Source: Mycobacterium sherrisii (GTDB lineage Bacteria > Actinomycetota > Actinomycetes > Mycobacteriales > Mycobacteriaceae). From it: a DNA stretch of 64,000 nt. The position numbers and the translations under genes are program-made. This document shows positions 1 through 64,000 of the stretch, piece after piece. How positions within the stretch are numbered: position 1 is the stretch's first letter; each line of letters begins with the position of its first letter. Location of the stretch: assembly GCF_002102355.1 (NCBI RefSeq), contig NZ_LQPT01000060.1:1-64000 (forward strand), in the 5' to 3' direction. The notes below the pieces were generated by a model. That model had not been told where the DNA came from. It saw nothing but the letters and a program-made list of their open reading frames with translations, and did no database searches.

Positions 1-172
1 ACCGGGCCCCCCGAAGGCCCCACCTTCCCCCACCTCGGGCGTCACGCGGTCTGACGTGCGGTTTTGGCAACCGAGTCGGATCGGGTGGCGCGCCGTTGCA
101 CACGCGCGCGGCCTCTTCGCTCGCGCCGGCGTGGCAAATAGTCCACGAAACGCCCCGGCGACACCTCATTTA
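1..172. other. Region upstream of mraZ, no gene seen
   Basis: I see no convincing gene here; the reading frames lack ribosome binding sites and mycobacterial protein signatures. Positions 4-8 (GGGCC) and 16-20 (GGCCC) can form a small hairpin. A CTTCCCCC string lies at 23-30. The stretch probably holds the far-upstream promoter region of the dcw operon, but I could not place a -10/-35 pair with confidence. Confidence 0.4.
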
Positions 173-207
173 TGGGGAGAAGTGGGGGATTGTGGGGTAT
201 GGTGGCT
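173..207 (+). promoter_or_regulatory. MraZ-type operator: four 10-bp-phased TGGGG boxes
   Basis: TGGGG occurs at 173-177, 183-187 and 193-197, and a degenerate TGGCT at 203-207, each start exactly 10 bp after the last. MraZ of other bacteria binds tandem TGGGN boxes separated by 5 bp upstream of its own gene, so this is very likely the autoregulatory MraZ operator of the dcw operon. One helical turn per box puts all of them on one face of the DNA. The array ends about 48 bp before the mraZ start. Confidence 0.75.
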
Positions 208-254
208 GAAGTGTTTGGGCGAGCCGGGAAACGGCCTCGACGGGAGGTGAGCTG

Positions 255-686
255 GTGTTTCTCGGCACCTACACGCCCAAACTCGACGACAAGGGGCGAC
301 TGACGTTGCCCGCCAAGTTCCGCGACGCGCTGGCAGGGGGGTTGATGGTCACCAAAAGCCAAGACCACAGCCTCGCCGTCTATCCGCGGGCGGAATTCGA
401 GCAGCTGGCCCGCCGGGCGAGCAAAACGTCTCGAAGCAACCCGGAAGCCAGGGCGTTCCTGCGCAATCTGGCGGCCGGCACCGATGAGCAGCATCCCGAT
501 GCCCAGGGGCGCATCACCTTGTCGGCCGACCACCGGCGCTACGCGAACCTCTCCAAGGACTGCGTGGTTATCGGGGCGGTCGACTACCTCGAAATTTGGG
601 ATGCCCAGGCCTGGCAGGACTACCAGCAAACGCACGAAGAGAACTTCTCCGCGGCCAGCGATGAAGCACTCGGCGACATCATCTGA
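255..686 (+). CDS. mraZ: Transcriptional regulator MraZ
   Basis: 143-residue protein with two SpoVT/AbrB-type halves: the first around residues 5-50 with [14 protein letters not shown], the second around 78-125 with [15 protein letters not shown]. MraZ is a DNA-binding regulator of the division and cell-wall operon and usually represses it. The GTG start at 255 follows the strong ribosome site GGGAGGTGA (242-250); length fits the family. It is the first gene of the cluster and is preceded by its own phased TGGGG boxes. Identification is secure from sequence and position. Confidence 0.96.
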
Positions 687-689
687 GGC

Positions 690-850
690 GCATGCCCGTG
701 CATCGTGGCCTCTGCCCGAACCGACCCTGGCGTACTTCCCCAACGCCTGGTTCGTAGTTTCGGACAGGGACCTCGGTGCAGGGGCGCGTCCTTCCCCAGC
801 GCTGCGGGCCGGCCCGCGTTTCGACGAGTCCCTCCAGATGCGGGGAGGTG
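690..850 (+). ncRNA. Structured leader of rsmH (mraW RNA-like element)
   Basis: The 170-bp gap between mraZ and rsmH holds two hairpins with the same loop. Stem GGCGT (729-733)/ACGCC (743-747) presents CTTCCCC at 735-741. A second stem around 784-787/799-802 presents CTTCCCC at 791-797. GCGGGCC/GGCCCGC (804-817) forms a third. CTTCCCC can pair with GGGGAGG (842-848), the rsmH ribosome site, with one G-U wobble; CCTCC at 831-835 can also pair with GGAGG (844-848). A structured RNA called the mraW motif is known ahead of mraW in Actinobacteria; assigning this stretch to it is my inference. Confidence 0.55.
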
Positions 851-855
851 TTGCG

Positions 856-1896
856 GTGGCCGACGAGCCAGATCACCTAGGGCCGAACGGGTTCGGGCAC
901 GTGCCGGTGCTGCTGCAGCGCTGCGTCGAGCTGCTCACGCCGGCGCTGACCCGCCAGCACCCCGACGGAACCGGCGCGGTGCTGATCGACGCCACCCTCG
1001 GCGCGGGCGGGCACGCGGAGCGCTTCCTGACCGAATTACCCGGGCTGCGGCTGATCGGGCTGGACCGCGACCCCAGCGCCCTGCAGATCGCCCGCGACCG
1101 GCTGGCCCCCTTTGCCGACCGCATCGCGCTGGTGCACACGCGCTATGACGGCCTGGCCGACGCCTTGGCCGAATCCGGTTACGCCGCACACGAATCCGTC
1201 GACGGTGTGCTATTCGATCTGGGCGTGTCCTCGATGCAGCTGGACCGGGCCGAGCGGGGCTTCGCCTACGCGCAGGACGCCCCGCTGGACATGCGGATGG
1301 ATCCCACCTCCGCGCTGACCGCCGCCGACATCGTGAACACCTACGACGAATCCGAACTGGCGAACATCCTGCATCGCTACGGCGAGGAGCGTTTCGCGCG
1401 CCGCATCGCCGCGCGCATCGTGCGCCGCCGCGCCCACACCCCGTTCACCTCCACCGCCGAGCTGGTGGCGCTGCTGTACGAAGCGATCCCGGCCGCGGCC
1501 CGCCGCACCGGGGGGCATCCGGCCAAGCGCACGTTCCAGGCGCTGCGCGTCGCGGTCAACGACGAGCTCGACACGCTCAGGCGCGCGGTTCCGGCCGCGC
1601 TGGCCGCGTTGCGGGTCGGCGGGCGGATCGCGGTGATGTCCTACCAGTCGCTGGAAGACCGGATCGTCAAACGCGCCTTTGCCGACGCGACCGCCTCGCG
1701 CACACCGGTGGATCTGCCGGTCGAGCTGCCGGGCGCCGGCCCGCGCTTCGCGACGCTGACCCGCGGTGCCGAACGCGCCGACGCCGACGAAATCGACCGG
1801 AACCCTCGCAGTGCGGCCGTGCGACTACGGGCCTTGCAGCGGCTGCAGCGCGAGGGACAACCACCGCAGCGGGCGACCGAGAAGGGCGACTCATGA
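856..1896 (+). CDS. rsmH: 16S rRNA (cytosine1402-N4)-methyltransferase RsmH (MraW)
   Basis: 346-residue SAM-dependent methyltransferase that N4-methylates C1402 of 16S rRNA in the ribosomal P site. Visible family signatures are [10 protein letters not shown] near the N-terminus, the SAM-binding [30 protein letters not shown], and [15 protein letters not shown] near the C-terminus. I chose GTG 856 because GGGAGG (843-848) lies 7 bases upstream; ATG 838 is the alternative. The frame stays open far upstream, and some annotations extend it, but that stretch looks like a conserved RNA leader. The stop overlaps ftsL (ATGA). Confidence 0.93.
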
Positions 1897-3146
1897 GAGC
1901 GAAAGCCAAGCGCGAGACGCCGAAACGCCGGGGCGGCACCGACCGCCGCGGCGGGCGTGACGGCGCGGTCCGTATCGGCAGGCGCGGTGCGGCGGACCCG
2001 ACGGCCCGCCGCACCCGCCCGGCGCAGGGTTCGGCGGCCGGCCGCGAGGCCCGGTCGGCCAAGTCCGGTCCGCAGACCAGCCCGCATGCCCGGCCCGTTC
2101 AGCGCTCGGCGCGGCCGACCAGCAGCAGGCAGGCCAAGGCGCGCGCGAAGGCCCGGAAAGCCAAGGCACCCAAAGCTATTCGGCCACGCCTCACGGAGCG
2201 GTTAGCGTTGCGGCTGGCCTCGGTCGAGCTGCGGCCGCAGACGCTGCTGGCCAAAGTTCCGTTCGTGGTGCTGGTCATCGGCGCGCTGGGTGCCGGGTTG
2301 GCGCTGACGCTGTGGTTGTCCACCGACTCCGCCGAGCGGTCCTATCAGTTGAGTGCCGCCCGCGAAAAGACCCGCCTGCTGCAACAGCAGAAGGAGGCGC
2401 TGGAGCGCGACGTCCGCGAGGCGGAGGCCGCGCCGGCGCTGGCCGAGGCGGCCCGCAAGCAGGGCATGATCCCGACCCGCGACACCGCCCACCTGGTCCA
2501 GGACCCCGCGGGGAACTGGGTGGTGGTCGGCACGCCCAAACCGGCCGACGGTGTTCCGCCGCCGCCGCTGAACACGAAGCTGCCCGACGAGGGGCCACCG
2601 TCGCCGAAACCGGCGGCGGCGCCGGAGGTCCCGGTGCGGGTGCAACCCGATCCGGGCGCGGCACTGGTGCCCGGCCGCAGCACGGGGCCGGAGGCGCTGT
2701 TGCGTGCACCGGACGGCTCGACCACGGTGGGCGGCCAGCATCTGCCGCCGGCCACCCCGCCCGTGCCGGGTGCGCCGGGCGGACCGGTCGCCGGGCAGTT
2801 CCCCGGCTTGCTCGCCGCGCCGGGCCTGCCGGCGCCGGGCCTTCCGGGGCAGGGCCTTCCGGCGCAGGGACTGCCGCTGCAGGGGCTGCCGACGCCGGGC
2901 TTACCGATGCCGGCCACGCCCGCCCCCGCCACTGCGATGCCTGCCGAGGTGCCGGTCCCGATCGCCGGGCTGCCGCCCGCGCCGGCCCCCGCCCCGTTGC
3001 CCGCGGAGGTGCCGGTCCCGGTGCAACCGGCTCCCGGACCGCAGGCCGGTGTCCCCGTCCTGCCCGGACTGCCGGGACCGGCCATCGCGGCCCCCGTCGC
3101 GCCGCCCACCGGTGCGGGTCCCGTTGCGGCCCCGGGTGCCCGGTGA
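1893..3146 (+). CDS. ftsL: Cell division protein FtsL, long proline-rich form
   Basis: 417 residues, much longer than the roughly 120-residue FtsL of E. coli but like the long mycobacterial form. About 120 basic cytoplasmic residues (Arg/Lys/Ala-rich) come first, then one membrane segment at about 121-142, a short coiled-coil-like periplasmic part (about 145-185, [19 protein letters not shown]), and a very Pro/Gly/Ala-rich tail from about 205 to the end. FtsL joins FtsQ/FtsB at the divisome and activates septal peptidoglycan synthesis. The ATG overlaps the rsmH stop and its own stop overlaps pbpB (GTGA), so the three are translationally coupled. Confidence 0.85.
2823..2912 (+). repeat. 15-bp tandem repeat in ftsL coding GLPxx pentapeptides
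   Basis: Six consecutive 15-bp units encode [25 protein letters not shown] and GLPMP at residues 311-340 of FtsL. A second, dispersed repeat AEVPVP occurs twice just downstream. In-frame tandem repeats of this kind can change copy number without breaking the frame, so the length of the FtsL tail may vary among strains. Confidence 0.8.
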
Positions 3147-5197
3147 GTCGCGGCGAGGACGGTCGCAGCCGCCGGCCCCGCAAGGCCGGCGGCCCGCGTC
3201 GAGGCGCCGGCGTCCGGCAATCGAACCGCCCGGTCAAGCCGGAGCAGGCATCGAACGCCCGGAAAGGCCGGAAAGCCCAGCAGCCCAAGGCTTCCCGTAA
3301 GGACAAGAAGTCCGGGGCGGTGGGCAAGCCGGAGGCCGCACTCGGCCACTCGGCGCGCGCGCGACGCACCCGGCCGGTCGTCGAGGCCACCACGCGCAGC
3401 ACCTCGTTCCTGTTCCGGCATCGGGTCGGCTACACGGTCATCCTGGTGATGATGCTGGTGGCCGGGGCGCAGCTGTTCGTCCTGCAGGTCACCAACGCGC
3501 CGAAACTGCGCGCCCAGGCCGCCGGGCAGCTCAAGGTCACCGACGTCTCCAAGGCCATCCGCGGCAGCATCGTCGACCGCAACAACCAGCAGCTGGCGTT
3601 CACCATCGAATCGCGAGCTTTGACATTTCAGCCCAAGCGAATCCGCCAGCAGCTGGAGGACGAAAGGAAGAAGAACCCCGACGCTCCCGATCCGCAGGCG
3701 CGACTGCGGGACATCGCCAAAGAGGTGGCGGCGCGGCTGAACAACAAGCCGGACTACGCGACCGTGCTCAAGAAGCTGCAAACCGACGACAACTTCGTCT
3801 ATTTGGCGCGTGCCGTCGATCCGGCCATTGCCAGTGCGATCTCGGACAAATACCCCGAGGTCGGCTCGGAGCGACAGGACCTGCGCCAGTATCCGGGCGG
3901 ATCGCTGGCGGCCAACATCGTCGGCGGCATCGACTGGGACGGCCACGGCTTGCTCGGCCTCGAGGACAGCATGGACTCGGTGCTCTCGGGCACCGACGGC
4001 TCGATCACCTACGATCGCGGTTCGGACGGCGTGGTCATCCCCGGCAGTTACCGCAACCGGCACAAGGCGGTCAACGGTTCGACCGTGCAGCTCACCATCG
4101 ACAACGACATCCAGTTCTACGTGCAGCAGCAGGTCCAGCAGGCCAAGAATCTGTCTGGGGCACACAATGTTTCGGCCGTCGTGTTGGACGCGAAGACCGG
4201 TGAAGTGCTGGCCATGGCCAACGACAACACCTTCGACCCGTCTCAGGACATCGGCCGTCAGGGTGACCGGCAGCTGGGCAACCTGCCGGTGTCCTCACCG
4301 TTCGAGCCCGGTTCGGTGAACAAGATCGTCACCGCATCGTCGGTCATCGAATACGGCCTGTCCAATCCCGACGAGGTGCTGCAGGTGCCGGGCTCGATCA
4401 ACATGGGCGGCGTCAACGTGCACGACGCCTGGGATCACGGCGTGATGCCGTACACCACCACCGGCGTGTTCGGGAAGTCCTCCAACGTCGGCACCCTGAT
4501 GCTGGCGCAACGCGTTGGGCCGGAACGGTTTTACGACATGGTCCGCAAATTCGGGCTGGGGCAGCGCACCAACGTCGGGCTGCCCGGTGAGAGCGCCGGT
4601 CTGGTGCCGCCGATCGACCAGTGGTCCGGCAGCACCTTCTCTAACTTGCCTATCGGACAAGGCCTTTCGATGACGTTGCTGCAGATGACGGACATGTACC
4701 AGGCCATCGCCAACGACGGGGTGCGCATCCCGCCGCGCATCATCAAGGCCACCGTCGCCGCCGACGGCACCCGCACCGAAGAGCCGCGCCCCGAAGGGGT
4801 GCGCGTCGTCTCGCCGCAAACCGCGCAGACCGTCCGGGGGATGCTGCGTGCCGTCGTGCAACACGACCCGATGGGCTACCAGCAGGGCACTGGGCCCGCG
4901 GCCGCGGTGCCCGGCTACCAGATGGCCGGCAAAACCGGCACCGCCCAGCAGATCAACCCCGGCTGCGGTTGCTACTTCGACGACGTCTACTGGATCACCT
5001 TCGCCGGGATGGCCACCGTCGACAATCCGCGCTACGTGATCGGAATCATGATGGACAACCCGGAGCGCAACGCCGACGGCACACCCGGACACTCGGCGGC
5101 CCCGCTGTTCCACAACATCGCCGGCTGGCTGATGCAGCGGGAGAATGTGCCGCTGTCCCCCGACCCGGGGCCGCCGTTGACGTTGCAGGTGACCTGA
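3143..5197 (+). CDS. pbpB: Septal peptidoglycan transpeptidase PbpB (PBP3/FtsI class)
   Basis: 684 residues from GTG 3143, which overlaps the ftsL stop. A basic cytoplasmic tail (1-92) is followed by a membrane segment at about 96-117, a dimerisation/pedestal domain, and a penicillin-binding transpeptidase domain. The catalytic motifs are visible: SVNK with Ser391 and Lys394, SSN at 446-448, and KTG at 597-599. This class B PBP crosslinks septal peptidoglycan with the SEDS polymerase FtsW. QLKVTDVSKAIRGSIVDRNN marks the start of the periplasmic part. The frame is open far upstream inside ftsL, but that part is a shadow of ftsL. Confidence 0.95.
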   Translation: MSRGEDGRSRRPRKAGGPRRGAGVRQSNRPVKPEQASNARKGRKAQQPKASRKDKKSGAVGKPEAALGHSARARRTRPVVEATTRSTSFLFRHRVGYTVILVMMLVAGAQLFVLQVTNAPKLRAQAAGQLKVTDVSKAIRGSIVDRNNQQLAFTIESRALTFQPKRIRQQLEDERKKNPDAPDPQARLRDIAKEVAARLNNKPDYATVLKKLQTDDNFVYLARAVDPAIASAISDKYPEVGSERQDLRQYPGGSLAANIVGGIDWDGHGLLGLEDSMDSVLSGTDGSITYDRGSDGVVIPGSYRNRHKAVNGSTVQLTIDNDIQFYVQQQVQQAKNLSGAHNVSAVVLDAKTGEVLAMANDNTFDPSQDIGRQGDRQLGNLPVSSPFEPGSVNKIVTASSVIEYGLSNPDEVLQVPGSINMGGVNVHDAWDHGVMPYTTTGVFGKSSNVGTLMLAQRVGPERFYDMVRKFGLGQRTNVGLPGESAGLVPPIDQWSGSTFSNLPIGQGLSMTLLQMTDMYQAIANDGVRIPPRIIKATVAADGTRTEEPRPEGVRVVSPQTAQTVRGMLRAVVQHDPMGYQQGTGPAAAVPGYQMAGKTGTAQQINPGCGCYFDDVYWITFAGMATVDNPRYVIGIMMDNPERNADGTPGHSAAPLFHNIAGWLMQRENVPLSPDPGPPLTLQVT

Positions 5198-5277
5198 ACG
5201 CGGGCGACGGTGCTAGCGTCGGGGTTCGACAGCGTCTAGGGTTCCGGCGTGATCGCGTGACTGGTCCGAGCGACGCC

Positions 5278-5302
5278 ACCGCGGCTTCCGAACGGCCGCG
5301 GT
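5278..5302 (+). terminator. GC-rich hairpin after pbpB
   Basis: ACCGCGGC (5278-5285) and GCCGCGGT (5295-5302) form a perfect 8-bp stem with a 9-base loop. No T-run follows, so it is at best a weak or L-shaped (U-less) terminator. It sits between the dcw genes and the inserted permease gene. Confidence 0.35.
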
Positions 5303-5335
5303 CATCTGAACGGACAAAAGCCTGGAGGATCTCCG

Positions 5336-6097
5336 GTGGCGCGCCGCGCGTCGCCGAGAAGGTCCGTCATGCTTGCGACAGCCGTTCTGTTCCTCGTTGC
5401 ATTGGCCGCCGGCGCTCTTGGTGGTCTGGTCGGCACCGGATCGTCGCTGGTGCTGTTGCCGATCCTGGTCAGCATGTACGGCCCACGGGTCGCCGTGCCG
5501 GTGATGGGCATCGCGGCGGTGATGGCCAATGTGGGCCGGGTTGCCGCCTGGTGGCGGCAGATTCGGTGGCGTCCCGTACTCGCCTACGCCGTGCCGGGCA
5601 TGCCCGCGGCCGTCGTCGGTGCGAACACCCTGCTGACGATCTCGCAGACCGTGGTCGACGGCGTGCTCGCCGCGTTCTTTCTCGCCATGGTGCCGGTGCG
5701 AAGGATCGTGGCGGCCCGGCGGTGGCGGGTGCGGCTGTGGCAGCTGAGCGTGGCGGGCGTGGTCATCGGCTTTCTCACCGGGATGATCCTGTCGACCGGC
5801 CCGCTGAGCGTCCCGGTGTTCACCGGTTACGGCCTTTCCGGCGGGGCGTTCCTTGGCTGCGAGGCGGCCAGCGCGCTGCTGCTCTACCTGGGCAAGATGG
5901 CCACCTTCGGTCAGTTGGGTGCGCTCACCGGCACCGTCGTGGTGCGCGGGCTGGCCATCGGCGCGGCCTTGATGATCGGCCCGTTCCTGGCCCGCCGGCT
6001 GGTGCGGCGCGTGCAACCGCACACCTACGCGTTGTTGATCGACCTGGTCCTGCTCACCGCCGCCGCCGGCATGGCGGTGGCGACCTGGTCAACCTGA
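5336..6097 (+). CDS. TauE/SafE-family (DUF81) membrane permease
   Basis: 253-residue integral membrane protein with about seven hydrophobic segments and the glycine-rich repeat hallmarks of the TauE/SafE (DUF81) family: ALAAGALGGLVGTGSSLVLL near the N-terminus and a matching VVIGFLTGMILSTGPLSVPV near residue 141. Members export or import sulfonates, sulfite or related anions; the substrate here is unknown. GTG 5336 has TGGAGG 7-12 bases upstream. The gene interrupts the dcw cluster and converges with the monooxygenase gene, overlapping its 3' end by 9 bases. Confidence 0.8.
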   Translation: MARRASPRRSVMLATAVLFLVALAAGALGGLVGTGSSLVLLPILVSMYGPRVAVPVMGIAAVMANVGRVAAWWRQIRWRPVLAYAVPGMPAAVVGANTLLTISQTVVDGVLAAFFLAMVPVRRIVAARRWRVRLWQLSVAGVVIGFLTGMILSTGPLSVPVFTGYGLSGGAFLGCEAASALLLYLGKMATFGQLGALTGTVVVRGLAIGAALMIGPFLARRLVRRVQPHTYALLIDLVLLTAAAGMAVATWST

Positions 6098-7201
6098 CGA
6101 CGCGGCGGCGAAATCGCGGTTGCGGGCCTCGATTTCGTCCTGGGTGGCCGGCACCAAGCGGTCGCCGCCCGGCGCCGCGGTGGCCTGGCAGCGGATGACG
6201 TGCGGACGCTGATCGCGCTCGTATTGCTGCCATGCCCGGTCCAGGTCGCCGGGGTTGTCGCGCAGCGCCCGGGCCAAAAACCAGGTGCCGGTCAGGGCGA
6301 GGCTGGTGCCGCGGCCCGAGAGGTTGGACGCGCAGTGCGCGGCGTCACCGACCAGCACCACCCGGCCGCGATGCCAGGCGGGCATGTCGATCTGGCTGAC
6401 CGAGTCGAAATACAGTTCGGGGTCGCGGGTCGCCGCCTCGATCAGCTCCGGGACCCGCCACCGGTCATGGCCAGCGAACGCATTGGCGAGGATCCGCTGC
6501 TGGGCGTTCAGGTCGTGGTAGTCGTAGTCGATCCAAGTGGACCGAAACATGAAGACGGCCAACGCCTTATCGTTGTAGGCGGCGATGCCGGCGAGGTGCC
6601 CGGGGAAGTTGTACATCGGGTTGGTGCGGCCCTGCGGCGCATAATCGGGCAGGGCGGCCAGCGCGACGTAGAAGCCGAGATGGCGCAGGAACTGCGGTTC
6701 GGGGCCGAAGGTGAGGCGGCGGACCGCGGAGTGCATCCCGTCGGCGCCGACGACCAGGTCGTAACGGTCACGCTCACCCGAGGCGAACACGACGTCGACC
6801 CCGGCGCCGAAGTCGTCGAGCGCGGCGACGGACTGCTCGAAACGCAGCCGCGTCGACGACCCGAGATGCTCGTAAAGGATGCGGGTGAGGTCCTCGCGCG
6901 GGATTTCGATGTCGTCGACCGAGTCATTGATCTGCTGGAGCGGCGGTTCGGCCACGACCGTGCCGGTCCAATCGACGAACTGCACGCGTTCGGTCATGTC
7001 CACCCGGTGGTCGACGATCTCGGCGAGCACACCCATCCGCTCGGCGACGCCGATGGCGACCTCGCCCCGAATGTCGATGGGGGAGCCGTTGACCCGCAGA
7101 TGGTTGGCGCGCTCGACGATGGTGACGTCGTGACCGTCGGCGCCCAGGTCGATCGCCGCGCTCAGGCCCGCGATTCCGGCGCCGGAGACGAGAATGCGCA
7201 T
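6089..7201 (-). CDS. FAD-dependent monooxygenase (PHBH/TetX-like)
   Basis: About 370 residues. The N-terminal dinucleotide-binding motif is ILVSGAGIAGLSAAIDLG, the middle DG motif is DLVVGADGMHSAVRR, and the FAD-ribityl motif is VVLVGDAAHCASNLSGRG. This is the class A flavoprotein monooxygenase layout used on aromatic or polyketide substrates and antibiotics; the substrate cannot be told from sequence. ATG 7201 has GGAAGG about 10 bases upstream; GTG 7210 is possible but abuts that site. It is divergent from a TetR gene with palindromes between them, so the TetR protein probably controls it. Confidence 0.85.
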   Translation of the reverse strand: MRILVSGAGIAGLSAAIDLGADGHDVTIVERANHLRVNGSPIDIRGEVAIGVAERMGVLAEIVDHRVDMTERVQFVDWTGTVVAEPPLQQINDSVDDIEIPREDLTRILYEHLGSSTRLRFEQSVAALDDFGAGVDVVFASGERDRYDLVVGADGMHSAVRRLTFGPEPQFLRHLGFYVALAALPDYAPQGRTNPMYNFPGHLAGIAAYNDKALAVFMFRSTWIDYDYHDLNAQQRILANAFAGHDRWRVPELIEAATRDPELYFDSVSQIDMPAWHRGRVVLVGDAAHCASNLSGRGTSLALTGTWFLARALRDNPGDLDRAWQQYERDQRPHVIRCQATAAPGGDRLVPATQDEIEARNRDFAAASSG

Positions 7202-7225
7202 CGGAGCCACCCCTTCCGGCTATTA

Positions 7226-7263
7226 GATACGTTTTGTATCCTATGACCCTAAGCGCGAGCGCT
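7226..7263. promoter_or_regulatory. Two inverted repeats between monooxygenase and tetR genes
   Basis: GATAC (7226-7230) and GTATC (7236-7240) form an inverted repeat with 5-base spacer. AGCGC (7252-7256) and GCGCT (7259-7263) form another with 2-base spacer. Both lie in the 72-bp divergent intergenic region, the usual place for a TetR operator. I infer that one or both are bound by the adjacent TetR protein. Confidence 0.55.
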
Positions 7264-7273
7264 AGGAAACGCA

Positions 7274-7879
7274 ATGTCTCTTAATTCGACGGGCGGCCCG
7301 CAACGTCGCCGGGGCGCCGCCTTGGAAGAGGCGTTGCTGGATGCCGCCTGGCTGGAGCTGACCGAGCGCGGTTACGACGACCTGACGATCGATGCGGTCG
7401 CTGTGCGCGCCGGCACGAGTCGCGCGGTGCTCTATCGCCGCTGGCCCAACAAGCAGGAGCTGGTGCTCGCCACGCTGGCGCACGAGGTGGGCAAGGATGC
7501 CGTGGTCATGCCCGATACCGGCAGTCTTCGCGGCGACGTCGTCGAGCTGCTCCGGCAGGCCAACAAGCTCCGGGTGGGGTTGGCGACTGCGCTGATGACC
7601 CGGCTGGGCGGTTTCTACCAGCAGACCGGCCGCAGCCTGGCCGACCTCAGGGCGTTCGTCCTGGGCGACCGCGACGCCGTCCTCGAACAAATCATCCAGC
7701 GCGCCATCGACCGCGGCGAAATCCGGCCGCAACAGGTCACCGACCGGATCGCGCGCCTACCGGTGGAGTTGTTCCGGTATGAGATCCTCATGACGCTGCG
7801 GCCGCTGTCCGACGAGGCGATCGAGGAGATCGTCGACACCATCTTTTTGCCTCTGCTCGAGTCGCGTAAGGAGCGGTAA
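7274..7879 (+). CDS. TetR/AcrR-family transcriptional regulator
   Basis: 201 residues. The N-terminal helix-turn-helix domain (about 15-62) is typical of TetR, with ALLDAAWLELTERGYDDLTI, then AGTSRAVLYRRWPNKQELV as recognition helix region. The C-terminal ligand domain is family-variable. It most likely represses the divergent FAD monooxygenase and itself through the palindromes between them; the inducer is unknown. ATG 7274 is preceded by a weak AGGAAA. It is not a cell-wall gene, and with the permease and monooxygenase it forms a three-gene insertion in the dcw cluster. Confidence 0.88.
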   Translation: MSLNSTGGPQRRRGAALEEALLDAAWLELTERGYDDLTIDAVAVRAGTSRAVLYRRWPNKQELVLATLAHEVGKDAVVMPDTGSLRGDVVELLRQANKLRVGLATALMTRLGGFYQQTGRSLADLRAFVLGDRDAVLEQIIQRAIDRGEIRPQQVTDRIARLPVELFRYEILMTLRPLSDEAIEEIVDTIFLPLLESRKER

Positions 7880-7898
7880 CGCGCCCCGTCCGGGCGCG
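7880..7898 (+). terminator. GC hairpin directly after tetR
   Basis: CGCGCCC (7880-7886) and GGGCGCG (7892-7898) make a 7-bp stem with a 5-base loop starting at the base after the tetR stop. No T-run follows, so termination is only possible, not shown. Confidence 0.35.
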
Positions 7899-7972
7899 GG
7901 ACGACGAGCACGGTGCCGGCTCCCCCTCGGTAGGGTGTCATGGCCGATCATGGCGGACGGAGGTGGTGCTCA

Positions 7973-9517
7973 GTGTCGGTGCCGATGGCGCTGCGGCCGA
8001 ACGGGGTGGCCGGCGTGCGGCTGCCCGCCCTGGCGGCTCGGGTCGGCGCGGTGCCGAGCGACGGAGCGGCCGCGGTTGCAGACCTCGCCGTCACCGGCGT
8101 GACGCTGCGCGCCCAGGACGTGCGGCCCGGTGACCTGTTCGCCGCGCTGCCCGGCTCGGCCACCCACGGCGCCCGCTACGCCGCCGAGGCGGTCCAACGC
8201 GGCGCCGCCGCGGTGCTCACCGACGCGGCCGGGGTGGCCGAGATGCGCGAGATCTTCGGCGCCGCGGCGGTGCCTACGCTGGTGCACCCGTCCCCGCGCA
8301 CCGTGCTGGGCGAGCTTGCGGCGACGGTGTACGGGAACCCGTCAGCGCGGACCGCGGTGATCGGCATCACCGGCACGTCCGGCAAGACCACCACGACCTA
8401 TCTGGTCGAGGCCGGCTTGCGGGCCGCCGGCCGCACCGCCGGGCTGATCGGCACCATCGGCATTCGCATCGACGGCACCGACATCCCCAGCGCCCTGACC
8501 ACGCCCGAGGCGCCCGCATTGCAGGCCCTGCTGGCCGCCATGGCCGAGCGCGGGGTGGACACCGTCGTCATGGAGGTCTCCAGCCACGCTTTGGCCCTGG
8601 GCCGGGTCGACGGCACCGGCTTCGCGGTTGGCGCATTCACCAACCTGTCCCGCGACCACCTCGACTTTCACCCCACCATGGCCGACTATTTCGACGCCAA
8701 GGCGCTGCTGTTCGACCCGCACTCGCCGCTGCACGCCCGTCGTGCCGTCGTCTGTGTTGACGACGACGCCGGTCGCGCGATGGCCGCGCTGGCCGCCGAC
8801 CCGGTCACGGTCAGCGCCGCCGGTCACCCGGCGCACTGGCGCGCCATCGACGTGGCACCGGCCGGCGCGGCCGGTCAGGAGTTCACCGCCGTCGACCCGG
8901 CCGGCGGCCGGCACCGCATCGGCATCGGGCTCACCGGCGCCTACAACATCGCCAATTGCCTTGTGGCACTGGCGATTCTCGACGCGGTCGGGGTGTCCCC
9001 GGAACACGCGGCCGCCGGATTGGCGGACACCCGGGTGCCGGGCCGGCTGGAAGAGATCGACCGCGGCCAGGATTTCCTCGCCCTCGTCGACTACGCGCAC
9101 AAGCCCGGCGCGCTGCGCGCGGTCTTGACCACGCTGGCCCGGCCGGGGCGCCGCGTGGCGGTGGTGTTCGGCGCGGGCGGGGACCGCGACCCGGGCAAGC
9201 GGGCGCCGATGGGCGCCGTCGCCGCCGAGCTGGCCGACCTGGTCGTCGTCACCGACGACAACCCGCGCAGCGAGGACCCGGCCGCCATCCGGCGCGAAAT
9301 CCTGCGCGGCGCAACGGGATTCGCCGCGCAGGTGATCGAGATCGGCGACCGGCGGGAGGCGATCCGGCACGCGGTCGGCTGGGCCGGTCCGGGCGACGTG
9401 GTGCTGATCGCCGGCAAGGGGCACGAGACCGGGCAGCGCGTCGGTGACGCGCTGCGCCCGTTCGACGATCGGGTGGAATTGGCCGCGGCGCTCGACGATC
9501 TCGGGGCACGCCGGTGA
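7973..9517 (+). CDS. murE: UDP-MurNAc-L-Ala-D-Glu:meso-DAP ligase MurE
   Basis: 514 residues from GTG 7973, which has GGAGGT 8 bases upstream; ATG 7940 is in frame but lacks a site. MurE adds meso-diaminopimelate to UDP-MurNAc-dipeptide in the cytoplasm using ATP. Visible are the ATP loop [13 protein letters not shown] (GTSGKT at about 134-139), [18 protein letters not shown], and DNPR at 429-432, the motif that selects meso-DAP rather than lysine. Its stop overlaps the murF start (GTGA). It restarts the dcw block after the inserted genes. Confidence 0.96.
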
Positions 9518-11097
9518 TCGATTTGACCGTCGCGCAGGTCGCCGAACTCGTCGGCGGCACACTGGCCGACGTCTCCGCGGAGCGGGCCGCCGAACTGCGC
9601 GTCACCGGGACCGTCGAATTCGACTCGCGCGCGGTCGGTCCCGGTGGGCTGTTTTTGGCGCTGCCCGGCGCCCGTTCGGACGGACACGACCACGCCGCCG
9701 CGGCGGTGGCCGCCGGTGCGGTGGCGGTGCTGGCGGCCCGGCCGGTCGGGGTGCCCGCCATCGTGGTGGCCCCGCGGGGGGCGTCTAAATCGCGCGCCGG
9801 CGTGCTCGAGCACGACGTCGACGGCTCGGGCGCCGCGGTGTTGGCTGCGCTGTCGAAGCTGGCCGCGGCGGTGGCGCGGGAGTTGGTCGCCGGCGGGCTG
9901 ACCATCGTCGGGATCACCGGCTCGTCGGGCAAGACCTCGACGAAAGACCTGGTGGCCGCCGTGCTCGCGCCGCTGGGGAACGTGGTGGCGCCGCCGGGAT
10001 CGTTCAACAACGAGCTCGGCCATCCCTGGACGGTGTTGCGGGCGACGCGCGAGACCGATTACCTCGTCCTGGAGCTGTCGGCGCGTCATCCCGGCAACAT
10101 CGCCGCGCTGGCGCACATCGCCCCGCCCGCGATCGGCGTGGTGCTCAACGTGGGCACCGCGCATCTGGGCGAGTTCGGCTCACGCGAGGCGATAGCGAAG
10201 ACGAAATCCGAACTGCCGCAAGCTATTCCGTCGACCGGCGCGGTGATTCTCAACGTCGACGACCCCGCCGTGGCCGCCATGGCCCAGCTCACCTCGGCCC
10301 AGCTGGTGCGGGTCAGCCGCGCCAGCCACACCGACTCGGGCCGCAGCGACGTCTGGGTCGAAGGCGTGTCGTTGGACGAGTTGGCCAGGCCGCGCTTTAC
10401 CCTGCACGCGATGGACGCGCGAGGCGCCGTGCAGACCGAGGTGCGACTCGGGGTGTCCGGCGAACACCAGGTCACCAACGCGCTGTGTGCCGCCGCGGTG
10501 GCCCTGCGATGCGGCGCCGGTCTCGAGCAGATCGCGGCGTCGCTGGCGGCGGGCGAGCCGGTGTCGCGGCACCGGATGCACGTGCGGACCCGCGCCGACG
10601 GGGTCACCGTGATCGACGACGCCTACAACGCCAACCCGGATTCGATGCGCGCCGGACTGCAGGCGCTGGCCTGGATCGCCTCTGGCGGGTCGGCACCCGG
10701 CGCGCCGTCGCGGCGCAGCTGGGCGGTGCTCGGCGAGATGGCCGAGCTCGGCCCCGATGCGATAACCGAGCACGATCGCATTGGCCGGCTGGCGGTGCGC
10801 TTAGATGTGTCTCGACTTGTTGTCGTCGGAACGGGGAGGTCGGTAACCGCGATGCACCATGCTGCGGTCCTCGAAGGGGCATGGGGCTCGTGGGGCGCTT
10901 CCGGCGAGCGGGGGGCTGTACACGTGCCCGACGCCGACGCGGCGCTGGACCTGTTGCGGGCCGAACTGCGACCCGGTGACGTGGTCTTGGTGAAGGCGTC
11001 GAACTCCGCCGGGCTCGTTGTCCTGGCCGAGGCGCTCGCCGATGCGCCGGCTGATACTTCCGCTGAGGCCGACTCCGGGGGCGGGGCTCGCCCGTGA
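9514..11097 (+). CDS. murF: UDP-MurNAc-tripeptide D-Ala-D-Ala ligase MurF
   Basis: 527 residues. MurF adds D-Ala-D-Ala to UDP-MurNAc-tripeptide, completing the pentapeptide. The Mur ligase ATP loop [13 protein letters not shown] is visible at about 135-147, followed by [11 protein letters not shown] and [22 protein letters not shown] lies in the C-terminal domain. The GTG start at 9514 overlaps the murE stop and the stop overlaps mraY (GTGA), indicating translational coupling. Length is typical of mycobacterial MurF (about 510). Confidence 0.95.
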
Positions 11098-12173
11098 GGC
11101 AGATTCTGGTTGCCGTCGCGATCGCCCTGACCGTGTCGATTTTGCTGACCCCGGCGCTGATCCGGCTGTTCACCAAGCAGGGCTTCGGCCATCAGATCCG
11201 CGAGGACGGCCCGCCCAGCCATCACACCAAGCGCGGTACCCCGTCGATGGGCGGGGTGGCGATCCTGGCCGGCATCTGGGCCGGCTACCTGGGCACCCAC
11301 CTGGCCGGGCTGGCCTTCGACGGCGAGGGTGCCTCCGCGTCGGGCCTGCTGGTGTTGGGCCTGGCCACCATCCTGGGCGGCGTCGGCTTCCTGGACGACC
11401 TGATCAAGATCCGCCGGTCGCGCAACCTGGGCCTGAACAAGACGGCCAAGACGGTCGGGCAGATCGTGGCCGCGGTGTTGTTCGGTGTGCTGGTCCTGCA
11501 ATTCCACAACGCCAACGGCTTGACACCGGCCAGTGCAGATTTGTCATATGTGCGTGAAATCGCCACCGTCACACTGACTCCGGGACTTTTCGTGCTGTTC
11601 TGCGTGATCGTCGTCAGCGCCTGGTCCAACGCGGTCAACTTCACCGACGGGCTGGACGGTCTGGCCGCCGGCTGCATGGCCATGGTGACCGGCGCCTACG
11701 TGCTGATCACCTTCTGGCAGTACCGCAACGCGTGCGCCACGGCGCCGGGGTTGGGCTGCTACAACGTGCGCGACCCGCTGGATCTGGCGATCGTGGCCGC
11801 CGCCACCGCGGGCGCCTGCATCGGCTTTCTGTGGTGGAACGCCGCGCCGGCCAAGATTTTCATGGGCGACACGGGCTCGCTGGCCCTGGGCGGCATCATC
11901 GCCGGGTTGTCGGTCACCAGCCGCACCGAGATCCTCGCCGTCGTGCTGGGGTCGTTGTTCGTCGCCGAGGTCACCTCGGTGGTGCTGCAGATCCTGACTT
12001 TCCGCACCACCGGGCGTCGGGTGTTCCGGATGGCGCCGTTCCATCACCACTTCGAGCTGAGCGGCTGGGCCGAAACGACGGTGATCATCCGCTTCTGGCT
12101 GCTCACCGCGATCGCCTGCGGCCTGGGCGTGGCCCTGTTCTACGGTGAGTGGCTCGCCACGATCGGCGCCTGA
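11094..12173 (+). CDS. mraY: Phospho-MurNAc-pentapeptide translocase MraY (MurX)
   Basis: 359-residue polytopic membrane enzyme that transfers phospho-MurNAc-pentapeptide to decaprenyl phosphate, making lipid I. Family signatures are [10 protein letters not shown], the catalytic [38 protein letters not shown] and the His-rich [12 protein letters not shown] near the C-terminus. About ten membrane segments. The GTG start overlaps the murF stop. It is the target of several nucleoside antibiotics in other bacteria (known for the family). Confidence 0.96.
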
Positions 12174-12174
12174 G

Positions 12175-13632
12175 GTGCCCGGGCTCGAACCGTTGGCGCC
12201 GCTGTCTGCGGGTGCGCCCGTCCTGATCGCCGGTGCCCGGGTCACCGGCCGGGCGATTCTGGGCGCGCTGCAACGATTCGGCGCCGCGGCCACGTTGTGC
12301 GACGACGACCCGGACATGCTGCGCCCGTACGCCGAGCGCGGGGTGCCCACCGTCGACCCGGCGGCGGCCGTCGAGCGGATCGCCGACTATGCGCTGGTCG
12401 TCACGAGTCCCGGCTTCCAGCCGTCGGCGCCGGTGTTGGCGGCCGCGGCCGCGGCGGGCCTGCCGATCTGGGGCGACGTCGAGTTGGCCTGGCGGCTGGA
12501 CGCCGCGGGGCGTTACGGCAGGCCCCGGCGCTGGCTGGTGGTGACCGGCACCAACGGCAAGACCACGACGACCTCCCTGCTGCACGCCATGCTGGTCGCC
12601 GGGGGCCGGCGCAGCCTGCTGTGCGGCAACATCGGCGATCCCGTTCTCGACGTGCTGGATCAGCCGGCCGACCTGTTGGCCGTCGAGCTGTCCAGCTTTC
12701 AGCTGTTCTGGGCGCCGTCGCTGCGACCCGAGGCCGGGGCGGTACTCAATATCGCCGAGGACCACCTGGATTGGCACCCGTCGATGGCGGACTACACCGC
12801 CGCGAAGGCCCGGGTGCTGAACGGCCGGGTGGCGATCGTCGGATTGGACGACCGGCGAGCCGCGGCCCTGCTGGACACCGCGGCGGCGCCGGTGCGGACG
12901 GGTTTCCGGCTGGGCGAACCGGCCGCGGGGGAGCTGGGGGTGCGCGACGGGCAACTGGTCGACCGCGCCTTCGCCGACGACCTGACCCTGCTGCCGGCGG
13001 CGGCGATCCCGGTGCCGGGCCCGGTGGGCGTGCTGGACACGCTGGCCGCGGCGGCGCTGGCCCGCAGCGTCGACGTGCCCGCGGCCGCCATCGCAAACGC
13101 CGTCGCGACGTTTCGGCCGGGCCGGCACCGCAGCGAGGTGGTCGCGGTGGCCGACGGGATCACCTACGTCGACGACTCCAAGGCCACCAACCCGCACGCC
13201 GCCGAGGCGTCGGTGCTGGCCTACCCGCGGGTGGTATGGGTGGCCGGCGGTCTGCTCAAGGGCGCCTCGCTGGACGCCGAGGTGGCCAGGATGGCATCAC
13301 GGCTGGTCGGCGCGGTGCTGATCGGCCGCGATCGCCAAGTGGTTGCCGAGGCGTTATCGCGACACGCGCCCGATGTCCCCGTCGTCAAGGTTGTGACAGG
13401 CGAGGATGCTGGTATGCATGCGACTGCTGATACTGATGTGACAAAAGTTGACAGTGTGGGGGATAGTCTCGGCGTTCGCGTGATGACCGCAGCGGTCGCG
13501 GCGGCCAGGGAGCTGGCAAAGCCGGGCGACACCGTATTGCTGGCACCCGCGGGGGCGTCGTTCGACCAGTTCAGCAGCTATGCGGACAGGGGTGACGCGT
13601 TCGCGGCGGCCGTTCGCGCGGCGCTGCGGTAG
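12175..13632 (+). CDS. murD: UDP-MurNAc-L-Ala:D-Glu ligase MurD
   Basis: About 485 residues. MurD adds D-glutamate to UDP-MurNAc-L-alanine. The ATP loop [38 protein letters not shown] and [11 protein letters not shown] are visible. I placed the start at GTG 12175, one base after the mraY stop, which gives an N-terminus like that of M. tuberculosis MurD. GTG 12145, overlapping mraY, is possible; neither has a clear ribosome site. A short AT-richer stretch at about 13,390-13,470 codes for a poorly conserved linker near the C-terminus. Confidence 0.92.
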
Positions 13633-13634
13633 GT

Positions 13635-15500
13635 ATGCGGTACGTGACTGTGGGTAACGGGCTGACCCGGCGCCTGCGCCGGGGGAAGAAGAAAGGCGAG
13701 ACCGCGCCGGCCGCGCGGGACACGGATGCCGCCGCCCCGGCCGACGCCGAGGTCGCCACTGAAGTCGACGCTGAGGTCGCGGCCGACGGCCCTGACACCG
13801 CCCAAGACGCCGCCCAAGACGCCGAAGGCGCCGCCCAAGATCCGGGTGCCGGCGAAGACGCTGAAGTCAGCGAAGTCAGCGACGTCGAAGACGCTAGTGA
13901 CCCGGACACCGACGCCGCGACGGACGCGATCGCGACCCCCGAACCGGTCGCGGCGCAGGTCAAAGCGCCGGTCAAACCCCAGGTCAAGGACCCGCAGCAC
14001 AGTCCGCGGGCCAGATTCGGCGCGTGGCTGGGCCGGCCGATGACCTCGTTTCACCTGATCATCGCGATCACCGGGTTGCTGACCACGCTGGGCCTGATCA
14101 TGGTGCTGTCGGCCTCCGGCGTGCGGTCCTACGGCGCCGACGGTTCGGCGTGGGTGATCTTCGCCAAGCAGGTGTTGTGGACGGTCATCGGCGTCGTTGG
14201 CGCCTACGTTTCGATGCGGCTGCCGGTCCGTTTCATCCGCCGGGTGGCCTTCTCGGGGTATGTGGTCACCATCATCCTGTTGGTGCTGGTGTTGGTCCCG
14301 GGCATCGGCAACCTCGCCAACGGTTCCCGCAAATGGTTTGTGGTGGCCGGTTTCTCGATGCAGCCCTCGGAGCTGGCCAAGATCGCGTTCGCGATCTGGG
14401 GTGCCCATCTGCTGGCGTCCCGCCGCATGGAACGGGCCTCGCTGCGCGAGATGCTGGTTCCGCTGGTGCCCGCGGCGGTCATCGCGCTCGGGCTCATCGT
14501 CGCCCAGCCCGACCTCGGACAGACCGTGTCGATGGGCATCATCCTGCTGGCCCTGCTCTGGTACGCGGGGCTGCCGCTGCGCGTGTTCGGCACGTCGCTG
14601 CTCGCGGTGTTCATGGCCGGTGCGGTGCTGGCCATGTCGGCCGGGTACCGCTCCGACCGAGTGCGCTCGTGGATCAATCCCGAGAACGACCCGATGGACA
14701 CCGGCTACCAGGCCCGGCAGGCGAAGTTCGCGCTGGCGCACGGCGGCATCTTCGGCGACGGCCTGGGCCAGGGCACGGCCAAATGGAACTACCTGCCCAA
14801 CGCGCACAACGACTTCATCTTCGCCATCATCGGCGAGGAACTCGGCTTCATCGGAGCGTTCGGGCTGCTGGCGCTGTTCGCCCTGTTCGCTTACACCGGA
14901 ATGCGCATCGCGCGCCGTTCCGCCGACCCGTTCCTGCGCCTGCTGACGGCCACCACGACGATGTGGATCCTCGGGCAGGCCTTCATCAACATCGGCTACG
15001 TCATCGGCGTACTTCCGGTCACCGGCCTACAGCTGCCGTTGATATCTGCTGGTGGAACATCAACGGCTGCAACGCTTTTCATGATCGGCATCATGTGCAA
15101 CGCGGCCCGGCACGAGCCGGAGGCGGTGGCGGCGCTGCGCGCCGGGCGAGACGACAAGGTCAACCGGCTGCTGCGGCTGCCACCGCCGGAGCCGTATGTG
15201 CCCAGCCGCATCGAGACCTTCCGCGGCCGCCGGCAATCGCGTCCGCCCGCGCCGCGGCCGCCCGGCCCGGGACGCGCCCGCCGGGCACCCGCCCGGGTCA
15301 CTGAGCCGACCGCCCGCCGGGGTGGGCGCGCCGCCGAGCCGCCCCCGCGCCCGGCGTTCGGGCGGACACCTGCCCGCGGGGAGCCGCGGTCAAGGCATCA
15401 TGGATCTGGCCAGCGCCATGCCGGCCAACCGGCCAGCCCATCAGCCGGTCAGCGTCAGGCACGGCGCGCTCGCGCATTGGAAGGTCAGCGTTACGGGTGA
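13635..15500 (+). CDS. ftsW: SEDS peptidoglycan polymerase FtsW
   Basis: 621 residues, longer than the roughly 520 expected. The first 135 or so residues are cytoplasmic and include an Ala/Asp/Glu-rich acidic stretch (about 25-110). Then come about ten membrane segments with SEDS signatures: [51 protein letters not shown] and [14 protein letters not shown] Pro/Arg-rich tail ends in ALEGQRYG, as in M. tuberculosis. FtsW polymerises septal glycan strands from lipid II with PbpB. The stop overlaps murG (GTGA). Confidence 0.94.
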
Positions 15501-16729
15501 ACCACCAGATCAAGGAGTCGGCCGGCGGGCAGGGGGGCAGTCCCTCGCCCGCCGGTGCCGCATCACCGGTCCCGGCACCGGTCGACGGGGCCGTGTCGGT
15601 CGTGCTGGCCGGCGGCGGCACCGCCGGCCATGTGGAGCCCGCGATGGCCGTCGCCGACGCGCTCAAAGCACTCGACCCGCGCGTCCGGATCACCGCGCTG
15701 GGCACGGCGCGCGGGCTCGAGACGCGGCTGGTGCCCGAGCGCGGCTACCACCTCGAGCTGATCACGCCGGTGCCGTTGCCGCGCAAGCCGAGCGGCGACC
15801 TGGCCCGGTTGCCGCCGCGGGTGTGGCGCGCGGTGCGGGAGACCCGCGCGGTGCTCGACGACGTCGGCGCCGACGTGGTGATCGGCTTCGGCGGCTACGT
15901 TGCCCTACCCGCCTACCTGGCCGCGCGCGGACTGCCGGCCGGGCGCCGGCGGCGCATCCCGGTGCTGATCCACGAGGCCAACGCCCGCGCCGGGCTGGCC
16001 AACCGGGTCGGCGCCCGCACCGCGGACCGGGTGCTGTCCGCGGTGCCGGATTCCGGGCTGCGCGGCGCCGAGGTGGTGGGGGTGCCGGTGCGGGCGGCGA
16101 TCACGACGTTGGACCGCGCGGCGCTGCGCGCCGAGGCGCGCCGGCACTTCGGGTTCGCCGACGACGCGCGGGTGTTGCTGGTGTTCGGCGGTTCCCAGGG
16201 TGCGGTGTCGCTCAACCGCGCGGTGTCGGGCGCCGCCGCGCAGCTGGCCGCCGCGGGCGTGTCGGTGCTGCACGCGCACGGCCCGAAAAACACCCTCGAC
16301 CTGCGCGAGCCCGCCGACGGCGACCCGCCCTACCGGGCCGTTCCCTACCTCGACCGGATGGACCTGGCCTACGCCGCGGCCGACCTGGTCATCTGCCGCT
16401 CTGGGGCGATGACGGTCGCCGAGGTGTCGGCCGTCGGGCTGCCGGCGATCTACGTTCCGCTGCCGATCGGCAACGGCGAGCAGCGCCTCAACGCGCTGCC
16501 GGTGGTGCACGCCGGGGGCGGCCTGGTCATCCCCGACGGCGTGCTGACGCCGGATCTGGTGGCCCGCGAGGTCACCGGCCTGCTGGGCGACGCGCCGCGG
16601 CTGGCGGCGATGACCGCGGCCGCCGCGCGGGTGGGCCATCGCGACGCGGCGCGGCAGGTGGCGCAGGCGGCGCTGGACCTGGCCCGCCACGCACGTGATG
16701 GGGGGCCTGCCGCCAGGGGGCCGCGGTGA
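15497..16729 (+). CDS. murG: Lipid II synthase MurG (UDP-GlcNAc transferase)
   Basis: 410 residues. MurG is a membrane-associated GT28 glycosyltransferase that transfers GlcNAc to lipid I to give lipid II. The N-terminal [46 protein letters not shown] and the UDP-sugar site [14 protein letters not shown] are visible. About 30 poorly conserved residues precede the first motif, as in M. tuberculosis. Start GTG 15497 overlaps ftsW; the stop overlaps murC. Confidence 0.95.
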
Positions 16730-18252
16730 CGTTCGCCGGCAGCCAGCCGCCTAACCGGCCACCCGACGAGCCGCCTGACCAGCCGCCCGAGCTGCCCCCC
16801 GAGCTGCACCGGGTGCACATGGTCGGCATCGGCGGAGCCGGCATGTCGGGCGTCGCCCGCATCCTGCTGGATCGTGGTGTGCAGGTATCCGGGTCGGACG
16901 CCAAGGAATCCCGCGGCGTGCACGCGCTGCGGGCCCGGGGCGCGCTGATTCGCATCGGCCACGACGCGTCGGCGCTGGATCTGCTGCCGGGCGGCGCGAC
17001 TGCCGTGGTCACCACCCACGCGGCCATCCCGAAGACCAACCCGGAGCTGGTCGAGGCCCGACGGCGCGGCATTCCGGTGCTGTTGCGCCCGGCCGTGCTG
17101 GCCATGCTGATGCACGGACGCACCACGCTGATGGTGACCGGTACCCACGGCAAGACGACCACGACGTCGATGCTGATCGTGGCGCTGCAACAGTGTGGGC
17201 GCGACCCGTCGTTCGCGGTGGGCGGCGATCTCGGTGAGGCCGGCACCAACGCGCATCACGGTAGCGGTGACTGCTTCGTGGCCGAGGCCGACGAAAGCGA
17301 CGGGTCGCTGCTGGAGTACACGCCCGACGTCGCGGTGGTCACCAACATCGAGGCCGATCACCTGGATTTCTACGGCAGCGACGACGCCTACGTCGCGGTC
17401 TTCGATGCGTTCGTCGAGCGGCTGGCCCCGGGCGGGGCGCTGGTGGTGTGCACCGACGACCCCGGCGCGGCGGCGCTGGCCCGGCGCAGCAGCGAGTTGG
17501 GCATTCGGGTGTTGCGTTACGGCTCTGCGCCGCAAGGGGATTCGGATCTGGCCGCCACCCTGCTGTCGTGGGAGCAGCAGGGCACCGGGGGTGTCGCGAC
17601 CATCCGGGTGAGCTCTGATCCCGCCCCGGCGACGGTGCGCTCGATGCGACTGTCGGTGCCGGGGCGGCACATGGCGCTCAACGCGCTGGGCGCCCTGTTA
17701 GCTGCGGTCCAGGTGGGCGCCCCGGTGGAGCAGGTGCTCGACGGCCTGGCCGGCTTCGAGGGCGTGCGCCGCCGTTTCGAACTGGTCGACACGGTGGGTT
17801 CGGTGCGGGTGTTCGACGACTACGCCCATCATCCGACGGAGATCGCCGCGACGCTGTCGGCGGTCCGGGCGGTTCTCGAGCAGGGTGGCGACGGCCGGGC
17901 GCTGGTCGTCTTCCAGCCCCACTTGTATTCGCGGACAAAGGCTTTCGCGGCGGAATTCGGTCACGCCCTGGACAACGCCGACGAGGTGTTCGTGCTCGAC
18001 GTGTACGGGGCCCGTGAACAGCCGCTGGCCGGGGTGAGCGGGGCGATCGTCGCCGAGCACGTCAGCGTGCCGGTCAGCTACCTGCCGAACCTGTCCAGCG
18101 TCGCCGAGCAGGTGGCCGCCGCCGCGGGACCCGGTGACGTCATCGTGACGATGGGCGCCGGCGACGTGACCCTGCTGGGGCCGGAGATCGTCGACGCGTT
18201 GCGGGCGCGGGCCAACCGCGGCGCGCCCGGGCAGCCCGGGGTGTTGCGATGA
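16726..18252 (+). CDS. murC: UDP-MurNAc:L-Ala ligase MurC
   Basis: 508 residues. MurC adds L-alanine to UDP-MurNAc, the first peptide step. [18 protein letters not shown] lies at the N-terminus, the ATP loop [15 protein letters not shown] in the middle, then [10 protein letters not shown] and [15 protein letters not shown] short Pro-rich leader ([20 protein letters not shown], about residues 6-25) precedes the conserved domain. Start GTG 16726 overlaps murG, and the stop overlaps ftsQ (ATGA). The order murG-murC-ftsQ is the usual actinobacterial one. Confidence 0.95.
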
Positions 18253-19160
18253 CCGATCCGAACGTCGCGCAGCCCGACGCCGACACCGCGGTCACCGAAC
18301 CGATTGCCGCCCAGCAAGATCCGGCACCGGAGCCGGTCGACTTCGAGGGCCCGCGCCGGCGCGCCCGCCGGGAGCGCGCCGAGCGTCGCGCCGCCCAGGC
18401 CCGTGCCACCGCCATCGAGGAGGCGCGCCGTGAGGCCAAGCGCCGGGCCAGCGGGCGCCTCGGCGCGCCCGAGCCGAAAAGGCCTGCGCGCGGCGTGGTT
18501 CGCGGCCTGAAGATGTTGCTCGCGACGGTGCTGCTGGTCATCGTGGGGATCGGGCTGGCGCTGATCCTCTACTTCACCCCGGTGATGTCGGCGCGCGACA
18601 TCGTCGTCGTCGGTACCGGCGCGGTGTCGCGCGAAGAGGTGCTCGACGCCGCCCGGGTCCGGGTCGGTACGCCGCTGCTGCAGATCAATACCAACCAGGT
18701 GGCCGACCGGATCGCCGCGATCCGCCGGGTGGCCAGCGCCCGCGTGCAACGCCAGTACCCGTCGGCGCTGCGGATCACCATCGTCGAGCGAGTTCCCGTG
18801 GTGGTCAAGGACTTTGCCGACGGCCCGCACCTGTTCGACCGGGACGGCGTGGACTTCGCGACCGGCCCGCCACCGCCGGCGCTGCCCTATATCGACGTCG
18901 CCAATCCCGGCCCGGCCGATCCGACGACCAAGGCCGCGCTGCAGGTGCTGTTGGCGTTGCGCCCCGAGGTTGCCGGGCAGGTCAGCCGGATCGCGGCGCC
19001 GTCGTTGGCCTCGATCACGCTGACCCTCGGCGACGGGCGGGTGGTGATCTGGGGGACCACGGACCGCACGGACGAGAAGGCCGAGAAGCTGGCCGCGCTG
19101 CTCACCCAGCCGGGCAAGACCTACGACGTGTCGAGCCCCGATCTGCCCACGGTGAAGTAG
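18249..19160 (+). CDS. ftsQ: Cell division protein FtsQ
   Basis: 303 residues. A charged, Arg/Ala/Glu-rich cytoplasmic N-terminus (1-88) precedes one membrane segment at about 89-109, a POTRA domain at about 114-184 (starting with [20 protein letters not shown]) and an FtsQ beta domain. FtsQ bridges early and late divisome parts through FtsL/FtsB. ATG 18249 overlaps the murC stop. The C-terminus lies 219 bp before ftsZ, which has its own promoter region. Confidence 0.93.
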
Positions 19161-19379
19161 CGCCACGCGCTGCGACCGAGCTCACGTGTGCAAAATTGCG
19201 GAAAATTTGCGCGCCGTGCGTCGGCGCGCCTGCAGGGATAGCGCGCGTCGTACCCATACCGTTCTGGTTGCACGGAACTACTTGACATAACTCTAACTCT
19301 ATGGTTGAGGTTGAGAGTTTGCCAGGAGAACCGCAAAGCCCGGAAAAACCGAATCCCCACCAGGGAGGAAGACGAGATG
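19161..19379 (+). promoter_or_regulatory. ftsZ promoter/leader region with imperfect dyad
   Basis: This 219-bp gap is AT-richer than its surroundings. TTGACA at 19282-19287 is a good -35, but I see no -10 at standard spacing. An imperfect dyad spans 19289-19319 (AACTCTAAC against GTTGAGAGTT), with TAACTC direct repeats inside it. The ftsZ ribosome site GGGAGGAA is at 19363-19370. ftsZ is known to be transcribed from several promoters in mycobacteria; which one acts here cannot be decided. Confidence 0.5.
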
Positions 19380-20540
19380 ATGACCCCCCCGCATAACTAC
19401 CTGGCCGTCATCAAGGTTGTGGGTATCGGTGGTGGCGGCGTCAACGCCGTCAACCGGATGATCGAGCAGGGCCTCAAGGGCGTGGAGTTCATCGCGATCA
19501 ACACCGATGCCCAGGCATTGTTGATGAGCGATGCCGACGTCAAGCTCGACGTCGGCCGCGACTCCACCCGAGGATTGGGCGCCGGCGCCGACCCCGAGGT
19601 CGGACGCAAGGCCGCCGAGGACGCCAAGGACGAGATCGAAGAGCTGCTGCGCGGCGCGGACATGGTGTTCGTCACCGCCGGAGAAGGTGGCGGAACCGGC
19701 ACCGGCGGAGCGCCCGTGGTGGCCAGCATCGCCCGCAAGCTGGGCGCGCTGACCGTCGGCGTGGTCACCCGGCCGTTCTCCTTCGAGGGCAAGCGCCGCA
19801 GCAACCAGGCCGAGAACGGCATCAACGCCCTGCGCGAGAGCTGCGACACGCTGATAGTGATCCCCAACGACCGGCTGCTGCAGATGGGTGACGCCGCGGT
19901 GTCGCTGATGGACGCGTTCCGCAGCGCCGACGAGGTGCTGCTCAACGGTGTCCAGGGCATCACCGACCTGATCACCACGCCGGGTCTGATCAACGTCGAC
20001 TTCGCCGACGTCAAGGGCATCATGTCCGGCGCGGGCACCGCGCTGATGGGCATCGGCTCGGCGCGCGGCGAGGGCCGGTCGCTCAAGGCCGCCGAGATCG
20101 CGATCAACTCGCCGCTGCTGGAGGCGTCGATGGAGGGCGCCCAGGGCGTGCTGATGTCGATTGCCGGCGGCAGCGACCTGGGCCTGTTCGAGATCAACGA
20201 GGCGGCTTCGTTGGTGCAGGACGCCGCCCACCAGGACGCCAACATCATCTTCGGCACCGTGATCGACGACTCGCTGGGCGATGAGGTGCGGGTCACCGTC
20301 ATCGCGGCGGGCTTCGACGCCGCCGGGCCCGGCCGCAAACCCGTCATCGGCGGTCCGGCCGAGAAGGCTGAGAAGACCGGGGGTGCGCACCGCATCGAAT
20401 CGGCAAAGGCGGGCAAGCTCACTTCGACGCTGTTCGAGCCCGTCGACGCCGTCAGCGTCCCGGTGCACACCAACGGTGCGACGCTCAGTATCGGCGGCGA
20501 CGACGACGACGTGGACGTGCCGCCGTTCATGCGTCGCTGA
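19380..20540 (+). CDS. ftsZ: Cell division GTPase FtsZ
   Basis: 386 residues. FtsZ is a tubulin-like GTPase that forms the cytokinetic ring. The sequence shows [16 protein letters not shown], the tubulin signature [19 protein letters not shown]-type [13 protein letters not shown], the T7 region [13 protein letters not shown], and the conserved C-terminal peptide [13 protein letters not shown] that binds SepF and FtsW. ATG 19380 follows GGGAGGAA by 9 bases; ATG 19377, one codon upstream, is equally possible. The linker around [15 protein letters not shown] seems a few residues longer than in M. tuberculosis (from memory). Confidence 0.97.
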
Positions 20541-20562
20541 GAACGGACATGCCCGCGGCTGC

Positions 20563-20589
20563 CGTCCCCGCCCATTCGGCGGGGACGGT
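20563..20589 (+). terminator. Strong hairpin after ftsZ
   Basis: CCGTCCCCGCC (20563-20573) and GGCGGGGACGG (20579-20589) form a perfect 11-bp stem with loop CATTC, followed by TTGTTC. It lies 23 bases after the ftsZ stop and is the best terminator candidate in the dcw block. It also argues against starting pgeF at ATG 20549, which would place the hairpin inside the gene. Confidence 0.7.
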
Positions 20590-20620
20590 TGTTCGACAAA
20601 GGAATCCGGATACTGGTCCT

Positions 20621-21328
20621 GTGAGCGTTCGCATCCGGCGAGTCACGACCACCCGGGCGGGCGGCGTGTCCAAACCACCATTCGACACCTTCAACTTGGG
20701 TGACCATGTCGGCGACGACCCGGCGGCGGTGGCCGCCAACCGGACCCGGCTGGCCCGCGCCATCGGTTTGGGCGCCGACCGGGTGGTGTGGATGAACCAG
20801 GTGCACGGCGACCGGGTCGAGGTCGTCGAAGGGCCACGAAAGACCGCCTTCGACGACACCGACGCGTTGGTGAGCCGTACCCCGCGACTGGCGCTGGCCG
20901 TCGTGACGGCCGACTGTGTGCCGGTGCTGCTGGGCGACGCGCGCGCCGGGGTGGTGGCGGCGGTGCACGCCGGGCGGGTCGGCGCGCAGCGGGGCGTGGT
21001 GGTGCGCACGGTCGAGGCGATGCTGAAGCTGGGTGCGCAGCCCGCCGACATCTCGGCGCTGCTCGGCCCCGCGGTGAGCGGACGCAACTACGAGGTGCCC
21101 GCGGCGATGGCCGACGAGGTGGAGGCGGCGTTGCCGGGTAGTCGTACCAGCACCGGTCGCGGCACTGCCGGTCTCGACCTTCGGACCGGAATCGCTTGCC
21201 AACTAAGAAATTTGGGCGTCGAGTCGATCGACATCGACCCACGTTGCACGCTGGCCGACCCCGCGTTGTTCAGTCACCGTCGGGGCGCGCCGACCGGGCG
21301 GCTGGCGTCGTTGATCTGGATGGAGTGA
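20621..21328 (+). CDS. pgeF: Peptidoglycan editing factor PgeF (YfiH, laccase-domain protein)
   Basis: About 235 residues of the multicopper-oxidase-like YfiH/DUF152 family. In E. coli the homologue removes wrongly incorporated L-serine from UDP-MurNAc precursors. Visible metal-ligand motifs are MNQVHGDRVE, VTADCVPVLL with its Cys, and AAVHAGRVGAQRGVV with its His; LGPAVSGRNYEV follows. The GTG start at 20621 was chosen because the part after it (VSVRIRRVTTTRAGGVS) is conserved; ATG 20549 would span the ftsZ terminator. The gene follows ftsZ in many Actinobacteria. Confidence 0.87.
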   Translation: MSVRIRRVTTTRAGGVSKPPFDTFNLGDHVGDDPAAVAANRTRLARAIGLGADRVVWMNQVHGDRVEVVEGPRKTAFDDTDALVSRTPRLALAVVTADCVPVLLGDARAGVVAAVHAGRVGAQRGVVVRTVEAMLKLGAQPADISALLGPAVSGRNYEVPAAMADEVEAALPGSRTSTGRGTAGLDLRTGIACQLRNLGVESIDIDPRCTLADPALFSHRRGAPTGRLASLIWME

Positions 21329-21333
21329 ATGCC

Positions 21334-22110
21334 ATGGCTGTTGGCCCGGCGGACTCCAGGGCGGGCAACCGCGAAACTGAATTGACTCATGCGTTGGCGG
21401 CCGTGCGTTCCCGACTGGCGATGGCTGCGGAAGCCGCGGGACGCAATGTCGGTGAAATTGAACTTCTCCCTATTACCAAATTCTTTCCGGCTAGCGATGT
21501 CGCGATTTTGTCTCGATTGGGTTGTCGTTCGGTCGGTGAATCGCGCGAACAAGAAGCGTCGGCAAAGGTGGCCGAAGTCACGTGCTTGATGCAGTCTTCC
21601 GGTGCTTCGCGGGAGTTGCACTGGCACATGGTCGGCCGGATTCAGCGCAACAAGGCTCGGTCGTTGGCGCGCTGGGCGCACACCGCTCATTCGGTCGACA
21701 ACGTGCCGTTGGCGAGCGCGCTGGACCGGGCGGTCGCCGCGGCGTTGGCCGAGGGCAGGCGGCAGCAGCCGCTGCGCGTCTACGTTCAGGTCAGCCTGGA
21801 CGGGGACGCCTCGCGCGGCGGTGTGGATCCGGCCGCCCCGGGCGCCCTCGAAGAGGTGTGCGCCCAGGTCGAGGCGGCATCAAGCCTTCAGCTGGTGGGG
21901 CTGATGGGTATTCCGCCGCTGGACGCCGACCCCGAAGCGGCCTTCGAGCGGCTGCAAGCCGTGCACGGCCGGGTCCTGGAAGCGCACCCGAACGCCGTGG
22001 GGCTGTCTGCCGGAATGTCGAACGACTTCGAAATTGCGGTCAAACACGGTTCGACGTGTGTGCGTGTCGGTACCGCGCTTATGGGCCCGCGCCAGCTACC
22101 GTCACCGTGA
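21334..22110 (+). CDS. YggS-family pyridoxal-phosphate homeostasis protein
   Basis: 258 residues. COG0325/PLPBP fold-type III barrel that binds PLP without known catalysis and buffers vitamin B6. The PLP lysine is in ELLPITKFFPASDV; HWHMVGRIQRNK, VYVQVSLDGD, LMGIPP and SAGMSNDFEIAVKHGSTCVRVG match the family. ATG 21334 has GGATGGAG 8 bases upstream; GTG 21325 overlaps the pgeF stop. Codons at about 21,460-21,545 are AT-rich (TTT, TTG, ATT, TCT) compared with the neighbours. Confidence 0.9.
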   Translation: MAVGPADSRAGNRETELTHALAAVRSRLAMAAEAAGRNVGEIELLPITKFFPASDVAILSRLGCRSVGESREQEASAKVAEVTCLMQSSGASRELHWHMVGRIQRNKARSLARWAHTAHSVDNVPLASALDRAVAAALAEGRRQQPLRVYVQVSLDGDASRGGVDPAAPGALEEVCAQVEAASSLQLVGLMGIPPLDADPEAAFERLQAVHGRVLEAHPNAVGLSAGMSNDFEIAVKHGSTCVRVGTALMGPRQLPSP

Positions 22111-22177
22111 GTAGTCACTGTAGTCACACCTTCATCACAGACAACAGAAATCCCAGGGGCTAGAAGGGGTCAACGCG

Positions 22178-22822
22178 ATGAGCACACTGCATAAGGTCAA
22201 GGCCTATTTCGGGATGGCCCCGATGGACGACTACGAGGACGAGTACTACGACGACCGCGCGCCGTCGCGCGGATTTCCTCGGCCTCGCTTCGACGACGGA
22301 TACGGACGCTATGACGGCCGCGACTACGACGACCCGCGCGCCGACACCGGCGAGTACCCACCGGCCGGCTACCGCGGCGGCTACCCGGAGGAACCGCGTT
22401 ACGGCGCCGTGCACCCGCGCGAGTTCGACCGCGGCCCGGAGATGAGCCGGCCGCGACTGGGCTCGTGGCTGCGCGGGTCGACCCGCGGTGCGCTGGCCAT
22501 GGACCCGCGCCGGATGGCGATGATGTTCGAAGAGGGCCACCCCCTGTCGAAGATCACCACGCTGCGGCCCAAGGACTACAGCGAGGCCCGCACCATCGGC
22601 GAGCGCTTCCGCGACGGCACCCCGGTGATCATGGACCTGGTGTCGATGGACAACGCTGATGCGAAACGGCTGGTCGACTTTGCGGCCGGGCTGGCCTTTG
22701 CCCTACGCGGCTCGTTCGACAAGGTAGCCACGAAGGTGTTCCTGCTGTCCCCGGCCGACGTCGACGTCACGCCCGAAGAGCGCCGGCGAATCGCCGAAAC
22801 CGGCTTCTACGCTTACCAATAA
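22178..22822 (+). CDS. sepF: Cell division protein SepF
   Basis: 214 residues. The N-terminal amphipathic helix ([17 protein letters not shown]) anchors the protein to membrane; a Tyr/Asp/Arg/Gly-rich linker spans about 18-105; the SepF dimer domain is about 120-210, with [16 protein letters not shown] and [19 protein letters not shown]. SepF tethers FtsZ to the membrane and is essential in mycobacteria, which lack FtsA and ZipA. AGAAGGGG lies about 12 bases before ATG 22178. It is followed by a hairpin. Confidence 0.95.
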
Positions 22823-22828
22823 GCGCGC

Positions 22829-22857
22829 CCGACCCCTCCCTGGTACGGCGGGGTCGG
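22829..22857 (+). terminator. Hairpin after sepF
   Basis: CCGACCCC (22829-22836) pairs with GGGGTCGG (22850-22857) over a 13-base loop, seven bases after the sepF stop. There is no T-run. It is probably a terminator or RNA 3'-end stabiliser. Confidence 0.45.
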
Positions 22858-22996
22858 TCATTGGGGCGCTGGTCGGTGCCCAGCGCGCCGCGGCTGCGGT
22901 GCAGGTGAGATGTCCGCCCATCCCCGAGTCGGTACGCTTGCCAGTGCTGCGCTATCGCGCGGCGGTTGACATCTCATCGTTAAGGTCGGGCTCTCG

Positions 22997-23293
22997 TTGG
23001 TGCTGTTCTTTCAGATCCTTGGGTTTGCGCTGTTCATCTTTTGGCTGCTGCTCATCGCTCGGGTTGTCGTCGAGTTCATCCGCTCGTTCAGCCGGGACTG
23101 GCATCCCACCGGCGTCACCGTGGTGATCCTGGAGATCATCATGTCGATCACCGATCCGCCGGTGAAGTTGCTGCGCCGGCTCATCCCGCAACTCACCATC
23201 GGAGCGGTCCGCTTCGATCTGTCGATCATGGTGCTCTTGCTGGTGGCGTTCATCGGCATGCAGCTCGCCTTCGGTGCCGCGGCCGGAGCGTAG
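22997..23293 (+). CDS. YggT-family small membrane protein
   Basis: 98 residues with two hydrophobic segments (about 3-25 and 74-95) flanking a conserved central loop with RDWHPTGVTVVILEIIMSIT and DPPVKLLRRLIPQ. YggT/CCB3 proteins are integral membrane proteins of uncertain role, always near sepF and wag31 in Actinobacteria. The start is TTG 22997 or GTG 23000, directly adjacent; both give nearly the same protein. AAGG about 10 bases upstream may be the ribosome site. Confidence 0.88.
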   Translation: MVLFFQILGFALFIFWLLLIARVVVEFIRSFSRDWHPTGVTVVILEIIMSITDPPVKLLRRLIPQLTIGAVRFDLSIMVLLLVAFIGMQLAFGAAAGA

Positions 23294-23526
23294 TAGGGCC
23301 CGCAGCGTCGGTTCGGCCACGATTAGGCCTCGGTTTGATGGGCGCGATTTGCAAATTCTAAGGATTGAGATTTTATGTCTCTTAGTGTTTGAAATTGGCT
23401 CTTAATTATTGGCCTAATCGGCGACCGCCGGGTCTGGTGTGACAGGATGGGCGGCAGTTGCACAACCGCTGCCACTCCGTTCTACACTTCCGGGAACGTT
23501 TGACAGGAACTTGAGGGGACGAACAA
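23294..23526 (+). promoter_or_regulatory. AT-rich upstream region of wag31
   Basis: The 233-bp gap holds the most AT-rich stretch in the first 25 kb (about 23,345-23,425). CTAAG (23358-23362) and TCTCTTAG (23378-23385) form an imperfect inverted repeat. I could not fix a -10/-35 pair. The ribosome site GAGGGGA lies 6-12 bases before ATG 23527. This is presumably the separate wag31 promoter. Confidence 0.4.
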
Positions 23527-24318
23527 ATGCCGCTTACACCAGCCGACGTCCACAATGTGGCGTTCAGTAAGCCGCCGATTGGCAAGCGCGGTTACAACGA
23601 GGACGAGGTCGACGCGTTCCTGGACCTGGTGGAGAACGAGCTGACGCGGCTGATCGAAGAGAACTCCGATCTGCGCCAGCGGGTGGAGGAACTGGACCGC
23701 GAACTGGCCGCCGGCGGCGCTCCCGCTGCCCACCCCGCTCCCGCAGCCCCTGTCTTCGAACCCGAGCCCGAGCCGGAACCTGTCAAGGCGGCACCCGCGG
23801 CGGCCGCCCCGAGTGGGACGAACGAGGAGCAGGCCCTCAAGGCGGCTCGTGTGTTGAGCCTGGCCCAGGACACCGCCGACCGGCTGACCAGCAGCGCCCA
23901 GGCCGAGTCCGAAAAACTGCTGGCAGACGCGCGGGCCAATGCCGACCAGATCCTCACCGAGGCCCGGCAGACGGCCGAGACCACCGTCACGGAGGCCCGC
24001 CAGCGCGCCGACGCCATGCTCGCCGACGCCCAGACCCGTTCCGAAACGCAGTTGCGCCAGGCCCAGGAGAAGGCCGACGCCCTGCAGGCCGACGCCGAGC
24101 GCAAGCACTCCGAGATCATGGGCACCATCAACCAGCAGCGCACGGTGCTGGAGGGACGTCTCGAACAGCTCCGGACGTTCGAACGCGAATACCGCACCCG
24201 TCTCAAGACCTACCTGGAATCCCAGCTCGAGGAGCTCGGCCAGCGCGGATCGGCGGCTCCCGTCGACTCCAGCGCGGATGCCGGTGGATTTGACCAATTC
24301 AATCGGGGTAATAACTAG
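23527..24318 (+). CDS. wag31: Polar growth and cell shape protein Wag31 (DivIVA)
   Basis: 263 residues. The N-terminal DivIVA domain (about 1-60: [20 protein letters not shown], then [19 protein letters not shown]) binds curved membrane. A Pro/Glu-rich linker (about 70-100) and a long coiled coil (about 105-255, rich in AQ/EARQ/ADA heptads) follow. Wag31 assembles at the poles and recruits cell-wall synthesis in mycobacteria, where it is essential and phosphorylated by Ser/Thr kinases. Strong ribosome site GAGGGGA. It closes the dcw cluster. Confidence 0.96.
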
Positions 24319-24352
24319 CCGGGACCCGATGCCATTCGGCACGCCATGTGTA

Positions 24353-24370
24353 CGGGACCTGGCGGTCCCG
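24353..24370 (+). terminator. Hairpin after wag31
   Basis: CGGGACC (24353-24359) and GGTCCCG (24364-24370) form a perfect 7-bp stem with loop TGGC, 34 bases after the wag31 stop and 22 before the next gene. No T-run follows. Confidence 0.4.
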
Positions 24371-24392
24371 CCCTTCGGCTAGAGGATGACGA

Positions 24393-24758
24393 ATGCTGAT
24401 CATTGCGCTGGTGTTGGCCCTGATCGGGCTCGTCGCGCTGGTGTTTGCGGTGGTCACCAGCAACGAGCTGGTGGCTTGGGTGTGCATCGGCGCCAGCGTC
24501 CTGGGTGTGGTGCTACTCATCGTCGACGCGCTACGCGAACGGCAGCACCGCGACGCGAGCGATGCCGCCGAAACCGATGACGCCGATGACGCCGATGCCG
24601 CCGACGACGCCGCTGACGCCGATGCCGCGGCCGAGCAGCCGGACACCGGCGAGGAGCCGGTCGACTACCCGGAGGAAGACGCCCAGGCTGCCGACGAGGC
24701 GGACGGCGACCAGGCCGTCTCGGCCGAGACCACCCGCGGCGACGACGCGGCCAAGTAG
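24393..24758 (+). CDS. Small two-segment membrane protein with acidic tail
   Basis: 121 residues. Two membrane segments (about 2-22 and 28-46) come first, then a very acidic Ala/Asp/Glu-rich tail that includes DDADDADAADDAADADAAAE. It matches the position of Rv2144c next to wag31, a conserved mycobacterial protein of unknown function. ATG 24393 is preceded by GAGGATG. Its TAG stop is two bases before the convergent phosphoribosyltransferase stop. Confidence 0.75.
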   Translation: MLIIALVLALIGLVALVFAVVTSNELVAWVCIGASVLGVVLLIVDALRERQHRDASDAAETDDADDADAADDAADADAAAEQPDTGEEPVDYPEEDAQAADEADGDQAVSAETTRGDDAAK

Positions 24759-24760
24759 GG

Positions 24761-25444
24761 TCAGCGGGTCGACGAGCTGAGCAGCTCGCGCACCTCGCGA
24801 TCGCTGACCTGGTGGAAATCGTCGTAAACCTGCCCGACCGCCTCGAATGCCGACGGTGTGAGGGTGCACACGACGTCGTCGGCCGCCGAAGCGAGTTCCC
24901 GCCAGACCGATTGCGGCCCGACGGGCACGGCGACAACGATCGATTTCGGTTCGGCGGCGCGGACGGCCCGCACCGCGGCGAGCATGCTGGCGCCGGTGGC
25001 AATGCCGTCGTCGACCACGATCACGATCTTGCCCCGGGGGTCGGCGACGGGACGGCCGCCGCGGTAGGCGTGTTCGCGGCGGGCCAGCTCGGCAGTCTCG
25101 CTGTCGATAACGTCGCGCACCTGCTCGTCGCTGATGTGCAAGCTGGACACCACATGGTCGTTCATCACCACGCCGCCGCTGGCCAGCGCGCCCATCGCAA
25201 GCTCCGACCAGCGGGGCACCCCGAGCTTGCGGACTAAAAACACATCCAGCTCGGCATGCAGCGCCCGGGCGATCTCCCATGCCACCGGAACGCCACCGCG
25301 CGCCAATCCCAGCACCAACACATTGTCTTTGTCCCGGTAGGCGCCCAGTTGCTCCGCGAGCACGCGGCCGGCTTCATGACGGTCTACAAACCGTCGCGCG
25401 GTTTGCTGGGTGGTGCGGCGCAGAAATCCGTTCGGTGAGTTCAT
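24761..25444 (-). CDS. Phosphoribosyltransferase-domain protein
   Basis: 227 residues of the PRTase type I fold (COG1926 group). The PRPP-binding loop [20 protein letters not shown] is clear at about 129-148; [16 protein letters not shown] and [20 protein letters not shown] precede it. The substrate base is unknown; it corresponds to Rv2143 by position. ATG 25444 lacks an obvious ribosome site and could be leaderless. The frame is open further upstream, but that part lies over the nitrile hydratase leader and has no family similarity. Confidence 0.82.
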
Positions 25445-25577
25445 CGGTATGGTCGAGTTTACGCGTCCGTCGCTGACCGATCGAATCAGTTGCGTACCAA
25501 CGCAATTGGCGACGAAAGTCGGCCAAGTGTCGGAAGGGGCCGACGAACCCCGCGATGGGGCTCGGCTACCGGTATGT

Positions 25578-25648
25578 CGTGTTTCGTGGGAAACACGGCG
25601 CAATTGCCATGGGTGAGCGGCCCCGACTGACCGCAGACTGTATACAGT
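25578..25648 (+). promoter_or_regulatory. Inverted repeats upstream of nitrile hydratase operon
   Basis: Within the 261-bp divergent gap, CGTGTTTC (25578-25585) and GAAACACG (25590-25597) form an 8-bp-arm hairpin with loop GTGG. ACTGTATACAGT (25637-25648) is a perfect 12-bp palindrome 57 bases before the first gene. TGTATACA-centred palindromes suit GntR-type regulators, but no regulator gene is adjacent. I see no cobalamin riboswitch here. Confidence 0.4.
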
Positions 25649-25705
25649 TCCCTGGCGCGGGGAACACGGGTTCGGCGATCGGAGCACAGAAGGCGTGACC
25701 AAAGC

Positions 25706-26443
25706 ATGAAGCTGCAGCACTATATCGGGGGTTTGGAGGGGCTGCCCGAGCCGTTGCATCTCGAGAAGCGAGTCTTCGTCGAGGACTGGGAGAAACGCAT
25801 CTTCGGGATCCATGTCGCGCTGATGGCGCTTTCGAAGCATCTCGGCTCGGCGCTGCCACAGTATCCAATTGCCGAGGTGGCAACGGCATTCGACGACAAA
25901 TGGACCTGGGCTGACCTGCGCACCAGCGCGGAGGCGATGAATCCGTTCGACTACTTCAAGTTCCGCTACTACGAGAAGTGGCTTGGCGGGATCACCCAGT
26001 TCCTGGTGGACAAGGGATACCTGACGGCCGACGAATTGGCGGCGCGCATCGACGCTTTGCCGTTGCGGCAAGAAGTCGCGAGCTCTTCGGACGCCGACGG
26101 CATCGACGCCCAGGTGTTGGCGTACCTGCGGATGGGGGATAGCCCGCGGCGCGACGTCGCCCACCCGAAATTCGCCGTCGGCGACACGGTGCGGATCGCC
26201 GACGTGCCGGCGGGGCCGCATACCCGATTGCCCGGATTCCTGCGGGGCCGCCTCGGCACGGTGACACGCATTTTCGAGGGCGACTACGCGTATTTCAATC
26301 ACACCGCGGACGGGATCGGCGACCCGATGCCCAACTACCTCGTCGAGTTCACCGCCGCCGAGCTCTGGGGATCCGGCGCCGAGGATGATCGTCAGACCGT
26401 CTGCGCCGAGCTGTACGAGGCATACTTGAAAGGAGTGGAATGA
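25706..26443 (+). CDS. nthB: Nitrile hydratase subunit beta
   Basis: 245 residues. Nitrile hydratase converts nitriles to amides; the beta subunit packs around the metal-bearing alpha subunit. Family marks are [50 protein letters not shown], and the SH3-like C-terminal barrel with [30 protein letters not shown] and [13 protein letters not shown]. Gene order beta-alpha-accessory is that of cobalt-type enzymes. ATG 25706 has AGAAGGCG about 10 bases upstream; the stop overlaps the alpha start. As a single complete beta chain it is not the split form of thiocyanate hydrolase. Confidence 0.92.
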
Positions 26444-27069
26444 CAGCGCGATTCGCCTTTCCGGAGGACCGCGAGGAAAGCAGTGCCGCGAAAGTGCAGG
26501 CGCTGGAATCGCTGCTCATCGACAAGGGCGTGATCACCAGCCAAACCGTCGACAAGGTGCTGGCCTACTTCGAATCCGAGATGACCCCGCTCAACGGCAA
26601 GAAGATCGTCGTCAAGGCATGGACGGATCCCGAATTCGCCGCCCGCCTGGTGGCGGACACCCCGTCGGCGATTGCCGAGCTCGACCTGCCCGACGGTATG
26701 GCGGGCGCCGAGGGTGAGCATCTGCGGGCCGTGGCCAACGGCCCGGGGGTGCACCACCTAGTGATCTGCACGCTGTGCTCGTGTTTCCCGTGGCCGGTGC
26801 TGGGGTTGCCGCCGTACTGGTACAAGGATCCGGTTTTTCGCGCCCGGGCCGCGCGCGAGCCGCGAAAGGTGCTCGCCGAGATCGGCCTGGAACTCGCGGC
26901 GGACGTCGAGATCAGGGTGTTGGACAGCAGCGGCCATTCGAGATGGTTCGTCATACCCGAAAGGCCAGCGGGCACAGAGGATTTCACCGATGAGATGCTG
27001 ATGGAACTGGTCACCACCGAATCGATGATGGGCGTCGCTCTGGCGGGTCGGTCGCATGAAGCTGCATGA
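26440..27069 (+). CDS. nthA: Nitrile hydratase subunit alpha, cobalt type
   Basis: 209 residues. The metal-binding claw CTLCSC is at residues 110-115, inside [18 protein letters not shown]; Cys112-type and Cys114-type ligands become sulfinic/sulfenic acids in studied enzymes. Threonine in the second position (CTLCSC rather than CSLCSC) marks the cobalt type. [16 protein letters not shown] and the PPYWYKDP segment are also family-typical. ATG 26440 overlaps the beta stop and is preceded by AAAGGAGTGG, so the subunits are coupled. No such genes occur at this place in M. tuberculosis as I recall. Confidence 0.94.
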
Positions 27070-27394
27070 CAGCTGCACCACCGATCAGGCCGCCCCGCAG
27101 TTCGATCACCCTTGGCAGCGTCGGGCGTTCGGCCTGGCATTGGCATTGGCGGAATTCGGTCACTACCCGTGGAGTGAATTCCAGCAGAGCCTGATCGCCT
27201 CCATCGCCGCGTGGGAGAACGCCGGCGATGATCGGCGCGGCGACTGGGAGTACTACGACCACTGGGTCGCGGCACTGGAAAAGATCGTGGCCGAGCGCGA
27301 ATTACTCACGGCGCCGCTGGTTTTGGACGACGGCGACCACGCGGCAGCCGCCGATCACCGAGATGGAGACGACCATGACGATGCAACCCGTTGA
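27056..27394 (+). CDS. Nitrile hydratase accessory (cobalt-loading) protein
   Basis: 112 residues. Resembles the N-terminal half of the beta subunit, as known activator/self-subunit-swapping chaperones do: FDHPWQRRAFGLALALAEFG, then YPWSEFQQSLIASIAAWE and YYDHWVAALEKIV. The tail is rich in His and Asp (DDGDHAAAADHRDGDDHDD), fitting a metal-handling role. It overlaps the alpha gene by 14 bases and cbtB by 20. I infer it delivers cobalt or exchanges the alpha subunit to mature the enzyme. Confidence 0.85.
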   Translation: MKLHDSCTTDQAAPQFDHPWQRRAFGLALALAEFGHYPWSEFQQSLIASIAAWENAGDDRRGDWEYYDHWVAALEKIVAERELLTAPLVLDDGDHAAAADHRDGDDHDDATR

Positions 27395-27584
27395 ACGCGT
27401 TAGCCGTTCGATCCCCGTCGCCCTGACCGGTGCGGTATGGCTCAGCATGACAACGCTTCTGGCGTTGCTGGCGTTGTACCTCGTCGGCATCGAGCAAGGC
27501 GCGGTGTCGGTGTTCGGCTCGGACACTCATGTCCACGAATTCATGCACGATGCCCGCCATCTGCTGGGCTATCCGTGCCATTGA
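27375..27584 (+). CDS. CbtB-like cobalt transport protein
   Basis: 69 residues. One membrane segment (about 16-38: ALTGAVWLSMTTLLALLALY) is followed by a C-terminal histidine motif, HVHEFMHDARHLLGYPCH, characteristic of CbtB, the small partner of the predicted cobalt transporter CbtAB. No CbtA follows; the next gene runs in the opposite direction. Being fused by overlap to the nitrile hydratase operon, it probably supplies cobalt for that enzyme, taking the place of the NhlF transporter of other operons. ATG 27375 has GGAG upstream. Confidence 0.82.
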   Translation: MTMQPVERVSRSIPVALTGAVWLSMTTLLALLALYLVGIEQGAVSVFGSDTHVHEFMHDARHLLGYPCH

Positions 27585-27607
27585 TGCCGACGTGGATACC
27601 CCAAGCG

Positions 27608-28261
27608 TCAGTGTTTTGTGAAGGCGGCAACGATTTCGTCGGTGTTTTCAACGGCGTGGGCCAGGTAGGCGTAATTCACCAACGCGGCCTGATAGCCGTC
27701 ACCGCGAACGGGATGCCGGGGGCCCGCTGTGGCATCACGGACCACGGCCACCTCGAATCCTTGCTCGAGTAGATCGCGCAGGTGCGACTCCACGCAGATG
27801 TTGGCGAGCATGCCGCACAGGACGACTTTGCTGATCCCTCGTTTGCGCAGCTGCAGCACCAGGTCGTTGGTCTGCGGACCCCATACTTTGTGCGGGCTGG
27901 CCACCACAGTCGCCGGGTCCTCGATGAAGGGCTTGAGCTCATCGAGCCAGTCAGCGCCGGAACCGGCGAAGCCATCCAGGGTTAGCGCGCCAGCACGAGC
28001 AAACGTGTTTGTACGGAGTTCGTCCGATTCCAGCGGACCGTTGAACAACCAACCGTGATCGGAGGGATAGAAATAGTGCGGGGAGATCATCACCACAAAC
28101 CCGCCCGCCTTGGCGGCGCTGAAGATCTCGACGAGGTGGGCGACAGTTTTGTTTTCAGTCACGCTCGCTTCGAGGGCGTTCCAGTTTCGGCCCGTGGGGC
28201 TCAGCACATCGTTTTGGGGGTCGATCACGACGACCGCGGTATCGGCGGGGTCATACCTCAC
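27608..28261 (-). CDS. Isochorismatase-like cysteine hydrolase
   Basis: 217 residues. The catalytic triad of the family can be assigned: Asp14 (VVVIDPQND), Lys125 (ASPHKVWG) and Cys156 (ANICVESHLRD). Relatives hydrolyse isochorismate, nicotinamide, N-carbamoyl compounds or biuret; substrate unknown here. GTG 28261 has AGGAGC 9 bases upstream. It converges on the nitrile hydratase operon with 23 bases between stops, and lies 65 bases downstream of the chloroperoxidase-like gene, probably in one operon with it. Confidence 0.87.
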   Translation of the reverse strand: MRYDPADTAVVVIDPQNDVLSPTGRNWNALEASVTENKTVAHLVEIFSAAKAGGFVVMISPHYFYPSDHGWLFNGPLESDELRTNTFARAGALTLDGFAGSGADWLDELKPFIEDPATVVASPHKVWGPQTNDLVLQLRKRGISKVVLCGMLANICVESHLRDLLEQGFEVAVVRDATAGPRHPVRGDGYQAALVNYAYLAHAVENTDEIVAAFTKH

Positions 28262-28326
28262 TGCTGGGCTCCTAGCTGGCCGGCCATTCGCTCAGCGAAC
28301 TCGCGCGTAGCAGTCCGCTGGGCTGT

Positions 28327-29151
28327 TCATTGGGTGATGAAAGCCAACAAATCGGCATTGATCGTATCGGCGTGTGTCGTGGGCATGCCGTGTGGGAAGC
28401 CGGGGTAACTCTTGAGGACCGCGTGCTTGAGCAGTCGCGCCGACAACGGCGCGGAATCGGCGAAGGGGACGATCTGATCGTCTTCGCCGTGCATCACCAA
28501 CACCGGCACGGTGATGCTTTTGAGGTCCTCGCTGAAGTCGGTCTGGGAGAACGCGACGATGCCGTCGTAGTGCGCCTTGGCGCCGCCCTGCATGCCTTGA
28601 CGCCACCAATTGGCGATGATCGCCTCCGACGCCTGCGCCCCCGGCCGGTTAAAGCCGTAGAACGGTCCGGAAGCCAACTCGCGGTAGAACTTTGACCGGT
28701 TGGCCGCCAGCTGTGCCTGCAAATCGTCGAACACGTCTTTGGGCAGGCCGCCCGGATTTGCGTCAGTCCGCACCATGAGCGGCGGCACCGCGCTGATGAG
28801 CGCTGCTTTGGCAACCCGACTCTCGCCGTGGCGCGCGATGTAGCGCACCACTTCGCCGCCCCCGGTGGAATGGCCCACATGGACGGCGTCGTGCAAATCA
28901 AGGTGGGCGGTCAACGCCGCAAGGTCGTCGGCATAGTGGTCCATGTCGTGCCCCTCGCCGCCCTGGCTGGACCGCCCGTGGCCACGCCGATCGTGGGCGA
29001 TGACCCGATAGCCGTGCCCGAGAAAGAACAGCATCTGGGTGTCCCAATCATCGGCGGACAGCGGCCAACCGTGGCTGAACACGATTGGCTGGCCGGCACC
29101 CCAATCCTTGTAGAAGATTTCGACGCCGTCGGGGGTGACGATGGTGCTCAA
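28327..29151 (-). CDS. Chloroperoxidase-type alpha/beta hydrolase
   Basis: 274 residues from TTG 29151, which has GAGG 6 bases upstream. Close to cofactor-free non-haem chloroperoxidases and perhydrolases: [29 protein letters not shown], nucleophile elbow [10 protein letters not shown] with Ser95, [10 protein letters not shown] with the acid Asp region, and [10 protein letters not shown] with the His. Such enzymes are mainly esterases that can make peracids. The frame is open further upstream, but that part lacks similarity and a start with a ribosome site. Confidence 0.88.
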
Positions 29152-29526
29152 TGTTTTCCTCACAACGCTGGACGCGAAATAGTACGTCAACAATGGGAAC
29201 AATGGGAAGGCCCGGGCGGGCTGTGGTGCCGACAGGAATCTACGCGACGCGGATGACCCGCGTACAGGTTGCAGCACCGCGCGGAACGGAAAAAGGGTCA
29301 GCCCCGGATCGCTGCGATCGTCGGGGCCGATTAATCCGGCCGTCCACCAAGCGAATTCGTCTAGCATCGGCGGGTGGAGTTGCCCCCGCGGGAGGCCATT
29401 GTGACGGTGGCCACCCGGCGGTCGGCCGGTTTGTGCACGCGGCGCTGGTCTGCGAGTCCACGACATAGGTAGCAGATGAGTCGCATGGCGCTCAGGTGTG
29501 CCCGCGCTGCCACCCATCACAATTTG
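29152..29526. other. Intergenic region, no gene seen
   Basis: About 375 bp between the hydrolase start and the tRNA. I see no convincing coding frame. ACGCGG/CCGCGT forms a small hairpin near 29,245-29,265, and AACAATGGG is directly repeated at about 29,189-29,206. The hydrolase promoter should lie near its left end, on the minus strand, but I could not define it. Confidence 0.4.
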
Positions 29527-29612
29527 TGTCCGAGGGGGGACTTGAACCCCCACGCCCATTAGTAGGGCACTAGCACCTCAAGCTAGCGCGTCTGCCATTC
29601 CGCCACTCGGAC
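29527..29612 (-). tRNA. tRNA-Leu, anticodon GAG
   Basis: Read on the minus strand, the 86-base gene starts GTCCGAG and ends CTCGGAC plus discriminator A: a perfect 7-bp acceptor stem. The anticodon stem CTAGC/GCTAG encloses loop TTGAGGT with anticodon GAG, reading CUC and CUU. A long variable arm, expected of tRNA-Leu, follows, and the T arm is GGGGG-TTCAAGT-CCCCC. CCA is not encoded. Confidence 0.95.
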
Positions 29613-29636
29613 TCGACCAACCAAAGTCGGCAGCTA

Positions 29637-29665
29637 AGGCTAGCGGATCGGCCGGAAGGACCCAA
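29637..29665 (-). promoter_or_regulatory. Candidate promoter of tRNA-Leu
   Basis: On the minus strand TTGGGT (29660-29665) and TAGCCT (29637-29642) are separated by 17 bases, a fair sigma-A-type pair. The expected start point would be about 18 bases before the mature tRNA 5' end. It overlaps the short gap upstream of the divergent peptidase gene. Confidence 0.45.
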
Positions 29666-29740
29666 CTTAGGCTACCGCCGGATTGGCTTGACGGCTCGCC
29701 CCCGTGCCGGCCGATGCGTGCAGTGGTAGGAAGGGTTCTT

Positions 29741-31087
29741 GTGACAGTTGAGAACGAAGTTCCCAACGCTTCGAGCGACGAAGTAATCGAAGTCGTCAGC
29801 AGGCTGATCCGGTTCGACACCACCAACACGGGTGACCCCGAAACCACACGGGGCGAGGCCGAGTGCGCGCAGTGGGTCGCCGCACAGCTCGCCGAGGTGG
29901 GCTACGAGCCGCAGTATCTGGAATCCGGGGCGCCGGGGCGGGCCAACGTGTTCGTCCGGCTGGAGGGTGCGGACAGGTCGCGCGGCGCCCTGCTGATCCA
30001 TGGGCATCTCGACGTGGTTCCGGCCGAGCCGGCCGACTGGAGCGTGCACCCGTTTTCCGGGGCGGTCGAGGACGGCTACGTGTGGGGTCGCGGCGCGGTC
30101 GACATGAAGAACATGGTCGGCATGATGATCGTCGTGGCCCGTCAGCTGAAACGGGCGGGCATCGTGCCGCCGCGCGATCTGGTGTTCGCGTTCCTGGCCG
30201 ACGAGGAACACGGCGGCCGCTACGGGGCGCACTGGCTGGTTGACAACCGTCCCGATCTATTCGAGGGCATCACCGAGGCGATCGGCGAGGTGGGTGGATT
30301 CTCGCTGACCGTGCCGCAACGCGACGGCGGTGAACGCCGGCTGTACCTCATCGAGACGGCCGAGAAGGGCATGCAGTGGATGCGCCTCACCGCCCGCGGA
30401 CAGGCGGGGCACGGCTCGATGGCCAACGACCGCAACGCCGTCACCATCTTGTCCGAGGCGGTCGCGCGGATCGGCCGGCACGAGTTTCCGGTGGTGGTGA
30501 CCGACACGGTGACGCAGTTCCTGGCCGTCATCAGCGAGGAGACCGGCCTGACCTTCGACACCAACTCCGCGGATCTGCACGGCATGATCGCAAAGCTCGG
30601 TCCGATGGCTCGCATGCTTACGGCGGTGCTGCGCGACACCGCAAACCCGACGATGCTCAAGGCCGGCTACAAGGCCAACGTCATTCCCGGCGCCGCCGAG
30701 GCGGTGATCGACTGCCGGGTGCTGCCGGGTCGGCTGGCCGCCTTCGAGGCCGAGATCGACCAGCTGATCGGCCCGGACGTGACTCGGGAGTGGATCAGGG
30801 ACCTGCCGTCCTACGAGACCAGCTTTGACGGTGACCTGGTCGACGCGATGAATGCGGCGGTGCTCGCGGTCGACCCGGACGGACGGACCGTCCCGTACAT
30901 GCTGTCCGGCGGCACCGACGCAAAAGCCTTCGCGCGGTTGGGGATTCGCTGCTTCGGCTTCTCCCCGCTGCGACTGCCGCCGGACTTGGATTTCTCCTCG
31001 CTGTTCCACGGCGTCGACGAGCGGGTACCCGTCGACTCGCTGCGCTTCGGCACCGAGGTGCTGACCCACTTTTTGACCCACTGCTAG
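29741..31087 (+). CDS. dapE2: M20-family peptidase, DapE2-like
   Basis: 448 residues from GTG 29741, which has AGGAAGG 6 bases upstream; ATG 29714 is in frame but lacks a site. Two-zinc M20 hydrolase: HGHLDVVP gives the first His/Asp ligands, [10 protein letters not shown] the bridging Asp, and LADEEHGG the catalytic Glu pair; GQAGHGS and [13 protein letters not shown] are also typical. Matches Rv2141c (dapE2) by position and length. Whether it deacylates succinyl-diaminopimelate or another N-acyl amino acid is not shown. Confidence 0.9.
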
Positions 31088-31121
31088 TGCTACAAACGAA
31101 CGGAAAACGAGAGGATCGCCC

Positions 31122-31652
31122 ATGAGCTTGTCGTCCGACCCGTATGACGCGCTGCCCAAACTGCCGACGTTCACCCTGACCTCCGAGTCCGTCACCGACG
31201 GCCAGCCGCTGGCCAAAGCCCAAGTGAGCGGCATCATGGGCGCCGGGGGAGAAGACGTCAGTCCGCAACTGAGCTGGTCCGGCTTCCCGAAGGAGACCCG
31301 CAGCTTCGCGGTCACCGTGTATGACCCCGACGCCCCGACCCTGTCCGGTTTCTGGCACTGGGCCGTCGCCAACCTGCCGGCCGACGTCACCGAGCTGCCC
31401 GCCGACGCGGGCGACGGACGTGAGCTGCCCGGCGGTGCGCTCCAGCTGGTCAACGACGCCGGCATGCGTCGTTACCTGGGTGCGGCGCCGCCGCCCGGGC
31501 ACGGTGTGCACCGCTACTACATCGCGGTGCACGCCGTCGACGTCGACAACCTGGACCTCAGCGAGGACGCCAGCCCCGCCTTCCTCGGTTTCAATCTGTT
31601 CCAGCACGCGATTGCGCGGGCCTATATCCACGGAACCTACGAACAGACCTAG
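31122..31652 (+). CDS. PEBP/YbhB/YbcL-family protein
   Basis: 176 residues of the phosphatidylethanolamine-binding protein family. Anion-site motifs: YDPDAPT at about 67-73, [10 protein letters not shown], and [15 protein letters not shown] near 126-140. Corresponds to Rv2140c (TB18.6) by position. Role uncertain; bacterial members have been suggested as lipid-binding proteins or enzyme inhibitors. ATG 31122 has GAGAGGATC upstream. It follows dapE2 by 34 bases, so co-transcription is likely. Confidence 0.92.
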
Positions 31653-31658
31653 GCGCCG

Positions 31659-32261
31659 GTGACCGCCCGCGCGTGCGTGCTGGTGCTGCCCGGCGGGCGG
31701 GTGCGCAGCGACGAAACCTCCCGATGGTGGCAGTCGGCCAACCTGCGGATGATGCTGGTCGCCCTGGTGTTGCGGTTGCGGCTGGGCCGCGCTGTCCCGG
31801 TGCGACGGGTGCAGTACCGGCTGCGCGGCTGGAACAGCCCGCGCTTGGACGCGGTGGCCGACGCGGCGGCCGCGCTAGATCAGATGCAACGCCGATACGA
31901 AGCGAAAACCATTGTTCTGGTTGCTCATTCGATGGGCGGACGGGTAGCGGCGCGGCTGGCCGCCGGCGGACAGATCGGCGCGCTGGTCGCGCTGGCGCCG
32001 TATTGGCCGCGCGACGACGCCGACCTGATCCCGCCGTCGACCCGGCTGTTGGTCATCCACGGCACCGCCGATACCCGCACCGACCCGGACAGCTCGCGCA
32101 TCCAGACGTTACGAGCCCGCCAGCGTGGGCTGGACGCGCAGTGGGTGGGCATCGACGGTGTCGGCCACGCCATGTTGCGCCGCGTCGGCGAATGGCACCG
32201 CCGCACCGTGGATTTTGTCGCCGAATATCTGGCCGAGACGCAGGTTGACCGCTCGAGCTAA
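31659..32261 (+). CDS. Small alpha/beta hydrolase
   Basis: 200 residues. The nucleophile elbow IVLVAHSMGGRVAARLA is clear, with a core shorter than usual and no obvious lid; RLLVIHGTADTRTDPDSS carries the acid region and DGVGHAMLRR the catalytic His. Function unknown; esterase or lipase-like activity is plausible. GTG 31659 lies 7 bases after the PEBP stop without a clear ribosome site, suggesting coupling to it. Confidence 0.75.
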   Translation: MTARACVLVLPGGRVRSDETSRWWQSANLRMMLVALVLRLRLGRAVPVRRVQYRLRGWNSPRLDAVADAAAALDQMQRRYEAKTIVLVAHSMGGRVAARLAAGGQIGALVALAPYWPRDDADLIPPSTRLLVIHGTADTRTDPDSSRIQTLRARQRGLDAQWVGIDGVGHAMLRRVGEWHRRTVDFVAEYLAETQVDRSS

Positions 32262-32279
32262 CTTGTCAGTGGGTGGCGA

Positions 32280-32301
32280 TAGTATTCGAACATGCGTTCG
32301 A
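32280..32301 (+). promoter_or_regulatory. LexA (SOS) box and -10 over the HNH gene start
   Basis: TCGAAC-ATGC-GTTCGA at 32286-32301 matches the mycobacterial LexA box TCGAACN4GTTCGA exactly. Its four spacer bases include the ATG start codon at 32292. TAGTAT at 32280-32285 is a good -10 placed 6 bases before the ATG, so the transcript may be leaderless. LexA bound here would block initiation directly. Confidence 0.85.
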
Positions 32302-33659
32302 TCAGTCGGGAAGAGATTCAGCGGGACTTCGCCGCGCTGAAGGACGCGGTGTCGCGGGTAGTGGGCCATTCGTTCGACGCCCTGGCCACACCGGAGCGGC
32401 TGGCGCTGCTGGAGCAGCTCGAGCAGGCGACGTGGCGGTTGCAGGCGCCCGGGCACGAGCTGATCAATCAGATCGCCGAGGAGTCCGATGCCAGCGAGTT
32501 GGGTGGCACCCTGGCGCATGCATTGGCGGACCGGCTGCGCATCAGCCGCGCTGAGGCCGCCCGGCGCGTGTCCGAGGCCGCCGATCTGGGGCCACGGCGG
32601 GCGCTTACCGGTGAGCCGCTGCCGCCGATGTTGACCGCGACGGCGACGGCCCAGCGAGACGGTTTGGCCGGTCCCGCGCACGTCTCGGTGATCCGGCGGT
32701 TCTTCGATCGGTTGCCGGCCTCGGTGGACCTCGAGACTCGGGACTGTGCCGAACGGCATCTGGCCCGGCTCGCCACCCAATTCCGCCCCGATCAGGTGGC
32801 CAAACTCGCCGACCGGCTTGCCGATTGCCTCAACCCCGACGGCAATTATCGCGAAGAAGACCGGGCGCGGCGACGCGGGCTGACGCTGGGCCAGCAGGAC
32901 GGCGACGGCATGTCGCGACTGACCGGCTGGTTGACGCCGGAGACTCGGGCCACGGTGGAGGCGGTGCTGGCTAAGCTGGCTGCGCCCGGCATGTGCAACC
33001 CCGAGGACGACACGCCGGTCCTCGACGATTGCGCCGGTGAGGCCCGGGCGCGCCGCGACGGCCGGACCGTGGCCCAGCGGAACCACGATGCACTCAATGC
33101 CGCGCTGCGCGCGGTGTTGGCGTCGGGAAAGTTAGGGCAGCACAACGGATTACCCGCCACCATCATCGTGACCACCACACTGCGGGACCTCGAAGCCGCC
33201 GCCGGCACCGCGTTCACCGCCGGCGGAACCCGGCTACCGTTGACCGACGTGATCCGCCTGGCCCGCCACGCGCATCACTATCTGGCGATCTTCGACGGCG
33301 AGCACGCCGTCGGCCTCTACCACGCCAAGCGATTGGCCACACCGGGTCAGCGAATTGTGTTGTACGCCAAGGATCGGGGCTGCACGGCGCCCGGCTGCGA
33401 CGTGCCGGGTTATTGGTGTGAAGTGCACCATGTCGACGATTGGGCAGGCACGTATCGCACCGACATCGACCAGCTCACCTTCGCCTGCGGCGTACACCAC
33501 AAACTCCTCGACGCCGGCTGGGTCACGCGAAAACGCAGGGACGGCGTCACCGAATGGATTCCGCCGCCGCACCTGGACCGCGGGCAGCCGCGGGTGAACA
33601 CCTTCCATCATCCCGAGAAGCTGCTGGCCGGCGACCAAGACGAAGACGGCGCGGCGTGA
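32292..33659 (+). CDS. 13E12-family HNH endonuclease (DUF222 + HNH)
   Basis: 455 residues. The DUF222 helical domain covers roughly 30-330. A C-terminal HNH nuclease domain (about 355-405) shows [21 protein letters not shown], then HVDDWA and [14 protein letters not shown], with the zinc cysteines and HH catalytic pair. This is the mycobacterial 13E12 repeat family, multi-copy in many species and with some members known to be DNA-damage induced. The perfect SOS box at the start supports LexA control here. Function is not established; nucleic-acid cleavage is inferred. Confidence 0.9.
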
Positions 33660-33660
33660 T

Positions 33661-34755
33661 CTAGTCCCGAGCTGCGGACCCGACGGCTTCGGACAGGGAG
33701 GCGAACCCGCCGTCGCGGAGCCGTTGGGCGATGCCGTCGTGAATGTGCTTGGGCCACAAGCCGCCCGCATAGACGAAGCCGGTGTAGCCCTGCAGCAGGG
33801 ACGCGCCCGCGGTGATCCGTTCCCAGGCGTCGTCGGCGGTCTCGATGCCCCCGACGCTGATCAGCACCAGCCGGTCGCCGACCCGCCGGTAGAGCCGACG
33901 CAGCACCTCCGCGGCGCGGCGGGCGACCGGCGGCCCCGAGATGCCGCCCGGGCCGAGATCGTCGACGCCCGGCGTATGTAGGCCGTCGCGTGACACCGTG
34001 GTGTTGGTCGCGACGATGCCCGCCAGCCCCAGTTCGACGGCCAGATCCGCGATGGCGTCGACGTCGGCATCCGACACGTCCGGCGCGATCTTCACCAGCA
34101 CCGGCACCGACGTTTCGGCCAGCACCCCGGACAGGATGGGGCGCAGCGCCTCGACCGCCTGCAGGTCGCGCAGCCCGGGGGTGTTCGGCGAGCTGACATT
34201 GACCACCAGGTACGACGCCAACCGACCCACTAGCCGGGCGCTGGCCCGATAGTCCTCGACCGCCTCGGCGGCGGGGGTCAGCTTGGTCTTGCCGATGTTC
34301 ACCCCGATCGGCACGTCGGGGTGGTGTCGCGCCAACCGGCCGGCCAGCTCCCCGGCGCCGTGATTGTTGAAGCCCATCCGGTTGAGGAGCGCCCGATCCT
34401 CGGGCAGCCGGAACAACCGGGGCGCGGGGTTGCCGGGCTGCGGGCGTGCGGTGACGGTGCCCACCTCCGCGTATCCGAATCCCAGAGCGCCCCAGGTATG
34501 CAAGCCCCGACCGTCCTTGTCGAAGCCGGCGGCCAGCCCGAGCGGGGCGGGAAAGCGCACACCGTACACCGTGCTGGCCAGCACCGGGTCGTGCGCGCCC
34601 AGCAGCCGGTGCAGCAGCCGTCGGGTTACACCCAGTGCGGTCGCGGCGCGCAGGGCGGCGAACACCAACGTGTGGATGCGTTCGGGCGGGACCAGGAAGA
34701 ACAGCCGGCGCAACAACCCGTACGGGCTAATCGCCCGGCGCTGGCGCGTCGTCAC
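33661..34755 (-). CDS. pyrD: Dihydroorotate dehydrogenase (quinone), class 2
   Basis: 364 residues. FMN enzyme of pyrimidine synthesis, oxidising dihydroorotate with quinone at the membrane. The N-terminal amphipathic helix (about 12-40) marks class 2. [40 protein letters not shown], catalytic-serine segment [26 protein letters not shown] and [16 protein letters not shown] match the family. GTG 34755 overlaps the stop of the DUF5703 gene. It converges on the HNH gene with one base between stops. Confidence 0.95.
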
Positions 34756-35006
34756 AGCTCGGGTTGGTCAGGATGCTGGTCGCTCATGCGAGACTTCTTG
34801 CGGCGCAACAGGACTCGCCTACTGCCGTCGTTGTAGAGACGCACCCGGGTCAGTTCCCAGCCGCGATACTCCGCCTCGATGGACAGCCTGGTGGACGCGC
34901 TGAGCCGGGTCACCTCCGGCGGCAGTCGTAGCGGGGCCCATTCGTAGTCGTCGGACATTTCGGTGTCCCAGTCCGCCGGGAGCCGGCTCCATCGCGGCGC
35001 GCTCAA
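34752..35006 (-). CDS. DUF5703-family small protein
   Basis: 84 residues. A conserved core, [20 protein letters not shown] then [19 protein letters not shown] and RRVLLRRK, matches the actinobacterial DUF5703 family, function unknown. The likely start TTG 35006 overlaps the lppL stop by four bases, and its own stop overlaps pyrD, so it sits inside a coupled lppL-DUF5703-pyrD operon. An internal ATG near 34,958 (giving MSDDYEW) is the alternative start. Confidence 0.75.
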
Positions 35007-36076
35007 CGGTTGCCCGCCGCGTGCTCGATGACCTGGATCCCTGCCCCGGAGCCCGACACCACGTACAGGGTGTCCGCTGCTTCGTCATAGGCCAACGAGT
35101 TGGGTTGCTGCACTGTTGGGTAACGCACCTTTTCGACGGGAATTCCGGTTGCCAAATCGTAACCAATAACCATATTCGATTCGGTTTGAGACACCCACGC
35201 CAACGCGCGCGAACCCGCCAAGCCGTAGGGGCTCTGCCGTACCGGGTACGCCTGCCGCAGGATCAGCGGGGTCCGCGGCGCACAACAGCCGTAGACCAGC
35301 AGTTCGCCGCCGCGGGTGTCGGCCACCAGGACGCGCCCCAGCCCGTCGGCGGCCATCGTGGTGGCGCCCTCGCCGGCCCGCAGCGACTGGGCGGCCCGGC
35401 CGTCGGGACCGATCGTCGTCACCGAGGTCTGCCCGCGGTCCAGCACCACAGTGGTATTGCCTTGAGTGACAAGCCAATCCACCCTGGCAAAGATCTTGTT
35501 CCGGTTCTCGACCGTCGCGGTGCCCGCGTCGCCGGGATGTGCGGCAAGCGTGAACAGGGTGCCGTCGGCGCTGCCCAGCACCAGCTTGCCGTCGGCGCGC
35601 TGCGCGATCGCGGTGAAGTCCACATTCGCAAAATCGGCGACCGCCACCCGGGTGGTGCGGCCGGTCGACACTCCCACCCGGAAGTAGCCGCCGCGGGCGG
35701 CCAGGTAGGCCGCGCCGTGGCCGTCGCCGGTCAACGCCGTCGCCGGGCCGGGCAGCGCGATGACCCGGGCCCGCGGTGCCGAGCCGAGCACCGCGACCGT
35801 GGCCGGGGCTCGTGCATCGGCGCCGGGGACCAGGATGACCAGCTGATGGGTGTCCTCGTCGAAGGCCGCGGCGGACGGGTGCCCGGGCAGCGGGCGCACC
35901 GTGCCGGCGGGCGGCACCGCCGCGGGCGGCGACACGGCCGGGCGGGCCGCCTCGATGGTGGGCGGGGTGGTGTCGAGCGGATTCGACGAACAGCCGGTGA
36001 CCGACGACAGCAAAATCGATAACCCACAAACAATGCGCTGAAATCGCTGTTCACCGTGCCTGTGGCGTGTTAGCAA
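35003..36076 (-). CDS. lppL: Lipoprotein LppL
   Basis: 357 residues. A lipoprotein signal peptide (residues 1-28) ends in lipobox SVTGC with Cys29. After a Pro/Ala-rich linker, the rest resembles a beta-propeller of repeated blades (for example GSADGTLFTLAAHPG, LGRVLVADTRGGELLVYG, LAYDEAADTLYVVSGSG). Exported, membrane-anchored; role unknown. TTG 36076 has GAGGTCGG 7 bases upstream. First gene of the operon with DUF5703 and pyrD, an unexpected pairing with pyrimidine synthesis that is conserved in mycobacteria. Confidence 0.85.
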   Translation of the reverse strand: MLTRHRHGEQRFQRIVCGLSILLSSVTGCSSNPLDTTPPTIEAARPAVSPPAAVPPAGTVRPLPGHPSAAAFDEDTHQLVILVPGADARAPATVAVLGSAPRARVIALPGPATALTGDGHGAAYLAARGGYFRVGVSTGRTTRVAVADFANVDFTAIAQRADGKLVLGSADGTLFTLAAHPGDAGTATVENRNKIFARVDWLVTQGNTTVVLDRGQTSVTTIGPDGRAAQSLRAGEGATTMAADGLGRVLVADTRGGELLVYGCCAPRTPLILRQAYPVRQSPYGLAGSRALAWVSQTESNMVIGYDLATGIPVEKVRYPTVQQPNSLAYDEAADTLYVVSGSGAGIQVIEHAAGNR

Positions 36077-36117
36077 AACCGACCTCGACGTGGCGGATGG
36101 GGAAACTCACATTGTAA

Positions 36118-36128
36118 GGAACGGTTCC
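36118..36128. promoter_or_regulatory. Small palindrome between divergent genes
   Basis: GGAAC-G-GTTCC is an 11-bp palindrome in the 110-bp gap between lppL and the divergent small gene. It could be an operator; it is half of a LexA-like box but not a match to it. Confidence 0.25.
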
Positions 36129-36186
36129 GCATCCAACTGCGCCATGTTGCGCACGCGGGGGCGTTCTGGAGAGGTATCGTCGCAAT

Positions 36187-36489
36187 ATGACCGTCATGGC
36201 CGACCGGCATACCGCCGGCAATGAGTTTGCTGTCGAGGACATCTCGACAGGAATTTTTGCCAGCGGTTATGGACAAGTTGGTGATGGGCGCAGTTTTTCG
36301 TTCCACATTGAGCACCGTTCGCTGATCGTGGAAGTTTACCGGCCGCGCCTTTCCGGGCCCGTTCCACAGGCCGAAGACGTGGTGGCGAGGGCGGTGCGCG
36401 GGCTGGTCGATCTCGACGTCACCGACGCGCGCAGTTTGACGGCCGCAGTGCGTGATTCCATCGCCGCCGCGGTGCCCGTCCCGCGTTAG
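36187..36489 (+). CDS. Conserved mycobacterial protein, function unknown
   Basis: 100 residues, no signal peptide or membrane segment. I do not recognise a domain. Features are an acidic-neutral mixed sequence with [19 protein letters not shown] and a helical C-terminal part. It lies where Rv2137c lies in M. tuberculosis, between lppL and uppP. ATG 36187 or ATG 36196 may be the start; GGAGAGG is 12 or more bases upstream. It ends 61 bases before uppP and could be its operon leader. Confidence 0.6.
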
Positions 36490-36550
36490 TCGCCGCGGCC
36501 CGCGGCGGCCGGTACCAGGTACGGTCGTCGTCGTGACTGCGGTGTTGGCA

Positions 36551-37381
36551 ATGTCTTGGTGGCAGGTCATCGCGCTGTCGGTGGTGCAGGGGCTCACCGA
36601 GTTTCTGCCGGTTTCCTCCTCCGGTCACCTGGCGATCGTGTCGCGGGTGTTCTTCGCCGACGACGCCGGCGCCTCGTTCACCGCGGTGACGCAGCTCGGT
36701 ACCGAGGCCGCGGTGCTGGTGTACTTCGCGCGCGACATCGCGCGCATCCTCAAGGCCTGGTTCGCCGGGCTGGCCGCCGCGTCGCGCCGCGACTTCGACT
36801 ACTGGATGGGCTGGTACGTCATCATCGGCAGCATCCCGATCTGCGTGCTGGGGCTGTTCTTCAAGGACGAGATCCGCTCGGGGGTGCGCAATCTGTGGGT
36901 GATCGCCACCGCGATGGTGGTGTTCTCGGCGGTGATCGCGCTGGCCGAGTACCTGGGCCGGCAGACCCGGCACGGCGAGCAGCTGAACTGGCGGGACGCC
37001 CTGGCGGTGGGCACCGCGCAGTGCCTGGCGCTGATTCCCGGCGTCTCGCGCTCCGGGTCGACGATCAGCGCGGGTCTGTTTCTGGGACTGGACCGGGAGC
37101 TGTCCGCGCGCTTCGGTTTCCTGCTGGCCATTCCCGCGGTGTTCGCCTCCGGGCTGTTCTCGCTGCCCGACGCGTTTCATCCGGTGACCGCGGGCATGAG
37201 CGCGACCGTCCCGCAGCTGGGCGTGGCCATGCTGATCGCGTTTGTCATCGGCCTGTCCGCGGTGGCGTGGTTCCTGCGGTTCTTGGTGCGGCACAGCATG
37301 TATTGGTTCGTGGGCTACCGGGTGATTGTGGGAGGCATCGTGCTGATCCTGCTGGCGACGGGCACGGTGGCGGCGACATGA
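36551..37381 (+). CDS. uppP: Undecaprenyl/decaprenyl-diphosphatase UppP (BacA)
   Basis: 276 residues, about eight membrane segments. It recycles the polyprenyl carrier used by lipid II synthesis by removing a phosphate from polyprenyl diphosphate, and gives bacitracin resistance. Both family motifs are present: [15 protein letters not shown] (13-27) and [11 protein letters not shown] (about 163-173). ATG 36551 gives an N-terminus MSWWQV like M. tuberculosis; GTG 36533 is possible. The stop overlaps the next gene (ATGA). Confidence 0.94.
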
Positions 37382-38118
37382 CCGTCATCCTGTTGCGGCA
37401 CGGCCGTTCGACGTCCAACACCGCCGGCACGCTGGCCGGCCGGTCGGAGGGCGTGGACCTCGACGACAAGGGCCGCGAGCAGGCCGCCGGGTTGATCGAC
37501 AGGCTCGGCGACCTGCCGATCCGGGCCGTGGTCACCTCCCCGCTGCTGCGCTGCCGGCACACGATCGAGCCGCTGGCCGAGCTGCTGTGCCTGGAACCGC
37601 TCGTCGAGGAGCGCCTCGCCGAGGTGGACTACGGCGACTGGACCGGCCGCAAGATCGGTGAGCTGGCCAAGGAGGAGCTGTGGCGGGTGGTGCAGGCCCA
37701 TCCCAGTGCCGCCGTCTTTCCCGGCGGGGAGGGGCTGGCGCAGGTGCAGGCCCGCGCGGTGGCCGCGGTCCGCGAGCACGACCGGCGGCTGAGCGAAGAG
37801 CACCAGGGTGACGCGCTGTGGGTGGCTTGCACGCACGGTGATGTGATCAAGTCGTTGATCGCCGACGCCTATGGAATGCACCTGGACGGCTTCCAGCGCG
37901 TCACTGCCGACCCGGCCTCGGTAAGCGTCATCCGGTACACCCCGCTGCGGCCGTTCGTGCTGCATGTCAACCACACCGGCGGTCGGCTGGCCGCCGCGCT
38001 GCGGGCCGGACCCCCGCCCAAGAGCGACTCCGACGGCGACAAACCCGATGAGCCGCAACAACAACCGACCGAGCCGGTGCCGTCCAGCGACGCGGTGGTC
38101 GGCGGTTCGCCAGACTGA
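37378..38118 (+). CDS. Histidine phosphatase (phosphoglycerate mutase-like)
   Basis: 246 residues. [10 protein letters not shown] gives the catalytic His8; [25 protein letters not shown] and [13 protein letters not shown] complete the histidine phosphatase signature. The C-terminal 40 or so residues are a hydrophilic, Pro/Asp-rich tail. Members called MSMEG_4193/PGM-like are phosphatases of uncertain substrate. ATG 37378 overlaps the uppP stop. Corresponds to Rv2135c by position. Confidence 0.88.
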
Positions 38119-38193
38119 TACGGGTAATTTTCTGATGCCGCAATCGGATCGCATCGCGCTGCGACGTCAACAGCCGGTATTTTGGGAGATGCC

Positions 38194-38781
38194 ATGCCTC
38201 GCGCAATCCACGTATTCCGCACGCCCGACCGCTTCGTGGCCGGGACCGTCGGGCAGCCCGGAAACCGCACGTTCTATATCCAGGCGGTCGGCGACTCCCG
38301 CGTCGTCTCGGTGGTGCTGGAGAAGCAACAGGTCGCGGTGCTTGCCGAGCGCATCGGTGCGCTGCTGCTCGAGGTGAACCGCCGGTTCGGCACACCGGTC
38401 CCGCCCGAACCGTCGGAGATCGACGACCTCAACCCGCTCATCACCCCGGTGGACGCGGAATTCCGGGTCGGCACCATGGGCCTGGGCTGGGATTCGGAGG
38501 CACAGACGGTTGTCGTCGAGCTGCTGGCCGTCACCGACGCCGAGTTCGACGCCTCGGTGGTGCTCGATGACACCGATGAGGGTCCCGACGCGGTGCGCGT
38601 GTTCTTGACCCCGGAGTCGGCGCGTCAATTCGCCACCCGATCCACCCGGGTGATCTCGGCGGGACGCCCGCCCTGCCCGCTGTGCGACGAACCGCTGGAC
38701 CCGGAGGGTCACATTTGTGCGCGCGCCAACGGATACAAGCGCGGCGCGCTGCTCGGGCCAGACGATGAACCCGAGGAATGA
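38194..38781 (+). CDS. DUF3090-family protein
   Basis: 195 residues. Conserved actinobacterial DUF3090 protein: RAIHVFRTPDRFVAGTVGQP, VVLEKQQVAVLAERIGALL, FRVGTMGLGWDSE, and a C-terminal zinc-ribbon-like CPLCDEPLDPEGHIC. Function unknown. It nearly always precedes the SCO1664-family gene, as here. ATG 38194 has GGGAG 5 bases upstream; length equals that of Rv2134c as I recall. Confidence 0.9.
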   Translation: MPRAIHVFRTPDRFVAGTVGQPGNRTFYIQAVGDSRVVSVVLEKQQVAVLAERIGALLLEVNRRFGTPVPPEPSEIDDLNPLITPVDAEFRVGTMGLGWDSEAQTVVVELLAVTDAEFDASVVLDDTDEGPDAVRVFLTPESARQFATRSTRVISAGRPPCPLCDEPLDPEGHICARANGYKRGALLGPDDEPEE

Positions 38782-39580
38782 CGAACGCGAGGTCTTGCGG
38801 AACGGCGAGCTGACGGTTCTCGGGCGGATCCGCTCGGCCAGCAACGCCACCTTCCTGTGCGAGTCGACTCTCGGCGAGACCAGCGTGCACTGTGTGTACA
38901 AACCGGTGGCCGGCGAGGCGCCGCTGTGGGATTTCCCGGACGGAACGCTGGCCGGCCGGGAACGGTCGGCTTATCTGGTCTCCGCGCAGCTGGGCTGGAA
39001 TCTGGTGCCGTACACGATCATTCGGCACGGGCCGGCGGGTCCGGGCATGCTGCAGCAGTGGGTGCGGCAGCCCGGTGACGAGGTGGACGCCGACCCCCCG
39101 CCGGGCCCGGATCTGGTCGACCTGTTTCCCGCCGGCAAGCAGCAGCCGGGTTATCTGCCGGTGCTGCGGGCCCAGGACTATGCCGGCGACGAGGTCGTTC
39201 TGATGCATGCCGACGACATTCGGCTGTGGCGGATGGCGGTGTTCGACGTGCTGGTCAACAACGCCGACCGTAAGGGCGGGCACGTGCTGCGCGACCTCGA
39301 CGGCCACATCTACGGCGTCGACCACGGTGTGTGCCTGCACGTGGAGAACAAGCTGCGCACCGTGCTGTGGGGGTGGGCCGGCAAGCCGATCGACGATCAC
39401 ATGCTCACGGCCGTCGCCGGTCTGTCCGACGCGCTCGGCGACGACCTCGGCGAGGCGCTCGCCGAACACGTCACCCGGGCGGAAGTCGCCGCCCTGCAAC
39501 TGCGGGTGCACACGCTGCTGGACAACCCGGTGATGCCCACGCCCAGCCGGCATCGGCCCATACCCTGGCCCGCGTTTTAG
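38765..39580 (+). CDS. SCO1664-family protein (PI3/PI4-kinase-like fold)
   Basis: 271 residues. Distant relative of phosphatidylinositol kinases/HipA-like kinases. [20 protein letters not shown] contains the ATP-binding lysine; [18 protein letters not shown] is the catalytic loop, and [19 protein letters not shown] the metal-binding loop. Substrate unknown. ATG 38765 overlaps the DUF3090 gene by 17 bases, so the two are coupled. Corresponds to Rv2133c. Confidence 0.85.
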
Positions 39581-39612
39581 CGCTGCGCATCGACGTCGGC
39601 GATACTGAACCG

Positions 39613-40413
39613 GTGACCCCGGGCGCCCCCAAAACGCGGGATGAGATGACCGATGCCGCGTTGGCTGCCGATCTCGCCGCCGACGCGGGGGAGCTGCTGC
39701 TGAAGGTCCGGGAGGAGATCGGCTTCGGTCATCCCTGGATGCTGGGCGACGCCGGCGACAGCCTGGCCAACGAGCTGATCCTGCGACGGCTGCGGGCCGA
39801 GCGTCCCGACGACGCGGTGCTCAGCGAGGAAGCCTACGACGATCTCAAGCGCCTCGAGCACGACCGGGTGTGGATCATCGATCCGGTCGACGGCACCCGG
39901 GAGTTCTCCACGCCCGGGCGCGACGACTGGGCGGTCCACATCGCGCTGTGGCAGCGGCCCACCGATGGGCGACGCGAAATCACCGATGCCGCAGTCTCGT
40001 TGCCCGCCCGGGGCAACATCGTGTATCGCAGTGACACCGTGACCGCCAGCCGGGCACGGGTCGGTGTACCGCACACGCTGCGCATTGCGGTCAGCGCCAC
40101 CCGGCCTCCCGCGGTGCTGCACCGGATGCGCCAAGAGTTGGCGATTCAGCCGGTGGCGATCGGTTCGGCCGGCGCCAAGGCGATGGCCATCATCGACGGC
40201 GACGTCGATGCCTACCTGCACGCCGGGGGGCAGTGGGAGTGGGATTCGGCCGCGCCGGCCGGGGTGGTGATGGCCGCCGGCATGCACGCGTCGCGGTTGG
40301 ACGGTTCGCCGATGCGGTACAACCAGCTCGACCCGTACCTGCCCGACTTCGTGATGTGTCGCGCCGAGGTTGCCCCAATCTTGCTCGACGCCATCCGCAA
40401 CGCGTGGCGCTGA
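39613..40413 (+). CDS. cysQ: CysQ, 3'-phosphoadenosine-5'-phosphate phosphatase
   Basis: 266 residues, inositol monophosphatase fold. Removes the 3' phosphate from PAP/PAPS in sulfate assimilation (shown for the M. tuberculosis homologue). LSEEAYDDL and [11 protein letters not shown] (Asp90 and Asp93) hold Mg; [16 protein letters not shown] carries the third Asp. GTG 39613 gives the length of Rv2131c; there is no strong ribosome site. It precedes the mycothiol ligase gene mshC, separated by a tandem repeat. Confidence 0.92.
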
Positions 40414-40417
40414 CCGT

Positions 40418-40538
40418 CGGGCTGGACTTGATTGCCCGCTTCCTTCTCGGCCCACTGCGTGGGCCGCATCGTCACCGGGCTGGACTTGATTGCCCGCCTC
40501 CTTCTCGGCCCACTGCGTGGGCCGCATCGTCACCGGGC
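40418..40538 (+). repeat. 58-bp tandem duplication with internal hairpins
   Basis: A 58-bp unit (40418-40475) is repeated directly at 40476-40533 with a single C/T difference, followed by CGGGC of a third copy. Each unit contains CGGCCCAC-TGC-GTGGGCCG, an 8-bp stem with 3-base loop (40448-40466 and 40506-40524). The pair lies wholly between cysQ and mshC, ending 15 bases before the mshC ATG. It could terminate or attenuate transcription into mshC, or be a variable-number locus. Confidence 0.9.
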
Positions 40539-40552
40539 CTAAAGTCGACAGC

Positions 40553-41797
40553 ATGCAGTCGTGGTCTCCCGCACCGATTCCCGAAGTGCCCGGACGCGGT
40601 CCGGAACTGCGGCTGTTCGACACCTCCGACCGCCAGGTCCGTCCGGTGGCGGCCGGGTCGACGGCGAGCATGTATGTCTGCGGGATCACCCCTTACGACG
40701 CCACGCATCTGGGCCACGCCGCCACCTATCTGGCGTTCGACCTGATTCATCGGCTCTGGCTGGACCTGGGGCACGACGTCCACTATGTACAGAACGTCAC
40801 CGACGTCGACGACCCGCTGTTCGAGCGGGCCGCCCGCGATGGCGTCGACTGGCGCGAGCTGGGCGATCGCGAGGTCGCCCTGTTCCGCGAGGACATGGCC
40901 GCGCTGCGGGTGCTGCCGCCGCGCGAATACGTGGGCGCGACCGAGGCGATTCCCGAAGTGGTGGAGCTCGTCGAAAAGATGCTGGCGTCGGGAGCGGCCT
41001 ACGTCGTCGACCCAGAAGTCGGGGAATATCCCGACGTCTACTACCGGGCGGACGCTACGCCGCAGTTCGGCTACGAGTCGGGCTACGACCGGGACACCAT
41101 GCTGCGGCTGTTCGCCGAGCGGGGCGGCGACCCGGATCGGGTGGGTAAAACCGATCAGCTCGACGCCCTGCTGTGGAAGGCCGCGCGACCCGGCGAGCCC
41201 AGCTGGCCGTCGCCGTTCGGCGACGGCCGTCCCGGCTGGCACGTCGAATGCGCGGCGATCGCGCTCAGTCGCATCGGCAGCGGCCTCGACATTCAGGGCG
41301 GGGGCCGTGACCTGGTTTTCCCGCACCACGAATTCACCGCCGCGCACGCCGAATGTGTCCGGGGCGAAAGACGATTCGCCCGCCACTACGTGCACGCCGG
41401 GATGATCGGCTGGGACGGGCACAAGATGTCGAAGAGCCGCGGCAACCTGGTGCTCGTCTCGGCGTTACGCGCGCAGGGTGTGCCGCCGTCGGCCATTCGG
41501 CTGGGTCTGCTGGCCGGGCACTACCGCGCCGATCGGTCGTGGAGTCAGGAGTTGCTCGACGAATCCGTCGCGCGGCTGCAGCGCTGGCGCAGCGCCACGA
41601 CGCTGCCCGCCGGTCCGGACGCCGCCGACGTCATCGCGCGGGTGCGCAAATATCTGGCCGACGACCTGGACACACCCAAAGCGATTGCGGCACTTGATGG
41701 TTGGGCCACCGATGCGCTCGAGTACGGTGGTCACGACGCGGCCGCGCCGAAGTTGGTGGCCGCCGCGATCGACGCGCTACTCGGGGTGGACCTGTAA
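40553..41797 (+). CDS. mshC: Mycothiol cysteine ligase MshC
   Basis: 414 residues. MshC joins cysteine to GlcN-Ins with ATP, a step of mycothiol synthesis; it is derived from cysteinyl-tRNA synthetase. [19 protein letters not shown] holds the zinc Cys and HIGH-type motif; [26 protein letters not shown] and the KMSKSRGN motif ([12 protein letters not shown]) follow. The anticodon-binding domain of CysRS is missing, as expected for MshC. ATG 40553 gives exactly the length of the M. tuberculosis enzyme; no clear ribosome site, and the repeat is directly upstream. Confidence 0.95.
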
Positions 41798-41822
41798 TCG
41801 CGGCGACGGTACGTTGACGGCC

Positions 41823-42703
41823 ATGGCATCGCTGCAGGGCAAGGTCGTCTTCATCACCGGCGGCGCGCGAGGCATCGGCGCGGAGGTCGCCCGCCGGCTG
41901 CGCCGCCGGGGCGCCCAACTTGTGTTGACCGACCTCGACCGCGCTGCACTGGACACGTTGGCCACCGAGCTCGGCGGCGACGAGCACGTGCTGACCGCGG
42001 TGGCCGACGTCCGCGATCTGTCCGCGCTGCAGGCGGCCGCCGACCGCGCCGTGGAACGCTTCGGCGGCATCGACGTCGCCGTGGCGAACGCCGGCATCGC
42101 CAGTTATGGGTCGGTGCTGCAGGTCGACCCCGAGGCGTTCAAGCGGGTCCTGGACGTGAACCTGCTCGGCGTGTTCTACACCGCGCGGGCGACGTTGCCG
42201 GCGCTGATCGACGGCGCGGTTACCTGCTGATCGTCTCGTCGCTGGCGGCGTTCGCGGCCGCACCCGGGATGGCGCCCTACGACATGTCCAAGGCCGGCAA
42301 CGAGCACCTGGCGCACGCGCTGCGGCTGGAGATCGCCCATCGCGGCGTCGACGTGGGCGTGGCGCACATGTCCTGGATCGACACCGCGCTGGTGCGCGAC
42401 ACCAAGACCGATCTGCCGTCCTTCGCCAACCTGCTGGCCAAGCTGCCCTGGCCGCTGAACAAGACCACGTCGGTGGACGCGTGCGCAACCGCCTTCGTCA
42501 AGGGCATCGAGGCCCGCAAGGACCGCATTTACTGCCCCGGGTGGGTGGTCGCGTTCCGCTGGCTCAAACCCGTGCTGTCCACCCGGCTCGGTGAACTACC
42601 CGTACGTCGCACCGCCGCGAAGTTGATGCCGCAAATGGACGACGAGGTCGCCGCGCTGGGCCGGTCCACCAGCACCTACAACGAGGAGTTGGGCAAGGCG
42701 TAG
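41823..42703 (+). pseudogene. SDR-family oxidoreductase, frameshifted
   Basis: A short-chain dehydrogenase split by a one-base loss. Frame one (41823-42230) has the Rossmann motif VFITGGARGIGAEVARRL and VANAGIASYG and stops at TGA 42228-42230. Frame two, from about 42,215 to 42703, continues with YLLIVSSLAAFAAAPGMAPY and the catalytic YDMSKAGN. The shift is at about 42,211-42,217, where GACGGCGCGGTTAC reads best with one extra base. Without it the catalytic Tyr/Lys are lost. Corresponds to Rv2129c. A sequencing error is possible. Confidence 0.85.
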
Positions 42704-42718
42704 CGGCCACGCCGCGCG

Positions 42719-44263
42719 TCAGTCGGAGTGCTTGTCCGGCAACGGACGTCGCGTCGGCGGGTTGGCGACCGTCGGATAGGGGCCGGTATGGCCGATGCGC
42801 TCCCGGGCGGCGGCCAGCACTCGGTTGCGCACCACGAACCAGCCGCCCAACAACGCCGGCACGATGACGACCAACGACGCGACGGTCCAGGTGCCGACCG
42901 GTTCGTCGAACGCCATCAAAACCAGAATCGCGGCCAGAAACGCCAACGTCAGGTAACCGCTGTACGGGGTGAACGGCATCCGGAATTGCGGTCGCTTCAA
43001 CACCCCGGCCTTGGTGAGTTTCACGAAACGCAGCTGGCACAACACGATCGTGCCCCACGACGCGACGATGCCCAGCGCGGCGATGTTGAGCACGATCTCG
43101 AACGCTTCACCGGGATTGAACGCATTGAGCCCGATGCCGAACAGGCAGATGACGGCGGTCATCGCGATACCGCCATATGGCACACCGCTTTTCGTCATGT
43201 GTGCGGCGAACTTGGGCCCGCTGCCGCTCACCGCCAGCGAGTGCATCACCCGTCCGGTCGAATACAGCCCGGCGTTCAGGCTCGACAGCGCGGCGGTCAG
43301 CACCACGATGTTCATCAGGTCGCCGGCCCCGTGAAAACCGATCTTGGAGAAGAACGTCACGAACGGGCTTTCCCCGGCCTTGTAGGCGGTGTAGGGCAGC
43401 AGCACCGCCAGCAGCGCGACCGAGCCGACGTAGAAGACCGCGATACGCAGGATCACCGAGTTGATGGCCCGCGGCATGATTTTCTCCGGCTCGGCTGTCT
43501 CGCCCGCGGCGGTACCCACCAATTCGACCGCGGCGTAAGCGAATACCACTCCCGAGGCGACCACCAGCAGCGGCAGCGCGCCCGAGGGGAACAGCCCGCC
43601 GTTGCCGTCCCATACCCCCGGGCCGGTGTCGTGCCCGTCGATCTTGAAACGTCCGGCCAAGAACACGATCCCGACGATTAGGAAGGCGACCAACGCGAAA
43701 ACCTTGATCAGTGCCGCCCAGAACTCGAGTTCGCCGAACCACTCCACAGAAATCAAGTTCATCGACAACACGACCACCAGGGCGATCAGGGCAAGCAGCC
43801 ACTGCGGGATCGCGCCGAACGCAGTCCAGTGGTGCAAATAGGTGGCGATCGCGGTGGTGTCCACGATCGAGGTCATCGCCCAGTTCAGGAAGTACATCCA
43901 GCCGACGAGGAAAGCGGCTCTCTCGCCGAAGAATTCGCGCGCGTAGGACACGAACGAGCCCGACGACGGCCGGTGCAGCACCAATTCGCCCAGCGCCCGC
44001 AGCATCAGAAAGACGAAGATGCCGCACACCCCGTACACCAAAAACAGCCCGGGCCCGGCCTTGACCAGCCGGCCGCCGGCGCCGAGGAACAGGCCGGTTC
44101 CGATGGCGCCCCCGATCGCGATCATCTGCAGCTGGCGCGGTTTGAGGCCCTTGTGGTAGCCGGCCTCCTCGTTGAGGTCGTCCGGGTTGGGGTCCTCCGA
44201 GTTGGGGTCTTGCGACGAATGCGAGTCGGGCCCGGGCGAATCCGGGGCGACGCGACGGCTCAC
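42719..44263 (-). CDS. ansP1: Amino acid permease, AnsP1-like
   Basis: 514 residues, twelve membrane segments of the APC superfamily. [20 protein letters not shown], then [10 protein letters not shown] at the first segment, mark the family; M. tuberculosis AnsP1 imports aspartate/asparagine-type substrates. The N-terminus (about 1-30) is an Asp/Ser/Pro/Asn-rich hydrophilic tail. GTG 44263 overlaps the PAC2 gene stop (GTGA), so the two are coupled. It converges on the SDR pseudogene with 15 bases between. Confidence 0.9.
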
Positions 44264-45201
44264 CGGCCGAATCCCGGGCGGCGGCGGCGCAGATAACGCT
44301 CGAATTCCGCGGCCAGCGCGTCGCCGTCGATCTTGCCCAAGGCGTCGTTGACGTCGATCTCGGCGTCGCCCCGCTGTTCCAGGGACTGGACGTACTCGGC
44401 CAGGTCTTCGTCCTCCCCGGCCATCTCCGTGACCGCCTGCTCCCATTCCTCGGCCTGGGCCGGCAGGTCGGCCAGCGGGACCTCGATGTCCAGCACGTCC
44501 TCGACGCGGCGCAGCAACGCCACCGTCGCCTTCGGGTTCGGCGGCTGCGACACGTAGTGCGGCACCGCGGCCCAGAACGTCACCGCCGGGATCCCGGCGG
44601 CCACGCAGGCGTCCTGGAACACCCCGGCAATCCCGGTTGGCCCCTCGTAGCGGGTTTCCTGCAGCCCGAACCGTTTCGCCGACTCGGGGGAGTAGGCCGC
44701 CCCGGACACCGGCACCGGTCGGGTGTGCGGGGTGTCGGCCAGCAGTGCGCCGAGGATGACGACGGTGTCGACATTGAGCTTGTCGGCGATGGCCACCAGT
44801 TCGGCGCAAAACGTCCGCCAGCGCATGTTCGGTTCGACGCCGTGCATCAGCACGATGTCGCGATCGCTGCCCGGTGGCCGGCAGTAGGTGATGCGCATCG
44901 CCGGCCATACCAATTCCCGGGTCACGCCGTCGACCTGCCGGATGACCGGGCGGTTCACCTGGTAGTCGTAGTACGCCTCGTCGTCGATCTCGATGATCGG
45001 ATGGGCCTCCCAGATGGCGTCCAAATGTTCCAGCGCATCACTGGCGGCGTCCCCGGCATCGTTCCAGCCTTCAAACGCAGCCACGACGATCGTGTTGTGC
45101 AGGTCGGGCAGCGCTGCGGCTTCCGGGCCACGATCCGGCCTACCATTGGGCCTACCATCCGGCCCACCATCATCCGGCCCACCATCATCCGGCACTGTCA
45201 C
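44260..45201 (-). CDS. PAC2-family protein
   Basis: 313 residues. Proteasome-assembly-chaperone-2 fold: [59 protein letters not shown] and [21 protein letters not shown]. Function in mycobacteria unknown, although the family is linked with proteasome biology. The N-terminal 25 residues are a Gly/Pro/Asp/Arg repeat coded by a tandem repeat. GTG 45201 is the likely start, with no strong ribosome site. Corresponds to Rv2125; upstream of ansP1 in the same operon. Confidence 0.87.
45135..45188 (-). repeat. 12/15-bp tandem repeat at the 5' end of the PAC2 gene
   Basis: Two identical 15-bp units CCGGCCCACCATCAT (45159-45173, 45174-45188) follow two diverged 12-bp units (45135-45146, 45147-45158). 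On the minus strand they code the GGPDD and GRP-type repeats at the N-terminus of the PAC2 protein. Copy number may vary without breaking the frame. Confidence 0.8.
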
Positions 45202-45262
45202 AGAATCAGCCTAAAGCCTGCCACGCTACGACGACCCCCGACCGCATCGCACCAGCGCATTT

Positions 45263-45279
45263 GCATAGGTCGACTATGC
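45263..45279. promoter_or_regulatory. 17-bp inverted repeat between PAC2 gene and metH
   Basis: GCATAG (45263-45268) and CTATGC (45274-45279) are perfect arms with a 5-base spacer. The site lies 62 bases from the PAC2 start and about 200 bases before the metH leader element, in an otherwise gene-free 350-bp stretch. It may be an operator or part of a promoter; no regulator can be assigned. Confidence 0.35.
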
Positions 45280-45464
45280 TTATGGGGTGATCGCGGCAAG
45301 TCAAACTGAGCACACCAGCGACCTGCACAAGCCGAATCACGGTCGACTGCACACTGGTTAACCTTGGTAACTACGACATGCCCGACCAGATCCGCGAGCC
45401 GGCGTGCCAGCGGATCGGGGCGGGCTGGGCGTCCGGACGTCGGGTGACGACGTAGACTTTCCTG

Positions 45465-45548
45465 GTCGAGAGGCGTTGCAACGGTTCGCCGGTTCCTCCG
45501 GTGTCCGCCACGCTCGGCAGAGTCAAGGACGCCTTCCGCTACGGAAGG
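45465..45548 (+). ncRNA. SAH riboswitch-like element controlling metH
   Basis: Stem P1 is GTCGAG (45465-45470) with CTCGGC (45513-45518). P2, a pseudoknot, is AGGCGT (45471-45476) with ACGCCT (45529-45534). Between them TGCAACGG leads into a P4 hairpin (45482-45507, inner stem CCGG-TTCCT-CCGG), and CCACGCTCGG closes it. This is the order and much of the sequence of the SAH riboswitch. A competing 7-bp hairpin CCTTCCG (45532-45538)/CGGAAGG (45542-45548) covers the metH ribosome site and shares 45532-45534 with P2, so SAH binding should free the site and switch metH on. Confidence 0.78.
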
Positions 45549-45555
45549 AACGTAC

Positions 45556-49302
<3,747 letters not shown>

Positions 49303-49306
49303 GCGC

Positions 49307-49336
49307 CGGCGCCTTTGCTGCACCACCCCGGCGCCG
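49307..49336 (+). terminator. Hairpin after metH
   Basis: CGGCGCC (49307-49313) pairs with GGCGCCG (49330-49336) over a 16-base loop, five bases after the metH stop. No T-run follows; a weak terminator at most. Confidence 0.35.
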
Positions 49337-49381
49337 CGAGCCGCGACGGCTACACTCGGTAGGCATTGCGGGGGAGGTGTC

Positions 49382-49663
49382 ATGCTTGAGCGAGAGCTGA
49401 ATCGCGTTGCCGATTTCGCGGTCGAGGCCGTCACCGTCACGGCGCTGCATGTCCGGCGTATCGCCGCGGCGTTGCACACCGCGGCCCGCCGCGCCAAGCG
49501 CGAAGTCGGCGACTTAGCTTGGGATTACCACGAATTGGCGGCACGGGTGCGCGGGTCGGCGCGACGCAACCGCGCGGTGGGCGACGACAGCGCCGCAACC
49601 GGACACGGCGAGCACATCGCCGAGGTGATCTCCATCGACCTGCGTCGCCGGCAGGCCAACTGA
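49382..49663 (+). CDS. Small conserved protein, function unknown
   Basis: 93 residues, mostly alpha-helical and basic in the middle (AAALHTAARRAKREVGDLAW). No recognised domain, signal peptide or membrane segment. The start ATG 49382 has a very strong ribosome site, GGGGGAGGTGT, and coding-type third-position GC, so I regard it as a real gene. Its stop abuts the convergent malQ stop. Confidence 0.65.
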   Translation: MLERELNRVADFAVEAVTVTALHVRRIAAALHTAARRAKREVGDLAWDYHELAARVRGSARRNRAVGDDSAATGHGEHIAEVISIDLRRRQAN

Positions 49664-51572
49664 TCAACCGGCCGCCCGGAAGATGGCGGTGATCTGGGCG
49701 ACGCGCGGGTCGGTGCGCAGCTCTTCCAACGTTTTCGGCAGCGGCAGCCGCCAATTCGGATACTCGTCGATGGTGCCCGGCAGGTTCGGCTGTCGCGGCT
49801 CGGCCAGGACGTCATAGGGCGAGATCAGTTTCAACCGGCTGGGAGTCGACGCCAAGAAGCGGTGCATCGCGGAAACGACGGTGGCCTCGTCGGGATCGGG
49901 CGGGAGTAGACCCTCGGACCGTAGCAAGTCCAGCCACTCCGCCCGTTGCGCATCGGCGGAGGCTTTTTCGGCGGGCACATCCTCGAGCAGGCCCAACTCC
50001 GCGCGCGCCCGCACATGTTCGCCGCGCAGAAATCCGGCCGCCGTGGGCAGGTCGTGTGTGGACAGGCTGGCCGCCGCCCGAGTGGGCCACTTGGCGGCCG
50101 GCAGTAACGGCTCGTCGGGTGCCGTCTCGTCGCGGGTGAACCAGGACACCGCGCAACCCAGCATACCGTTGTCGCCCAACGCCTTTGTGACCTCGGGTTC
50201 GACGGTGCCCAGGTCTTCGCCGACCACGGTCGCGTTGGCACGGTGTGCTTCCAGCGCCAGCACCGCGAGCATGACGTCGGCGTCGTAATGCACATAGGTG
50301 CCCCGGTCCGGACTGTCGCCGGGCGGGATCCACCACAGTCGCCACAGGCCGGCGACGTGGTCGATGCGCAAACCGTCGGCGTGAGCGAGGTTGGCGCGCA
50401 GCATTTCTCGTAACGCGGCGTATCCGGTGGCGGCCAGGCGGTCCGGCCGCCACGGCGGCAGCCGCCAGCACGTCGGCCAGCGCCCACGCGTCGGCTCCGT
50501 CGGCGTCGACGCCCACCGGCAGGTCGTGCAGGACGCCGAGCGCCATACCGGCGTCCCGGGCCGCATCGCGCACGGCGGCGAGCTGCTGGGCGCACTGCTG
50601 TTGCACCCACGCGTGGAAGGCGATCCTCGGCGCCAGCCCCGCGCGGGCCTCGATCACGGCTTGCCCGTTGACATTTCGTAACGGCTGCGGCCATCGTGAC
50701 CAGCGACCGCCGTGCCGCTCGGCCAGGGCGCAGTAGGTGGCCCAGTCACGCAGACTGCGGGTCGCGGGCGAGTCGTCCACCGGGCAGGGGCGGCCCTCCG
50801 CGCGCCATAACAATTCCAGTGCCGCCCGCTTGGCGGCCCAGACGAGGTCGTGGTCGATTCGGTCGGTATCGGCCGCAACGCGCAGCGCGTCCACTTCCGC
50901 GCGGGCGTCCGGGCCGGCTCGGCGGTAGGCGTCGAGGTCCTCGATGCGCAGCGCCAGCGGGTTGGCGAATCGCCTGCTCGACGGTGTGTAGGGCGAGGGC
51001 TGCACGGGATGCGTCGGGCCCGGCGCGTTGAGCGGGTTCAGCAATATCGCACCCGTGCCGTGTTCGGTGGCGGTCCAGCGCAGGAAGTCACGCAAGTCGC
51101 CCAAATCCCCGATGCCCCACGACCGTCCGGATCGCAGCGCATACAGCTGCAGCATCCACCCCCAGGTGGCCGGCGGCTGCGGCACCTGAGGTGGCGCCGC
51201 CACCAGCGTGACGTCCTGACCGTCGCGGGTGTGCAGCCGGTACCAGCCGGGGGACAGATCGGCCGGCAGCTCGTCGCGCAGTTCGACTTCGGTGCCGTCC
51301 TCGCCGACCAACCCCGCCGCGCCCGGAAACGGCCGCCGTCGGCCGTCCAGCCGGGTAGCGACCGTCGGCGCCAGCACAGCGTCCCGGTCGGCCAACTTGG
51401 CCAACTCGTCACGGCGCTCGGCTGCGGTGCCGGCCGGCACGTCGAGCAGGGCCAGCACCTTGACCACGACGTCGGCGTCGACCTCTACCGGCTCACGCCG
51501 TTCGTTGCGGTAAAAGGTCGCCACCCCATGGGCTTTGGCGAGTCGACGGAGATCTTCGGGCACCGGGTTCAC
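49664..51572 (-). pseudogene. malQ: 4-alpha-glucanotransferase MalQ, broken by deletion
   Basis: Amylomaltase in two frames. Frame one (51572 down to about 50,463) codes the N-terminal part to GADAWALADVLA. Frame two (about 50,461 to 49664) resumes at LPPWRPDRLAATGY and runs to the normal end, including GLRIDHVAGLWRLWW with the catalytic Asp and GEDLGTVEP. About 20 residues between them, the conserved APPDxFNQxGQDW substrate loop, are missing, and the frame shifts. Start GTG 51572 or 51563. The product should be inactive unless this is an assembly error. Confidence 0.85.
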
Positions 51573-51629
51573 CCTCGGGGTGTACCCCGGTCGTCTGTTG
51601 TTACACCAGCGCGCCGCGCGCCGGTGGCC

Positions 51630-52529
51630 TCAGCGCAGCACCGCGGTCAGGTAGCCCGACGCGTCGCCGAATGCGGCAAGCTCGTCCTGCGGTACCTGGA
51701 AACCGTTGGCGGCGTACGCCTGTTCGGTGTTCTTGACGTCGACCTGCCAGCCACGTGCGGTGAGATATTCGCCGGGAGTGTTGCGGTCGCCGGTGTAGAA
51801 CAACTCGGCGAGATTGATATTGGAGTCAATGCGCCGCGACCGCTCGGTAAGGCGCTCCGCCCAATCCGCGGGAATGCTGCGGAAATCCAAATGCTCGCAG
51901 GCGATGCGGCTGCCGGATGTCGACAGCGCGGCGATGTTGTCGAACAACCTGTCCTGGGCCTCCGGCGGCAGGTACACCAGCAACCCCTCGGCGCTCCACG
52001 CGGTGGGCCGATGCGGGTCGAACCCCGCACCGATCAGGGCCGCGGGCCAGTCGTCGCGCAGGTCGATCGCGACGGTGCGGCGCTGCGCGGGCGGCTGGGC
52101 GCCCAGGTCGGCCAGGGTGCGGGTTTTGAAGTCGATGACGCCGGGTTGGTCGATCTCGTAGACCACGGTGTCCGCCGGCCAGGGCAGCCGGTAGGCCCGG
52201 GTGTCCAGACCCGACGCCAGGATCACCGCCTGCCGGACACCCGCCTCGGCGGCCTGCAGGAAGAAGTCATCGAAAAACCGGGTCCGTACGGCGATCTGTT
52301 CGTTCATCGCCCGCCGGTTCAATATCGGGTCCTGGTTGTCGCCGAGTTCACCATCGATCAACTTGACAAAGGTGTCGATGCCGACCGCGCGCACCAGGGG
52401 ATCGGCCCACGGGTCGTCGAGCAGCGGATCCTGCCCTTGGGACGCCATGGCGCGGGAGGCCGCGACCGCGGTCGCGGTCGCTCCCACGCTGGATGCCAGA
52501 TCCCAGGTGTCGTTCTCGGTGCGCGCCAT
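51630..52529 (-). CDS. SAM-dependent methyltransferase, TIGR00027/LCM family
   Basis: 299 residues of the large mycobacterial family of leucine-carboxyl-methyltransferase-like proteins. SRAMASQGQDPLLDDPWADP, AVRTRFFDDFF, the SAM motif VILASGLDTRAYRLPW and WSAEGLLVYLPPEAQ are typical. Substrates of this family are mostly unknown; some act on lipids or small acids. ATG 52529 has GGAAGG 8 bases upstream. It is downstream of, but separated by 79 bases from, the mce-associated genes and may be transcribed alone. Confidence 0.9.
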   Translation of the reverse strand: MARTENDTWDLASSVGATATAVAASRAMASQGQDPLLDDPWADPLVRAVGIDTFVKLIDGELGDNQDPILNRRAMNEQIAVRTRFFDDFFLQAAEAGVRQAVILASGLDTRAYRLPWPADTVVYEIDQPGVIDFKTRTLADLGAQPPAQRRTVAIDLRDDWPAALIGAGFDPHRPTAWSAEGLLVYLPPEAQDRLFDNIAALSTSGSRIACEHLDFRSIPADWAERLTERSRRIDSNINLAELFYTGDRNTPGEYLTARGWQVDVKNTEQAYAANGFQVPQDELAAFGDASGYLTAVLR

Positions 52530-52608
52530 GCCAATGTCCTTCCGTCACGCCTCTGCGTTAGTTAGATCAGTTAATTACTGTGACCCACTGTACGCGGCGA
52601 CGCCGGGT

Positions 52609-53373
52609 CTACAGGCGCAGCACGGATCCGAGCGCGGCGAGCGGAATGTGCGCCTGCACGGTGCCGCCGTCCATGAACCACTGCGGCAACCCGGGCGAGA
52701 AGTTGATGGGCTCGTCGTGGGCGACGGGATAGTCCGGCATGTAGAGAATTAACTCGTCGGGGGTCAGTGCCCAGGCCTTGTATGCCCCGGAATACACCTT
52801 GTCCGGGGTCCACCGGTCGACCAGGAACGGGTAGGTCCCCGGATCGTGCGGTGGGGGCGCCTGATCGAGCGCGGTCTGGATGAACGGCTGCGCCAGCGGG
52901 GGGATCGCGGTCAGCGGGTTCGACGTCGTCAGATCGGCTAACCGGACCCGCTTACCGCTGGCCATGTCGAAGGTGAAGGTGCGGTAGGCGTTGTTGGGTT
53001 GGGGGCCGTCGGCGTGGTAGTTCTCGTGGAAGACCGCGCTGAGCAGATTGCCGTGCCGGAAGATCTGGTAGTTCTCCTCGCCGTAGCTGTCGGCGGCCAT
53101 GTGCGCGTTGGCGGTGCGCCAGTTGTTCACCAGGGTGCGCAGGTAGTCGCGCACCACGGCGCCGGTGGTGGCGTCGTCGATGAGCTCGCCGGGCAGCGCC
53201 ACCTTGATGTCTCGGACGGCATTGCGTTCGGAGGTCACCGTGGTATGGCAGTACTGGCCGTCCCAGTCGCCGCCGAGTTCGCCGCAGAACGACGGCGCCG
53301 ATGCGTGCGCGGTCGCGTTGCCGGGAAGTGTTGCGGTGACGGCCAATACGACTGCCGCGACAAGCCGTGGCAT
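52609..53373 (-). CDS. Secreted DUF3298/RsiV-type protein
   Basis: 254 residues from ATG 53373, overlapping the previous stop by one base. A signal peptide (about 1-25, ending ATAHASA) is followed by a two-Cys N-terminal part (FCGELGGDWDGQYCH) and a domain like DUF3298/DUF4163 of RsiV and the mycobacterial MPT64/TB22.2 group: NYQIFRHGNLLSAVFHENYH, FDMASGKRVRLADL, DELILYMPDYPVAHDEPINF. Exported; function unknown. Its coupling to the Mce-associated protein gene suggests a role with the Mce transporter. Confidence 0.75.
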   Translation of the reverse strand: MPRLVAAVVLAVTATLPGNATAHASAPSFCGELGGDWDGQYCHTTVTSERNAVRDIKVALPGELIDDATTGAVVRDYLRTLVNNWRTANAHMAADSYGEENYQIFRHGNLLSAVFHENYHADGPQPNNAYRTFTFDMASGKRVRLADLTTSNPLTAIPPLAQPFIQTALDQAPPPHDPGTYPFLVDRWTPDKVYSGAYKAWALTPDELILYMPDYPVAHDEPINFSPGLPQWFMDGGTVQAHIPLAALGSVLRL

Positions 53374-54029
53374 CACAGCAACTGCACCTTGCTCGCCCGC
53401 CAACGACCGTCGACCAGCTCCATGGTCATCTTGATCCGGCTACGGTCGATGCGCGGGTCGGGCGCCTGGCTGTTGGTCACGGTCTGGTCGATAAAGACAA
53501 GCACCACAACCTTGTTCGTGGACTCGGACTGAATTGCCGAGTCCACCACCACGCCGTGCGCCGTGGCCTTGTTGTCGATCAGCAGTTGGCGCAGCTGCAC
53601 GCTGGATTGGGTGTACATGTCTTTGAATTCGCCGGTCGCGCCGTCGAGCACCTGGCGGAAGTTCTCGTCGACGTTGTTGGAGTCGATGCTGGTGAGCACG
53701 TGCGCGTAGGAGATCGCGGCCTGCTGGGCTTGGCGGCCGGCTTCTTGCACGCGATGTTCTTGCCACTGGTGCCATCCGAGGAACCCGTTGACGGCAAGGG
53801 AGGCGATCAGCAGCAGCGGCAGCAGGGCGCGGCGCAGGTAGCGTCCCCACGGCCGGCCGCGCAGGTACAATTTTTTCTTCTCGTTGCGCCCGAACGGGAT
53901 GTCGTCGTCGGCGGCGGAGTCGTCGTCCAGCGTCTCTTCAGCCTCTTCGGTGGGCTCTTGGGGGTCGGCCTCCGCGCCTGGTGCTTCTGGCATTTCAGCC
54001 TCGCCAACTTCCTTGGATATAGCGGTCAC
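53373..54029 (-). CDS. Mce-associated membrane protein
   Basis: 218 residues. An acidic cytoplasmic N-terminus (1-45), a basic patch, one membrane segment (about 69-87) and an extracytoplasmic NTF2-like domain with QAAISYAHVLTSIDSNNVDE and RIKMTMELVDGRWRASKVQLL. This is the Mas type (like Rv0177 or Rv3492c); some Mas proteins stabilise or regulate Mce lipid importers. GTG 54029 has GAGGAAAAC upstream. It follows mceF by 32 bases in the same operon. Confidence 0.88.
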   Translation of the reverse strand: MTAISKEVGEAEMPEAPGAEADPQEPTEEAEETLDDDSAADDDIPFGRNEKKKLYLRGRPWGRYLRRALLPLLLIASLAVNGFLGWHQWQEHRVQEAGRQAQQAAISYAHVLTSIDSNNVDENFRQVLDGATGEFKDMYTQSSVQLRQLLIDNKATAHGVVVDSAIQSESTNKVVVLVFIDQTVTNSQAPDPRIDRSRIKMTMELVDGRWRASKVQLL

Positions 54030-54061
54030 GGTGTTTTCCTCGTTCCGAGGTTACGGCGGTC

Positions 54062-55312
54062 TCAGTGCGGTGGTTCGATGGGCAGCGGCGGACCGCCGTA
54101 GGGCGTGGGAATCGTGAAGCGGCCCTTCGGAGTTGGATCGGTTCGGCGGCCGAGGTCCGCTCCCGGCGGCGGCCCGGCGGTGTCGTCGCCGGCCGGGCGG
54201 GGCGCGTTCTTGGCGCCGCGGATCGAGACGGCGGGATCGTCGTCGCGGCAGTAGGTGTACATGAACGGCTCGTAGTAGTCGGCGGCCGACGGCGCATGTG
54301 CCGGCGTCCCGTAGTCGCACACGTAGCGGGGGTAGAGGTCGGCGATGGCCCAGACTCCGTGGTCGTGGAAGGCGCTCGCCACCGCATCCAGCACCGAGCC
54401 CCGATAGTCGGGAAACAGCGCGTTGAGCGCCGGCACCCGCAGGTAGAGCAGCTGCGACATGGTCGCCATGCTGCCCAGCAGCTGCACCATGGTGTCGGAA
54501 TTGTCGGAGAACAGGTTGTCGATCGCGGTCAAGGTGCGCGGCGTCTGTGCGGTCAGCCGCCGGTACCCGGCCTGCATCCTGGCGACGCCGGACAGGGTGT
54601 GGTTGAGTTCGGTTGCGGTGGCAGCCAAACCGGCATTCTTGTCGCCCGCCAGGGTGAGGACCACCCGGCTGGTCTTGATGATGCTTGTGGTCTCGGGAAG
54701 CACCGAATCGAGCGTCGACAGCAGGAAGGTGCCGCCGTCCACGATCGCCGCCAACTTGCTCGGGCCCGCCTTGCTCAAGCTCAACTCCTTTTTGATCAGC
54801 TCGATCTTGCGGGGATCGACCTGCGACAGCAGCCCGTCCGCGTCGCCGAGCAACCGCGCCAAGCTGACCGGCACGGTGGCGTGGTCCAGGGCGATGCGGC
54901 TGCCGTCGTGCAGGTATGGCCCGGCGTCGGAGTCGGCTTCGAAGTTGATGTATTGTTCGCCGGCCGGCGACAACGCCGACACATGCACGACGCTGCTGGC
55001 CGGGATGCGTACCCTCGACGTGATGTTGGCGATCGCGTTGACCCCGGTGGGCGTGATCTGCAACGACTCGACGCGGCCGATGCGCACGCCGCGCAACGCG
55101 ACATCCTGATTGGGAAGCAGGCCGCCGGAATCCGGCAGCTGCACGGTGACCCGATACGACGACGCGAACGGCGTCACCCGCAGGGCGCCGATCAACAGAT
55201 ACGCCGAGCCGATCACCAGGGTCAGCACCAGGCCGGCCACCGACAGCCAGACCTGTTGGCGGTGAGCCGCGCGCACGGCGCGGACCACGGCGGTGGCGAC
55301 CGAATCGATCAC
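54062..55312 (-). CDS. mceF: Mce-family protein MceF
   Basis: 416 residues. One N-terminal membrane segment (about 22-44) and an MCE/MlaD domain (about 50-130, ASSYRVTVQLPDSGGLLPNQ), then a helical Mce4-type C-terminal domain and a Pro/Gly-rich tail. MceA-F form a periplasm-spanning hexamer that carries hydrophobic substrates to the YrbE permease. GTG 55312 overlaps the mceE stop; the frame is open upstream but only within mceE. Last of the six mce genes. Confidence 0.9.
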   Translation of the reverse strand: MIDSVATAVVRAVRAAHRQQVWLSVAGLVLTLVIGSAYLLIGALRVTPFASSYRVTVQLPDSGGLLPNQDVALRGVRIGRVESLQITPTGVNAIANITSRVRIPASSVVHVSALSPAGEQYINFEADSDAGPYLHDGSRIALDHATVPVSLARLLGDADGLLSQVDPRKIELIKKELSLSKAGPSKLAAIVDGGTFLLSTLDSVLPETTSIIKTSRVVLTLAGDKNAGLAATATELNHTLSGVARMQAGYRRLTAQTPRTLTAIDNLFSDNSDTMVQLLGSMATMSQLLYLRVPALNALFPDYRGSVLDAVASAFHDHGVWAIADLYPRYVCDYGTPAHAPSAADYYEPFMYTYCRDDDPAVSIRGAKNAPRPAGDDTAGPPPGADLGRRTDPTPKGRFTIPTPYGGPPLPIEPPH

Positions 55313-56508
55313 GGCGGTCCCGGTGCCGGCCGGGGAGGGCCGGGGGCGACGTCGATTTGCCCTGGGACGTCCGGGTCCGGAAGGACGGGAACCTGCGGCG
55401 AATTCGGACCGCGGCCGACCACGCGTTCTTGCAGCCGCCACAGCGTGTACTTCAGGGTGCCGACGAGCAGGTTCACGTTGTAGTGATGCGGCCCGTGCAG
55501 CCCGATGTCACCGGGGTACCCGATGTCGGGAAGGGATCCCAAGATCAGCTTGTCAACACCGACGTGCACCGAAATGGCGCTTCCCGCAGTCGATTTCACC
55601 AATGGCGGGATCAGCCGGTTCAGGGCGTAAAAGCTGGTGTCCGGGCTGACCGCGACATCGTTGGCAGCACCGGCGATCGCGTTCAAGTCGCGGATCAAGC
55701 TGCGCCCGCTGGTGTCGGTGCCGCCGATCGCCGGGAATCTGGCCAGCAACCGGGCGGTGTCGCCGGCCTGCACCGCCAAATCGGCCAGCTCGGTGGTGTT
55801 GTCGGCTAGGGTCGCGGTGGCGGGCTGGGCCGCGTTCATCAGGTCGGTGATGGTGGCGTCCTTGGCGTCGAGTTGATCTGATAGCCGGGACATTTGGGCC
55901 AACGCACTGGAAATCTGGTCCGAGCGGGTGTCGAGGGTGCCAACCAGTTGGTTCGATTTGCGAATCAGCTCACCGAAGGCCTGGCCCTGGTCGCCGGTGG
56001 CCTTGCCGAATCCGTTGATGATGTTGGTGAAGTTGCGGACGGCGCCGCCGTTGACCAAGATCGCCGCCGAGCTCAACACCGACTCGACGGTCGCCGCCGC
56101 CGCGGTGGAATCCAGGCCGATGGTGTCGCCGTCGTGCAGCATCGGCATGTCCGCGGGATCGTCGGCGGGCGGCTTCAGCGCGACGAACACGTCGCCGAGC
56201 GGTGTGGCGGTACGTAATTCGGCGGTGCTGCCCCGCGGCAGCAGCACGCCGTCGCGGATCCGCAGCGTGGTGACCGCGGTGTAGTTGCGGGCCCGCATCG
56301 ACTCGACCTGGCCCACGTCGGCGCCGGCGAGTTTGACCTTCGCGTTCATCGGCAGGTTGAGCGCGTTGGAGAACACCGCGGTCAACAGGTACCCGCCCGA
56401 GCCCAGGCCGGGCGCCGGGAGGGGCAGGCTGGCAAGGCCGTTGGTGGCGCACCCCGACGTGATCAGCGCCGCGGCGACCGCGGCGAGACAGCCCCGGGCG
56501 GTGCTCAT
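55309..56508 (-). CDS. mceE: Mce-family lipoprotein MceE (LprK-like)
   Basis: 399 residues. A lipoprotein signal peptide with ALITSGC puts the lipid anchor on Cys20, as in the MceE/LprK/LprN class. The MCE domain (about 40-120) includes NAKVKLAGADVGQVESMRAR; a long helical region follows, and the tail is Pro-rich. ATG 56508 overlaps mceD (ATGA). It is a subunit of the Mce lipid importer. Confidence 0.92.
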   Translation of the reverse strand: MSTARGCLAAVAAALITSGCATNGLASLPLPAPGLGSGGYLLTAVFSNALNLPMNAKVKLAGADVGQVESMRARNYTAVTTLRIRDGVLLPRGSTAELRTATPLGDVFVALKPPADDPADMPMLHDGDTIGLDSTAAAATVESVLSSAAILVNGGAVRNFTNIINGFGKATGDQGQAFGELIRKSNQLVGTLDTRSDQISSALAQMSRLSDQLDAKDATITDLMNAAQPATATLADNTTELADLAVQAGDTARLLARFPAIGGTDTSGRSLIRDLNAIAGAANDVAVSPDTSFYALNRLIPPLVKSTAGSAISVHVGVDKLILGSLPDIGYPGDIGLHGPHHYNVNLLVGTLKYTLWRLQERVVGRGPNSPQVPVLPDPDVPGQIDVAPGPPRPAPGPP

Positions 56509-57626
56509 TTCTGCCCCATCGCGGCCATGCCGTCCAGCACATAGGTCAACCCGAAATCCGGGCCGAAGTCGCCAATGGTGCCGGTGCTGCAGCCCAGTTG
56601 GCGCAGTCCCATCAGGTTGCAGATTTCCTTGGTGTACTGACTGTCGAAGAGCAGTCGGTCGGTGAGAAAGCGTGCCCGCACCGCGCCGTTCGCGCGGTCG
56701 ACCATGTTGTAGGCGTTGTCGGCCAGCATCGGCGCCACGTCCAGCAATTCGGCGAGGTCGCGGCGCTGGTCGGTGACCACCTGCAACAGGTTGTTGCCGT
56801 GACCGACGGACTGCTTGATGGCGTCGCGATTGGCGTCCAGCAGGTCACCGGCGCGCTGGATCAGCTGGTCGAGTTTGCGGCCGGTGCTCCCGCCGCCGAT
56901 GTCCTCATCGGCCATGATCTGGCTGACTTGATGGATGGTGGAGGCGAATTCGCGCAGCTTGGCGTCATTGGCGGCGATCGCGTCGAACAGCGTGCTGATG
57001 TTCTTGACGATCGTGGTGATCTGCTCCCGGGTCGCCGCGCCGCCGTCACTGGACAGGCGCAGCGCCTTGGACAGCTCGTCGAGCGCCGATTTGATCCGTT
57101 CGCCATTGCCCGCGACGACCTTGGTGCCGTTGTTGAGCACGTCGGCGACCGGCCCGCCGCCGTGGCCGTCACCCTCCAGCGACTTGGTCACCTTGTCGAG
57201 AACGTCGAGCACGCGGCTGAATTCGACGGGCGTCTTGGTGCGGGGCAGCCCGATGGTGTCGTGGTCGCCCAGCACGGGACCGCCGCGGTACGGCGGGGTC
57301 AGTTCGATCTGCCGGTCGGTGAGGATGGACGTAGAGACGGTGACGGCCTGCGCGGTGGCGGGAATCTTGACGCGGCGCTCGACGGTGAACTCGACCTCGA
57401 CGTACGGGCCCTTGGCGGTGATCTTGGTGATCTTGCCGACCGGCATGCCCAGCACGGCCACCACGTTGCCCTCGTAAAGACCTGAGGCGCTGTCGAATTG
57501 GGCGGTCACCGAGATCGTGTCCGGGTCGGAACCCAGGTACCACCAGGCGGCGCCGAGTGCCGCCGCCAGCACCGCCAGGGCGGCGGCCAGGGCCAGCACT
57601 TTGGACCGGATCCGCGGCGTCCTCAC
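56505..57626 (-). CDS. mceD: Mce-family protein MceD
   Basis: 373 residues from GTG 57626, overlapping the mceC stop. One membrane segment (about 8-31), MCE domain (about 35-115, TISVTAQFDSASGLYEGNVV and VLGMPVGKITKI), then helical repeats. It is the fourth subunit of the importer; no lipobox. The C-terminus ends in a short DFGPDFGLTYVLDGM segment without the long Pro-rich tail of many MceD proteins. Confidence 0.9.
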   Translation of the reverse strand: MRTPRIRSKVLALAAALAVLAAALGAAWWYLGSDPDTISVTAQFDSASGLYEGNVVAVLGMPVGKITKITAKGPYVEVEFTVERRVKIPATAQAVTVSTSILTDRQIELTPPYRGGPVLGDHDTIGLPRTKTPVEFSRVLDVLDKVTKSLEGDGHGGGPVADVLNNGTKVVAGNGERIKSALDELSKALRLSSDGGAATREQITTIVKNISTLFDAIAANDAKLREFASTIHQVSQIMADEDIGGGSTGRKLDQLIQRAGDLLDANRDAIKQSVGHGNNLLQVVTDQRRDLAELLDVAPMLADNAYNMVDRANGAVRARFLTDRLLFDSQYTKEICNLMGLRQLGCSTGTIGDFGPDFGLTYVLDGMAAMGQK

Positions 57627-58651
57627 TTGCAGTCCTTGAAGTACTGGATCATGCCGAACTGCTTGGCGCGCCCGCTGATTGCGCACATCCACGAGTCGAT
57701 CAGCGGGACGTTGCTGGCGTTGAAGTTCACCGCGTTGCCGTCGCCGGTGAGGTTGGCCGCTTCCCGGAAGAAGATGGGACTGATCTGCAGCATGTTGGCC
57801 AGCAGGTCGTCGTGCTGGGCCATCATGGCGGTGAAATCCCGCATGTCGGTGATCAGCGAGTCCAGGCCGGACCGGTCGTTGACCACGATCCGACTCATCG
57901 TGTCGACCAGGGTGGTCAGCGATTGCATCATGGCGTGGAACACGACCCGCCGCGCGACGAACTGGCCCAGCAGGTCCTGTCCCTGGTTGATCAGATTGCC
58001 GACGCCGGCCTGCTGGCGGCGCAACGTGTTGGTCACCCGTTCGGTGCTGACCAGCAATTGGCCCAATTGGTCGCGGCGAACCGCGATGATGGACGACAGC
58101 GAGCGAATGTTGTTCATCGCCTGGGGTACCACCGCCGGCAGGCCTTCGAGCTGCTTGCCCAGCACGGCGAGCGATTGCGCGAACCGGTCGGAGTCGACCT
58201 GTTCGAACGTCGTCGTCGCATCCTGCAATGCCGATTGCAGGTCGTAGGGAACTTGGGTGCGCGACAGATCAAAGGTGCCGTGCGGCAGGGCTTTCGGGCC
58301 GCTGGGTTGCACCGACAGGTAGCGCGATCCGAGAATGGTGGCGACCTTGATCTCGGCGCGCGAATCCTTGCCCAGCACGATGTCGTCCCGAATTTTCAGG
58401 CCCGCCTCGACGTGATCACCGTCGAGTTTCATGCTGGTGACCTCGCCCACGGGAATGCCCGCGACCACCACCGGATTTCCCGGTCGCAGCGAAGCCGCCT
58501 GCAGGAACTCCGCGGTGTAGTGCCGATATCCGGCGCCGAGCGCATGCACCGCCAGCATGGCCCCGATCACCACCGCCACCACGACGACGGCGATGAACCC
58601 GAGCCACGTCTTGTTGTAACTTTCCAGGGATCGTTTCTTCGAATCAGCCAC
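57623..58651 (-). CDS. mceC: Mce-family protein MceC
   Basis: 342 residues. A basic cytoplasmic end, one membrane segment (about 17-40), and an MCE domain (about 43-125: YTAEFLQAASLRPGNPVVVA, GIPVGEVTSMKL, ILGSRYLSVQP). Shorter than most MceC proteins, lacking a long Pro-rich tail; the C-terminus has a Cys pair (WMCAISGRAKQFGMIQYFKD, then C). GTG 58651 overlaps mceB by 8 bases. Confidence 0.9.
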   Translation of the reverse strand: MADSKKRSLESYNKTWLGFIAVVVVAVVIGAMLAVHALGAGYRHYTAEFLQAASLRPGNPVVVAGIPVGEVTSMKLDGDHVEAGLKIRDDIVLGKDSRAEIKVATILGSRYLSVQPSGPKALPHGTFDLSRTQVPYDLQSALQDATTTFEQVDSDRFAQSLAVLGKQLEGLPAVVPQAMNNIRSLSSIIAVRRDQLGQLLVSTERVTNTLRRQQAGVGNLINQGQDLLGQFVARRVVFHAMMQSLTTLVDTMSRIVVNDRSGLDSLITDMRDFTAMMAQHDDLLANMLQISPIFFREAANLTGDGNAVNFNASNVPLIDSWMCAISGRAKQFGMIQYFKDCK

Positions 58652-59699
58652 CGGCGGTACTCCTGCATCGCGGCGTGTGCCAAGTCTTGTTGCCCGGGGT
58701 GGCGGCGGCCACGATGATCGGCACGACGTCGTTGAGGCCGGGGAAGAAGCCCAGGAAATTCACGTCGCACACGTATGCGTTACCGTAGGCGCCCTGGTTA
58801 CCCACGCGGACAAGCCCTTTCAATAGCAATGGGATGTTGTCGCCGAAGAACGCCAGCTGCGGTTCGACATCCATCAAGTGCCTGGCCACCCCGGGTTTGC
58901 GGTCGATGAATTCGCGCAGCGCGGGGTAGACGTCGGTGGCCGAGGTCGAAAGCCGCCCCATCACCCGGGCCAGCGCTCCCACCGACGCCACCAGCTCCGG
59001 ACGCCGCCGGTCGAGCCGGTCGATCACCGTACGCGTCTGGGTGATGACCCCGTCGAGGTTGTCATTCTGTTGCGCAAGGTTGCCGACGACTTTGTTGAGG
59101 TCGGTGATGACGTTGCCCAGCGCCTGGTCTCGTCCGGCGAATGTCTCGGTCAGCGTTGATGTTTGGCTGATCAATGTGGCCAATGACGCGGTGTCACCCT
59201 GCAGCGACGCGATGATCCCCTTGGTGAGGTTGTCGGCATCCTGCGGGTTGAGCAAGCTGAACAGCGGTTCGTACCCGTTGAGTAACGCGGTGACGTCAAA
59301 GGATGGTTCGGTGCGGTCCAGTGGCAGCGTGCTGCCCGGCGGCAGCAGGTTTCGATCGCCTTCGGGCCCGAGGGACAGGCCGAGGTATCGCTGCCCGACG
59401 ATGTTCTGGTATGTCACCGAGGCGACGGTGTTGCCGTATACGTGCTGATCGGTTTGCACCACGAACGCGACCCGCGCCAGCTTTCCGTCCAATTCGACGC
59501 TTTCCACCCGACCGACGCGCACCCCGGCCACCCGGACGTCGTCGCCCTCGCGCAGCCCGTAGACATCGGTGAACAATGCCGAATACTTGGCGGTGTCGCC
59601 GGCGACGTCGCGGCGCAGACTCACGTACACCAGCCAGGTCAGTGTCAACGCGACGACCATGAACAAGGTGAGGCCGATCAGCGGGGCCCGGAATCTCAT
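58644..59699 (-). CDS. mceB: Mce-family protein MceB
   Basis: 351 residues. One membrane segment (about 7-28) and an MCE domain (about 36-120: KYSALFTDVYGLREGDDVRV, AGVRVGRVESVEL, NIVGQRYLGLSLG), then a helical domain and a short C-terminal part with two Cys (YVCDVNFLGFFPG). ATG 59699 overlaps the mceA stop. It is the second subunit of the Mce importer. Confidence 0.92.
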   Translation of the reverse strand: MRFRAPLIGLTLFMVVALTLTWLVYVSLRRDVAGDTAKYSALFTDVYGLREGDDVRVAGVRVGRVESVELDGKLARVAFVVQTDQHVYGNTVASVTYQNIVGQRYLGLSLGPEGDRNLLPPGSTLPLDRTEPSFDVTALLNGYEPLFSLLNPQDADNLTKGIIASLQGDTASLATLISQTSTLTETFAGRDQALGNVITDLNKVVGNLAQQNDNLDGVITQTRTVIDRLDRRRPELVASVGALARVMGRLSTSATDVYPALREFIDRKPGVARHLMDVEPQLAFFGDNIPLLLKGLVRVGNQGAYGNAYVCDVNFLGFFPGLNDVVPIIVAAATPGNKTWHTPRCRSTAGG

Positions 59700-61285
59700 T
59701 GGGGCCCTCCGGACTTCAGCGATACCGTGGTGCCGCGGGCGACCGGACCCAGTAGCAGGGCGGTGGCGTCATTGGCGGGCGCGCCGGTGATCACCGTCAA
59801 CATGTTTCGTTCGTATTGGCTGCCGACGGGTCCCACGTTTCCGCCGAAGGTGCCTTGGTACGACGACTGCGGTATCCACGGGGCTTTGGGTGCCACCGGT
59901 GGCACCCACGGCGCGTTCGGCGCCGGAGTCGCGGGCGCCCCGGGCGACGGATTGTCGGGGTTGGCACTGCCCGGTACCGGCGGTGACGGTGTAATCCCAG
60001 GCGCCAGTGGAGGATTGGGATCGGTCAGGTTCGGGTTGGGGTTGATCAGCGGCGGTCCGACCGCGACCAGGTTTCCGTTCGGTCCGATGACGGTCCCCGG
60101 CGGCGGCGCGAGGTCCTTGGGCGGCTGATAGTTCTGCGGCAGCAGCACTTCCGGCAAGTCCGGCCGCACCGGAATGAGCGGTGCGGTGAAGCAGCTGGGC
60201 CCCTTCAGCTCGCCGTAGTGCGGGCAGTCCGCGCGGGTGTAGGTGGAGCTGGGGGTAAAAGTCAGCATTGCTCGCATGTTGCCGACGTCTCGTCCCGGTA
60301 CCCAGACCTCGTCCATGAACCGATTGGCCAGATTGTCCAATTTGGTCACCGCGGGCACGAAGTTGTTCGACTTCATCGCCAGGACGCCGAGCACCGGGGT
60401 GAAATCGGTGGTAATCCTGATCAGCTGATCGATGTGATGGTCGAAGGAGGTCCGCGTCGTGCCGAGCGTGTAGTCGGCACCGGAGAGCAGCGAGACCAAC
60501 TGCTCTCGCGTTTCGGCGAAGGTCTGCATCGGTTCGACCGCCTGATGCAGGGCGTCCAGCAGGTCGGGTGCGGTCTGCGCCAGGCCGCCCGCCGCGTCGA
60601 CCAGCGCGGACAGGGTGGACGGGCCGGTGTCGCTGCCGACAATCGAATTCAGTTGATCGAGAAGGCGATTCAGTTGCGCCCCGGCGGACAGCAGCGCACC
60701 GCGCCGGTGATCGGTGGCGGCGCCGAGCGCGGCCAGGATTCCCACGGACCGGTCGTCGCGTCCCCGTCCGGCAGCGGCCAGCAGGTCGCGCAGCTTGCTG
60801 ACGGTGGTCTGGAACAACACGGTCGGGAGCCGGGTGTCTTCCGGGATGTGGGCGCCCGCCTTGATCGCCGAACCGGTGTCGGCGGCACCGCTGCCCACCA
60901 GTTGCACCGAGGACACGGCGAACACATTGCTGGGCACCACTCGCGCGGTGACCGAGGCCGGAATCGATTGAGCGTACTGAGGTTTGAGATTGATGTGGAC
61001 ATGGTTGGGTTGGCCGTGGCTGGCGGGGATGACTTCGTCGACCATCCCGACGAGCACACCGTGATATTTGACGTCGGACTTCTGCGGCAGCCCGTCGCCG
61101 ACGTTGACCAGGTCGGCGACCACCCGTAGGTAGTTGTTGAGCCGGCCGGTGGACTTGGCCACCATCGCGACCGTCAGCAGCGACGAGACCGCCAGCACCG
61201 CCACCCCGATGGCCAGCAGTTGCCGATTCGAGGGCCCGCGCCCGTCCACCTCGAGCAGATTCGGCTGACCGGCCAACTCAACCAC
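59696..61285 (-). CDS. mceA: Mce-family protein MceA
   Basis: 529 residues. A short cytoplasmic end, a membrane segment (about 23-45), the MCE domain (about 52-130: DGLPQKSDVKYHGVLVGMVD), a helical domain, and a long Pro/Asn-rich tail from about 385 (NPNPNLTDPNPPLAPG). GTG 61285 overlaps the yrbEB stop by 8 bases. I cannot say which mce family number it belongs to; it does not look like Mce1-Mce4 A proteins as I remember them. Confidence 0.9.
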   Translation of the reverse strand: MVELAGQPNLLEVDGRGPSNRQLLAIGVAVLAVSSLLTVAMVAKSTGRLNNYLRVVADLVNVGDGLPQKSDVKYHGVLVGMVDEVIPASHGQPNHVHINLKPQYAQSIPASVTARVVPSNVFAVSSVQLVGSGAADTGSAIKAGAHIPEDTRLPTVLFQTTVSKLRDLLAAAGRGRDDRSVGILAALGAATDHRRGALLSAGAQLNRLLDQLNSIVGSDTGPSTLSALVDAAGGLAQTAPDLLDALHQAVEPMQTFAETREQLVSLLSGADYTLGTTRTSFDHHIDQLIRITTDFTPVLGVLAMKSNNFVPAVTKLDNLANRFMDEVWVPGRDVGNMRAMLTFTPSSTYTRADCPHYGELKGPSCFTAPLIPVRPDLPEVLLPQNYQPPKDLAPPPGTVIGPNGNLVAVGPPLINPNPNLTDPNPPLAPGITPSPPVPGSANPDNPSPGAPATPAPNAPWVPPVAPKAPWIPQSSYQGTFGGNVGPVGSQYERNMLTVITGAPANDATALLLGPVARGTTVSLKSGGPQ

Positions 61286-62141
61286 CGAACCTTGCGCCGG
61301 AGTCCACGCCCCACAGGGCCATGGTGAGCAACATGTTCACGATGATCACGACCGTGATGCTGGCCCGCATGCCGTGCCCGGCGGCCACCCCGACCCCCTC
61401 CGGCCCGCCGGTCGCGTAATAGCCGTAGTAGCACTGGATTGTCGAGGCGATCCAGACGAAGATGACGGCCTTGATCAGCGAATAGACGATGTCCTGGCCG
61501 GCCAGCATCAGCGTGAAGTAGTGCAGGTAAGAGCCCGTCGAGCCGCCGCTGCTGATTCCCACCACGATCTGGGTGGTCAGATATCCGATGGCCAGGCACG
61601 CCACGTAGAGCGGAACGATGGCCGCCACCGACGCGACCAGCCGCGTCGTCACCAGGTAGGGGATCGGGCGGATCGCAATCGATTCCAGGGCGTCGATTTC
61701 CTCGGCGATCCGCATCGACCCCAGCTGCGCGGTAAACCGGCAGCCGCCCTGCATGGCGAAGGCCAGCGAGGCCATCAGCGGTGCCAGCTCGCGCGTGTTG
61801 ACCAACGAGGACACGAACCCGGTGGCAGGTCCCAGCCCCAGCAGGTCTAAAAAGTTGTAGCCCTCGATACCGACCAGTGCGCCGACGGTCATGCCGAGGA
61901 CGACGGCGACACCGGCCGTGCCGCCGCCCACCACGATCGATCCGTTGCCCCAGGTGATGTTGGACAGCAGCCGTAGGAACTCGCCGCGATACTGCCGCAA
62001 CGCGAGCGGCACGCCGGCCAGCGCGCGAATGAAAAAGACCAACAGATGACCGAGGCGGATGATCGGTACCGCCGCCCGCTGACACAGCCGGGTAATCGGA
62101 ACGGTCAGCGGGGCGAAGGGTCGATAGACGGCGACCGTCAC
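61278..62141 (-). CDS. yrbEB: YrbE/MlaE-family permease B
   Basis: 287 residues, about six membrane segments. The MlaE/YrbE permease signature is present: FAMQGGCRFTAQLGSMRIAE then EIDALESIAIRPIPYLVTTR, the cytoplasmic EQ-loop-like helix that meets the ATPase MceG (coded elsewhere). With YrbEA it forms the inner-membrane channel of the Mce lipid importer. GTG 62141 follows the yrbEA stop by one base. Confidence 0.93.
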   Translation of the reverse strand: MTVAVYRPFAPLTVPITRLCQRAAVPIIRLGHLLVFFIRALAGVPLALRQYRGEFLRLLSNITWGNGSIVVGGGTAGVAVVLGMTVGALVGIEGYNFLDLLGLGPATGFVSSLVNTRELAPLMASLAFAMQGGCRFTAQLGSMRIAEEIDALESIAIRPIPYLVTTRLVASVAAIVPLYVACLAIGYLTTQIVVGISSGGSTGSYLHYFTLMLAGQDIVYSLIKAVIFVWIASTIQCYYGYYATGGPEGVGVAAGHGMRASITVVIIVNMLLTMALWGVDSGARFGG

Positions 62142-62142
62142 A

Positions 62143-62982
62143 TCATAGCCCCGTCCTGGGCGACAGCATGATGTAAAGCTGGCTGATCGCGACGTTGACG
62201 ATCATGAGCAGCAAGATCGCTTCGACAACAGCGGCATTCACCGAATTCGCGACGCCCGTCGGGCCACCGACGGTGGCCAGACCCTTCTGTGCCGACACCA
62301 CCGCCACGATGGCGCCGAAGATCACCGCCTTGACCAATGCCAGGATCATGTCGTCGGTCGTGGCGAACGAGGCGAAGGTCGAGACGAAGCTGCCGGGTGC
62401 GCCGTTCTGGAAGTAGACGTTGAACAGGTAGCTCGCGAAGAATCCGACGAAGCACACCACCCCGGTGAGCGCGACGCCGATCATGATGGCCGCGGCAAAG
62501 CGCGGCACCACCAGACGCCGGATCACCGAGACGCCCATCACCTCCATCGCATCGGTCTCCTCGCGCATGGTGCGTGAACCCAGATCGGCGGTGATCGCCG
62601 AGCCGACCGCCGAGGCCATCAGGACGGCGGCGACCAACGATGCGCCCTGCCGGATCACCGCCAGTCCACTGGCGGCGCCGGCCAGCGAGGTGGCCCCGAC
62701 CTGTCCGGCGAGCAAGGCGAATTGAATGGACAGGGTGACGCTGATCGGCAGCGACACCAGAATCGTCGGCAACACCGCGGTGCCCGCCATGAACGCGCCC
62801 TGGCGAACGAATTCCTGCCATTGGAACCGGCCGGTCACCAGGTCGACAAAGAAGTACTGAATGGTCCGCACACCTAGGACGAACTGTTCGCCCACCGTCG
62901 TCAACGAGGCGATCGGATGCCGCCTGACGTAGCCGACCGACCAGTTCTGGATGACGCTGACGCCGTCTTGCCGACTCGTCAT
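62143..62982 (-). CDS. yrbEA: YrbE/MlaE-family permease A
   Basis: 279 residues, about six membrane segments. ITADLGSRTMREETDAMEVM and GVSVIRRLVVPRFAA form the conserved MlaE coupling helix. YrbEA opens the operon. ATG 62982 lacks a strong ribosome site. Together with YrbEB and MceA-F it should import lipids or sterol-like molecules; the substrate of this particular system is unknown. Confidence 0.93.
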   Translation of the reverse strand: MTSRQDGVSVIQNWSVGYVRRHPIASLTTVGEQFVLGVRTIQYFFVDLVTGRFQWQEFVRQGAFMAGTAVLPTILVSLPISVTLSIQFALLAGQVGATSLAGAASGLAVIRQGASLVAAVLMASAVGSAITADLGSRTMREETDAMEVMGVSVIRRLVVPRFAAAIMIGVALTGVVCFVGFFASYLFNVYFQNGAPGSFVSTFASFATTDDMILALVKAVIFGAIVAVVSAQKGLATVGGPTGVANSVNAAVVEAILLLMIVNVAISQLYIMLSPRTGL

Positions 62983-63295
62983 CGAGGCGCGGCCGCTGGT
63001 CCGCTCAGCAAACTATGGCTGCGCGTCATCGGGCACCAGCCACTGATTTCATTGGCGTTCCCCCCACCAACAAGTACACCAGTGCAGGACGGAGATACCC
63101 GAATGCCTGCTCGAATGCCGTGACCGCACCCTGCTAAAGGTAGTGGTATCGGACTCCGTGAGCTGCACTTCTCGGTGTGTGCCACATCACAGTAGCCCAG
63201 ATGATAGGCGCTTTCAATAGTGTAGAGTCACTCATCTCAACACCGTCGTTCGGCGGGCCGTTGCGTGGGAATGTCGTATCGACGAAGGTGATGGC
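62983..63295. other. Divergent intergenic region of mce operon and tetR
   Basis: 313 bp without a convincing gene. It must hold both promoters. AGTG and CACT flank TAGAGT near 63,219-63,232, and TGTG/CACA flank TGC near 63,177-63,187; both are weak palindromes that could bind the TetR protein. The region around 63,195-63,240 is AT-rich. I could not define a -10/-35 pair. Confidence 0.4.
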
Positions 63296-63952
63296 ATGCC
63301 GTCAGCAAACACGGGATCGCTTCGCGACCGACGCCGCGCCGAGTTGCTCACCGAGATCCAGCAGACGGCGTACCGGCTGTTCGCCGAGCGGGGATTCGAT
63401 GCCGTGACGACCGAGGACATCGCCGCGGCCTCGGGCATCTCGATCAGCACGTATTTCCGGCACGCTCCGACCAAAGAGGGTCTGCTGATCGATCCCGTGC
63501 GGGAGGCGGTCAGCCAGATCGTCGACTCGTACAGTTCCCGGCCAGCGGAGGAAACGGCGGTCGAAGCGCTCATTCAGCTGTTTGTCACCCATGCCCGGGA
63601 CGCCGACAACGTCGACAATCTGCAGACCTGGCAGCGCGCGGTGGCCAGCGCACCCCACCTGCTGAGCAAATCGATGTTGGTAAGTGAAAGCGATCACCGC
63701 AAATTCGTCGACCTGGTGGCGGCCCGCATGGGAGTCGACGCGGCGCGCGGCGCAGCCGCGGCCGTGGGGGCCGACATCCGGCCGGCCCTGCTGGTGCACA
63801 GCAGTTTGGCCACCGTCAAATTCGTGCTCGACCTGTGGTTGAGCCCGGACGCGGTCCTGGCCACACCGTTTCACGTCCAGTTGGAAGAGGCGCTGCGGAT
63901 GACCCTTGGCGGCTTCGAGCAGTCGCCCGCTGCCGGCGCGAAACCGAGGTGA
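63296..63952 (+). CDS. TetR-family regulator divergent from the mce operon
   Basis: 218 residues. The HTH domain (about 12-60) has TAYRLFAERGFDAVTTEDIA and ASGISISTYFRHAPTKEGLL. The C-terminal domain resembles MftR/SACE_7040-type TetR domains. ATG 63296 has GAAGGTG 5 bases upstream. Placed head to head with yrbEA, it probably represses this mce operon. It is a single TetR domain, unlike the double-length Mce3R. Confidence 0.88.
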   Translation: MPSANTGSLRDRRRAELLTEIQQTAYRLFAERGFDAVTTEDIAAASGISISTYFRHAPTKEGLLIDPVREAVSQIVDSYSSRPAEETAVEALIQLFVTHARDADNVDNLQTWQRAVASAPHLLSKSMLVSESDHRKFVDLVAARMGVDAARGAAAAVGADIRPALLVHSSLATVKFVLDLWLSPDAVLATPFHVQLEEALRMTLGGFEQSPAAGAKPR

Positions 63953-63968
63953 CTTTGCTCGCCGCCCC

Positions 63969-64000
63969 GTGAAACAATCGCTGGCCGTGAAGACATTCGA
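63969..64000 (+). CDS. Possible start of next gene, cut by window edge
   Basis: GTG 63969 and GTG 63987 are in one open frame that runs off the end; the second would begin VKTF. No ribosome site is visible and too little sequence remains to identify it. Confidence 0.25.
   Translation, partial: MKQSLAVKTF

Follow-up and report, generated by a model that had tools for sequence, protein, structure and literature searches.

What does the short RNA leader in front of metH in Mycobacterium sherrisii sense, and how would it act on the gene? The gene lies in a stretch of 64,000 nucleotides (contig NZ_LQPT01000060.1 of assembly GCF_002102355.1, positions 1 to 64,000), which we call the window, and the element of interest occupies positions 45465-45548, directly upstream of it. 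An original prediction made from the sequence letters had read this leader as an S-adenosylhomocysteine (SAH) riboswitch that turns translation on. Our computational follow-up points the same way: with a probability of roughly 0.9, the metH leader would be an SAH-class riboswitch that turns translation ON, resembling the family RF01057, in an actinobacterial variant form.

Architecture of the metH leader and its kinship with RF01057

All of the parts named in the original prediction, namely P1, the pseudoknot, the internal hairpin and the 7-bp hairpin downstream, are present where they had been placed (Table 1). The names are another matter, as 'P2' for the pseudoknot and 'P4' for the internal hairpin differ from Rfam-style use. 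The downstream hairpin is a perfect 7-bp stem that covers GGAAGG and has three bases, 45532-45534, in common with the 3' arm of the pseudoknot.

Table 1. Features of the metH leader, in window coordinates. Read from the window, the order of the parts in 45465-45548 is GUCGAG-AGGCGU-UGCAA-CGG-hairpin-CCG-CCACG-CUCGGC-AGAGU-CAAGG-ACGCCU-UCCG-CUA-CGGAAGG.
Feature	Position	Strand	Remark
-10 element TAGACT	45453-45458	+	start of the transcript predicted at or near P1's first base
P1 5' arm GUCGAG	45465-45470	+	Rfam alignment; pairs with 45513-45518
Pseudoknot 5' arm AGGCGU	45471-45476	+	pairs with 45529-45534
UGCAA core	45477-45481	+	UGC present in window; presumed equivalents of U14, G15, C16, A17 and A18 (aptamer numbering)
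Internal hairpin	45482-45507	+	outer CGG/CCG; apical part variable
CCACG core	45508-45512	+	45510 taken to be A29 and 45511 position 30 (aptamer numbering); 45511 is C here, G in Proteobacteria
P1 3' arm CUCGGC	45513-45518	+	Rfam alignment, covariation
CAAGG	45524-45528	+	45527 taken to be position 46 and 45528 G47 (aptamer numbering); 45527 is G here, C in Proteobacteria
Pseudoknot 3' arm ACGCCU	45529-45534	+	pairs with 45471-45476
Anti-Shine-Dalgarno (anti-SD) hairpin, 45532-45538/45542-45548	45532-45548	+	7 bp, -9.0 kcal/mol
Shine-Dalgarno (SD) GGAAGGA	45543-45549	+	6 nt upstream of the GTG start
metH, B12-dependent methionine synthase, 1248 aa, GTG start	45556-49302	+	Pfam domains: Met_synt_B12, S-methyl_trans, Pterin_bind, two B12-binding

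At the Rfam gathering cut-offs, no SAH match was found in the whole window, which returned only an mraW RNA and a tRNA, and RF01057 had no match in the whole genome at E<=0.001. The mraW RNA (RF01746, 690-793, + strand, 73.3 bits) is presumably the known actinobacterial leader that precedes a division gene cluster. In a permissive scan of 45380-45620, however, RF01057 was the top match (E 0.0064 over 4227 families), aligning over its full length (1-78) at 45462-45541 with 25.1 bits. A search with the family model, which had been named as a check, thus gives the full-length alignment but stays below the cut-off of 37 bits. In the window's family, RF01057 matches occur in 5/151 genomes, one of them above the cut-off (L001, 37.6 bits), while outside the family 10 of the 20 order loci scanned (regions upstream of ahcY, metH, MOSC and adenosine deaminase genes) pass it, the best with 46.0 bits (L295). 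The mycobacterial copies scanned all score below the cut-off, and because members from related genera exceed it, they are best seen as the low-scoring end of a qualifying lineage. We do not read the strict searches as a sign that an SAH element is absent, because the permissive local scan and the lineage members above the cut-off indicate otherwise.

With the proteobacterial RF01057 riboswitch, the leader shares P1, the internal hairpin, the pseudoknot, the UGC and CCA-type contact positions and the placement before SAH-cycle genes, and in several proteobacterial copies inspected by eye an anti-SD hairpin likewise abuts the pseudoknot arm. Unlike them, the copies examined in the genus precede metH rather than ahcY, and the actinobacterial loci have C30-G46 for G30-C46, a difference taken up below. 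The SAM/SAH riboswitch RF01727 and SAM-IV sense related ligands; their folds differ from that of the SAH riboswitch, and neither gave an Rfam match at the metH leader in the window scans.

Comparison with relatives adds support at the level of the RNA. In an alignment of 22 leaders (A1), 94.3% of the structure is paired, a figure that drops to 35-43% when the structure is slid, and three of five covariation measures beat all 500 shuffles; the other two, reached by 54 and 89 of 500 shuffles, are not clear of them. The outer three pairs of the internal hairpin are invariant in this alignment and the next pairs covary, being unpaired in 4, 4 and 14 of the 22 leaders, and the apex varies in both sequence and length among species. 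For wider comparisons, cores were read by a parser in which UGC, A29 and GCU are obligatory and a good pseudoknot following AA is favoured; UGC and A29 are found in 60/60 order copies and in 93/99 proteobacterial loci. The six pseudoknot pairs are retained in 118/118 distinct cores (31 actinobacterial and 87 proteobacterial), a count that is partly built in, since copies with poor pseudoknots are discarded in parsing, and a 6-bp partner arose by chance in 345/4300 shuffled tails. Both-sided exchanges between GC and AU are seen at pseudoknot positions 1, 2, 5 and 6, and at position 4 in a single sequence. The P1 pairs are retained between the lineages with U-G/U-A/C-G changes. L130, which has diverged furthest among the copies of the family, reaches 40 bits with our lineage model R1 and carries double changes in both P1 (UCUGAG/CUCAGA) and the pseudoknot (AGACGC/GCGUCU). 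The covariation across relatives that the original prediction had named as a check was observed, with a covarying pseudoknot and P1 pairs kept through exchanges, and it joins the sub-threshold Rfam match and the lineage members above threshold in supporting, in silico, the SAH-riboswitch identity.

Could a protein, such as a repressor or a translational regulator, bind the conserved leader in place of a metabolite? Within the genus the core varies very little, as can be the case for protein sites. Against such a site speak the alignment to a metabolite-binding family, the covariation of the pseudoknot at the RNA level, the variable lengths of the hairpin and the overlap with the anti-SD stem, and we consider it very improbable.

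Distribution and target genes

The exact core pattern is found in 129/148 genomes of the genus, once per genome, and a reversed-pattern control gave 0. The covariance model R1, built from the 22 leaders with the window among them, recovers the element in 3/19 of the pattern-less genus genomes at E below 1e-12, which brings the total to 132/148. On the window itself R1 scores 96.7 bits, a value to be read with the window's place in the training set in mind, and the metH leader is its only match in that genome. The next best place there (L117, 21.1 bits, E 1.03) has no parsable core and is put down to chance. We treat four other matches in the genus, with E of 0.15-0.48 in genomes that lack a strong match, in the same way. 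Beyond the genus, R1 matches 90/298 genomes of the order, in 26/76 genera, 15/151 genomes of the family and 10/396 genomes of a phylum sample in which 10 candidates were scored per genome. We prefer the order sample, because the phylum search was held to those 10 candidates per genome and included few members of the order.

Within the genus and its relatives, the element keeps close company with its gene. Removal of 15 non-actinobacterial metH loci and of L116, a duplicate of the window, left 118 loci, of which 86 were parsed (73 distinct sites, from the genus and relatives). A MetH motif lies downstream in 82 of these 86, the exceptions being L001, L005/L126 (one site) and L130, whose targets according to Pfam are an adenosine deaminase (L001), a methyltransferase (L126) and a GNAT acetyltransferase (L130). 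The only MetH seen in 11 of the 16 genus genomes that lack the element has 43-48% identity to the N-terminus of the window's protein (L242, L243 and L245-L253); of the other five, one has a truncated 90% MetH match, one a fragment and three none. The element thus seems to accompany a single metH type, as judged from the part of the 132 genomes in which the downstream gene was checked. Twelve loci with the other metH type or the truncated copy were scanned for other RNA families and gave no Rfam match at E<=0.5. A single match to SAH hydrolase is present in the window's genome.

The best 80 metH loci comprise 34 with the element, 31 actinobacterial loci without it and 15 unparsed non-actinobacterial loci. 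Among those with the element are numerous named species of Mycobacterium and Mycolicibacterium, as well as Prauserella, Nocardioides marmorisolisilvae, a Frankiales MAG and a Propionibacteriaceae MAG. A mycobacterium-like metH (85% identity) with the element is also found on a contig labelled as an Acidobacteria MAG (L015), which is probably mis-binned. Nocardioides-type metH leaders (L027, L041, L048, L054, L056, L060 and L062-L064) have no SAH element and show another conserved stretch, GTGCCACNATNTGGGAACCCTGTCCGC...GGACG...TTCCTAGGCTGG, within about 120 nt before metH. The one such leader that was scanned, L027, gave no Rfam match, and the stretch from GTGCCACNATNTGGGAACCCTGTCCGC to TTCCTAGGCTGG might serve as a promoter or an operator.

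Outside the window's family, 60 of the 72 order matches were taken for a count of targets (L282-L341). Downstream of them lie 31 MetH, 19 AhcY, 3 MOSC, 2 adenosine deaminase, 2 MetK and 2 methyltransferase genes and one unassigned gene (L294); fifty were named by motif, eight by Pfam and one by eye (L327, AhcY), and for each kind Pfam confirmed between one and three representatives. The link to metH that the original prediction had drawn holds up in silico, and ahcY and further genes of the SAH cycle join metH as targets. SAH is the likeliest ligand, because AhcY, MetH and adenosine deaminase use SAH or its products as substrates. MetK and MOSC are more surprising targets. The two metK copies (L320 and L325) place an SAH-type riboswitch with an anti-SD-like hairpin upstream of the gene for SAM synthetase, for which a fit with SAH-induced expression is not obvious; the part of PMC4239095 available to us states that proteobacterial SAH riboswitches do not control metK. 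At one of the MOSC loci (L321), the SAH riboswitch before the MOSC-domain gene (151-226) is followed about 640 nt on, on the same strand, by a cobalamin riboswitch (862-1043).

The class itself is not new to mycobacteria. The original prediction knew of no such case, yet the 2013 survey of Sun et al. (PMC3766115) already states in its main text that SAH riboswitches were identified in Mycobacteriaceae. That element, of the same class and from the same bacterial family, is very likely the one in the metH leader; unlike the present account, the main text of the survey gives no target gene among the terms searched, and the passages available to us discuss no variant. A literature search, mostly without full texts and with the original SAH riboswitch papers outside it, turned up no mycobacterial metH SAH riboswitch and no swapped pair, and the literature searched held no prior description of the breadth of targets or of the tie to one metH type. 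For mycobacterial metC, the text available of PMC9232105 cites a SAM riboswitch.

A swapped base pair at positions 30 and 46

The junction CACGCTCGG had been described as close to the consensus. It is present, but it departs from the consensus by a lineage-wide difference that is compensated elsewhere. This emerged when 39 positions of the core were compared in two sets of loci: 146 from actinobacteria, with 133 distinct sites and 45 distinct cores, and 92 from proteobacteria, with 61 distinct cores. Of the 39 positions, 7 were fixed by the requirements of the parser and so were incapable of differing. Exactly two positions have no base in common between the lineages: the one after CCA is C in actinobacteria and G in proteobacteria, and the one after CAA is G and C, respectively. 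These are positions 30 and 46, which played no part in parsing. The pair is C30-G46 in 146/146 parsed actinobacterial loci and G30-C46 in 92/92 kept proteobacterial loci, and the two positions are complementary in both lineages. Pairing of position 46 with G31 or G15 was considered and rejected, being impossible in actinobacteria, whereas 30 and 46 can pair in both lineages.

The proteobacterial set of 99 loci consisted of 90 of 109 matches and ten loci from another search, with one in common. The parser failed on L161, L190, L216, L220 and L224, and two loci were dropped from the counts: L084, a proteobacterial metH locus with a false parse, and L213, in which the wrong arm was picked. By eye, six more proteobacterial loci are of the G/C type (L213, L161, L190, L216, L220 and L224), and L225, a weak match below the Rfam cut-off, shows no element. 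The choice of query is an unlikely cause of the C/G pattern, because a search of the family with RF01057, a model that prefers G/C, gave only the C/G type (five hits).

As far as the available text of PMC7057144 goes, the pseudoknot in the SAH riboswitch crystal structure is of the LL type, the adenine of SAH sits between C16 and A29 and is bonded by G15, and C46 contacts the homocysteine tail. The residue names in that text fit the positions assigned here. In the window, the equivalents of G15, C16 and A29, which contact the adenine, are all intact. Judging from the sequences compared, the change from G30-C46 to C30-G46 is a compensated swap beside the presumed ligand pocket, and because it is compensated we file the mycobacterial and actinobacterial element as a variant of the class. 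The swap counts as one evolutionary event, so the numbers above speak for fixation and not for repeated change.

A pocket pair altered in this way might go along with an altered ligand, the build of the SAH aptamer being kept for another adenosyl compound or at the cost of a weaker discrimination between SAH and SAM. Position 46, at the homocysteine tail in the text available of PMC7057144, is G rather than C at every actinobacterial locus compared, and MOSC and metK are not classic genes of SAH recycling. We nevertheless hold this to be distinctly improbable: the window keeps the bases that contact the adenine, the exchange at 30 and 46 is a compensated one, and the SAH-cycle genes for MetH and AhcY are the commonest targets outside the family. 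A broader proposal makes the actinobacterial pocket a distinct variant, in which the inverted G30-C46 pair retunes SAH/SAM discrimination or the ligand, joined to an order-wide regulon of ahcY, metH, adenosine deaminase, metK, MOSC and methyltransferase genes; we regard it as unlikely and retain SAH as the probable ligand.

The anti-SD hairpin and the proposed switch

A TANNNT motif ends 6-9 nt upstream of P1 in 71/72 distinct upstream sequences and in 0/72 at an equal-width control, and from this placement the RNA probably starts at P1. A strict sigma-70 two-hexamer scan upstream of the element found no promoter. No terminator-like site was found in 45380-45600; transcription termination was set aside as a mode of control for this reason, and control is probably translational.

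In all 60 distinct platforms, a stem of 5-8 bp begins within the 3' arm of the pseudoknot, with an overlap of 3-4 nt, and in 59 of them an SD motif lies within the 3' arm of that stem. CUCC arms pair with GGAG and UUCC arms with GGAA, with two exceptions, one through a U-G pair and one through a shorter stem. The overlap supports, in silico, the translational ON logic of the original prediction. In the window, the calculated probability that the SD is unpaired is 0.04 in the free leader, 0.70 with the pseudoknot arms engaged and 0.006 when an equally large control block is used; the corresponding means over 73 distinct leaders are 0.03, 0.49 and 0.05. The calculated SD opening exceeds 0.3 in 59/73 leaders, against 2/73 in the control, and is 0.3 or less in the other 14, with L130 moving in the opposite direction (it falls).

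A remnant of an SAH aptamer that has lost its switching would account for a window score below the Rfam cut-off. It would hardly account for the C30, G46 and G47 found in all 86 loci parsed from the genus and relatives, for the overlapping anti-SD stem in every one of the 60 distinct platforms, or for the association with a single MetH type (a MetH motif after 82 of these 86 loci, and the 11 of 16 element-less genomes with only the 43-48% MetH), and we give such a remnant almost no credence.

The analysis shows the anatomy of the element, its conservation and covariation, its association with genes and its calculated energetics. For a working SAH riboswitch, the following course of events is proposed, in which the ligand and the direction of the response are inferred. 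The transcript would begin at P1. When free of ligand, CCUUCCG (45532-45538) would pair with CGGAAGG (45542-45548) and hide the ribosome site. SAH would bind amid P1, the internal hairpin and the CAAGG strand and would stabilise the pseudoknot AGGCGU/ACGCCU, which in turn would draw CCU off the anti-SD hairpin and allow metH to be translated. High SAH, the product of methylation accumulating, would then lead to more MetH, and the removal of homocysteine by MetH would help SAH hydrolase to run forward.

Routine annotation would miss the mycobacterial copies, because the standard family model scores those scanned under its cut-off. The inverted pocket pair offers a clean and cheap test of how SAH riboswitches discriminate between SAH and SAM. 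Moreover, an order-wide SAH regulon is outlined, including genes that the available part of the proteobacterial survey PMC4239095 does not name for the class. For the mycobacteria themselves, the model would give the B12-dependent methionine synthase of most members sampled a direct metabolite input, in which a build-up of SAH is predicted to raise MetH.
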